A DNA stretch of 46,778 bases, from contig JAFGEC010000159.1 in NCBI GenBank assembly GCA_016931775.1, positions 1 to 46,778 on the forward strand, written 5' to 3'. The position numbers were made by a program, and so were the translations under genes. This DNA comes from Candidatus Zhuqueibacterota bacterium (GTDB lineage Bacteria > Zhuqueibacterota > Zhuqueibacteria > Residuimicrobiales > JAFGEC01). The notes under the pieces are model-generated. The model worked only from the letters and a program-made list of their open reading frames with translations. It made no database searches and was not told where the DNA came from. Below, piece after piece: positions 1-46,778 of this stretch (positions within the stretch are counted from its first letter, which is position 1; each line of letters opens with the position of its first letter).

Positions 1-1
1 C

Positions 2-172
2 GATGGGAGTGGTGTGACAGATGAAACCGAGGTCGATATTTCTGTCACACTGTTTTCGCCCGACGGGAAGACTATTTTTATCATCCTGTATTTCGGTACG
101 GAAGAAGCAGAGGAGGAACATGAGGATGAATTGGTGTCTATTATTGGTTCTGTAACGGCTTTGGAAGAATGA
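2..172 (+). CDS. C-terminal fragment of an unidentified protein, cut by the window start
   Basis: Open in frame 2 from the window edge to TGA at 170-172 (DGSGVTDETEVDISVTLFSPDG...VTALEE*). Confidence 0.5.
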   Translation, partial: DGSGVTDETEVDISVTLFSPDGKTIFIILYFGTEEAEEEHEDELVSIIGSVTALEE

Positions 173-195
173 CGGTTAAAACAACCGCCATAGCC

Positions 196-215
196 GCCCG
201 ATAAGACAATCGGGC
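196..215 (+). terminator. Hairpin GCCCGAT-N6-ATCGGGC between the partial CDS and the URO-D gene
   Basis: Perfect 7-bp inverted repeat; no immediate T-run, so terminator function is uncertain. Confidence 0.35.
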
Positions 216-233
216 TGTATCAAAGGATTTTTT

Positions 234-1451
234 ATGACCCACCGTCAGCGTATTCTCGCTGCTCTGAATCATAATCCGCCGGACAGAATACCGATCGATT
301 TTTCCGGTCACCGTTCATCAGGAATTGCGGCTCTGGTTTATCCCAAATTACGCCGAATGCTGGGACTGCCGGAAAAACCGATTCGTGTCTATGATTTGAT
401 CCAGCAGCTGGCGATAGTAGACGACGACGTTTTGGATATATTCAATGTCGACACCATTGAACTGGGGCGGGGTTTTGCACTTGAAGAAGATGATTGGAAG
501 GACTGGGAATTACCCGATGGAACACCCTGTCAGATTCCCGCCTGGTGTCAGCCCCAAAAACAAACCGGCGAATGGATAATATTGAATGAAAACGGGCATG
601 TCGCCGGACGTATGCCCAAGGGAGCCATCTATTTTGAACAAACTTGGTTTCCGCTGGCAGATGGCCGGGAACACCGGACGATCGAAACAATGCTGAACAC
701 AACCATGTGGAGCATGGAATCCACGGCGGCACCACCTGGACCGGTATCAGACAAAGTTTTAAGAAAAGGTGCGCAAAAACTTCGACAGCACACGGACCGA
801 GCTATTTTGGGCTTGTTCGGTGGTAATCTGCTGGAAACCGGTCAGATGTTCTACCGCCATGATAATTTTTTCATGTTGCTGGCCGCAGAACCTGCCAAAA
901 CACATAAATTTCTGGACAATCTGGTCGCACTTCATTTAAAAAATCTGGAAAAATTTCTCTCCCTTGTGGGTGAGAGTATTGACATCATCGTTTTTGGTGA
1001 CGACCTCGGAATGCAGACCGGTCCGCAGATATCACCAAAAATGTACCGCGAATTCTTCAAAGCAAGGCACCGGATATTGTGGAATAAGGTAAAACAGCTG
1101 GCGAATGTTAAGGTTATGCTGCATTGCTGCGGAGGAATCAAGCAACTGTTACCCGATCTCATCGATGCCGGCTTAGACGCTGTAAATCCGGTGCAAATAT
1201 CTTGTCGAGGAATGGATACCGCCACCCTTAAAAAAGAATTCGGAAAAGATATTACGTTTTGGGGCGGCGGATGCGACACCTCTTATTATTTACCCAATTC
1301 ATCACCACGCCAAATTAAGGAACACGTCAAACGACAGATCGAAATCCTGAGTCCGGGTGGAGGCTTTGTTTTTCAACAGGTTCATAATATTTTGGCCAAT
1401 GTACCACCTGAAAGTATCATTGCCATGTTTGAAGCGGTAAATTCTTTCTAA
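234..1451 (+). CDS. Uroporphyrinogen decarboxylase (URO-D)/MtaA-like family protein, probably a corrinoid-type methyltransferase relative
   Basis: 405 aa; MTHRQRILAALNHNPPDRIPIDF start and C-terminal HCCGGIKQLLPDLIDAGLDAVNPVQ...FWGGGCDTSYYLP typical of the family. Confidence 0.8.
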   Translation: MTHRQRILAALNHNPPDRIPIDFSGHRSSGIAALVYPKLRRMLGLPEKPIRVYDLIQQLAIVDDDVLDIFNVDTIELGRGFALEEDDWKDWELPDGTPCQIPAWCQPQKQTGEWIILNENGHVAGRMPKGAIYFEQTWFPLADGREHRTIETMLNTTMWSMESTAAPPGPVSDKVLRKGAQKLRQHTDRAILGLFGGNLLETGQMFYRHDNFFMLLAAEPAKTHKFLDNLVALHLKNLEKFLSLVGESIDIIVFGDDLGMQTGPQISPKMYREFFKARHRILWNKVKQLANVKVMLHCCGGIKQLLPDLIDAGLDAVNPVQISCRGMDTATLKKEFGKDITFWGGGCDTSYYLPNSSPRQIKEHVKRQIEILSPGGGFVFQQVHNILANVPPESIIAMFEAVNSF

Positions 1452-1506
1452 AAAAAACCTCAAATTGCATCTCATAAAGTGTATTTTCGATCAATGGAGG
1501 TTAACA

Positions 1507-4500
1507 ATGTCGATTCATTATAATAGGATTCCGGAATTAATCACCAGCAAAATTGTGGTCGGTGAAAGATTTGTTTTTTTTCTGCCCGGATTGGAAGACG
1601 GTTTTCATCGATATGTACCCAAAGTCCCTTGGATATCCGGTCTGACCGGTGGTGTCCCGGTAAAAATTTCCTCTTTTTATATTCCGCCCAAACCGGTGCA
1701 AAATATGCCTATCGGCGCTGTCTGCCCTACAAAGATGTTGTACGATACAAAAGAAACCGTACCGATATTGGTCTGCGATCCTGAAAACAAGGGCAAGAAT
1801 GTACAACTTTTAATCCAAAACAGTTCTCACACTCCGGAAACGATCAGTTTAACCTTGGATCATCATGGTTGTGCCTTATATCATTTACACCAGCCATTGG
1901 AGGGTGATTATAAGGTACGTCTGGCTAACACAACTTTTACAGCTTTTTTCAAAGTCGCACGATATCAACTTGTACCACTGCACGCCGAATATATTGAACA
2001 CCCTGTTTTAGAAAAAAATGATAAAATGAAGTGTAAGGTAAAACTGACAACGTATGAAGTGCCTTTGAACGGCAATGTCACTGTTGAACTTTTACAGGGA
2101 GAAAAACGAATTACCCGTTTTGAACTGCATGTAATAAATGGATTAACCGAACCTGTTTTTCAGTTGCCGTCTGGAGAACAAGATTTAAGTATCAACTTTC
2201 TTTTCGATGACAAAAGCGCATCTTTACCCGTACGTGGCGGCAAACAGAGTGAAAGACAGCATTTTACGGCAAATCCTCTGGGTAAAGTCGTCAGTGTCTC
2301 CACTCTACCACCGGGAGATGATGTTCGAGGTTTATATTTTGACCATCAAAAAACAAATCACGCACCTTTTGAACTGGAGAACATCAGTGCTGACAGGGGT
2401 GTTTTAAAAATCAATCATAAAAAAATGGAATTTATATGTATCGATGTTGTCGATCCGGTCCATAAAAGAAATTTTTCTTTTATTCCAGAGAATCTAACCA
2501 ATGGTTCTCGAATTATGTTTGACGTACCTGATCCTTACTGTATTGTATTTATCGGTGCGATTATCAGTGGAAAAGCATATGAAGCCTACACAACCGTTAT
2601 TCATCCGGAAAGAACACAGATCAAGATCAAAATTCCCGAAAAGATCGAACCCGGCGATGAAGGAACCATCATGCTTGAGGCATCACAAGAAACGGGCGTT
2701 CTGGTCACAATCACAGACGGCAGGGCTGTCTCCCAATCCACCCTCCGTCATTCGTTTGCGTCTGAATTAAAAAAAGGAATACAGAATACCGTTGGTTCGT
2801 TGACACCCGGTGAACCCGTAAATAATCTGTCCAAGCATTACCGCCCGTATACCGTAAGCGGAAGAGAAAGCGGGGGATTGGTTGGCGATCTATTATCTCA
2901 ATTGTCGGATTTTATGGATGATGAAAAAAGCTTCATGCGCCCCAGACTCCGGCGGAATATTAGTCCACAATTTTCCAGCCACAGCTTTATGGCTCCTCCC
3001 AGCTACGACGAGCCGTACCGCAAGCTTCACATTGGGGCTACTCGTGCGTGCAGGCTCGTGGCAGAAAAACCGGCGGTCACAAAAATACCGGAATCCCCAA
3101 AAGAAAACGATGAGGTGGTAAAGCAGGTAATTGGCATCCCACGTCGAAAAAGCCGGGAAACAGTACTGTGCCGGTATTTTTCACTCAAAGGGAAAAAAGT
3201 TATCGGTTTTCGTGCACCGGAAACAATGACGCATCTTAACGTGTCGGTGCAAACAGTTTGTGGTTATGAGCCTAAGCTGATCGAGAAAAAAATCGCCGTT
3301 ACTAAAGACCTTTTTATCGAATTTAACACACCTTCATTTGTGCATCCCAAAGACAAAGTTCAGGGCAAATTGTACGTACAGTGTCAAACCGGAGAATTTA
3401 AATTTCAACTGTTTAAAGACGGTGTAATTGTTCCTCTCACAAACAATCACAACACACTTGCAACGGATCAATGGCTAAATAAGGATGGAACATTTACTTT
3501 TCCCGCAGTACCCGGTAAATACACGGCTATTCTTGAAGACAAAGAAGGTCATACTGACTCTGTAGAGACAACAATAACTGCACCGGGACAATTTATTCAT
3601 AAAGTTAAAAGCATTAAAATGTTAAAACCCGGCGATTCCGTCTCCCTCGAAGAAAATGGATATATCGCCATTCAGTTGCTTCCTTCACTTGAAAAACCCT
3701 ATAAAAAAGCCCTCAAGGTGACCGCAGACTATCAGCATTTATGCTGCGAGCAGACAGCCGCAAAAATTGTCGCTGCATCCTTAATGTATCTTTACGGCGG
3801 CGGCGATGATAGGAGCAAAGCGGAAAGTATGATCGTAGCGGGAATTCAAAGAGAGGCAAAAATGTTCCGCAGAGGAAACGGTTTTCTCATGTATCCGGAT
3901 AGTTCCCACATGTCCGAACATTACTCAAGGCTGGCCACGGAGTATCTTTTATACGGTTTGAAATCCCTTTCCGGTGTGGCAAGCAGTCAAGCATTGCAAA
4001 ATGCTTGTTCATACGGTTTACAAATGGCGCAGAACGCTGCTCAATTTCACGGCATTCAATTTCCTCCGAAAAAAGTTTCCTCCTGCCGGGAAGCATATTA
4101 TGTTCTGCTTGAGGATCCAAACAATCTAGCAGCAGTGGAGTATGTCAATACAAAAATAAAACATGAAGGACATTATTATTGTGTTAAAAACGGAACCAGT
4201 GTATCCAGCCGTACTGAAACAGCTTTTGCAGCGGCTGCGCTTTTTTTAAGCGGGCCGGCAAATATCGACAAAGCCATCATGACTTCCAACTGGATGACTA
4301 AACAGATGAACCAGAGCGGTGCCTGGTATTCGACCATGGATTCAATCGCCGGAATTTGCATGATGAACGCAATGAACCGGCTCGATGTCTTGACCGGTAT
4401 GGAGAATGCTCCCATAGAGATAAACGGTAAGATGTCCGACCTGCGCTCAATGGAATCAAAACAAGAAATTCAGTCTGTTAAAAATCCGGGTGAAAATACG

Positions 4501-4899
4501 ATTTTTCTGCCGGTACAGGTCACCGAACTGAAAAAAGAAAACTGGAATGCGAACAGATCAAATGTGGACGTGAGTGTAAAACTGACAAATTCCGCAGGAA
4601 AATCTGTAAATAAAGCCCGGATCGGTGAAGCATTGGACCTTAAAATATTGCTTCGCAACGGCTATAACATCGGTGATCTCTGTTTTATCTGCTTACCACC
4701 GGCGCTCAGCTTTGTATATGGGGGCGGACAGATCAAAAAGATGGCGATCGATTTTGAGGGTAAAGACAACATATCTGTTCCTGTCGCTGCGTTAACAGCG
4801 ACAGATGGCGTTCAACATTACGCCGTAAGTATCAGGAATATGTACGATGAAGACAAAATCGGTAATCCGGGCTGGCAAAAAATAAAAGTCGTCGCTTAA
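1507..4899 (+). CDS. Alpha-2-macroglobulin-like protein with C-x-E-Q thioester motif; no recognisable signal peptide
   Basis: ATG at 1507 after GGAGG; A2M-domain-like ETVLCRYFSLKGKKVIGFRAPE...FNTPSFVHPKDKVQGKLYV; TADYQHLCCEQTAAK and alpha/alpha thioester-domain-like TETAFAAAALFL...GAWYSTMDSIAGI. Confidence 0.8.
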   Translation: MSIHYNRIPELITSKIVVGERFVFFLPGLEDGFHRYVPKVPWISGLTGGVPVKISSFYIPPKPVQNMPIGAVCPTKMLYDTKETVPILVCDPENKGKNVQLLIQNSSHTPETISLTLDHHGCALYHLHQPLEGDYKVRLANTTFTAFFKVARYQLVPLHAEYIEHPVLEKNDKMKCKVKLTTYEVPLNGNVTVELLQGEKRITRFELHVINGLTEPVFQLPSGEQDLSINFLFDDKSASLPVRGGKQSERQHFTANPLGKVVSVSTLPPGDDVRGLYFDHQKTNHAPFELENISADRGVLKINHKKMEFICIDVVDPVHKRNFSFIPENLTNGSRIMFDVPDPYCIVFIGAIISGKAYEAYTTVIHPERTQIKIKIPEKIEPGDEGTIMLEASQETGVLVTITDGRAVSQSTLRHSFASELKKGIQNTVGSLTPGEPVNNLSKHYRPYTVSGRESGGLVGDLLSQLSDFMDDEKSFMRPRLRRNISPQFSSHSFMAPPSYDEPYRKLHIGATRACRLVAEKPAVTKIPESPKENDEVVKQVIGIPRRKSRETVLCRYFSLKGKKVIGFRAPETMTHLNVSVQTVCGYEPKLIEKKIAVTKDLFIEFNTPSFVHPKDKVQGKLYVQCQTGEFKFQLFKDGVIVPLTNNHNTLATDQWLNKDGTFTFPAVPGKYTAILEDKEGHTDSVETTITAPGQFIHKVKSIKMLKPGDSVSLEENGYIAIQLLPSLEKPYKKALKVTADYQHLCCEQTAAKIVAASLMYLYGGGDDRSKAESMIVAGIQREAKMFRRGNGFLMYPDSSHMSEHYSRLATEYLLYGLKSLSGVASSQALQNACSYGLQMAQNAAQFHGIQFPPKKVSSCREAYYVLLEDPNNLAAVEYVNTKIKHEGHYYCVKNGTSVSSRTETAFAAAALFLSGPANIDKAIMTSNWMTKQMNQSGAWYSTMDSIAGICMMNAMNRLDVLTGMENAPIEINGKMSDLRSMESKQEIQSVKNPGENTIFLPVQVTELKKENWNANRSNVDVSVKLTNSAGKSVNKARIGEALDLKILLRNGYNIGDLCFICLPPALSFVYGGGQIKKMAIDFEGKDNISVPVAALTATDGVQHYAVSIRNMYDEDKIGNPGWQKIKVVA

Positions 4900-4907
4900 A
4901 AAAGGAA

Positions 4908-4936
4908 TTGACATATACAAAATTTACGACTATTTT
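4908..4936 (+). promoter_or_regulatory. Candidate sigma70-type promoter for the GH2 gene (TTGACA-N17-TATTTT)
   Basis: TTGACA 4908-4913, 17-nt spacer, TATTTT 4931-4936. Confidence 0.45.
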
Positions 4937-5003
4937 ACCTTAATTATGGGTACCACTTGCCAGAGGCAGTGGATTAAGATTCTACGTAATAAAGGTAAAT
5001 GAA

Positions 5004-7838
5004 ATGGACAAATTTTGTGTACGCATGGCTCTATTATGGTTCTTTTTATCTGCCCAAATTTTATTTTCCACATCAATTCAATCTCTTCACGGTGACTGGA
5101 CCGTTCAACTCGATCCGGAAAACATCGGACGAGAGCAAAATTGGCATCTTAAAAAGTACAAAGACAAGGTAACACTCCCCGGCTCGATTCAGGAGCAGGG
5201 ATATGGTGAAAATCCCTCTGTGAACACACCATGGACCGGTGATGTGAAGCAGGATGAATACGAAAAATCCAAATACGATCCCTACAAGACACCCGATTTT
5301 TTTAAATATCCTTTTTGGCTGACCCAGGAAAAACACTACAGGGGCGTTGCCTGGTTTCAAAAACAAATAAAAATTGATCCGGACCAGCAAAACAAACTTG
5401 TCATTCTGGAACTGGAACGCTGTCACTGGGAAACCATGGTATGGGTGGACGATCGCTATATCGGAGCCGACAGCAGTCTTTGCACGCCCCACCGGTATAT
5501 CCTACCGGATAATTTGACTCCCGGCGTACATACGTTGACCATCCGTGTAAACAATGACCTGATCATCAATGTGGGACCTAATTCTCACAGCATCAGCGAT
5601 CATACCCAAAGCAACTGGAACGGTATTACAGGAAGAATTCGACTGCTATACCTCCCCCCTGTTTATTTTGAAAACATCAGATTATTTCCGGACCTGGGTA
5701 ACAATACAGTTCGAATTGAACTGGATATTATCAATAAATCCGGAAAGCCGCAGCAAGGACGAGTGGATTTTTGTGCTTTTTCCAAGCACACCGATCAACA
5801 GATCAACGGACCGGAATCACGCCGAATCGAATTTTCAATAGCAGACATTAAACACGTTCGATTTATATACCCCATGGGTGGTAATCCTTTACTGTGGGAT
5901 GAATTTGAGCCCAATATATATGAAATGCAAGTCACTTTAAAAACCGTTCATTCCGAGTATACACAAAAGTTACAATTCGGTATGCGGTCTTTTACGACAA
6001 AAGGCACAAGAATCTTTATAAACGACCGTCCGACTTTTTTGCGCGGTACCCTGGAGTGTGCTATTTTCCCGAAGACAGGATATCCGCCGACGGAACCGCA
6101 GGAATGGGAGCGGATATTGAATACCGCCAAATTTTTCGGCCTTAATCACATCCGATTCCATTCGTGGTGTCCGCCACAAGCGGCTTTTATTGCTGCCGAT
6201 CGATGCGGTATATATCTGCATGTGGAAGGTCCGAGCTGGGCCAATCAGGGAGCGAGTCTGGGTGACGGTAAACCCATTGATAAATTTATATACGGCGAAA
6301 CAAAACGTATTTTTGACGAATACGGCAACCACCCCTCCTTTTGTATGTATGCTTATGGCAATGAGCCTGCCGGAAAGAACCAGAAAGAATTTTTAGGACA
6401 ATTTATCGAATATTGGCGTTCCAGAGACGGCCGCAGAATTTACACATCTGCTGCAGGCTGGCCGATTATTCCTCAAAACGATTACCATTCAACTTTCGAC
6501 CCGCGCATTCAGCACTGGGGCGAGGGGCTAAATAGTGTGATCAATGCCCAACCGCCAAACACTATGTTTGATTATGCCGATATTATTGCGTCGTTTGAGA
6601 AACCTGTCGTAAGCCATGAAATCGGCCAATGGTGTGCCTATCCTGATTTTGATGAAATTTCCAAATACACCGGTGTACTCAAAGCAAAAAATTTTGAAAT
6701 TTTCCGCGATTTCCTCACACAAAATGACATGGGACATCAGGCAAAAGATTTTCTGCTGGCGTCAGGAAAGCTTCAAACGATCTGCTATAAAGCCGATATC
6801 GAAGCCGCATTGAGAACACCCGGCATGGCGGGATTTCAGCTGCTGGATCTGCACGATTTTCCCGGCCAGGGAACAGCACTGGTGGGCGTATTGAATCCGT
6901 TCTGGGAAACAAAGGGTTACGTGACTGCTGAAGAATATCGCCGCTTTTGCAACAGTACGGTCCCTCTGGCTTTGATGAAAAAGCGTACATGGAAAAATTC
7001 GGAAATATTTGAGGCTGAAATTTTAATCGCCCATTTCGGACGCCGGCCCATAAACGATGCGGTCATCAAATGGTCCGTTAATGCATCGGATGATCAGTTT
7101 GAAAAAAGCGGACGTTTTTCAATGGCTACCATTCAACTGGATAACAATCAAAAGGCCGGTACGATTCGAATTCCTCTCGAAGGCATTCATAATGCACAAA
7201 AATTTTTATTGACTGTTAATGTAGCGGATATCGCTGAAAACAATTGGGAATTCTGGGTTTATCCCACAGACATGAGACCCCAAAAACCGGAAACAATAAT
7301 CCAGTGCACCCAATTGACATCTGACGTTCAAAACAAACTGGAAAACGGTGCCGACGTTTTATTGCTGTTGAACGGAAAAATAAAGCAAGATAAAGGTGCC
7401 GGAATTGCCGTTGGATTTTCCCCGGTATTCTGGAACACAGTATGGACCGATATGCAGGCACCGCACACCCTGGGTATCCTGTGCGATCCGGATTTTCCTG
7501 TTTTCAAGGATTTTCCAACGGAATTCCACAGTAACTGGCAGTGGTGGGATATTATCAAAACGGCTCAGGCCATGCTCTTGGAAGATTTTCCATCCGGCTT
7601 AAAACCGACGATTCAATTGATTGATACCTGGTTCGAGGCAAGGAAAATAGGAATGATGTTCGAAGCGCGGATCGGCAACGGTAAAATACTTGTTACATCT
7701 ATCGATTTTCAAAACGATCTGCAAAACCGGCTTGCGGCGCGGCAATTGTACGCCGGGATATTGAGATATATGGCAAGTGAGAATTTTAATCCAGACATAA
7801 AAATGAGCGCTGAAGTGATTCGGCAGTTGAGTGACTAA
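5004..7838 (+). CDS. Secreted glycoside hydrolase family 2-type protein
   Basis: N-terminal signal peptide; jelly-roll sugar-binding region; YGNEPAG acid/base and VVSHEIGQW nucleophile-type motifs. Confidence 0.8.
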   Translation: MDKFCVRMALLWFFLSAQILFSTSIQSLHGDWTVQLDPENIGREQNWHLKKYKDKVTLPGSIQEQGYGENPSVNTPWTGDVKQDEYEKSKYDPYKTPDFFKYPFWLTQEKHYRGVAWFQKQIKIDPDQQNKLVILELERCHWETMVWVDDRYIGADSSLCTPHRYILPDNLTPGVHTLTIRVNNDLIINVGPNSHSISDHTQSNWNGITGRIRLLYLPPVYFENIRLFPDLGNNTVRIELDIINKSGKPQQGRVDFCAFSKHTDQQINGPESRRIEFSIADIKHVRFIYPMGGNPLLWDEFEPNIYEMQVTLKTVHSEYTQKLQFGMRSFTTKGTRIFINDRPTFLRGTLECAIFPKTGYPPTEPQEWERILNTAKFFGLNHIRFHSWCPPQAAFIAADRCGIYLHVEGPSWANQGASLGDGKPIDKFIYGETKRIFDEYGNHPSFCMYAYGNEPAGKNQKEFLGQFIEYWRSRDGRRIYTSAAGWPIIPQNDYHSTFDPRIQHWGEGLNSVINAQPPNTMFDYADIIASFEKPVVSHEIGQWCAYPDFDEISKYTGVLKAKNFEIFRDFLTQNDMGHQAKDFLLASGKLQTICYKADIEAALRTPGMAGFQLLDLHDFPGQGTALVGVLNPFWETKGYVTAEEYRRFCNSTVPLALMKKRTWKNSEIFEAEILIAHFGRRPINDAVIKWSVNASDDQFEKSGRFSMATIQLDNNQKAGTIRIPLEGIHNAQKFLLTVNVADIAENNWEFWVYPTDMRPQKPETIIQCTQLTSDVQNKLENGADVLLLLNGKIKQDKGAGIAVGFSPVFWNTVWTDMQAPHTLGILCDPDFPVFKDFPTEFHSNWQWWDIIKTAQAMLLEDFPSGLKPTIQLIDTWFEARKIGMMFEARIGNGKILVTSIDFQNDLQNRLAARQLYAGILRYMASENFNPDIKMSAEVIRQLSD

Positions 7839-7860
7839 TCGACGAAACGGGGATAAAAAA

Positions 7861-9333
7861 ATGATGCGAATAGTCTTCCTTCTGTTTGTGTTTTTACTTA
7901 TTGTGGTTTTTAACAAAAACAACTCGTCAGCTAAATCCGAAAATATGTATCAGCCCACCATTCAATCCATTCAAACACATCAATGCCCGGAATGGTTCAA
8001 AGACGCTAAATTCGGCATGTTTATCGACTGGGGCCTGTATTCTGTTGCCGGATGGGCGCCCAAACAGGAGACCGGCAAAGCCATGTATCCGGATTGGTAT
8101 CTGCTGAACATGTATCTTTTAAGCGACTGGCGCGAATATCACACAAAAACCTGGGGGGAACGGTTCAAACGGGATGATTTTATCCCACTGTTTACCGCAG
8201 AACAATTCGATCCGGCAGGGCTCGTTCAACTGGCGGCGGAATGCGGGATGAAATACGTTATCCCGTTTTGCAAGCATCATGACGGATTCTGCCTCTGGCC
8301 CAGCAGCTTGACACAAAGAGACGCAGGAGAAATGGGGCCCAAAAGAGATCTGATTGCACCTCTGGTACATGAATGCCGCAAAAGGGATATAAAATTCGGA
8401 TTTTATTTTTCAATCGAAGAATGGGAATATCCTGTTATCGAAAATGATCAACTCCAAATCCGATTGTGGGAGTGCGGAGATTTTCCGCAACAACTGGTTC
8501 CATACATAAGGCATGAAATCGACGGCAAGATTACCGGCAAAGTTCCAGTAGAAGATTTTTTCGGAGATTACATCATTCCACAAGCCAAAGAATTTATCGA
8601 CATGTATGATCCGGATTTGCTCTGGTTTGACGGTGAATGGCAGACGCCGGTCGAGGAAACCCGTACACCCGAGATTGTCAGCTATTTTTACAATCAGGCA
8701 TCCGGAAAAAATGTTGCCGTCAATGACCGCCTGGGAAAGGATTTGCGTTTTAAAGCGGGCGATTTTTTCACCAGTGAGTATCATTCACTGGAGTCTGAGC
8801 AGACCAAGGTTGCCCATAAATGGGAAGAATGCCGTGGAATCAGTCAATCGTTCGGTTACAACCGGCAGGATACTGAGGCGAATGTTGTAAGCGCTAAAGA
8901 ACTCATCCGGATGTTTGTCAAAATTGTCAGTGAAAACGGCAATCTATTGTTAATCGTCAATCTGGACGGTCAGGGTGCTCTACCGGAAATTCAGGAAAAA
9001 CGGTTACGTGAAATCGGTGCATGGTTGCGTATAAACGGCGAAGCAATCTATGGCACCAAGCCGTGGATTTTATCACACCAGGGTGAATTTATCCGGTTCA
9101 CGCAGAGTAAAGACGATAAAAACGTTTACGCCATTTGCACGGAATGGCCGGGTAAAATGCTGAAAATTGATTCCATTAACCTGGCTGAAAACGGAAATAT
9201 AACCATGCTGGGAACAAATGAAAAAATACAATGGGAACAAAAAGACGGATTTTTAAAAATTTTGATTCCGGAATCACTCAAAAAAAATAAACCTTGCGAA
9301 CATGCCTGGGTTTTCAAATTAACTACAAAATAA
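7861..9333 (+). CDS. Alpha-L-fucosidase (GH29), secreted
   Basis: Likely ATG 7861 with signal peptide; WFKDAKFGMFIDWGLYSV, KHHDGFCLWPS and DPDLLWFDGEW nucleophile motif. Confidence 0.9.
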   Translation: MMRIVFLLFVFLLIVVFNKNNSSAKSENMYQPTIQSIQTHQCPEWFKDAKFGMFIDWGLYSVAGWAPKQETGKAMYPDWYLLNMYLLSDWREYHTKTWGERFKRDDFIPLFTAEQFDPAGLVQLAAECGMKYVIPFCKHHDGFCLWPSSLTQRDAGEMGPKRDLIAPLVHECRKRDIKFGFYFSIEEWEYPVIENDQLQIRLWECGDFPQQLVPYIRHEIDGKITGKVPVEDFFGDYIIPQAKEFIDMYDPDLLWFDGEWQTPVEETRTPEIVSYFYNQASGKNVAVNDRLGKDLRFKAGDFFTSEYHSLESEQTKVAHKWEECRGISQSFGYNRQDTEANVVSAKELIRMFVKIVSENGNLLLIVNLDGQGALPEIQEKRLREIGAWLRINGEAIYGTKPWILSHQGEFIRFTQSKDDKNVYAICTEWPGKMLKIDSINLAENGNITMLGTNEKIQWEQKDGFLKILIPESLKKNKPCEHAWVFKLTTK

Positions 9334-9354
9334 CTTGTTTTGCATGAGAAAAAT

Positions 9355-10821
9355 ATGAAAAAATTATTCTTATTTTACGGTATCATTTTTCTTTTATCGG
9401 GTTGTAATAAAAACAATTCCCGGTTCAATCCGTATTTTGGCAATGGTTTTCGTAACGGCTGGATCGATCAAAATTCAGCCGTCATATGGACACGGCTAAC
9501 AAAAGTTCCCGAACTGAAGCGCGACGGACTGCCGTTTATCCCTCTTTCCAATGAAGAGCATCAAAGCCTGAGCACCTGCACCGATGAGAGTAAAATCTAC
9601 CGGGCTCAGATTCCACAGGGTTTAACGCTGGAAGATATGGAAGGTGCATGTCCGGGAACGGCGGGACAGGTTAAACTGGTTTACTATCCTCAAAATAAAA
9701 GAGGCGACAAAACAGAATACAAATGGTTGACTGTCGATACTGAAAAAAATTTTACCAGGCAGTGGAAATTATATAACCTTCAAGCCGGCTGCCGGTATAA
9801 TGTGGAAATATATGCCAGAAAGGATAAACGATCTTGCGTTTCAGATACAATTTCCGGTTTTTTTACCACACCGCCTGAGGAATCTACGGTTCAGGAGGTG
9901 ACATTTTGTTTCGTTACCTGTCATGATTATAACAGGCGTGACGATGGTATCAATGGACATAAAATTTATCCCGCCATGCTGAAAAACCACCCCGATTTTT
10001 ACGTTCACACAGGCGACGTCGAGTACTATGACAAGCCCAATCCATTTTGTATGACGGAATCGCTCATGTTTTTTAAATGGAACAGGATATTCGCATTACC
10101 TTTTCAAAGGGATTTTTACACAAAGGTAACGACATATTTTCTTAAAGATGATCACGATGTGCTCAAGGACGATGCATTTCCGGGCACAAGCTATGGCAAC
10201 GTATCGTATGAAAGGGGACTTGAAATTTTCGATAAAATACAATTCCCTTCATCCGATGACACTTATAACACGATTCGATGGGGCAAGGATCTGCAAATCT
10301 GGCTGATGGACGGCCGCCGGTTTCGCAGCAACAACACGATACCGGACGGGCCTGAGAAGACCATTTGGGGAAAGGTTCAGAAGCAATGGTTGTTCCGTAC
10401 CATCAAAGAATCAGATGCGTCCTTTAAATTAATCATCTCCCCCACGCCTATTTTAGGGCCGGATCGCGACAACAAGAATGACAACCATTCCAATCAGGGA
10501 TTTAAAAATGAAGGCGATGAAATCAGGCGTTTTGTCAATGAGCAGAAAAATGTCTATTTTTGCAACGGCGACAGGCACTGGCAGTATGTGACCCATTGGG
10601 AAGGGACAAGACTGTGGGAATTCAGTTGCGGTGCCGGTTCGGACGAACATGCCGAGGGGTGGTCCCAGGAGGATAAACGCCTCGAACACCGGTTTTTACG
10701 CGTTAAAGGAGGCTACCTGTTAGGGCATGTATATCGTCAAGACGGCACAGCCACGTTGAAATTCCAGCATTGTGATGTGGATGGTGGTGTGGTTTATGAA
10801 AAATTGCTGGTAACGGAATAG
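9355..10821 (+). CDS. PhoD-like phosphatase/phosphodiesterase lipoprotein
   Basis: Lipobox MKKLFLFYGIIFLLSGC; FVTCHDYN, HTGDVEYYD, KDDHDVLKDD and NGDRHWQY metallophosphatase motifs. Confidence 0.8.
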   Translation: MKKLFLFYGIIFLLSGCNKNNSRFNPYFGNGFRNGWIDQNSAVIWTRLTKVPELKRDGLPFIPLSNEEHQSLSTCTDESKIYRAQIPQGLTLEDMEGACPGTAGQVKLVYYPQNKRGDKTEYKWLTVDTEKNFTRQWKLYNLQAGCRYNVEIYARKDKRSCVSDTISGFFTTPPEESTVQEVTFCFVTCHDYNRRDDGINGHKIYPAMLKNHPDFYVHTGDVEYYDKPNPFCMTESLMFFKWNRIFALPFQRDFYTKVTTYFLKDDHDVLKDDAFPGTSYGNVSYERGLEIFDKIQFPSSDDTYNTIRWGKDLQIWLMDGRRFRSNNTIPDGPEKTIWGKVQKQWLFRTIKESDASFKLIISPTPILGPDRDNKNDNHSNQGFKNEGDEIRRFVNEQKNVYFCNGDRHWQYVTHWEGTRLWEFSCGAGSDEHAEGWSQEDKRLEHRFLRVKGGYLLGHVYRQDGTATLKFQHCDVDGGVVYEKLLVTE

Positions 10822-10975
10822 GCGTAAAAAACAATCTTTTTAAAATAAACCGGCGCGCAGCCAGCTCGTTTGGAAAAATATCGTATCCGATTTTTGAGGA
10901 GGAACATCTTGAGAAAATTCTCCAAGGTACTAAGAGTCGATCAAAGTCAAATAATCAACGAAAGGAAAAATAAAA

Positions 10976-11944
10976 ATGAACAATCCAATCAATCGCCGTC
11001 ATTTTATCGGTGGCATGGCGGCTACGGCTGCCCTGTCCATGACGGCTCCTCGTGTTTTTGCCGAGCCGGACAGCAGGCCTAATTCAAATTTCAAAGGCGT
11101 TCAAATCGGCGTCATCACCTACAGCTACCGCAGTATGCCGGGCAGTGCTGAAGAGCTGCTAAAATATTTGGTGGAATGTGGTATTTCTTCGGTTGAACTT
11201 ATGGGGGAACCGGCTGAACAATTCGCCGGAGCACCGGTTTTTGAGCGTTTGCCCCGTCGTGGTGCCGGCTTGAGCGATGCCGAACGGGAGGAGATGCAGG
11301 CAAAACGCAACGCACAGCGGGAAGAATTGCGCAAATGGCGCACATCGCTTTCAATGGATAAGTACAAGGCGTTGCGTAAACTCTACAACGATAGCGGCGT
11401 TGATATATATATTGTCAAATTTGGAGACATCGGTGAAGTATCGGATGAAGAAGTTGAATATTATATTTCCGCAGCAAAAGCGCTGGGTGCCAGAGGAATT
11501 ACTGCGGAAATCTCCGAAAAAACCGCAGAACGCCTGGGACCGATTGCCGACAAAAACGACATTCAAATCGGCTTTCATAATCATACACAGGTCAGCTTTG
11601 AAAGCTGGGAGACACCTTTTTCCTATGGGAAAAAACTCACGATGAATTTTGATATCGGCCACTATGTTGCCGGAACCAACGAATCGCCGATTCCGGTTAT
11701 CGAAAGATACGCAAATGCCGGGCGTATTCTGAGTTTACATATCAAGGACCGTAAAGTCAACAATGGCCCGAATATGCCTTTCGGCCAGGGTGACACACCG
11801 CTGGCACTTGTCCTACAGCTCATGAAACGCAAAAAGTACGAGTTCCCCGCACACATCGAACTGGAGTATACAATTCCTGATGGCTCGGATGCGGTGCAGG
11901 AGGTAAAAAACTGCGTCGAGTTTTGCAAAAAAGTATTGGAATAA
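10976..11944 (+). CDS. Sugar phosphate isomerase/epimerase (xylose isomerase-like TIM barrel), Tat-type signal
   Basis: INRRHFIGGMAATAALSMTAPRVFA leader; GFHNHTQVSFE, NFDIGHYVAGTN and LHIKDRK motifs. Confidence 0.85.
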   Translation: MNNPINRRHFIGGMAATAALSMTAPRVFAEPDSRPNSNFKGVQIGVITYSYRSMPGSAEELLKYLVECGISSVELMGEPAEQFAGAPVFERLPRRGAGLSDAEREEMQAKRNAQREELRKWRTSLSMDKYKALRKLYNDSGVDIYIVKFGDIGEVSDEEVEYYISAAKALGARGITAEISEKTAERLGPIADKNDIQIGFHNHTQVSFESWETPFSYGKKLTMNFDIGHYVAGTNESPIPVIERYANAGRILSLHIKDRKVNNGPNMPFGQGDTPLALVLQLMKRKKYEFPAHIELEYTIPDGSDAVQEVKNCVEFCKKVLE

Positions 11945-11956
11945 TGAAATATCCTC

Positions 11957-14900
11957 TTATTCATGCCGTAACGCGTCCAACAACTCGCCCCTAACAGAAT
12001 ATTTTACAGCCCAAAATATCCAAAATAATCCATTCATAAAGATAAAAACAATAATAATCCCGATAAATCCAAAAGGTATCTTTGCACCCGGTAAAAAGAT
12101 AGCCGGTAAAACCGCTAAAATTCCGGCCACAACGCCTGCAATTAATCCCATAATCAATATAAAACCATATTCGGAAAAAATAACTTTATAAATTAAAGAA
12201 ATGCTCCATCCAACTGCTTGCAGCAGTGCAAGTTCGCTACGCCTCTCCACCAAATTACGTGCGACCAAAATACCCAATCCCAGCGTTCCGATCATCAATC
12301 CCAACCCACCGAGAGCAAGAAAAATATTCAAATACGTATTGGTCACAATTGAAAAAGATTCCAGTTTTTCAATTGTTTTGGTTATATCGATGCCGTAATC
12401 CTGTAAATTCCAGGATAGTGTATTAAGAAGTTTTTCATCATCCAAGCCACCGGCATCCACAAGGAACAGCCGGTAACCGCTGATAGATGGAAAATGCCGT
12501 ATAAAATGATCATTTGAAATGATCAAATTTCCCTGAAAAATTGAATTTGCCAATCCGCCGACCAATTTGATATTCAGGGTTTTGCCCGATTCATCAATAA
12601 AACGGAGGGTATCGCCGACAGCTTTACCGAATCCCCAGGTTATAACGGTCATATCCGCCACACCGGGAATAATATCAGGAGCGATATCGGTCTGCAGGGC
12701 CGACCAGGGATTATCCTTATCCACACCCGGAACTGTTTTTGCAAAAGTGAAAACCCGGCGCTGTGAAAGATCCTTGGGCTGTACACCAAGAATCCGCGGT
12801 TTTGTGACCCGATTTAAATTTAAACAACTGGCATCATCACCCTCACGAACGCGAAATGGGACGAACGAAACACTATCGTATTGATTATCGGCAAGTCCTG
12901 TTGCCTGGCGACCGTTCGAAAAATTCGGATGATATGGTATTGGGATAACGGTCTCTGCAAAAAGAGTAAAACCACCGGTGCCAGAAGAACGCAGGTGTGC
13001 ATTTTTTAAGGAATTGGTACGATTGGCCCCAACCGCTATGGTTATAAAAATACCGCAGGCCAGTAATCCGATTGTGGTCAGACTTTTTATTCGATGCCGT
13101 GAATTATTACGAATACCGATATTTTGGACACTTGGACGTGTACTCTGTTTGTCTCCGGATTTGATAAAGAATAAATTTGCCATTAAAAGGACCGCCGTAA
13201 GATATAAAAACCCCAAGCCAAAAAATAATCCGGCAACCTGCATACCCTTTTGCGGCGACGTTGTGATTAAAATAATCAAAATGGCCATACCAATTGCAAA
13301 AAGAAAAATGATGGAAAGGATTTTTGAGCTTTTGTGAACGGTTTTTTCTGCCGCAAACTGTCCGCGTTGGGTTTGAGATATTGGAGCATTTACTTGTTTT
13401 CGAACCACAAATGCAAGTGCCACAGCCGCAACGATCGTCGACGCCAAAAATCCGATCAACAAAGAAACGGGTTTTATATAAAGATACATAGATGACGTAC
13501 CGACTGCACCGCGCCAGACGGTACCCAGGGCATATAATACGATTTTATTGTACAATACACCAAAAATGACTCCAAGTGTCCCCCCTATCACCGACAAGGC
13601 CGCGCCTTCAAAAATTAATAATTTTGTGATGTTTTTACGCGGAATACCGACTGCAAGCAACAAACCTGTTTGCGATCCTCTATGGTCGAGTCCAAAGGCA
13701 AACAATAATCCCGTCAATAGGACAGCTGCAATAATGATAAAAAACGACAGGCCCAAAAACAGCTGACCGAAATCAACCGAATCCCGGCTGGCAGCGAGTC
13801 CCTCCTGCAACACAGGTAGAAATACAAAGCCAAGTGAATCAGGCGGTAGATGCTGCAATATTTTTTCCTCAATATCCTTTTGCTGCAGGTTTTGTAATAA
13901 AAATCGAATGGCTGTCTCGGAGCCGAACCGATTTGCCCACATTTCTTTTGCAACGGCCGGATTTACAAGCGCTTTGGGCGTCGTTCCATACTGTTGCCAA
14001 TATTTTTCATCTTTATCCCGGATTTTATCCAAATCAACAGGAATACCCGCTTCCCATTCCCTGCAGTGGTTTGCATCCGTCAAACCAGGAATCGGCGGGA
14101 CCATGGAATTGTCAATATGCCAATCCTTCATGGGTACGACATCACGGACAATAAACCGGTGAAGGCCATGCTGTAATTTATCAGTGCTCCCGACGATCCA
14201 GTACCGCATTTGAACGGAGCTGCCGATACCCACTCCCAGATCACGTGCCAACCAATCGTTAACGATAATTTCATTATCCTCAGGAAGCTTTTTCAGGGCA
14301 TTTTGTTCACCTGTTGTAACAAAAAGAAAAGGACTCGAACTGTTCTCGAATGTCATTTCATTGGCAAAATAAGTCAAGATGGGACGGAAAAACAATTTGC
14401 TTCTTTTTACGGCATCAACAATAGGCGGATCGATAAAAATCCGGTCTGATAATAAATCAATCGTACTCTCATCGACTCTTCGCCAGAATAAACCGGCGTC
14501 TTGAAAACCGAAACAAGTTTTCAAAGCATAAGACAATTGTGATTCAGTTATCGAACCGTTTTCAGCCAGCAATAAATTCCCCCTATTTTTTTGCTGGATT
14601 AATCCGGATAAAAATTTTAACGGTATAAATACATTAAACGGTGCGGTTTGACTGGTTTGCAGGTTAAAACGACCGAACTGTTGATCCGTCAAAACAGCGA
14701 CAATTTTAACCGGAACAGCAATGTTCGATTGTTCCTGAACGGCAAAGGGAACATCAAGTGGTATCGCATTCACATTTTTAATGCGTAACAATATGTCATC
14801 ACCTTTTTGAACGTTCAATCTTTTTGCCAGTGCAAGATTTACGGCTATATGATTTCCGACCGAATCTCCGAATGGTGCTGAAACACCACCCAAATTCCAA

Positions 14901-15259
14901 AATGTTTCATCGACTCCCAATACCTGAACTTGATTGATCCGGCGTTGTTCCTTCTGGTTTACGGTGATACCCGGTACCTGAATGGCCGGTGCGATTATAA
15001 CACCCAAAGAATCCGTCAATTTTTCTGCCAGTTCAAGACTAAAAAAACGATCTCCTGCCACAAGGGCGTAACCGATTTTGCCCAAACGAGCAAGGGTTAT
15101 TTTTTTCAATGAAAAACGAACTGAATCGCCTGTAACGAGTGCACCGACAAGAACAGTCGTACACAAAATCACACCGGCCAGAACATTAATATTAGTTCGC
15201 CAGTAGTACAAAATGCTACGGCGAACGAGAAGCGACAATGATATCTTAAACGTTTTCAT
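11957..15259 (-). CDS. FtsX-like ABC transporter permease
   Basis: 1100 aa with repeated TM blocks; LLLAVGIPRKNITKLLIFEGAALSVIGG and LALLQAVGWS permease motifs. Confidence 0.85.
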   Translation of the reverse strand: MKTFKISLSLLVRRSILYYWRTNINVLAGVILCTTVLVGALVTGDSVRFSLKKITLARLGKIGYALVAGDRFFSLELAEKLTDSLGVIIAPAIQVPGITVNQKEQRRINQVQVLGVDETFWNLGGVSAPFGDSVGNHIAVNLALAKRLNVQKGDDILLRIKNVNAIPLDVPFAVQEQSNIAVPVKIVAVLTDQQFGRFNLQTSQTAPFNVFIPLKFLSGLIQQKNRGNLLLAENGSITESQLSYALKTCFGFQDAGLFWRRVDESTIDLLSDRIFIDPPIVDAVKRSKLFFRPILTYFANEMTFENSSSPFLFVTTGEQNALKKLPEDNEIIVNDWLARDLGVGIGSSVQMRYWIVGSTDKLQHGLHRFIVRDVVPMKDWHIDNSMVPPIPGLTDANHCREWEAGIPVDLDKIRDKDEKYWQQYGTTPKALVNPAVAKEMWANRFGSETAIRFLLQNLQQKDIEEKILQHLPPDSLGFVFLPVLQEGLAASRDSVDFGQLFLGLSFFIIIAAVLLTGLLFAFGLDHRGSQTGLLLAVGIPRKNITKLLIFEGAALSVIGGTLGVIFGVLYNKIVLYALGTVWRGAVGTSSMYLYIKPVSLLIGFLASTIVAAVALAFVVRKQVNAPISQTQRGQFAAEKTVHKSSKILSIIFLFAIGMAILIILITTSPQKGMQVAGLFFGLGFLYLTAVLLMANLFFIKSGDKQSTRPSVQNIGIRNNSRHRIKSLTTIGLLACGIFITIAVGANRTNSLKNAHLRSSGTGGFTLFAETVIPIPYHPNFSNGRQATGLADNQYDSVSFVPFRVREGDDASCLNLNRVTKPRILGVQPKDLSQRRVFTFAKTVPGVDKDNPWSALQTDIAPDIIPGVADMTVITWGFGKAVGDTLRFIDESGKTLNIKLVGGLANSIFQGNLIISNDHFIRHFPSISGYRLFLVDAGGLDDEKLLNTLSWNLQDYGIDITKTIEKLESFSIVTNTYLNIFLALGGLGLMIGTLGLGILVARNLVERRSELALLQAVGWSISLIYKVIFSEYGFILIMGLIAGVVAGILAVLPAIFLPGAKIPFGFIGIIIVFIFMNGLFWIFWAVKYSVRGELLDALRHE

Positions 15260-15938
15260 TTGGCTGCAGTTTTCCCTCAGTCAAGGTGTATATATTACCC
15301 AGCATGGCGGCCAGTTCAACAGAATGGGTAACTGTAATCAATGTGACTTTCTCCTGCAGATTTAATTCCGCCAGTAACGCCCCTATTTCCCGGGCTGTAT
15401 GCTGATCCAACGCACCTGTAGGTTCATCAGCAAGAATCAATTGAGGTCGATTGATCAGTGCGCGTACAACTGCCGCTCGCTGCCGCTCTCCTCCGGACAA
15501 TAATCCGGGAAAATAATCCCGTCGGTTTTCCAATCCAACACGTTTTAACAATTCAAGAGCATGTCCGGATTTGTCTTCCTTTGTAGCAAGTGTGGGTACA
15601 AGAACATTTTCCAGAACAGTTAAATGCGGAAGCAGATGGTGAAGCTGAAAGATAAAACCAATATTCCGATTACGCATTCTGGTTTTTTTATCTTCCGGCA
15701 TTTTTGACAATTCCATGCCGTTCAATTTAAGCGATCCTGAGGTGGGTTTATCCAACAATCCGATTATGTTCAGCAAGGTGCTTTTTCCGGATCCGGATGG
15801 CCCCACGATGGTCACTATCTGACCCGGCAAAACATTGATGGTCACGTCTTTCAAAACAAAGAGCTGTGCCTGTCCAGGTGCGGTAGAATAACTTTTTGAT
15901 ATATTATCGAGTTCGAGCAAATATTTACTGGTTGACAT
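15246..15938 (-). CDS. ABC transporter ATP-binding protein (LolD/MacB type)
   Basis: Walker A GPSGSGKST, signature LSGGERQRAAVVRAL, Walker B LILADEPTGALD; overlaps the permease start. Confidence 0.92.
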   Translation of the reverse strand: MSTSKYLLELDNISKSYSTAPGQAQLFVLKDVTINVLPGQIVTIVGPSGSGKSTLLNIIGLLDKPTSGSLKLNGMELSKMPEDKKTRMRNRNIGFIFQLHHLLPHLTVLENVLVPTLATKEDKSGHALELLKRVGLENRRDYFPGLLSGGERQRAAVVRALINRPQLILADEPTGALDQHTAREIGALLAELNLQEKVTLITVTHSVELAAMLGNIYTLTEGKLQPNENV

Positions 15939-15962
15939 TGCTCATCCATTCTCCATGTTAAA

Positions 15963-15993
15963 TGAAAAATGCCGTCTCCGGTTACATTTTTCA
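15963..15993 (-). terminator. Hairpin TGAAAAATG/CATTTTTCA with inner CCG-TCTC-CGG stem
   Basis: 9-bp perfect arms plus 3-bp inner stem; lies between the truncated methyltransferase and the ABC ATPase. Confidence 0.45.
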
Positions 15994-16050
15994 CTTCTGC
16001 ATACCGGTTTCAGACAATCATAAAAAAATAATTTAAATCATTTTCGGATG

Positions 16051-16437
16051 CTACTTTATTGCATAAAATCCTGCCTGCATATGCGAAAACCAGAATAATT
16101 CTGCAATGGAAAAGCCGGTTTTTAATAAAAGTTTTAAATTTAAATGTTGCCGGACTGTTATCGAAAAATAGCTCTGATCAAATCGTTTTATATGATTTTC
16201 GACTACAGAAGATGGATCAGCCGGCACAAATTCTGTCCCCGTAAATACAGATAGCGCATTTTCCGTCAAATAGCCGGTCCCGCATTCTGTATCCAACCAA
16301 ACAGCGGGACTCGGCTTAACGGTCTTGATCAGGTCTATGGTTTCATCATGAAAAATTTCATAAAATGGAATCGTTTGCCGGACGTTTCGATCGTGTTCCA
16401 AAGAAGAGTGTGGAGTTGTATTGTCTATTATATTCAA
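16051..16437 (-). pseudogene. Class I SAM methyltransferase remnant with internal deletion
   Basis: 128 aa: N-terminal RQTIPFYEIFHDETIDL...VWLDTECGTGYL joined near 16206 to C-terminal VENHIKRFDQSYFSITVRQHL...AELFWFSHMQAGFYAIK. Confidence 0.7.
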
Positions 16438-16516
16438 ATTGAAAACAAACGAATTCTGTTATGTTCATATAAAAGACTGATGGGTGATATTTTCTTCCGG
16501 GCTTTATATCGCCAAC

Positions 16517-17167
16517 CTATTTTTGAATCCAGATATTCCGAAATTCAATAGGTGATCCCTCACTTTGTAATGCAATAGGTCCACCAGATAAAGATGGATT
16601 CATGCCGGAATTTTGCAAAACGCCGTTCACGCTGCATTCAATTTTCTGCGATGAAACAGTGATGTCGTATGTATTCCACTCGCCGGCAGGTTTTTCATTG
16701 CTTTCCTGTTTTTTCGGTATTATGGTAAATCCATCAGCGTTGCTCCAAGTCGAGTCATCTACAGTGATACTTGCGGGGCCGATCAGTACAAGATCGCCGG
16801 CGTTTCCGGCCATTAACTGGCATTCAATGGCATTTGGCCATATTTTATCCGGCTGCTGACAATTCAATAAAACACCACTATTGGTTGGCTCATCAACCCA
16901 ACGCCATTCGAGATGCAGTTTATATTCGGTGAAAGATTCTACTGTTCTCATAAATCCATTAGGCACACCTTTACAGTGTACAACTCCCTCTTGAACAGAC
17001 CATACGGAATCAGCAGATACCGTCGAATCTGCAAGATAAAATGTCCAGCCTTGATAATCTTTACCGTTGAAAAGAACGGTCTTTGTATCTTGTTGAGGAG
17101 TCGAACAAGCAAAATAAAAAAGAAAGACGCACAGCATCATTCCGATTGCCAAAAATTTAAGCCTCAT
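16517..17167 (-). CDS. DUF1080 / 3-keto-disaccharide hydrolase-domain lipoprotein
   Basis: Start 17167 after AGGAGA; lipobox FYFAC; LFNGKDYQGWTFY...NSGVLLNC...IECQLMAGNAGDLVLIG...PIALQSEGSPIEFRNIWIQK. Confidence 0.88.
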   Translation of the reverse strand: MRLKFLAIGMMLCVFLFYFACSTPQQDTKTVLFNGKDYQGWTFYLADSTVSADSVWSVQEGVVHCKGVPNGFMRTVESFTEYKLHLEWRWVDEPTNSGVLLNCQQPDKIWPNAIECQLMAGNAGDLVLIGPASITVDDSTWSNADGFTIIPKKQESNEKPAGEWNTYDITVSSQKIECSVNGVLQNSGMNPSLSGGPIALQSEGSPIEFRNIWIQK

Positions 17168-17191
17168 TATGTCTCCTTTCAAAAAATGAAA

Positions 17192-17227
17192 AAACCTGTT
17201 CGATAAATTAGTGGAATAAACAGGTTT
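17192..17227 (-). terminator. Rho-independent-type terminator AAACCTGTT...AACAGGTTTTTT
   Basis: 9-bp perfect stem, 18-nt loop, T-run on the - strand. Confidence 0.6.
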
Positions 17228-17236
17228 AAGAAATAA

Positions 17237-17289
17237 AAAGGTCAGCTACCAGTGGAAACCTAAAAATGGTTCAACATTAACTGACCTTT
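17237..17289 (-). terminator. Rho-independent-type terminator AAAGGTCAG...CTGACCTTTTT, long loop
   Basis: 9-bp perfect stem followed by T-rich tract on the - strand, just downstream of the zinc-ribbon stop. Confidence 0.6.
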
Positions 17290-17307
17290 CTAAATCGAAC
17301 GTATTTA

Positions 17308-17463
17308 CTATTTGTCACTACTAGGCAAAAATCTTGTCACCTTTGTACCGCACTCAGGACAGGTGCCTTTTGCCATTCGTCTTCCTTTGGCATTCACCTC
17401 CAGATTTCCACCTTTAATCTGTTGTTTCTTACGGCATTTTACACAATAACCCTCAAAATCCAT
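17308..17463 (-). CDS. 51-aa zinc-ribbon protein (DUF5679-like)
   Basis: MDFEGYCVKCRKKQQIKGGNLEVNAKGRRMAKGTCPECGTKVTRFLPSSDK; two CxxC knuckles; upstream GGAGG; absent from the supplied ORF list. Confidence 0.85.
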   Translation of the reverse strand: MDFEGYCVKCRKKQQIKGGNLEVNAKGRRMAKGTCPECGTKVTRFLPSSDK

Positions 17464-17772
17464 GATGGTGTTCCTCCCATTTTAGATGAAATAAAAGCAT
17501 CCCTGTTTATTTCGGGAAGGCGAATTAAATAATACCAGATTAAAAAATGTAACGCGAAAAAAGCCGAACCAAAGTTGCCCTCTTGTTTCCTGGGAACAAT
17601 TAAGAGATACGTTAATATACATTATACACACACATATTGCAAGTTATTTTATTAAATTTTTATTAATTTTTTTTTATATATTCCCAAAATATCAGCATAT
17701 CGATATTCCGCGGTTATCGCTATCCGGGGAATGCCGGCTTTAAAATAAGTATTTTCAACGTTTATATCCCCC

Positions 17773-20439
17773 TCACTTTACGAATATCATTTTCTTCGTC
17801 GCCTGATATTTTTCTGTTAAAAGTCTACAAAAATAGACTCCGGATGCTTCGTCTTGCATACTCAAATGAACGGTGTGACGTCCGGCATTCATCTTTCTTT
17901 TCAAAAGTGATTTAATTTTTTTACCGTTCACATTATAAAGTTCCAAACGGACAAATGTGTTGCAATCAATTGAAAATTCAATTCTTGTATTCGAATTAAA
18001 CGGATTCGGAAAATTCTGCTTGAGGCAAAAATCAATCGGCACGGCCTGTGCATATGTCACAAAATCCGAATACTTGAAAGAGCCATCCCTGTCCGTCTGT
18101 TTGAGCCGATAGACCGGGGTAGTGCGGATATCCGGAACATTATAATCAATAAAATGATACTCTATAGGTTTTATCGAATATCCATATCCTTTTACGAAAC
18201 CGATTGTGGACCAAGCGGATGTGTTTATATTTTTACTACAGTTACGCTCAATATAAAAACCGTAATTATTGCTTTCATTTGCAGTCACCCAGTTCAGAAG
18301 GATATTTTTGGATATTCTGGAAGCAGTAAAAGTAACAAAATCTACGGCTAAAACCTTTTTATTCACGTTGAAAACATGTACGATATTTAATCCGTCTCGA
18401 TTATAATCAAACTCCAGGACGAACAAAAGTCTGCTTTGCGGGTCAAAAGTCATTGATCTGATTTCTATTTTTTTTCCCAAAAATATTTTTGGATCAAATC
18501 GGATTGCCGAATAAGGTTGTGGCTGAAAGGATGGTATTTCACCGCCACTTACCCTTGCCAGGTCATCGGGATCGTATAAAATCGCCATTGGAATAAAATT
18601 ATGCGCCTTCCAACCTTTACCGTCCGGATCGGTAATGTAAAATTCCGGATATGGCACATCTGCTATTATCCAATCATGGCGCATATGTTCACCAATGTAA
18701 CCATACCAATGCTGCCCCCGCGCCTTATTTCCCAAAATGACCACGGCATTCTGATTTTCAGCGGAAAGCCAGGCAGCATCCTTCCAATCATCACTTAACA
18801 GGTAGCCATCGATGGCATTGGGTAAAAAATAGCCGTCGGTACCCTCCACAGGACCGTATTTTAGCAGCGTTGTATAATTCAAGACAGAATTAGCAGTCGG
18901 GGGATTTTCACCAATGCCTGAAAACGAATATAATCCGGGTCCCAATCCCCCCAGTCCGCCGTCACGGCAGCGCCCTGTAACCAATCGCTGTCCGGCCGTA
19001 TTTTGCTTGGCCCATATTTCCGGAAGTTTGAACAGATAATCGCCCAGTGCCGCGTCCAAAGGCGGAGAACCAGGATCTCCGACATGCCATGCTCCATATT
19101 TTATGGCGATTGCCGGATTTTCAGCATCACAGCAACTGATGCATGCATGCTTTTCAGCCGTAACCGTATAATGCACGCTCCAGGAACTGTAGAGACGGTC
19201 TTCGTCGTCGAAATATTCAAGGCCGGTTCGCCATATGTCGACATAATCGCCCCAACTGTCGATATTACCGGGACGGATGTTAACAGGATTCGCTATGGTT
19301 TGTGCCTGCGGCAAGTCATCGATATTTCCGGCACTGGTAACAACAGGCTGCGGGATACTCACCTGGCCGGCAAATCCGCGCTGCGGCTGATTGAGATCGG
19401 TTACAAATAAAGATCCGCTGAATCCATCGGCAGCGCCGGAACCGTTGGGCCCTCCATCACCATTCGGGAAATAGGCCATAGATTCACCGCCCCAGGAAAA
19501 CACTTCGGGTAACCGGAATGCGCCCAAATACATAAAACTTTCCGGCGTGATCAAATCCACTCTTTGCTGGTAAGGAAGCGAATTCGCAACCACGGCTAAA
19601 GAGGGTAAACTTTCGTTCCCGCAGTGATCCAGTGCGGTTACGGTAAAAGTAAAAGTGCAATCCGGCTGCAGGTACACAGCCGTAAAATTTTCCTCCCTTG
19701 AATATCCTTCAACCTGACCATCCATGTAAATCAAGTATTCTATCACACCGGTGTCGTCATCCGGTTTCTGCCAGCTTAGGGCGATTTTTGAATCGGATAC
19801 AGGAATGGCACTCAGCGCAGACGGAGGATCGGGAGGTGTCACGTCGGCATCTGAAAAAAGTTCTATTTTATCGCAAACAATATATTGCTTAGGATACGTT
19901 TCGAACCATTCAATATGTAAGTTAATATTGATCAGATCGAAACCTGTGTTGGTCTTGTGAACTCCCCCATCCGTAATATTAAAAACCGTTCGCACCCAAG
20001 CAGCCGGTTGAACGGTGGTGTAGGTTTGCCGGTAATCGGAAAAATTTCGCATGGTATACCAATGGCCCTCACGTTCGCCGCCGTCAGGATAATCCGGATC
20101 GGTAAAACTAATGCGGGCTGCCATTGTCACCGGCTGATCGAAAGTATTAAACCAGGTTACCACAATTCTTTCCCCCGGGATAAAATTTCTTATCACGCCA
20201 CGCACACCGCGAAAATCTGTATATTCGTCAATATCCGAAACAGCAATCACACCACCGGGACCGGAAGAGGTATATCCCATGTTTGGACTCAACAACAGTT
20301 GATCCCATTCGTTAAGCGCAAAATTATTCTGAGCAGGCGTTGCTCCAAAATCTACCAGAACAACGGCTTGGACGACTGTGGCTCCTCCCAAAAACCACAT
20401 CACTGCTATTATTCTTAACCGATGCTTTAGAAATGACAT
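17773..20439 (-). CDS. Large secreted protein with FN3-like domain and C-terminal sorting-type domain
   Basis: Signal peptide; PPDPPSALSAIPVSDSKIALSWQKPDDDTGVIEYLIYMDG (FN3); C-terminal QNFPNPFNSNTRIEFSI...SGVYFCRLLTEKYQATKKMIFVK. Confidence 0.8.
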   Translation of the reverse strand: MSFLKHRLRIIAVMWFLGGATVVQAVVLVDFGATPAQNNFALNEWDQLLLSPNMGYTSSGPGGVIAVSDIDEYTDFRGVRGVIRNFIPGERIVVTWFNTFDQPVTMAARISFTDPDYPDGGEREGHWYTMRNFSDYRQTYTTVQPAAWVRTVFNITDGGVHKTNTGFDLININLHIEWFETYPKQYIVCDKIELFSDADVTPPDPPSALSAIPVSDSKIALSWQKPDDDTGVIEYLIYMDGQVEGYSREENFTAVYLQPDCTFTFTVTALDHCGNESLPSLAVVANSLPYQQRVDLITPESFMYLGAFRLPEVFSWGGESMAYFPNGDGGPNGSGAADGFSGSLFVTDLNQPQRGFAGQVSIPQPVVTSAGNIDDLPQAQTIANPVNIRPGNIDSWGDYVDIWRTGLEYFDDEDRLYSSWSVHYTVTAEKHACISCCDAENPAIAIKYGAWHVGDPGSPPLDAALGDYLFKLPEIWAKQNTAGQRLVTGRCRDGGLGGLGPGLYSFSGIGENPPTANSVLNYTTLLKYGPVEGTDGYFLPNAIDGYLLSDDWKDAAWLSAENQNAVVILGNKARGQHWYGYIGEHMRHDWIIADVPYPEFYITDPDGKGWKAHNFIPMAILYDPDDLARVSGGEIPSFQPQPYSAIRFDPKIFLGKKIEIRSMTFDPQSRLLFVLEFDYNRDGLNIVHVFNVNKKVLAVDFVTFTASRISKNILLNWVTANESNNYGFYIERNCSKNINTSAWSTIGFVKGYGYSIKPIEYHFIDYNVPDIRTTPVYRLKQTDRDGSFKYSDFVTYAQAVPIDFCLKQNFPNPFNSNTRIEFSIDCNTFVRLELYNVNGKKIKSLLKRKMNAGRHTVHLSMQDEASGVYFCRLLTEKYQATKKMIFVK

Positions 20440-20498
20440 GTTTTCCTCAGCAAGGTAAAAAGAGTCAATGTTACAATTTTAAGAATTAACCACCCTTA

Positions 20499-22319
20499 TT
20501 ATTTCACCACTTTAACTACAACAAAATTATCAATAGCCTTTACATCCGCCGTAATTTCACGCTTTAAATCAAAAACAACCCGGGTGAACTTTTCAACATC
20601 GTGATATCCCACCCGCGCACGTATAAATGGTCCCCGGTTGATTTCAAAAATTTTTGAATCCGTCAGTATAAAAATTCCGGGCAAATCAACGACAAGCCTA
20701 CTGGGATCAGCCAGCGCGAGCGTTTTAAACTGAACAGATCCGTTACAAACAATTTTAATTTGAGAATCGCTAACAGCTTGTATATCCAAGACTGCCGATC
20801 CTTCAGGCATTGCCGGTACAGCGTCGAAAGTAAACAATAGAAACTCAACTCGGCGGTTGCGAAACCGGCCCTCCTCGGTACCGTTATCAGCGACGGGACG
20901 CGACTCTCCATAACCGATGGGCATATAGAATCGCTCTCTTTTAACCTTTTCCTTTTTCGACAGGTGGACCATCACACTATCCACACGGCGTTTGGACAGG
21001 TGGATATTGTATATTTCGGTGCCGATACTATCCGTATGCCCGGCTACATGTACACGAGCCTTAGGATAAGTATTTAAAATCTCACCGACACGCCGCAAAG
21101 TCTCCTCTTCTTCCGAGCGTATTTCTGCTTTATCGAAATCAAAGTTTATGCGCATACTGACAAGGATTCGATTGCTGTCCTGGGGTGCCACTTCTATTTT
21201 GCCCTCACTGGCTTCGGCGATATTTTTAATACGTTCCAACCGGCGGGCGATCTCCTCTTCCGACTCACGGGCACGCAACTCAGCTGCCTCGGCTGCTCGC
21301 CGTGCCTGTTCCGCTGCCTCCAATTCGCGCCGTAAACGGTCGTGCATTTCATTGTTTATGGATTTATCCGGTTGCGACACACCAAATGTGAAAAGCAGCG
21401 AAAAACGGTGTGCAGCGGTTTCAAATGTTTCCAGTGGCGCATAAGCGTAATCCAGTCTTGTCCGCGACCCTGCAAGCCATTCCATCGGAATATGCAGTCC
21501 GAATCCGGCGGCCCATGGTGAAGCATCGGCGTCGTGTAATACAAGTCCGGACCGTAATATAAGGAGCTCATGCAGAACAAGCTCACCGCCAAGGTAATAA
21601 CGCATCGCCTGTTTTTGTGTCCATGCCACATCGGCAGCCACATTTAGAGCGACATCTGTCCCGACAGGCAAACGTGAGGCCCCGCCAAAACGAAACGTCA
21701 GAGGTAACGGGGATTCGAGCACATCAAATTTCACTTTGGAAATACCAATATTTTGAACCGTTGCACCAAATGAAAAATGGTCAAGCTGCCACTGGGCGCC
21801 CAAATCCAATGCCGCCGTGGTCATCTGTTGTCCGACGAGATTTTGCTGGATTAATTTTATACCGGCACCGAATCCCAAATTTTTGTTTAATAGACGGATC
21901 GAATGACCATAACCAAAGCAGGCCATAATATCGTTACTGCTGGCAATTCCACCGGTTTTTCGAAAAAACTCATCAACCTCAACAATTTCACCTTCATTAA
22001 AATACGTAACATCAACACCAATCACGCCGATATAGGTTGGGAGCGCCAGACCAACAGCACCTTGGCGTGTGTCATCGATCCAGTTATGAAAATTGGCGGC
22101 CAGCATGATGTGGCGGAGATGTCCCAGCCCCCCCACATTATAATGGATCAGATTAATATCATCCGCCAGCGCGGTTCCGGTTCCACCCATAGCAACTTGA
22201 CGAGCATGCGCACGGATTCCCAGAAAAGCGGCGCTGTGATAACCCACACCATCACTTGCGTTTGACCGCAGGTAAAGGCATAAAATCACCAACAAGCAAA
22301 TTGTTGTATATTTTCTCAT
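20499..22319 (-). CDS. PorV/PorQ-like outer-membrane protein fused to OmpA domain and C-terminal AMIN-like domain
   Basis: FLGIRAHARQVAMGGTGTALADDINLIHYNVGGLG; INFDFDKAEIRSEEEETLRRV...GHTDSIGTEIYNIHLSKRR...RNRRVEF; VQFKTLALADPSRLVVDLPGI...RARVGYHDVEKFTRVVFDL. Confidence 0.82.
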   Translation of the reverse strand: MRKYTTICLLVILCLYLRSNASDGVGYHSAAFLGIRAHARQVAMGGTGTALADDINLIHYNVGGLGHLRHIMLAANFHNWIDDTRQGAVGLALPTYIGVIGVDVTYFNEGEIVEVDEFFRKTGGIASSNDIMACFGYGHSIRLLNKNLGFGAGIKLIQQNLVGQQMTTAALDLGAQWQLDHFSFGATVQNIGISKVKFDVLESPLPLTFRFGGASRLPVGTDVALNVAADVAWTQKQAMRYYLGGELVLHELLILRSGLVLHDADASPWAAGFGLHIPMEWLAGSRTRLDYAYAPLETFETAAHRFSLLFTFGVSQPDKSINNEMHDRLRRELEAAEQARRAAEAAELRARESEEEIARRLERIKNIAEASEGKIEVAPQDSNRILVSMRINFDFDKAEIRSEEEETLRRVGEILNTYPKARVHVAGHTDSIGTEIYNIHLSKRRVDSVMVHLSKKEKVKRERFYMPIGYGESRPVADNGTEEGRFRNRRVEFLLFTFDAVPAMPEGSAVLDIQAVSDSQIKIVCNGSVQFKTLALADPSRLVVDLPGIFILTDSKIFEINRGPFIRARVGYHDVEKFTRVVFDLKREITADVKAIDNFVVVKVVK

Positions 22320-22351
22320 AGGTTCTCCACTATCTATCTCCGCTCGTTAAG

Positions 22352-25225
22352 TTATCGAATGATGACAAACTTGCGGAAAAACACCACTTGTTCGGTTTCG
22401 TTCGTATCCTCATGCCTCAAGTCAGCATGAACTTTAAGCCAGTACGTCCCACTGCTCACTTTATGACCGTTATCATTATACAAATTCCACCAATGCTCGG
22501 CAATTCCGAACCGTTCCTCCGGTATAAAACTGCCGGTATCGAATACGATCGTATTGCCGTCAATATCACGAACTTTTTCTCCAGCCAAATTGTAAATCTC
22601 AAGCCGGCGTAGGTACAGCGATGCGGATGCCGATGCAACAAGCATACGGAAATTATCGGATCGGTTTTCAAAATAGGGATTCGGTGCAACTTTGACTGTA
22701 TACGGCTCGCCCTCTAGATATATTGAAACCAGTGTATCGGGGCCGGTCGGCAGCAGAGCTGATTCGGAAAGCATTATATTATCCACATATTCGGCAGTAA
22801 TCCGATGACCCGGCATGGCCTGAATTTGACCATCATTTTTTAATCCATTGTTGTCTTTGACAATTCGAATTCCACCATCCTCAGCCGGATAAAAATCACC
22901 ACTATTCCAGACGCCGTCACTGCTTTGTTTCTCGTACAGGATAATTCGTTCCTCATCATCGGTTACGCGATCGAACAGTGCGACTGTTATTGAATCCTGA
23001 CGGTCGGGAGTAATATTACGGTCATATTCTTCAAATACATGCACATATAGTACATCATCAAATTTAACGTTCCGAACAAGGTCACCACGATAGTTTTCAA
23101 TAGCAATTTTCCCGGTTGTGTTTTTAATGATCGAAATACTATCGACAGAAACATCAGACGGGTTAACAGGATCGGTATATGAAACCACAAGGGTATCCCG
23201 GTCGAATACCTCCATGATCGAATTGTTCGGTACAAATTTTGAGGTGACGACGAGCAGAGGAATCCGGGGAATCAATCGGTACGAGCCAAACTCCTGATTG
23301 ACGAGTTCGACTCGTTCGCTGTCCCCGCTTTTTGCAGCACGTACCAGTATGGAAATATTATCAACAAACGGTTGGCGATCCAAATCGTACAGACGAATGT
23401 CCAGGCTATCGACCAACGATTGGTTATGGGGCAAAAAATCAGGGGCACGGTAATAGGGCGCCTCATTACCGTTCCGATCGATAAATTTTATTCCAGAAAA
23501 AGCAACCGGTACGGCATCCCACACAAGTTTCCAATCATCGAGCCCCGGAGTTACTGAGGAGTTGGATGTGGAAGCCAGACCGTATAATATGACGGACTGA
23601 ATACCCACCAGTTGGCTAATAGATTCAAGATTCACTTTGTTTTCAGTATCGGTAATACTTGCGGAAAAACTGGCTAAGGTTTTTCCCGGAGGATTAGGAT
23701 CGATCATTTTTATTTCCAAACTTACAGCGTCACGTTTTGCCGGATCACGGGGTAAAATAGTATGAAACTCCAGTGTTTTCCATTTGGAAATAACATGACC
23801 GTCAGGGTCCTGGATTCGATCGCTGTAGAAATAGGGTGTTTTTTCAGATTTAGTGTTATAAAAATGAAAATCAAACTTTATCTTTTTTAACGTTGGAGTA
23901 TACATTGGATTATTGGTTATCAGGGTCGCGCGAATCTGACAAAACCGGTGTCCGTTATGAATCGGATTGGCAGCTGTACCGGAATGGGTGTAATAGTTTT
24001 CTGTCACAGTCGGTCCGTACCAGCGTGCAACATCTATATCGTTCCGCGAAATAGCGGAACGTAACTCCAACTGAACAGATGTACAGTCACCTAATACATC
24101 TGCTTCCCAAAGGAGCTTGTCAAAGTTGACTTCGCGATTCAGATCGTATATGCCGGTGATATAAGAAGCTGTGCTGTACCCCAAACGAAACGGGTAAAAT
24201 TCATTTTCCGTTGGATGTAAAAAAACTGCCAGATGATAAAAATCTGCCACACGATCCACATCACGTAAACCTGCTATTTGGCCGGAAAATTGCCATACAA
24301 TATTACCTTCCCGATCAACCTGAATAATTCGATTATTGCCGGCATCTGCGATAAGGATGCTGCCATCACTTAACACATCAGCATCCGCCGGAGATTGCAG
24401 TCTGTGCGTGCTGTCCGCTTCAGCCGGATCGCCAAAGACCCAGTTTACCTGTTTTGTCATCCGATCGACGATTAAAATGCGATTATTTCCCTGATCGGTT
24501 ATCAAAACCTCATTTGATTCCGGCAGATATTCAACATCAACAGGAGAGTCTAATTGGTTGTCACCGTACTCCCAAATGACTACTTTTTCATAATCAATAA
24601 TAATAACCCTATCGTTGCCCTTGTCTGCCACCAGGTATTGTTGTTCGCCGGGAATTTTTACTGCATCCATCGGATCGGAAAGTTGATTGGGCCCGGAGCC
24701 CTCCATACCACCGTACTCCCATTCAACCGTCAGATTTTCTGTGTTGTAAATCAGGATTTTATTGTTAACTTTATCGGTGATTAATACTTTAAAATTTGTA
24801 TTTTCATCAAATCCACATGCATCCACAGGCCATCCAAGATCAGGTCCCTGATAACTCCATATCTTTAATTCTCTATCAGCATTTATCTCAAATACTTGTC
24901 TGTCTTGCGGATCTGTAACCAGATATAAGGATTGCCCGCCTACCATACGGCAGTCAATATCTTCAACAGATTTTAGAGGGATTTTGTCGAGAGGCCAATA
25001 CCAGTCGATTGGTTCCAGTACCATATCAAGCGCATCATCACTCAGGCTGCTGTAGAGAGGAGCCAAACTGACATAACTGCCGATATATATTTCCGACTCC
25101 GAACGGGTCCGGGTGTAAGTCGGGTTCCCATCTTCCCAGTACTTCTCCTGCGTGGTCGTTTGAGCCACAGTAATGGAGAACATGCTGAGTATTATGAAAA
25201 CATAGAACATAAAGATCTTGTTCAT
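22352..25225 (-). CDS. Secreted beta-propeller (NHL-like repeats) protein with FlgD/sorting-type C-terminus
   Basis: Repeats LITDKVNNKILIYN, LVADKGNDRVIIID, LITDQGNNRILIVD, LIADAGNNRIIQVD; C-terminal VAPNPYFENRSDNFRM...LEIYNLAGEKVRDIDG. Confidence 0.78.
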   Translation of the reverse strand: MNKIFMFYVFIILSMFSITVAQTTTQEKYWEDGNPTYTRTRSESEIYIGSYVSLAPLYSSLSDDALDMVLEPIDWYWPLDKIPLKSVEDIDCRMVGGQSLYLVTDPQDRQVFEINADRELKIWSYQGPDLGWPVDACGFDENTNFKVLITDKVNNKILIYNTENLTVEWEYGGMEGSGPNQLSDPMDAVKIPGEQQYLVADKGNDRVIIIDYEKVVIWEYGDNQLDSPVDVEYLPESNEVLITDQGNNRILIVDRMTKQVNWVFGDPAEADSTHRLQSPADADVLSDGSILIADAGNNRIIQVDREGNIVWQFSGQIAGLRDVDRVADFYHLAVFLHPTENEFYPFRLGYSTASYITGIYDLNREVNFDKLLWEADVLGDCTSVQLELRSAISRNDIDVARWYGPTVTENYYTHSGTAANPIHNGHRFCQIRATLITNNPMYTPTLKKIKFDFHFYNTKSEKTPYFYSDRIQDPDGHVISKWKTLEFHTILPRDPAKRDAVSLEIKMIDPNPPGKTLASFSASITDTENKVNLESISQLVGIQSVILYGLASTSNSSVTPGLDDWKLVWDAVPVAFSGIKFIDRNGNEAPYYRAPDFLPHNQSLVDSLDIRLYDLDRQPFVDNISILVRAAKSGDSERVELVNQEFGSYRLIPRIPLLVVTSKFVPNNSIMEVFDRDTLVVSYTDPVNPSDVSVDSISIIKNTTGKIAIENYRGDLVRNVKFDDVLYVHVFEEYDRNITPDRQDSITVALFDRVTDDEERIILYEKQSSDGVWNSGDFYPAEDGGIRIVKDNNGLKNDGQIQAMPGHRITAEYVDNIMLSESALLPTGPDTLVSIYLEGEPYTVKVAPNPYFENRSDNFRMLVASASASLYLRRLEIYNLAGEKVRDIDGNTIVFDTGSFIPEERFGIAEHWWNLYNDNGHKVSSGTYWLKVHADLRHEDTNETEQVVFFRKFVIIR

Positions 25226-25236
25226 TTTTTTTGCCT

Positions 25237-26166
25237 TTACATTTTATGCAACGAATAGGAAATCGGAAGTGTCGTACCGATCGCCATGGCGATAGAATAA
25301 TACTTGTTTTCATCCGTATCCGCGCGGGAAGTTAGGATTATCGGAACTTTGGCACCCAAAATGACACCCGCCATTTTTGCACCACCGAGGTATGCCAAGG
25401 TTTTATAAAACACATTTCCCGACTCAATATTAGGCATGATTAAAATATCGGCTTCACCACCCACACGGCTGTCGATATTTTTTATTTCACATGAGCGTTT
25501 GCTGATTGCATTGTCAAAAGCCAGCGGTCCGTCGATGAGGGCATTTTTAATCTGATTACGCTTTCCCATCTGTGCAATGATAGCCGCATCCCGGGTACAT
25601 GGCATATCTTCATAGTTGACCTTTTCAATCGCACTAATGAGCGCAACTTTCGGCCTGCGGATTCCCAGACGCCGGCAGGCTTTAATAGCATTTCTGATAA
25701 TGGCAATTTTCTTGTCCAGATCCGGTGAAATATTCATTCCACCGTCAGACATGAACAGCAATTTGTGATAATATGGGGTTTCGCATGCAGCGAGGTGGGA
25801 AAGAATACTGTTGGAACGCACTCCATGATCCCTATCGAGAACTCCCCGCAGTATAGTGGCGGATGAACATTTTCCCTTCATGAGAATATCTGCCAAATGT
25901 TCACGAACCAGCTGAATAGCAATAACAACCGACATTTTCTCAGAGTCTGCATGAATAATGTCGAACCGGTCAATATCGATCTGGTGTTCTCCGGCGATCT
26001 GATTTATGATATATCGATTACCGACCAGCACGGCATCTGCAATACCGTTTTTATGAGCATGAGAAATTGCCTGAAGGACATCTTCATCCTCGGCCATCGC
26101 TACAGCAACGGTTTTTTTGGGTTGCGTTTTTATACATTCCAGTAGGCTATCAAATGAATTAATCAT
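25237..26166 (-). CDS. ptb: Phosphate butyryltransferase
   Basis: 309 aa; DILMKGKCSSATILRGVLDRDHGVRS, LLFMSDGGMNISPDLDKKIAIIRNA, DGPLAFDNAIS; overlaps buk. Confidence 0.88.
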   Translation of the reverse strand: MINSFDSLLECIKTQPKKTVAVAMAEDEDVLQAISHAHKNGIADAVLVGNRYIINQIAGEHQIDIDRFDIIHADSEKMSVVIAIQLVREHLADILMKGKCSSATILRGVLDRDHGVRSNSILSHLAACETPYYHKLLFMSDGGMNISPDLDKKIAIIRNAIKACRRLGIRRPKVALISAIEKVNYEDMPCTRDAAIIAQMGKRNQIKNALIDGPLAFDNAISKRSCEIKNIDSRVGGEADILIMPNIESGNVFYKTLAYLGGAKMAGVILGAKVPIILTSRADTDENKYYSIAMAIGTTLPISYSLHKM

Positions 26167-27230
26167 AAGTACTCTTTGGCCTTTTCTTGATTTTTCAACA
26201 CACGTAATGCGCCATGCGCCAGCGCTTCCAGTTCCGATTCACCCGGGAAAACCAGTACAGGAGCGATGAATTCAACACGTCTGACTAATTTTTTTACGAG
26301 GAAAGCATTATAGACCAGACCACCGGTCAAAACCACAGCATGGACTTTTCCATTTAGCACGGCTGTGTGAGCTGCGATTTCTTTAGCAATCTGGTAAACC
26401 AACGCATCAACGACCAGTGCGGCATATTGTTCACCATTTTTCACCCGTGGCTCGATTTCCCGCATATCGTTGGTTCCCAGATAAGCGACTAAACCGCCCT
26501 GTCCTTTAATCATTTTGATTATGTCATCCTGACAAAGCTTCCCGGAAAAGCACAATTTTACAAGATCACCGACCGGCAGTGTGCCGCTTCGTTCCGGTGA
26601 AAACGGACCATCACCATCCAGTGCATTGTTCACATCAACAACACGGCCGTTTTCGTGGGAGGCCACGGAAACACCTCCTCCTAAATGCGCGACGATGAGA
26701 TTGATCTGCTTATAATCTTTACCCAGCTTTTTTGCGGCTAGACGGGCAACAGCCTTTTGGTTGAGGGCATGAAAAACACTTTTACGAACGAATTGAGGAT
26801 GGCCCGATACTCGTGCAACATCGTGCATTTCATCAACAACCACAGGATCAACAATGAATGCCGGCCTGCCCGCTTCTCTTGCCAGCTTGACGGCCAACAG
26901 AGCACCAAGATTAGATGCATGTTCACCAAAGGCAGATGCTTTTAAATCGGCGACCATTTTTTCATTCACTAAATATGTCCCACCGGCGATGGGATGCAAA
27001 AGTCCACCCCGTCCGACAAAAGCATCAAAATTTTCAACCGTTAAATCGTTCTGCTGAATAAATTGCCGTACTGAACTCTCCCTGAAATCACATTGATCGA
27101 GAATTCCGGGAAAATTCTCTAATTCATTGCTGGAGATTGAAAGATTCGAAGATAAAATAAGTAATTCATCATGAAAATAGCCGATTTTGGTTGAGGTCGA
27201 ACCTGGATTAATCACCAATATTTTATACAT
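26163..27230 (-). CDS. buk: Butyrate kinase
   Basis: Start MYKILVINPGSTSTKIGYF at 27230 after GGAGG; VAHLGGGVSVASHENGRVVDVNNALDGDGPFSPERSG. Confidence 0.92.
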   Translation of the reverse strand: MYKILVINPGSTSTKIGYFHDELLILSSNLSISSNELENFPGILDQCDFRESSVRQFIQQNDLTVENFDAFVGRGGLLHPIAGGTYLVNEKMVADLKASAFGEHASNLGALLAVKLAREAGRPAFIVDPVVVDEMHDVARVSGHPQFVRKSVFHALNQKAVARLAAKKLGKDYKQINLIVAHLGGGVSVASHENGRVVDVNNALDGDGPFSPERSGTLPVGDLVKLCFSGKLCQDDIIKMIKGQGGLVAYLGTNDMREIEPRVKNGEQYAALVVDALVYQIAKEIAAHTAVLNGKVHAVVLTGGLVYNAFLVKKLVRRVEFIAPVLVFPGESELEALAHGALRVLKNQEKAKEYL

Positions 27231-27325
27231 CCCGCCTCCTTTGGAAGATTGAGCTTCCAAAGTTTTCCTTTGACATATGCCTATATATAGAACATTATCA
27301 TATATACCACACAATTTATAGAACT

Positions 27326-27354
27326 ATTATACATAAAAAGAAGATAAAAGTCAA
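27326..27354 (-). promoter_or_regulatory. Candidate sigma70 promoter for buk-ptb (TTGACT-N17-TATAAT)
   Basis: Reverse strand TTGACT 27354-27349, 17-nt spacer, TATAAT 27331-27326. Confidence 0.6.
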
Positions 27355-27515
27355 GTTTTATAGTGTTTTATAAAGGAAAAAGTGAAAAGAATTCGTGCGA
27401 GGATGAAAAAGTAATTTTTGAATGATATTTAACAACCAACCGTTTTTCAGGGTATAAACCTTACCATTCTTTAATTCCAGACACTGCCATTGAAATACAG
27501 CCGTAAGAGGTGCAT

Positions 27516-28037
27516 CTATTCACTGTCATAGTGTACCAATGACTCAACACGGTAGGTCGATAAGTTGTCACGTCCCCTTAAAAAATCCAATTCGACAACA
27601 AATCCAAATCCGGCCACTTTGGCGCCCAAACGCTCAACTAAATGAGCGGTGGCCTTGGCGGTCCCACCAGTGGCGAGCAGGTCGTCTACTATCAGAACCT
27701 TCTGTCCTGCGGATACAGCATCTTCATGCATTTCCAGAGTATCAGTTCCATACTCGAGCTCATAGGTTTCGGATATTTTCTTGTATGGTAATTTCCCCGG
27801 TTTCCTCACCGGAATCATACCGATTCCCCATTCATGCGCCAGAACAGCCGCAAAAATAAAACCTCGGCTTTCGATACCGATAACGGCATCAATTTTTTGA
27901 TCGTTATATTTCTGTTTGAGTAAACGAATTGACTGTTGCAATGCCGGACCGTTGCCTACCAATGTGGTGATATCTTTAAAACCAATTCCCTTTTTGGGAA
28001 AATCGGGGACATTCCGTATGCATGAAACGAGATCCAT
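27516..28037 (-). CDS. apt: Adenine phosphoribosyltransferase
   Basis: IRNVPDFPKKGIGFKDITTLVGNG; VIGIESRGFIFAAVLA; VLIVDDLLATGGTAKA. Confidence 0.95.
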   Translation of the reverse strand: MDLVSCIRNVPDFPKKGIGFKDITTLVGNGPALQQSIRLLKQKYNDQKIDAVIGIESRGFIFAAVLAHEWGIGMIPVRKPGKLPYKKISETYELEYGTDTLEMHEDAVSAGQKVLIVDDLLATGGTAKATAHLVERLGAKVAGFGFVVELDFLRGRDNLSTYRVESLVHYDSE

Positions 28038-28099
28038 TTTTATTTTCCTTTCCTGTTTGTACTGTTGTCATAAAAATTGTATCAGGTGATAATTATCTT

Positions 28100-28378
28100 C
28101 TAATACGAAATTCGAAACGTTTCAAACCGATTTTTGCATTGTCCCCATTGTACATCGAGACCGGTAACATGTGCGTGCGCCGGACCGAGTTTTAAGGCGG
28201 AAACGTACTCTTGAATTAAACCACGAGGTCCTTCAACGTGGCTTTCAACACTGCCATCCATACAATTACGAACGTATCCTTTTAATCCCAACTCAACTGC
28301 CCGATGGTAGGCAAAAAAACGAAAACCAACACCTTGTACAACACCTCTAACAACAATGAGGGCCGATTCTTCCTGCAT
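28100..28378 (-). CDS. Acylphosphatase
   Basis: Start trimmed to MQEESALIVVRGVVQGVGFRFFAYHRAVELGLKGYVRNCMDGSVE. Confidence 0.92.
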   Translation of the reverse strand: MQEESALIVVRGVVQGVGFRFFAYHRAVELGLKGYVRNCMDGSVESHVEGPRGLIQEYVSALKLGPAHAHVTGLDVQWGQCKNRFETFRISY

Positions 28379-28391
28379 GTTAAAAATCCTG

Positions 28392-29687
28392 TCAAGGGTA
28401 TAATCTATAAATTGTTCTGGGAAACGGAATGGTTTCCCGAATATGTTGTAAACCGCAGATATACGCCACTGTCCGTTCGATTCCCAAGCCGAAACCGGCA
28501 TGCGGGACACTGCCGTATTTTCGCAGATCCAAGTACCATTTAAATGCATCGGCGGGCAAGTTATGTTCTTTGATCCTTGTTAACAAGATATCCAGATTAT
28601 CTTCACGCTGTCCACCGCCGATAATTTCACCATATCCTTCAGGAGCCAACATATCAACACACAGAGCGCGGTCGGGTTTTGCAGGATCGGTCTTCATATA
28701 AAAAGCCTTGACCTGGGCCGGGTAATGAGTAACCATAACCGGTTTTTCGAATTTATCGGAAATAATCGTCTCATCGCCGCCGCCGAAATCGTCTCCGTCT
28801 TTGAATTCTGCATTGGCTTCATGCAGAATCTGTACCGCCTCATCATATGTAATACGTGGAAACGGACGAACAATTTTTTCCAGGCGACCAGTATCTCGTT
28901 CAAGTGTTTCCAGTTCATCTTTTCTGTTCTCGAGAACCTGTTGTACAACATATTCGATCATGCCTTCCGCCAGGTCCATGTCCTGACTCAGGTCACAGTA
29001 AGCCATTTCGGGCTCAATCATCCAAAATTCCGTCAGATGGCGCCGTGTTTTTGATTTTTCTGCGCGGAAAGTGGGACCGAAACAGTATACTTTTCCAAAC
29101 GCCATAGCGGCAGCTTCCATATAGAGTTGTCCACTCTGGGTAAGATAAGCTTTTGACTCAAAATAATCGGTTTCAAAAAGTGTCGTGGTGCCCTCACAAA
29201 CGGACGGTGTAAAAATAGGTGCATCGATCAGGGTAAAGCCCAATCCATCAAAATAGTCACGACAGGCTTTGATAATCTGGTGGCGAATTTTCATAATCGC
29301 ATGCTGACGGCTGGAACGCAGCCATAGATGACGATGATCCATGAGAAAATCAGTTCCGTGCTCTTTGGGTGTAATCGGATACTCTTCTGCAATATGAATA
29401 ATTTCCAGCGTATCGACCTGCAATTCACAACCCCCTTTTGCACGTTTGTCCTCTTTCAGTACTCCTGTTACCCTTAATGCGCTTTCCTGGGGAAGGTGAA
29501 TACATTGTTCAAAAAGTTCCTCACTCACATTACCGCTAAATACGACAGCCTGAATGATGCCCGTGCCATCACGGATCATTAAAAAGGCCAATTTTCCTTT
29601 ATGTGTCTTATTGTACAGCCACCCATTAATGACCACTTCCTGCCCCAAATAATCTGCCGCTGAATCAATAAATACTTGTTTTGCCAT
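28392..29687 (-). CDS. asnS: Asparaginyl-tRNA synthetase
   Basis: Start [43 protein letters not shown]; class II core [40 protein letters not shown]. Confidence 0.94.
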
Positions 29688-29857
29688 ATCCTTTACGTCC
29701 TTTCTCGTTTTCCTGGAATTAAACACACTCCGATAGTTAAGGTACGAGCTGAATAACCGGCGCAATATAGTTTACATATTTTTATTTACAAAAATCCCAT
29801 ACGGACAAATAATATACCGACGACATGAAACTGTAACCGAAAGTATAATGTGCTATT

Positions 29858-30880
29858 TTAGTACCACACCTCGGGCTTCACCTGGCGATTCATAAGATCC
29901 TGCATCGCTTTTTTAGGTTCCTTGTTTTGAAACAATACCTGATAAACCTGCTTGCAGATCGGCATTTCGACATTATATTTATCAGACATCTCGACGGCTG
30001 CCTGGCATGTACGCACACCTTCTGCAACCATGGTCATTTCGGATAGCACCTCATTTAATTTTTTACCTTTTCCGATTTCTTCACCGACAAAACGGTTTCG
30101 ACTGTGGCGGCTCATACAGGTAACGATTAAATCACCCATACCGGACAATCCGGCAAATGTCAGCGGATCGGCACCCAGGTAACGTCCCAAACGCGCGATT
30201 TCCGCCAGCGCGCGAGGTTGCAGGGCAGCTTTGGTATTATCGCCAAATCCGGCTCCATCGCAAATACCGGCAGCAATAGCTATAACATTCTTCAATGCGC
30301 CTCCGAGTTCCACCCCGATGATATCGTGACTCCGGTAGATACGAAAAACAGAGCTATTGAGAACATGCTGGAGCTTTTTAGCCACGGCCTCTTTTTCGGC
30401 TGCCACAACGACTGCCGTTGGTATCCCACGACTGACTTCCTCAGCGTGACTGGGGCCGGATAAAACGGCGAAACGATCGGAGAAAAAACCAGGTGTCTCT
30501 GCCTGTATGATTTCGGAGATCCGCATGCAGGTCGTGCTTTCAATTCCTTTTGTACAGCTGATTAAAACGGTTTTTCTGTCGATTTCGCAATCAGCAAGCT
30601 GCTGCGCGACACTGCGGACGACGTGAGAAGGTACAACAAGAAAGATAAACTGCGAACCCTTTACGGCACTTCCGAGATCATTTGTAATTTGAACCGACGG
30701 CGGTATAATCGCTCCCGGTAGAACCGCTTCACGCCGTCGTGTCCGGCTTAACTGTTCCGCCGCTACGGGATCAAATTCCCACAATTTTACATTGTGAAAA
30801 ACACCCATATAATTGGCAAGGGCGATACCCCAACTGCCTGCGCCGAGAATCGTAATTCTGCATCTTTTCTTTAAGGGCAT
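29858..30880 (-). CDS. gpsA: Glycerol-3-phosphate dehydrogenase [NAD(P)+]
   Basis: ITILGAGSWGIALANYMG; LSGPSHAEEVSRGIPTAVVVA; GVELGGALKNVIAIAAGICDGAGFGDNTKAAL. Confidence 0.95.
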   Translation of the reverse strand: MPLKKRCRITILGAGSWGIALANYMGVFHNVKLWEFDPVAAEQLSRTRRREAVLPGAIIPPSVQITNDLGSAVKGSQFIFLVVPSHVVRSVAQQLADCEIDRKTVLISCTKGIESTTCMRISEIIQAETPGFFSDRFAVLSGPSHAEEVSRGIPTAVVVAAEKEAVAKKLQHVLNSSVFRIYRSHDIIGVELGGALKNVIAIAAGICDGAGFGDNTKAALQPRALAEIARLGRYLGADPLTFAGLSGMGDLIVTCMSRHSRNRFVGEEIGKGKKLNEVLSEMTMVAEGVRTCQAAVEMSDKYNVEMPICKQVYQVLFQNKEPKKAMQDLMNRQVKPEVWY

Positions 30881-31104
30881 AACACGTGCTCAAAATATTC
30901 ACTTTTATATAAATATGTTAAAAATATTTAACAAAAACAACACTTTATTGTGTTGCTGGACGAGAGAATGTAAAATCCAATGCCCATTTTGCCGGTTATT
31001 CATCGGAACACTTTTGATTGACAGAAATTCATAGTTTTACACAAGGCAAAAGTTAATGACATAAAAAAAGACTATAAATTGAAAAGTTTCGGGAGTATAT
31101 CTAA

Positions 31105-32541
31105 CTAATCAAGCGGCTTTTCAGTTTTCCGAGCTATACAAATAATTGATTGACCCGGCCAAGGAAGAAAGCGATCAATTAGTTTAAAAAACCATACCAA
31201 GGAGTCATACACCTTGAGTTGAAGCATGGAAAAATGTCGTCGCTTAAGGATTTTTCCATTCACAATCCAACCCGGTGTGGAGACACGATTAAATTGGAAT
31301 ACATGCTCAACTTCGAATCCGGATTCAATGACAATTTTACGAACATCTTTTTCTGAGTAGCGACGCTCATGCTTGACTGTTTCATCTAGTGTGGAGAACA
31401 ATGATTGCAAATGAGGGACGAGGAGTATCAGACGGCCTTCATTAATCAGAATTTTGTAAATATTTTTCAAAGCGTGCTTGTCATTTTTAATATGTTCGAG
31501 TACATTGAGGCAAACCACGGTGTTTATCTTTTCGTCCGGAAGCGATGGATCGATTTCATCGGAAATGTCCATTTGGACAACACGTACATTGGGCCGCCCG
31601 TAGAACATATTATTCAGTGTTTGAATATGCAGCGGGTCGATATCAGTGCAAATATAACGCTCTCGTGGTAACAATGGCTGAGTAATGTTGCCAATGCCAG
31701 AGCCGATTTCCAGTACACGATCACCGACATACGGTGAGATAACATTGGCCATCCATTTATTAAGCCGATGTGTATGTGAGAAGCAAAATAATGTACTGGC
31801 GTCTTTTTCAACATACAGATCATCTACAAACCAATATTTCAATATAATAAAAAATGCCTCCACCCCATCCTTCCAATTGATCTTTTTGCCTTCCGAATAA
31901 GTCCGCCCATAATAGGAAACGGGGACTTCATATACCCTAAATCCTCTTTTTGCTACTTTTGCTGTTATTTCAGGTTCGATTCCAAACCGTTTTGCACGAA
32001 TAGGTATGCTTTTCAGTAATTGCATTTTGAATACCTTGTAACAAACCTCCATGTCGGTCAGATTAAGACCGGTGAAAAAATTCGACATAAAAGTTAACAA
32101 TTTATTTCCGATGCTATGATGAAAAAACAGAACCCGTCGCGGGCGACCGGTGGTAAAACGTGTTCCATAAACAACATCAGCAACGCCTTGTAATATAGGT
32201 GCCAATACTTCGGCATATTCGTTGGGATCGTATTCTAAATCCGCATCCTGAAAAATAGCTATATCCCCGGTCGCCTTTTGGACCGCAAATTCGATCGCTG
32301 CGCCTTTTCCTTGATTTTTTTCGTTCCGAAACAATTTTATCATAGAGTTCTTTGCTGCTATTTCGGTTAAAATTTCCCACGTACCATCGGTCGAATGGTC
32401 ATCGACAATAATAACTTCCCTTTGCAAGGAGGCCGGTAAAGGCGCAGCAAGGACTTTGTCGATCAAAGTACGGATGAGATATTTTTCATTGTAAACAGGA
32501 ATCAGTATCGAAAGCAGACGTATCCGACTTCTGTCATCCAA
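31105..32541 (-). CDS. Bifunctional GT2 glycosyltransferase / class I SAM methyltransferase
   Basis: TTG start with GGAGGT RBS; LIPVYNEKYLIRTLIDKVL...IIVDDHSTDGT (GT2); VLEIGSGIGNITQPLL...VVCLNVLEHIKNDKHALKN (methyltransferase). Confidence 0.85.
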   Translation of the reverse strand: MDDRSRIRLLSILIPVYNEKYLIRTLIDKVLAAPLPASLQREVIIVDDHSTDGTWEILTEIAAKNSMIKLFRNEKNQGKGAAIEFAVQKATGDIAIFQDADLEYDPNEYAEVLAPILQGVADVVYGTRFTTGRPRRVLFFHHSIGNKLLTFMSNFFTGLNLTDMEVCYKVFKMQLLKSIPIRAKRFGIEPEITAKVAKRGFRVYEVPVSYYGRTYSEGKKINWKDGVEAFFIILKYWFVDDLYVEKDASTLFCFSHTHRLNKWMANVISPYVGDRVLEIGSGIGNITQPLLPRERYICTDIDPLHIQTLNNMFYGRPNVRVVQMDISDEIDPSLPDEKINTVVCLNVLEHIKNDKHALKNIYKILINEGRLILLVPHLQSLFSTLDETVKHERRYSEKDVRKIVIESGFEVEHVFQFNRVSTPGWIVNGKILKRRHFSMLQLKVYDSLVWFFKLIDRFLPWPGQSIICIARKTEKPLD

Positions 32542-32609
32542 GCGTTACCTCCTTCTTTGGGAATGGTCTTTGTTTCATCACAACACGTATAGTCTATTTC
32601 TGCAAAGAT

Positions 32610-34682
32610 TTAATACACACGGACATTTGTCGGGGATTTAGGAGGTGTGGAATCGGGAATAACATCATCACCCATATAATGGAACCGCATGGCATCTGCA
32701 ATAACAGTGCCATTAGCGCCCTTTGTTGATATACGCACATAACCCTGTTTACCGACCGGTAGTTCAACGTAGCCCAGGCGGTTCCACTGGCCGTAATCTA
32801 TCTGCTGATTGATGGCGCCGCGAATTTTTATCGTGTCACTCACACCGATTTCAAACGGGACGTTGGTGGCTTCTGAAACCGTTTGGGGGTAATCACCATG
32901 CCATCCATGCCATTCGCTTACTTCGTACCAGCCCGGGACACCGATGGTCGGATAATATGTGGCCGTATATATATCGCTTCCCGGATTGACAGCGTGGTAT
33001 CCGTAATTTTCATCAAATACACCGTTTGCACCGTCCACATCATAATTCGGTATCGATATTTTCCATGTAGAGCCAGAAAGGGCCCAAAACGGATTATTCT
33101 GTGTAAAATCCTTAAAACCGGCGGCTGATTTCTTTTGCCACGGTCCATCCAATCGCACGGCATCGCTTCCCGGAGAAGTGGCATTCATGAAAAAATTATC
33201 GACGATAATATCACATACCGCCGTTGTCGGTTGTTTGAAAAGTAAAATACCGTCTCCGCGTAGGTTATGATTGCCGTAATTATATCCATATAATTCGATA
33301 GGTTCGTCGACCAATTCCCCCGTGTTCCATGAAGGATCCTGTCCGCCTTTCAACCGGTAATACGGTCCACCCTGCAATTGTGAAGAACTGACGACCTGAT
33401 TCGATCCGGTACCGTTACAAATAACACACCCGTTATCAAAATAACGCAACAATAAATACGGCTCTCCGTTCAATGTCTGAACATTACTTGTTGGATATCC
33501 CATATTGGTTTCGTATTCGTCATACCAATACCAGTATTGATAAGTATCACCACCTGTAAAGCCGTAATAACATTCGGTAATCATGGCGTGAGACAACCCA
33601 AAACGCACTTTATTGAACCGGTTTTTACCATTCCAAAAATGGTTTTCCGCAAAATAATCAAGAAAAAAAATCACCTGTGGCTGGACTCCCAGAGTCATCC
33701 AATTCATAACATCATTGTGGATATAGCTCCAAGTTGTAAACCGCTGATATCCCTCGAAACAATGGCCGTTAACGATATCGTAATATTGATGTAAGCTGCT
33801 TCCGGTATTAACGCTTAACAAGTTTGGCAGATCCGGTGCCATCTGATTCATCAAGTCAACCTCAGCCTGAATCCATAAATCCATGCCATGTTTCCACTGC
33901 GCGTCGATCCAGTCGGTTCCATGCTCTATGCGGTCGTCGACACCGTTCATGTCAAAATCAAAATCAGCGTTTTCTGAAGGGAAAATGACGCGAAAGTAAT
34001 CGTGAAAAATACCGTCTAGCAGGCGGTAATCCCATTTCATTTCGTTTATGATATTTTTTTTGGCCAAAAAATCCCAGACCTGGTCGCCGTCCACAAATGG
34101 ACAAAATTCTCCAAAATTCGGTCGGTATCCTTGCCCTAAAACCCGGATTACTCGAAAAACTGTATCTCCTTTAGCATGATGTTCATTTATTCCATACTCT
34201 CCGCTTGGTGTGGTAACAAGCGTCGTATCTGAATGCACGTACAAAATCGCAATTACATCCGTATTTATTCTGATGTGTATAGCATCATCAGGTAATCCTT
34301 CAGTCGTCGACACCTTGATCAACTCATCACCCGGGGCCAAATCTTCCAACAGCACTGCACGGTAACTCGTGACGAGAAAATATTCCGCGGGGCTATAAAT
34401 ATTGACGCCATTTGCACCCATACCGAGTAAAATCTGGTCAGGATCCTGAGCGCGAAGGATTGGAACCAGAACATCAACTTTGGTATCAAACATACCCGGG
34501 ATAATAGCCATATCAAAACCGGCTAACATATTAATTTTTGTACCATTTGACCACGAATGAATTGGATTGTCAAAATAGTCCATAGCAATTCGCGGATAAG
34601 GAGGATTCAGGTCGGCAGGCGATTGTGCGTACCCAAAAGAAACAATAATAATTATCAAAAAAAAACTCGTAAAATTCTTCAT
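32610..34682 (-). CDS. Secreted putative glycoside-hydrolase-like protein with golvesin-type C-terminal domain
   Basis: Signal peptide; C-terminal DENYGYHAV...YPTIGVPGWYEVSEWHGW...QWNRLGYVELPVGKQGYVRISTKGANGTVIADAMRF; ends in DSTPPKSPTNVRVY*. Confidence 0.65.
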   Translation of the reverse strand: MKNFTSFFLIIIIVSFGYAQSPADLNPPYPRIAMDYFDNPIHSWSNGTKINMLAGFDMAIIPGMFDTKVDVLVPILRAQDPDQILLGMGANGVNIYSPAEYFLVTSYRAVLLEDLAPGDELIKVSTTEGLPDDAIHIRINTDVIAILYVHSDTTLVTTPSGEYGINEHHAKGDTVFRVIRVLGQGYRPNFGEFCPFVDGDQVWDFLAKKNIINEMKWDYRLLDGIFHDYFRVIFPSENADFDFDMNGVDDRIEHGTDWIDAQWKHGMDLWIQAEVDLMNQMAPDLPNLLSVNTGSSLHQYYDIVNGHCFEGYQRFTTWSYIHNDVMNWMTLGVQPQVIFFLDYFAENHFWNGKNRFNKVRFGLSHAMITECYYGFTGGDTYQYWYWYDEYETNMGYPTSNVQTLNGEPYLLLRYFDNGCVICNGTGSNQVVSSSQLQGGPYYRLKGGQDPSWNTGELVDEPIELYGYNYGNHNLRGDGILLFKQPTTAVCDIIVDNFFMNATSPGSDAVRLDGPWQKKSAAGFKDFTQNNPFWALSGSTWKISIPNYDVDGANGVFDENYGYHAVNPGSDIYTATYYPTIGVPGWYEVSEWHGWHGDYPQTVSEATNVPFEIGVSDTIKIRGAINQQIDYGQWNRLGYVELPVGKQGYVRISTKGANGTVIADAMRFHYMGDDVIPDSTPPKSPTNVRVY

Positions 34683-34922
34683 CGATCAAACTCCAGTCAT
34701 TCAGGTCTTTGCATAATATCGAGCATCGGCGATGTTTAAAATATTTATCAATTTACTAATACTCGCATATTCAAGGCTTTGCGTATTTAAATATAATCCT
34801 GCACATCTACATTCGCTGCAAAAATCATACCTCAAACTTATTTTTAATCAAACATACATAAATATTTATTTTTATTCTTGATATAACAACATCTTTTTTT
34901 TTGCTTGTAAAATGATTACAGA

Positions 34923-36506
34923 TTGACTAAATTCAAATACAAAAATGAAATTTTAGCATTCGCAGGGAAAACAATGTCGATTTTAATTGGATTTGGGGTA
35001 CTATCTGTTGCCATTTATGCGGTCATTCTCTATCTATTCAAATACAGATTGACCGGCGCCTCGGAAAAAATCCTAGGTATCCCCAAAATTAACCAGCCTG
35101 TATCGCAATTGGAACTTTATTTGTTCCTTTTTACCGTCATTTTAGCTGTAATTCTGCGAATCAAGTGGATGGGGCGGTCGCTGGTATTTGACGAAATCCA
35201 CAATGTACTCTACAGTATCAATGTCAATTCTATTTGGACAGTCATTTCATCGTCATATGGTTTCAGTAATCATATCGGCAATTCTCTGGCTGCATACTTT
35301 GCAAAAAATCTGTTCGGGACAGCTGACTGGGTTTTTCGTCTGCCTTCTCTGTCTCTTGGATTGTTGAGTATATTCTACATGTGGCATTTTGGTCGCCGAT
35401 ATTTTGGCCCGAAAACGACCATGATTGCCCTCCTCGCAGTCGCATGTTCCCCGACACACGTCAACTGGAGTGTATCCGCCCGCGGATATGCCGGTATGTT
35501 ATTCTTTGGTTTAATCTTAATTTTTCAGTTTTTGGAATTGCTGCAAAAGCCATCAAAGTCCACTGTTGCTGTTTATATCATTGCCGCTGTGCTTGGCATC
35601 TATTTTCATGTATATACCACATTGGTCATTGCCTCACAAGCTGTGTTTTTATTTTTTCTCGTGGTTCGAAAATTACGTTCACCTCAAAAGCCAAACATAT
35701 CCCCAAAAACATTTTTTGTTATCTGGCTCGCTTTTGGATTGAGTGCTTTTTTTTCAATTTTGATCTATTTACCCGTCATGAAACAGATGATTGATAGCCT
35801 GAACCTTTATGGACAGGTAAAGATTTTCAGAGAAGGATTTCCCTTGGACCTTTTGCAAGCGCTGGCAGGCAGTCCCACATTCGTTTCACTGCTTGCCGGT
35901 TCGGTATTTGCGATTGGTTTATTTACTTTTTATAAAGCCCGCTCAATCGAATTTTACTACTATGTTTGTTTATTTCTATTTCCGACAATGATCGTATGGC
36001 TTTCGAGACCGTATTATTTGTATCCCCGTTTTTTTTATTACTTGCTACCGGTTTTCCTTTTATTTATAGTTACCGGCGTAATATTTATTCTGAAAAAAAT
36101 TGAAATCTTACGATTCAAGCAGTTGTTTCGTGCAGGCGTTGCGTTAGTTGTGTTATTGATATTTGTAAACTGGATTGCGCAGTCGTGGAATAAAATTCAT
36201 AAAGGTCGCATAGAGGGTGTTGCCGATATCATGAAAGAATATGCCGGCCCAGGTACAGGCTTTTGTGCGATCGGGATCGGTTCAAATCTATTCGAGTACT
36301 ATATCAAACAGACAATTGTCCCTAAAAATATCGACGAGTTTAATGAGATAGCCTCGAGATATACTCAAATTATTTGTGCATATGATAGGCGTCCCGGCGT
36401 TGAATCGCCGCAACATTCTGAGATCGGGCACTATCTGGAAGAAAACTCGACCCTTTTATACGACGATCATTTCAAGATTTTTTTACTCGGCAGCAGTCAA
36501 CAATAA
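34923..36506 (+). CDS. GT-C membrane glycosyltransferase (PMT/ArnT-like)
   Basis: Multiple TM segments; luminal DE motif LVFDEIHNVLYS; WVFRLPSLSLGLLSIFYMWHFGRRYFG. Start TTG 34923 or ATG 34974. Confidence 0.75.
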   Translation: MTKFKYKNEILAFAGKTMSILIGFGVLSVAIYAVILYLFKYRLTGASEKILGIPKINQPVSQLELYLFLFTVILAVILRIKWMGRSLVFDEIHNVLYSINVNSIWTVISSSYGFSNHIGNSLAAYFAKNLFGTADWVFRLPSLSLGLLSIFYMWHFGRRYFGPKTTMIALLAVACSPTHVNWSVSARGYAGMLFFGLILIFQFLELLQKPSKSTVAVYIIAAVLGIYFHVYTTLVIASQAVFLFFLVVRKLRSPQKPNISPKTFFVIWLAFGLSAFFSILIYLPVMKQMIDSLNLYGQVKIFREGFPLDLLQALAGSPTFVSLLAGSVFAIGLFTFYKARSIEFYYYVCLFLFPTMIVWLSRPYYLYPRFFYYLLPVFLLFIVTGVIFILKKIEILRFKQLFRAGVALVVLLIFVNWIAQSWNKIHKGRIEGVADIMKEYAGPGTGFCAIGIGSNLFEYYIKQTIVPKNIDEFNEIASRYTQIICAYDRRPGVESPQHSEIGHYLEENSTLLYDDHFKIFLLGSSQQ

Positions 36507-36507
36507 A

Positions 36508-37515
36508 TTAAAGCTTGATGATCCGGCCGATTGGGAAACAGGATTCATTAACCGATTTTAATTTTTGAGCTACTGATTGTTCGTGACCAGCGGAAACGAC
36601 GAGGATCAGTCCTATTCCCAGATTAAAAACCCTCCTCATTTCCTCATCGGATACATTGCCGTGTTGTTGAATTTTCTTAAACTCCGGGGGAATTTTCCAG
36701 CTGCTCCAATCGATCCGGAGCCCCAAACCATCACGAAGCAGGCGTTTGGTATTCCCTTCAATTCCACCCCCGGTAATGTGGCTGATACCAACCACAGCTT
36801 CCGTTGTACGTACGGCGGTTATGGCTTTCTGATAGCTTTTATGAACTTTGAGCAGACATTCTCCCCAGGTCGATTCACAATCACGAATCGGCTCATTCAC
36901 GTCAATACCGGCCATATCGAACAATATTTTACGGGCCAAGGAGTATCCATTCGTGTGCAGCCCGTTGGATGGTAAACCCAACAAAACATCGCCCGGTATA
37001 ATATTCTGGCCGTCAATGATTCTTTCTTTGTCGACTGCACCGATAATTGTGCCAACCAAATCGTATTCACCGGTTGCGTAAAAGCCCGGCATTTCCGCCG
37101 TTTCCCCTCCGATGAGCGCAACTCCGTTTTGTTTGCAGGCTTTTGCCATTCCCCGAATTATCTCTGTCATCACACCGGTCTCAAGCTTGAGTGTGCCGAC
37201 GTAATCCAGGAAAAACAACGGATCGGCACCGCAGGTCATAATATCATTGACGCAATGATTGACCAGATCCTGTCCGACGGAACCATGGCAGCCGGTCATA
37301 AACGCTATTTTTAATTTTGTTCCGACGCCATCGATACTGGAAACGATGACCGGATTGGAATATTTTTTTAAATCCAATTCAAAAAAACCGGCAAAAAGAC
37401 CTATTCCACGCAGCACGTGCTCGTTAAAGGTTTCTTTGGCCAAACTGCCGATGGCCTTTATTGATTGTTCAGCCTCTTCAAGATTTACACCACTGTCTCG
37501 ATATGTCACTGCCAC
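36508..37515 (-). CDS. purM: Phosphoribosylformylglycinamidine cyclo-ligase
   Basis: YRDSGVNLEEAEQSI; SSIDGVGTKLKIAFMTG; ALIGGETAEMPGFYATGEYDLVGTIIGAVD; HITGGGIEGN. Confidence 0.95.
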   Translation of the reverse strand: MAVTYRDSGVNLEEAEQSIKAIGSLAKETFNEHVLRGIGLFAGFFELDLKKYSNPVIVSSIDGVGTKLKIAFMTGCHGSVGQDLVNHCVNDIMTCGADPLFFLDYVGTLKLETGVMTEIIRGMAKACKQNGVALIGGETAEMPGFYATGEYDLVGTIIGAVDKERIIDGQNIIPGDVLLGLPSNGLHTNGYSLARKILFDMAGIDVNEPIRDCESTWGECLLKVHKSYQKAITAVRTTEAVVGISHITGGGIEGNTKRLLRDGLGLRIDWSSWKIPPEFKKIQQHGNVSDEEMRRVFNLGIGLILVVSAGHEQSVAQKLKSVNESCFPIGRIIKL

Positions 37516-37705
37516 GGTCGTACTCCCTTGTGACGTCGTGAAAAGTTGAATGGTTATTTATTTTTCGGTTTTTAATATCGAAAAACCAGGGACGAAATGC
37601 AAGGAAAAAAATATACAGGATATCCCCCAAATTTTTATTCATTTGATAAAATACTGATATAATGAGCCTGGCTACTGCATTTCAGTATAATTTTTTTACC
37701 TCGCG

Positions 37706-37726
37706 TAGAGCCACAGAGTCGCAGAG
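37706..37726. repeat. Short tandem (T/C)AGAG units with 8-nt spacing (TAGAGCCA CAGAGTCG CAGAG)
   Basis: Read directly at 37706-37726. Confidence 0.5.
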
Positions 37727-37850
37727 ATTTTATCCGGGCAATTTGGATTCAAGCGCAGGCTTCATATATTGTTTTTTAATAAATTTTAAAAAATGGCGCG
37801 GCCTCGCTGATTTTTTCGAGGTGAAAAACCGCTTTATTATTTGCATATTG

Positions 37851-37871
37851 TTCATTGATCATTGTTCATTG
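37851..37871. repeat. Three tandem WTCATTG heptamers
   Basis: TTCATTG-ATCATTG-TTCATTG; overlaps the 3' end of the DUF4416 gene. Confidence 0.85.
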
Positions 37872-38382
37872 TTTTTATGTACCACTCTCGTACACGTGTA
37901 AAAAACTCCAGATTGATTTTTTCCTGATAATCCGGATAGGTCCATGGATTGACATGAAACCGGCCGTGACGCCAGACCAGTTGAATATCGCCGTAAATCC
38001 CTTTGCCCAGATAAATTCGATGGGAAAAGTTTTTTGTTGTCGCAAGGATGAGTTTGGGAATTTCCATGTAACCCGGATCCAGATTCACCTGCCGCCGTTG
38101 GGATATGGCGAATTTTTCCTCAAGATCATTGGTTTCCAGTTTGATATTAACAATATCCATCGGCTCGATGAGCCGCTGGAAGCAGAGAAATTTTTTGTAT
38201 AAATTTTCTCCCATTTCCTTTTCGTAGTAATGTGTATACAGGAATGGAAAAGGATCGGTTGACAGAGCGACAGGTCCGAAAAGTTCCTCAAGCGTATGAT
38301 GTACGGCGTCGATGACAACATCGGGACAATAGCAGACGGCACAGATCAAAGCGGTCTTTTTGGCTATGGTTGGTTTACCCAT
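37852..38382 (-). CDS. DUF4416 family protein
   Basis: Start trimmed to MGKPTIAKKTALICAV; VNLDPGYMEIPKLILATTKNFSHRIYLGKGIYGDIQLVW...PWTYPDYQ. Confidence 0.82.
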   Translation of the reverse strand: MGKPTIAKKTALICAVCYCPDVVIDAVHHTLEELFGPVALSTDPFPFLYTHYYEKEMGENLYKKFLCFQRLIEPMDIVNIKLETNDLEEKFAISQRRQVNLDPGYMEIPKLILATTKNFSHRIYLGKGIYGDIQLVWRHGRFHVNPWTYPDYQEKINLEFFTRVREWYIKTMNNDQ

Positions 38383-38506
38383 TTCCGTTACTCTATATTT
38401 TTGTTCATCCAATAAAATATCGTCATGCAAGCAGAGAAAAGCAAGAGAAATTAGTGAACAATAAATTAAAACTCTTACACATTTAAATACTCCTATTGTC
38501 ATAAAA

Positions 38507-38533
38507 TTCTGCGTGTTCTGTGTATTCTGCGGG
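38507..38533. repeat. Three TTCTGYG units with 9-nt period
   Basis: TTCTGCGTG TTCTGTGTA TTCTGCGGG. Confidence 0.5.
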
Positions 38534-38549
38534 CAATTTTGTTTATTAA

Positions 38550-38861
38550 TACTCCGGCCTTTCAGGAAAAATGGCAGCGACGTACGACAGGATTCCGGAT
38601 AAACCGACTCGCGTGAAAAGGTTTAACGCACCTGCCCCGTCACACGTTGAACGAACGGTTGATCCGGATCTGCCGGATATTGAATTGGTCATCCTTGACG
38701 CTACACAAAATCCGTACAAGTGTAATATTCGGATGGATATTGTTTAATTGCACGGGGACAATGAACGTAAGACCTGACTCATTGGAACTTTGCGGATAAA
38801 CATTCACTGAAAATAAAAAACTAACAAAACAAGACAACACAGCTATTTTTCTGGTTTTCAT
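38550..38861 (-). pseudogene. Decayed small secreted protein
   Basis: MKTRKIAVLSCFVSFLFSVNVYPQSSNESGLTFIVPVQLNNIHPNITLVRILCSVKDDQ, then protein-like DPDQPFVQRVTGQVR*TFSRESVYPESCRTSLPFFLKGRSIN in another frame. Confidence 0.5.
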
Positions 38862-38883
38862 TTTTTTATCTCCGTAAAAATTC

Positions 38884-39220
38884 TTACTCATCCTTGCCGG
38901 TCATCAAAAGGGTTCCGGTTCGTATTTGCCGGGGTTCAGGTTGTATGCCGGTCATTTTCAATGACGCCGTTCTTATTTCAGACGGAAATGGCTCTTTTCC
39001 GGTCATCATCAATGCAGCGGTTCGAATAACGATAGGCTCCGGTTGTGCAGAATCGGGATAGGTGATCTCGGGATTATCCAGAGGCTGCCGATTACAAAAC
39101 TCGTACTCTTATAAAGCCGTCTTCATCGGCATCCAGCGAATCAAAAGCACCTTGTTGGCCCCTCCATTCCTGCTTTGAGATTTTTTATCCCCGTTGGCAT
39201 CCATGGTACGGCAAAGTCGG
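38884..39220 (-). pseudogene. Decayed ORF: EF-hand pair plus 17-aa IRTxxLxMTG repeats, broken by at least two frameshifts
   Basis: LCRTMDANGDKK / ISKQEWRGQQGAFDSLDADEDGFIRV across 39181-39186 (A6 on the - strand), then EPIVIRTAALMMTGKEPFPSEIRTASLKMTGIQPEPRQIRTGTLLMTGKDE* in another frame. Confidence 0.6.
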
Positions 39221-39240
39221 AAAAATTGAATTTAATGGGA

Positions 39241-40560
39241 TTATTTCACATATACAAACCGTTTTGTTTGTTCAAATGAACCTGTTCGCATTTGATATAA
39301 ATATATCCCGGCTGACAATCCCGATCCATCCAGGGAAACCGTAAATGTTCCGGCCGGTTGGTTTTGATCCACGAGCGTTTTGACCAGCTCACCCCGTAAA
39401 TTATACAGCTTTATCGATACATGTTCTGCAAATGGGACGGTGTATTGAATAGTTGTTTGAGGATTAAACGGATTGGGATAATTTTGTCTTAATGAATGGT
39501 TGAATGGCATTGTACCTGGATTTTGAATGTAAGTGTCGTTGGTTCGCCAAATGACAACATCTCCATTATCAGGAATAGCATCAAACTGTACATATCTTAT
39601 TCCATTCTCATCGACCATTTTTGTATCGACCGGTTCGCCATCTTGTGTTACAGTACCTGCGGCCCAATTTTCCGGCATGGAACGGCGGATGGAAATGGGA
39701 TAATTGAAAATTTCGTTATCCAGAGAATCCGTCACCTGTATGATAATACTGCTATCCTGCATCGAAATCTCTGTAACGGACACGGCGTTCCGTTCCTCGA
39801 TATACCGCACAACGTTACCGAATGAATCGACCCAATAGTCATTGCGGTTTTCGTGTAAATGTTGCAATGTTTCCCGCAGCACATCCGATGTAACCGGCGA
39901 CCAGCCCCCGTCGTTATCGACACCGTGCAACAGATAAACACACCATCCTTTGGACTTTATGGCCGAACTTGCTCTGCTGATAAAATGATCTGACGTTTTT
40001 ACCGATCCCTCTGTACCACAAACGATGGAACTGATAGCCATAAAATCCCGAGGTGTGCTGGGTTCGATTTGACCGGAACAAATACGGGCGCCGATATAAT
40101 ACGACGCGCATATTGTTTTATTGCCTGTCACACAGTAAGGACAAGCCATTGTAACACATCTGTGGCCGGTTATGTGCGAATCGATATCCTGCCGACAATC
40201 ACGCAACTCGACCATCTCTAAAGAATCGCTCAAATCAGCAAAAGATGTATGGGTCAGGGTGTGTGCGCCAATTTCATGGCCGTTGTCCGCGGCCTGCTGC
40301 AACGTATTCCAATTGGGCAGTCCCATTCCGGCAGAACGGGTAACGATATAAAGTGTTAGGTTAAATCCAAACTCGTTAAATAGCGGTACCGCCGTTGTGA
40401 ACTGTTTGGGTGTACCATCGTCAAAAGTAAAACTGACCGCAGCATTGCAGAATCCATGCCAGGTGCCGATTTCATATTGAGGATCGACGGTTTGAGAATT
40501 TGCAGATTGAAAGTAGAGGAAAGAAATAATCATCAGAGAACTTTTGTAAATCTTGCGCAT
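39241..40560 (-). CDS. Secreted polysaccharide deacetylase (NodB) with C-terminal sorting-type domain
   Basis: AAVSFTFDDGTPKQF; GHEIGAHTLTHTSF; C-terminal QNYPNPFNPQTTIQYTV...LSAGIYLYQMRTGSFEQTKRFVYVK. Confidence 0.88.
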   Translation of the reverse strand: MRKIYKSSLMIISFLYFQSANSQTVDPQYEIGTWHGFCNAAVSFTFDDGTPKQFTTAVPLFNEFGFNLTLYIVTRSAGMGLPNWNTLQQAADNGHEIGAHTLTHTSFADLSDSLEMVELRDCRQDIDSHITGHRCVTMACPYCVTGNKTICASYYIGARICSGQIEPSTPRDFMAISSIVCGTEGSVKTSDHFISRASSAIKSKGWCVYLLHGVDNDGGWSPVTSDVLRETLQHLHENRNDYWVDSFGNVVRYIEERNAVSVTEISMQDSSIIIQVTDSLDNEIFNYPISIRRSMPENWAAGTVTQDGEPVDTKMVDENGIRYVQFDAIPDNGDVVIWRTNDTYIQNPGTMPFNHSLRQNYPNPFNPQTTIQYTVPFAEHVSIKLYNLRGELVKTLVDQNQPAGTFTVSLDGSGLSAGIYLYQMRTGSFEQTKRFVYVK

Positions 40561-40800
40561 GAAACAACTCCTACAAAAAAAAGTTAAATGGTTGACTGTA
40601 ACGATTGAAATATATCAGATTCAGAATTAATATCAATTTTTTTGCAAGTATATTTTTACCAGTGGAGAAATTCGCATCATCCGACTTGTACAGAAATAAA
40701 GTTTTATAACCTTTTTTCAGGAAACGTCATCATTTTATTTGTATTTTGAATATCAAGGACAATCAGTTTTTCAAGGGACTCAAGAACCGACAGATCCGTT

Positions 40801-40828
40801 ATCTGAGAAGAGCTGCCAATTCTCAGAT
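40801..40828 (+). terminator. Hairpin ATCTGAGAA-N10-TTCTCAGAT followed by T-rich tract
   Basis: 9-bp perfect stem then ATTTTTGATTTTT; no recognisable + strand gene upstream. Confidence 0.45.
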
Positions 40829-41030
40829 ATTTTTGATTTTTCAGCTGCATCAGGTCGGATCAAAATACCAAAAGTTTTTTCCTCGGTCAAGATGAGTAAG
40901 ACCTTTATCCGGGACTTTTTTACTTTAAAAACGACTCGAACCACTGACATTTTAATTTGTAAAAATACGAAAACAAATAACGAAAGGCAAGCTTGTCGTG
41001 TTACAAATGAATTGAAATTTAAATATTCAC

Positions 41031-41094
41031 TTGACAAAAACTAAAAAATTCTATACTTTAACGTTAACTTTAACGATAAAGTGTAAAACTTTAC
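41031..41094 (+). promoter_or_regulatory. Candidate promoter and operator region of the LacI-family gene
   Basis: TTGACA 41031-41036, TATACT 41052-41057 (15-nt spacer); palindrome TTAACGTTAA 41058-41067; direct repeats ACTTTAACG at 41055 and 41067; GTAAA-AC-TTTAC 41083-41094. Confidence 0.5.
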
Positions 41095-41095
41095 C

Positions 41096-42094
41096 ATGTC
41101 CGTCACCCAAAAAGATATCGCCAGAAAACTCAACGTATCCGTAATGACGGTCTCCAAGGCACTCAGAGGCCACCCGGATATCAGTGAAAAAATGCGCAAG
41201 CGCGTCGAAAAAACCGCCCGCGAAATGAATTATACCGTCAACGTTCTGGCACGTAGTCTGGTGCAAAAACGCACCAATACCATAGGTGTGGTGGTGCCGG
41301 ATATTTCCGAATCGTTTTACGCTGAAATTATTCATGGCATCGAAGCCGTCGCTCGACAAAATGATTATAACATTTTACTGGCGAACTCTGATAACAACCC
41401 GGATCTGGAACGGAAAGCCATTCAAACCCTATTGGAAAAACGGATAGACGGATTATTGTTGGCACCGACAGAGCTGGATAACAGTTATGTACAAACGCTG
41501 CAAACCATGTCCACTCCTTTTGTCCTGTTAAATAGTACACCATCACAACTGGACTGTGATTCTATCAGTGTGGATCGAGGATTTGGAGCCCGGTTATCGA
41601 TTGACCATTTAATTCAACAAGGGTACCAGGAAATTTATTATTTTTACACTTTTCAGCATATGGAGCAAACTCGGCAGAGTATTAAAGTGTGCCTGGAGAC
41701 GTTTAAAAATCATAAAATGCCCGGTTCGCAGTTGTACCTGATCCATTGCAGCCGTCATGATATGGACGAGTTTTATTCTCGTGCCAAAGAACTCATTTGT
41801 GATATTGGTAAAAGAATCGGTATTTTTGCCTGGGACGATGAAATGGCTATGGGAATATACCGGGCCGTGACCGAAAAAAATATGCAGATCCCTGAACAGA
41901 TCGGTATTATCGGCTTTGACGATATTAAAATCTCTCAATATCTGCCGCATGCTCTAACTACCGTGCACTATCCGAAATATGAAATGGGTAAAAAAGGTGC
42001 CGAAAGGTTGATCAAAAAAATAGCCGCAAAGCGAATGCCGGCTGTTAAAAAAATACAATTGAAACTCGAATTAAAAATACGTGAAACAACGTGA
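41096..42094 (+). CDS. LacI-family transcriptional regulator
   Basis: VTQKDIARKLNVSVMTVSKALRGHPDISEKMRKRVEKTAREMNY HTH; periplasmic-binding-like effector domain. Confidence 0.95.
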   Translation: MSVTQKDIARKLNVSVMTVSKALRGHPDISEKMRKRVEKTAREMNYTVNVLARSLVQKRTNTIGVVVPDISESFYAEIIHGIEAVARQNDYNILLANSDNNPDLERKAIQTLLEKRIDGLLLAPTELDNSYVQTLQTMSTPFVLLNSTPSQLDCDSISVDRGFGARLSIDHLIQQGYQEIYYFYTFQHMEQTRQSIKVCLETFKNHKMPGSQLYLIHCSRHDMDEFYSRAKELICDIGKRIGIFAWDDEMAMGIYRAVTEKNMQIPEQIGIIGFDDIKISQYLPHALTTVHYPKYEMGKKGAERLIKKIAAKRMPAVKKIQLKLELKIRETT

Positions 42095-42107
42095 AACGGA
42101 GGGCAAA

Positions 42108-43388
42108 ATGAGATATTGCACATTTATAATACTTATTAGTCTTGTTTTCTCTACCGGGATTTCTGCCGGTGACTTTTTATCGGGCGGATTTTCACGCTTC
42201 AACATTACACCGGAGAAACCCGTCACCCTAAGCGGATATGAAAGCAGAAAAGTTTTATCAACAGGCATACATGATTCATTATACGCCCGTTGCTGTGTGT
42301 TCCAATCAGGTGCGGAAAAAGTTATTTTAATCTCTACGGATGTGATTGGATTTTACGGTGAAACAGCCTCACATTTTGTAGATATATTATCGAAACAATT
42401 TAATCTGCAACCGTCACAATTACTGTTATGCGCCATTCACACACATTCTGCACCCCGCGTGACGTTGAATGAGGGAAACGGCCATCCCAACAATTTGGAA
42501 TATACGGCGAAGCTGGAAAAAAAGCTGGTCAAACTTGTGGAATCGGCAATGAGTGATATGGCGCCTGTTACACTTAAAACTGGAAACGGCTCCTCCCCTG
42601 TCGGTGTCAATCGAAGAGAAGTATATTATGACGAACTGGGAAACCCGCGTATGTGGATCGGACGTAATCCTGACGGCTCGAAAGATCGGGAGGTACAGGT
42701 TATATGTGTATCCGGCAAGGACGAAAAGCTAAAAGCTGTGATCTGGGATTATGCCGTTCACAGCACATGCCTGGGCTTTGACAATTATATCATCAGCGGC
42801 GACGTCCATGGTCTGGCGGAACAGTTTATCGAAAGATACCTCGGTCCACCTGTTTTGGCTCCCGGATTCGCCGGTGCATCGGGTGATATCGATCCGTGGT
42901 ACCGGGTATTGCCAGAAATTGAAACAAAAAACGGCTGGATACCGGAGCCGGTATTGCTGGGCACTCTGCTTGGAGAAGAGGTGGTGCATGTTATACGAAA
43001 AATGAAAAATTCAATAAATACATTGCCGCTGCTCACCCGAAAAGAAACCATAATCTGCCCCGGTAAACCACAGGGAGAACCAAAGACAACACCTGAAACA
43101 CCTGAAACATCTATAAACGTTTCTGTTGTACGGATGGGCGACATTGTACTGGTGGGATTTGGCGGTGAGCTTTTATGTGAAATCGGGATGTGGATTAAAC
43201 AGGCATCACCCTTTAAACAAACCATAATCATCACGCACTGTAATGGTTCGGTCGGCTACTTGCCTCCGCGGCATTTATACCATGAAAGCGGTTACGAAGT
43301 TCTCACATCTCCTTTTGCTTCAGGTGCTGCTGAAATCGTCATTAAACGCACCCTTGAAATTTTGAATCAACTATATATCGCGGAGTGA
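42108..43388 (+). CDS. Neutral/alkaline ceramidase N-terminal-like family protein, secreted
   Basis: ATG 42108 after GGAGGG; signal peptide; FSRFNITPEKPVTLSGYESR; CAIHTHSAPRVT; GFAGASGDIDPWYR. Confidence 0.78.
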   Translation: MRYCTFIILISLVFSTGISAGDFLSGGFSRFNITPEKPVTLSGYESRKVLSTGIHDSLYARCCVFQSGAEKVILISTDVIGFYGETASHFVDILSKQFNLQPSQLLLCAIHTHSAPRVTLNEGNGHPNNLEYTAKLEKKLVKLVESAMSDMAPVTLKTGNGSSPVGVNRREVYYDELGNPRMWIGRNPDGSKDREVQVICVSGKDEKLKAVIWDYAVHSTCLGFDNYIISGDVHGLAEQFIERYLGPPVLAPGFAGASGDIDPWYRVLPEIETKNGWIPEPVLLGTLLGEEVVHVIRKMKNSINTLPLLTRKETIICPGKPQGEPKTTPETPETSINVSVVRMGDIVLVGFGGELLCEIGMWIKQASPFKQTIIITHCNGSVGYLPPRHLYHESGYEVLTSPFASGAAEIVIKRTLEILNQLYIAE

Positions 43389-45748
43389 AAATTATGTCAT
43401 CACATCTCAAAGCAAATTTTTATCTTTTTTTAGCCCTTGTAATAACGGGTACTGCAGCGCCGGCAACAAAAGGCACTCCCCTTCCATACAGGGACTCTTC
43501 TCTGCCCTTAAAAATCCGGATTGATGATCTCATCGGCCGGATGACGCTTGAAGAAAAGGTCGGACAGTTAAATATGCCTTGCGTGTATGAAGGCGGTTTG
43601 GGAAGGGGTATAGAGGAGAAAATGTCCAATGTTAAAAAATTTGCCATGGGTACCCTTGTCGACGGCTTGGGCCCGGGTGGCGGCTTTTTCACATTGCCCA
43701 ACACAATCCTGCACAACGGCACAAGCCAGCAGGTTGAGTTTATCAATGAACTTCAAAAAATTGCTTTGGAAAAAACACGACTGGGAATCCCCCTGCTTTT
43801 AACCGAGGAGGGCACTCACGGCCTCATGTGTTCGGGCGGTACGATTTTTCCTGAAGGTCCCGCATTGGGCAGCACCTGGAACCTTGACCTGATCTCCCGC
43901 ATATATTCCGCGACGGCCAAGGAAGCCCGCTCCATCGGTATACATCAGATATTTACCCTTGTAATCGAGCCCATTCGGGATCCCCGGCTTGGCCGGAACG
44001 AGGAAGCCTACAGCGAAGATTCGTATCTTTGTTCCCGTTATGCGGAAACCATTGTCCGTTCGGTACAGGGCGACGATGTGTCGCAGCCGGATAAATGTGT
44101 CGCCGGTTTGTGCCATTATCCCGGTCAAAGTGAACCGGTCAGTGGACTGGAACGGGGCGCCATGGAAATTTCCGAACGGAAATTGCGAGAGGTCTTTTTG
44201 CCGTCCTGGGAAGCCGGGATCAAGTACGCCGGGGCGTTGGGTGTCATGGCGACCTATCCGACAATCGATGGTATACCGGCCCACGCTTCGGAATGGATTT
44301 TGACGGATATTTTACGCGGTGAATTCGGCTTTGAGGGCCTTGTCCTTTGTGAAGGCGGCGGTATCGAAACGGTCATATACCAGGGTCTGGCTCCGGATAT
44401 GAAATGTGCAGGACAAATCGCAATCAAGGCCGGTGTGGATGTGGGTATTTCGTACGAGTCGGGGTATATGCTGGACCTTATCCAATCGGTTAAAGACGGT
44501 GCCATACCGGAGTCGCTGGTAGACCGTGCATTACGCCGTGTGTTGTTGCAAAAGTTCAAGCTGGGATTATTTGAAAATCCGTATGTAGAACTGGAAAATG
44601 CGGAAAAAACCGTGCACAATCCGGAGCATCAGGATATTGCGTTGGAAGCTGCGCGGCAAAGCATTGTGCTGCTCAAGAATGAGGGGAATCTGCTTCCTCT
44701 GGATAGAACAAAAATCAAAAATATCGCCGTGATCGGTCCCAATGCGGACGACGAAAAAAACCAGCTCGGTGATTATGTTGCCATTAACGTGCTGCAGGAT
44801 ATCGTTACTGTTCTGGATGGCGTAAAAACTTTGGCGCAGAACAGCGAGGTCACTTATGTCAAGGGATGTAATGTGACCGGAACTAAATTGATTGAAATTG
44901 ATGAAGCCCGGGACGCCGCGCAAAAAGCCGATGTAGCGATCGTTGTACTGGGTGAAAACGAATGGCGCAAGCACGATCAAGACGGAGAACATGTGGGTAC
45001 CAGCGGCGAAGGATTTGACGCGGCGACCCTGGAATTGACCGGTCTTCAGCAACGACTTGTTGAAACGGTTTATCAAACCGGTACACCGACCGTTGTGGTT
45101 CTCATCAATGGCCGGCCTCTTGCGATCCGCTGGATTGCGGAAAACATACCCGCCGTGATTGAAGCATGGATTCCCGGTGAAAAAGGCGGCCAGGCTGTTG
45201 CGGAGATTCTTTTTGGGGATATTTATCCCTCCGGCAAGCTGCCGGTGACTATTCCGCGGCATGCCGGGCAGTTACCGGTTTACTATAATTACCAAAAGCC
45301 GAAGCGCCACTGGCTGCAACATGCATGGGGCAAACCCTATGTGGATATGGATCCGTCGCCGTTGTTTGTGTTTGGTCACGGATTAAGCTATACATCCTTT
45401 AAATACAGCAATCTGGTGCTGGATAAAAAAGAAATCCTCAAAGGCGGCACGGTAAAACTGAATGTGGATATTCTCAATGACGGCCTCATGGCCGGCACGG
45501 AAACCATCCAGTTGTACATCGAGGACATTATCGCCACGGTCAGCACACCGGTTCTGGAACTGAGGGGATTTCAACGGGTGGAATTAAAACCCGGCGAAAC
45601 AAAAACAATCTTTTTTGAACTGGGTCCCCGGCACCTGGAGCTGTACGACCGGCATCTGGATCGTGTGGTGGAACCGGGTGAATTTTCAGTCAAAGTCGGT
45701 GCGTCGAGTGCAGATATCCGGCTGGAGGGCCGGTTTGTTGTGAAATAG
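43385..45748 (+). CDS. Glycoside hydrolase family 3 (beta-glucosidase-like), secreted
   Basis: GTG 43385 overlapping the upstream stop (alternative ATG 43394); YRDSSLPLKIRIDDLIGRMTLEEKVGQL; EISERKLREVFLPSWEAGIK; C-terminal GH3 and FN3-like domains. Confidence 0.92.
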   Translation: MKIMSSHLKANFYLFLALVITGTAAPATKGTPLPYRDSSLPLKIRIDDLIGRMTLEEKVGQLNMPCVYEGGLGRGIEEKMSNVKKFAMGTLVDGLGPGGGFFTLPNTILHNGTSQQVEFINELQKIALEKTRLGIPLLLTEEGTHGLMCSGGTIFPEGPALGSTWNLDLISRIYSATAKEARSIGIHQIFTLVIEPIRDPRLGRNEEAYSEDSYLCSRYAETIVRSVQGDDVSQPDKCVAGLCHYPGQSEPVSGLERGAMEISERKLREVFLPSWEAGIKYAGALGVMATYPTIDGIPAHASEWILTDILRGEFGFEGLVLCEGGGIETVIYQGLAPDMKCAGQIAIKAGVDVGISYESGYMLDLIQSVKDGAIPESLVDRALRRVLLQKFKLGLFENPYVELENAEKTVHNPEHQDIALEAARQSIVLLKNEGNLLPLDRTKIKNIAVIGPNADDEKNQLGDYVAINVLQDIVTVLDGVKTLAQNSEVTYVKGCNVTGTKLIEIDEARDAAQKADVAIVVLGENEWRKHDQDGEHVGTSGEGFDAATLELTGLQQRLVETVYQTGTPTVVVLINGRPLAIRWIAENIPAVIEAWIPGEKGGQAVAEILFGDIYPSGKLPVTIPRHAGQLPVYYNYQKPKRHWLQHAWGKPYVDMDPSPLFVFGHGLSYTSFKYSNLVLDKKEILKGGTVKLNVDILNDGLMAGTETIQLYIEDIIATVSTPVLELRGFQRVELKPGETKTIFFELGPRHLELYDRHLDRVVEPGEFSVKVGASSADIRLEGRFVVK

Positions 45749-45858
45749 GTTTATAACAAGCTGTTGACAATATCAGTGTAATTATCAAAAAAAATACAAC
45801 TCGTATGTTGAATGAAAATATAAATCCCCTAAAATTCCTGTGAATTTGGAGAAATAAT

Positions 45859-45960
45859 ATGATGTATTTATTATATCCGATGATTGCGCACATGAAAAAC
45901 ACGTTGCCGGATATTACGATAGCTTTTATACGATCGTTGAAAACTGAATTAAAACGCTAA
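45859..45960 (+). CDS. Possible small ORF (33 aa)
   Basis: MMYLLYPMIAHMKNTLPDITIAFIRSLKTELKR* with GGAG upstream; no recognised family. Confidence 0.2.
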   Translation: MMYLLYPMIAHMKNTLPDITIAFIRSLKTELKR

Positions 45961-46090
45961 GCATGGCAAAGCCTTGAACGGAATAATTTCCTAAAAACAT
46001 GCTATTGCTCAGCAACCTGCTGCAAAGAGAGAATGTGATATTAATTTAAAAATATGTGCAGATTTGCTCAAATAAAAAAAAAGGTAATTG

Positions 46091-46132
46091 TTCATTGATC
46101 ATTGTTCACTGTTCATTGATCACTGTTTACCG
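46091..46132. repeat. Six degenerate tandem heptamers (consensus WTCAYTG)
   Basis: TTCATTG ATCATTG TTCACTG TTCATTG ATCACTG TTTACCG; same unit as at 37851-37871. Confidence 0.85.
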
Positions 46133-46141
46133 GGAAAATTT

Positions 46142-46687
46142 ATGAAACTCAACAGTTTTGAAACCGGCATTTTTATTTTATACCTTTTCATTGTCATCGC
46201 CATCGGATTTATTTCCGGCCGCAAGGGCAAAAACAGCACCACCCATTTTTTTCTTGCCGGCCGTGGCCTGCCGTGGTTTGTGATCGGTTTTTCATTGATT
46301 GCCTCCAGCATCAGCTCGGAGCAGTTTATCGGTGAGGTGGGCTGGGGTTACAAATACGGTATGGCGGTCTGCAATTGGGAATGGCTGGTGTGGCTTGCCC
46401 AGGGTTTGCTGTTGTTTTTCTTTCTGCCGGTTTACCTGAAAAACAGAATATTCACTATCCCCGAATACCTGACGCGCCGTTTCGGAAGATTTGCCGGCTC
46501 CACTTTTGCGCTGGTGTGCATGATCCAGTATCTGGTCATTAACCTGCCGATGGTTCTGTATTCCGGCGGATTCATGATCAAAAAGATGTTCGGATTAAAT
46601 CTGCACCTGGCCATCTGGATTCTTGTTTTTGCCGCCGGAGATCGATGGTCATCCGGAATGGAATTCCGTATATACGCTGCTATATAA
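46142..46687 (+). pseudogene. Sodium:solute symporter (SSS) family transporter, truncated
   Basis: MKLNSFETGIFILYLFIVIAIGFISGRKGKNSTTHFFLAGRGLPWFVIGFSLIASSISSEQFIGEVGWGYKYG...; resemblance is lost after AIWILVFAAG (about 46640), stop 46687. Confidence 0.75.
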
Positions 46688-46692
46688 AATAT

Positions 46693-46778
46693 TGTAATGC
46701 TCCCCAAAATTAGGACAGGTATATAAGGTGATAAATTTGTACCTTATTCTGTACTATGAAAGGAGCAAAAGATGTTGA
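46693..46778 (+). mobile_element. Probable left end of an IS3-family-like insertion sequence, cut by the window end
   Basis: TGTAATGCTCCCCAAAATTAGGACAGGT resembles IS3-family terminal repeats; AAAGGAGCAAAAGATG (ATG 46772) would be the orfA start. Confidence 0.55.

What the first reader, a model, noticed from the sequence alone, without database searches (positions are those of the whole stretch)
1507..4899. Alpha-2-macroglobulin-like thioester protein without a recognisable signal peptide, inside a glycan-degradation locus
The sequence shows a C-x-E-Q motif (CCEQ, 3742-3753) in an A2M thioester-domain context, about 1130 aa in all. The N-terminus (MSIHYNRIPELITSKIVVGERFVFFLPG) has no obvious signal peptide or lipobox. 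Established knowledge: bacterial A2Ms with CxEQ are typically exported lipoproteins, often next to pbpC. Here the neighbours are URO-D, GH2, GH29 and PhoD-like genes, several with clear export signals. A cytoplasmic or non-classically exported thioester protein tied to glycan breakdown would be unusual.
Basis: partly seen in the sequence, partly recalled or inferred. Interest (0 to 1): 0.75.

Follow-up and report, generated by a model that had tools for sequence, protein, structure and literature searches.

The report
Cytosolic thioester macroglobulin family in bacteria
The gene makes a small relative of alpha-2-macroglobulin, a complement-like protein trap with a reactive thioester, that appears to stay inside the cell, and it belongs to a distinct, apparently undescribed family scattered through about ten bacterial phyla rich in giant, filamentous and social species.

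Summary
ORF 1507-4899 (1130 aa) starts after a good Shine-Dalgarno site, has no signal peptide, and carries C-C-E-Q at 3742-3753 in a real thioester domain. A confident AlphaFold model (pLDDT 85) matches E. coli A2M, CD109, TEP1 and complement C5 over its length (Foldseek E about 1e-32), with a 93-residue disordered bait-like segment.

It is not a one-off. A thioester-motif scan of 84,980 species genomes found 42 loci encoding short A2Ms (about 1100-1470 aa when complete), none of the complete ones with a signal peptide. They form one side of a 100/100-supported split from 22 exported A2Ms, are three times richer in cysteine, and some carry normally cytosolic domains (TPRs; a c-di-GMP-type MshEN domain in the bait position). 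The window protein is the only one in its phylum (82 genomes).

The glycan-degradation link is not supported: neighbours vary; MerR regulators and Ser/Thr kinases are the only recurring ones.

Best reading: a cytosolic thioester macroglobulin, probably a protease trap. Fold, clade and lack of export signal are well supported; thioester reactivity and trapping are inferred. The open-access library searched describes no such family; the nearest idea is the CAGE complex, a different family.

The parts
1496..1500 (+). Shine-Dalgarno GGAGG, 6 nt before ATG 1507
   Evidence: read directly from the sequence
1507..4899 (+). gene for the 1130-aa cytosolic-type thioester macroglobulin, stop included
   Evidence: ORF, Pfam A2M, family alignment A1/A2, AF2 model
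1552..2718 (+). N-terminal macroglobulin-like beta modules (residues 16-404)
   Evidence: AF2 secondary structure and confidence, Foldseek to A2M/TEP1/CD109
2851..3129 (+). bait-like disordered segment (residues 449-541)
   Evidence: pLDDT below 50; least conserved region, 0.21 versus 0.40-0.53 elsewhere, 58-261 residues across members
3160..3645 (+). A2M/MG beta modules before the thioester domain (residues 552-713), including Pfam PF00207 at 561-625
3691..4380 (+). alpha-helical thioester domain (TED, residues 729-958)
   Evidence: alignment with exported A2Ms
3742..3753 (+). thioester motif C746-C747-E748-Q749
   Evidence: direct translation; aligned with YPYGCxEQ of exported A2Ms
4507..4893 (+). 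C-terminal beta module with RNMY motif (residues 1001-1129)

Best explanation
The gene encodes a minimal alpha-macroglobulin that stays in the cytoplasm. Shown by computation: MG-like beta modules, a flexible bait-like stretch, a thioester domain with an intact C-x-E-Q motif and a C-terminal beta module; no export signal; membership of a separate clade whose complete members all lack export signals and some of which contain domains that normally sit in the cytosol. Inferred: Cys746 and Gln749 form a buried internal thioester. When a damaging protease in the cytosol (from a phage, an effector delivered by a rival, or the cell's own death machinery) cuts the bait, or when an inserted sensor domain binds its signal, the molecule changes shape, exposes the thioester and covalently captures the attacker. 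It would thus be an intracellular counterpart of A2M and complement C3/TEP.
For: Full-length Foldseek match to ECAM, CD109, TEP1 and C5 at E 8e-33 to 5e-32 on a pLDDT 85 model; disordered, fast-evolving bait-like segment; C-x-E-Q kept in almost all members with a TED, including members found without the motif pattern; no N-terminal hydrophobic core and high cysteine content, 1.20% versus 0.37% in exported A2Ms; TPR and MshEN domains inside members; 41 cytosolic-type and 22 exported A2Ms split by a 100/100 branch.
Against: Cytosolic location is inferred from sequence only. Thioester formation, bait cleavage and capture are untested. No conserved partner gene identifies a target protease. One paralogue (L149) reads CCVQT, and some paralogues lack the TED altogether, so the thioester is dispensable in some copies.
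Confidence: 0.55

Rival explanations
1. Intracellular tagging rather than protease trapping: as in complement C3 or TEP1, the activated thioester marks intruder components (phage proteins, damaged proteins) with a covalent label that other factors read.
For: The small size is close to TEP1 and CD109 chains (about 1170-1280 aa), which rank beside A2M in the fold search; phyla rich in social and giant bacteria.
Against: No conserved neighbour that could act as a convertase or reader; a bait-like segment is present; no match of the window protein to a known defence family.
Confidence: 0.2
2. A scaffold or sensor that has kept the macroglobulin fold: signals such as c-di-GMP (MshEN) or partners bound by TPRs change its shape, and the thioester is a relic or plays a minor part.
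For: MshEN and TPR insertions, neighbouring MerR regulators and Ser/Thr kinases, TED-less paralogues kept in two related genomes, one CCVQT copy.
Against: The thioester motif and the surrounding TED are among the best conserved parts in nearly all full-length members, though motif identity is partly due to the search pattern.
Confidence: 0.18
3. It is exported after all, by a non-classical route or from a missed start, and acts like ordinary periplasmic A2M.
For: All experimentally known bacterial A2Ms act in the periplasm (for example PMC5764988).
Against: Good Shine-Dalgarno site at 1507; no hydrophobic N-terminus in any of 25 members; cysteine-rich; cytosolic-type inserted domains; host already has a separate exported 1841-aa A2M.
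Confidence: 0.05
4. It is functionally tied to the adjacent glycan-degradation genes (URO-D, GH2, GH29, PhoD).
For: Same strand with gaps of 55 nt to the URO-D-like gene and 104 nt to GH2.
Against: No glycosidase family among the 25 commonest Pfam families of 96 neighbours of homologues; relatives keep the GH2 without the A2M; a promoter-like TTGACA-17-TATTTT lies between A2M and GH2 (4908-4936; a consensus match only).
Confidence: 0.04

Closest known systems
Bacterial type I A2M (E. coli ECAM/YfhM, Salmonella A2M; periplasmic, often beside pbpC)
   Same: MG modules, bait-like region, TED with C-x-E-Q; top PDB matches include ECAM (4rtd, 5a42)
   Different: Those have about 1500-1900 aa, a signal peptide or lipobox and low cysteine; this clade is about 1100-1470 aa, lacks export signals, is cysteine-rich and separates in the tree
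Animal thioester proteins (TEP1, CD109, complement C3/C5, A2M)
   Same: Overall fold and order of modules, similar chain length to TEP1 and CD109
   Different: Those are extracellular; here there is no signal peptide, and sequence identity is about 11-12%
CAGE complex proteins (PMC12485934, Tetrahymena/Dictyostelium and bacterial homologues)
   Same: In eukaryotes, an intracellular assembly with some A2M-like beta domains; a protease trap is one proposed role
   Different: About 2000-2200 aa; no Pfam domain and no thioester domain reported; bacterial CAGEs mostly have signal peptides
Bacterial type II A2M (P. aeruginosa MagD, E. coli YfaS)
   Same: MG-type fold, bacterial
   Different: MagD lacks the thioester and is a periplasmic/inner-membrane protein of a six-gene operon (PMC5764988)

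Membership tests
alpha-macroglobulin / thioester-protein superfamily | macroglobulin beta modules plus alpha-helical TED | tested here: met
   AF2 model and Foldseek; Pfam PF00207 just over cut-off
alpha-macroglobulin / thioester-protein superfamily | C-x-E-Q thioester motif | tested here: met
   CCEQ at 3742-3753, aligned with the motif of exported A2Ms
alpha-macroglobulin / thioester-protein superfamily | bait region | tested here: inconclusive
   disordered, variable segment 449-541 in the right place; cleavage not testable
alpha-macroglobulin / thioester-protein superfamily | reactive internal thioester | not testable with these tools
   needs methylamine labelling or mass spectrometry
bacterial type I A2M (ECAM type) | signal peptide or lipobox | tested here: not met
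   no hydrophobic N-terminus from any start
bacterial type I A2M (ECAM type) | groups with exported A2Ms in a TED tree | tested here: not met
   opposite sides of a 100/100 branch
bacterial type I A2M (ECAM type) | pbpC neighbour | tested here: not met
   no penicillin-binding protein among the annotated window genes
CAGE complex | about 2000-aa chain without a thioester domain | tested here: not met
   1130 aa with C-x-E-Q in a TED; CAGE features from PMC12485934
known anti-phage defence systems | match to a PADLOC defence family | tested here: not met
   none for the window protein; one marginal BrxA hit (E 0.0024) in one of 25 members

The most novel reading that the evidence does not exclude
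Large-genome giant, filamentous and social bacteria keep an intracellular complement-like system: a cytosolic thioester macroglobulin that covalently traps or tags proteases or phage components. In some lineages the bait segment holds a c-di-GMP-type sensor (MshEN), making a second-messenger-gated covalent trap.
Probability: 0.3. Interest if true: 0.9.

Novelty: new variant of a known kind. Interest (0 to 1): 0.66.

Why it matters
As far as could be checked here, thioester macroglobulins are described as extracytoplasmic (periplasmic, secreted or surface) proteins, in bacteria as in animals. A clade that keeps the thioester machinery without an export signal, in about ten phyla, raises two testable questions: can an internal thioester survive in the reducing cytosol, and what does it catch there? 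Members occur in named, isolated strains (Minicystis rosea DSM 24000, Archangium lansinium), so a knock-out is at least conceivable.

Tried and rejected
Searches with the window protein alone found no homologue in the phylum, GTDB contigs, viral contigs, plasmids or PDB sequences. The family surfaced only with a thioester-motif DNA pattern. Its 63 stretches included chance hits and four exported A2Ms (L059, L078, L086, L104), which were set aside.

Conserved operon: rejected. MerR regulators lie next to the gene in six of about 30 compared loci (Acidobacteriota, Chloroflexota), and Ser/Thr kinases make up eight of 96 sampled neighbours; such large genomes are probably kinase-rich, which was not measured.

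Caspase-like proteases as obligate partner: rejected; 4 of 31 family genomes have none, and relatives of the host without the family have some.

Ubiquitin-like N-terminus of L055: suspected by eye, but the model is too poor to judge (pLDDT 50).

Six Polyangia hits are short macroglobulins without C-x-E-Q and with signal-peptide-like N-termini where visible: not members.

Invariance of CCEQT in the collected set is partly built in by the pattern. Four members found otherwise read CCEQT, CCEQI, CCEQI and CCVQT.

The viral fold search gave mostly Ig-like phage proteins plus one Megaviridae protein annotated as macroglobulin, with a low TM-score.

Full report
Observation. ORF 1507-4899 on the + strand encodes 1130 aa. 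GGAGG at 1496-1500 lies 6 nt before the ATG. An in-frame TTG at 1465 adds only MHLIKCIFDQWRLT, which is not a signal peptide. On its own the protein barely reaches Pfam (A2M 21.3 bits, cut-off 21; TED 16.6, cut-off 22) and hits no NCBIfam family or PDB sequence. A profile built from 20 exported A2Ms of related genomes aligns with it from the A2M domain into the TED.

Family. The protein has no relative in the other 81 genomes held for its phylum, by protein search or by profile (1123 bits for the window protein, at most 33 for all others; the long ones are ordinary A2Ms). A DNA pattern for Y-x3-C-C-E-Q-T-[ASTP]2 over GTDB contigs matched 63 stretches. Translation showed 42 to be short A2Ms of one type (some cut by contig or locus ends) and four to be ordinary exported A2Ms with YPYGCCEQT. 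The 42 lie, by record title, in Thiotrichaceae (Thiomargarita, Parabeggiatoa, Achromatium), Myxococcota, Acidobacteriota, Obscuribacterales, Chloroflexota, Cyanobacteria (Oscillatoria), Planctomycetota (including Uabimicrobium), Desulfobacteraceae, Riflebacteria and a few unnamed lineages. The 31 genomes that hold 32 of these loci have a median size of 7.7 Mb. Most are MAGs, so single labels such as Kazan may be wrong. The family is patchy: 9 of 43 genomes in the order of one Thiotrichaceae member and 2 of 116 in one myxobacterial class; both counts include the genomes already known to carry it.

Anatomy. Full-length members align end to end (A1, 21-30% identity to the window). They share GxxFxF at the N-terminus, ATADYxHxCCEQTAAK at the thioester, GFxMYP, YSTxDS and RNMF near the C-terminus. 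The CCEQT identity is partly a product of the search pattern; four members found by other means read CCEQT, CCEQI, CCEQI and CCVQT, so the cysteine pair seems real. AlphaFold2 on the 41-row alignment gave pLDDT 85 and pTM 0.76: beta modules 16-404, disorder 449-541, beta modules 552-713, alpha-helical TED 729-958, C-terminal beta module 1001-1129. Foldseek against the PDB puts ECAM, CD109, TEP1 and C5 first at E 8e-33 to 5e-32. Whole-chain TM-scores are 0.3-0.43, as expected for a flexible multidomain chain of different length. The disordered stretch sits where the bait region lies in A2M, is the least conserved part (0.21 versus 0.40-0.53), and varies from 58 to 261 residues.

Location. None of 25 members examined has a signal-peptide-like N-terminal core (best 12-residue mean hydropathy 1.16 on average, versus 2.66 in exported A2Ms). 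Cysteine is 1.20% versus 0.37% (Mann-Whitney p = 1e-8; related sequences are not independent). Starts are consistent and usually preceded by ribosome-site-like sequence. Seven members match a TPR-type NCBIfam model. Two distant ones (L072, L102) carry MshEN, E 6e-13 and 2e-14, in the bait position; MshEN domains bind c-di-GMP in cytosolic ATPases (established knowledge). L109 starts with what looks like a zinc ribbon (weak hit). Together these make a cytosolic location very likely, though the evidence is indirect.

Evolution. In a tree of the A2M-TED region of 63 sequences, 41 cytosolic-type proteins (window included) and 22 exported ones fall on opposite sides of a 100/100 branch in all bootstrap trees. 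The window groups weakly (80/57) with L098, 40% identical. Its own genome also holds an exported 1841-aa A2M (L050). Short Polyangia proteins that match the profile more weakly (122-138 bits as whole proteins) lack C-x-E-Q and start with signal-peptide-like sequence, so the boundary of the clade is clean where tested.

Neighbourhood. Around 30 homologues no operon is shared (genes called here by a simple longest-ORF rule). Among 96 nearby genes, protein kinases (8) and MerR regulators (6) are the commonest families, and no glycosidase family appears among the 25 commonest. The MerR genes of Acidobacteriota and Chloroflexota share a C-terminal motif and overlap the A2M start by 4 nt in L140 and L141. 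Relatives in the class keep the GH2 at 44-55% identity, with no A2M and no GH29 seen in the sequence held, though several of those contigs are short. The glycan setting is therefore local.

Mechanism. The fold, bait-like stretch and thioester motif support an A2M/complement mechanism moved to the cytosol: bait cleavage, change of shape, thioester exposure, covalent capture. Reactivity, trigger and target are inferred. Caspase-like proteases are frequent in family genomes (up to 45) but absent from 4 of 31, and relatives of the host without the family have them too, so they are at most one possible target.

Literature. Searches of the open-access library found no description of a cytosolic thioester A2M in bacteria. 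The CAGE complex (PMC12485934) is the nearest idea, but it is a family of about 2000 aa without a reported thioester domain, and its bacterial members are mostly exported. Subscription papers could not be searched, so 'undescribed' means undescribed in this library.

Noticed in passing
L102:2983-6894 and L072:612-5021: Two distant family members carry an MshEN (c-di-GMP-type) domain inside the bait position, suggesting a second-messenger-gated macroglobulin.
   Followed up: partly
L186:4467-6929 and L187:4988-7498: Two related Thiotrichaceae genomes keep a second, 821-837-residue paralogue that ends before the TED; no TED sequence follows it.
   Followed up: partly
L122, L127, L133, L134, L140, L141: A MerR-type regulator with a shared C-terminal motif lies upstream of the A2M gene in Acidobacteriota and Chloroflexota, overlapping it by 4 nt in L140 and L141.
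   Followed up: partly
L155-L160: Polyangia have short (about 1200-1250 aa) macroglobulins without C-x-E-Q and with signal-peptide-like N-termini, related by profile to this family.
   Followed up: partly
L055, residues 1-80, and L109, residues 1-35: N-terminal extensions: an unassigned one in Uabimicrobium (looked ubiquitin-like by eye, model too poor) and a putative zinc ribbon in L109.
   Followed up: partly
234-1451: The URO-D-like gene scores best against MtaA/CmuA methyltransferase models rather than HemE, all far below cut-off.
   Followed up: no
31105-32541: One ORF joins a family 2 glycosyltransferase and a methyltransferase domain.
   Followed up: no
17773-20439 and 39241-40560: Proteins with Por_Secre_tail domains, pointing to a type IX secretion system in the host.
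   Followed up: no
41096-46687: LacI regulator, ceramidase-like protein, GH3 and sodium-solute symporter in a row: a likely glycan-uptake cluster.
   Followed up: no
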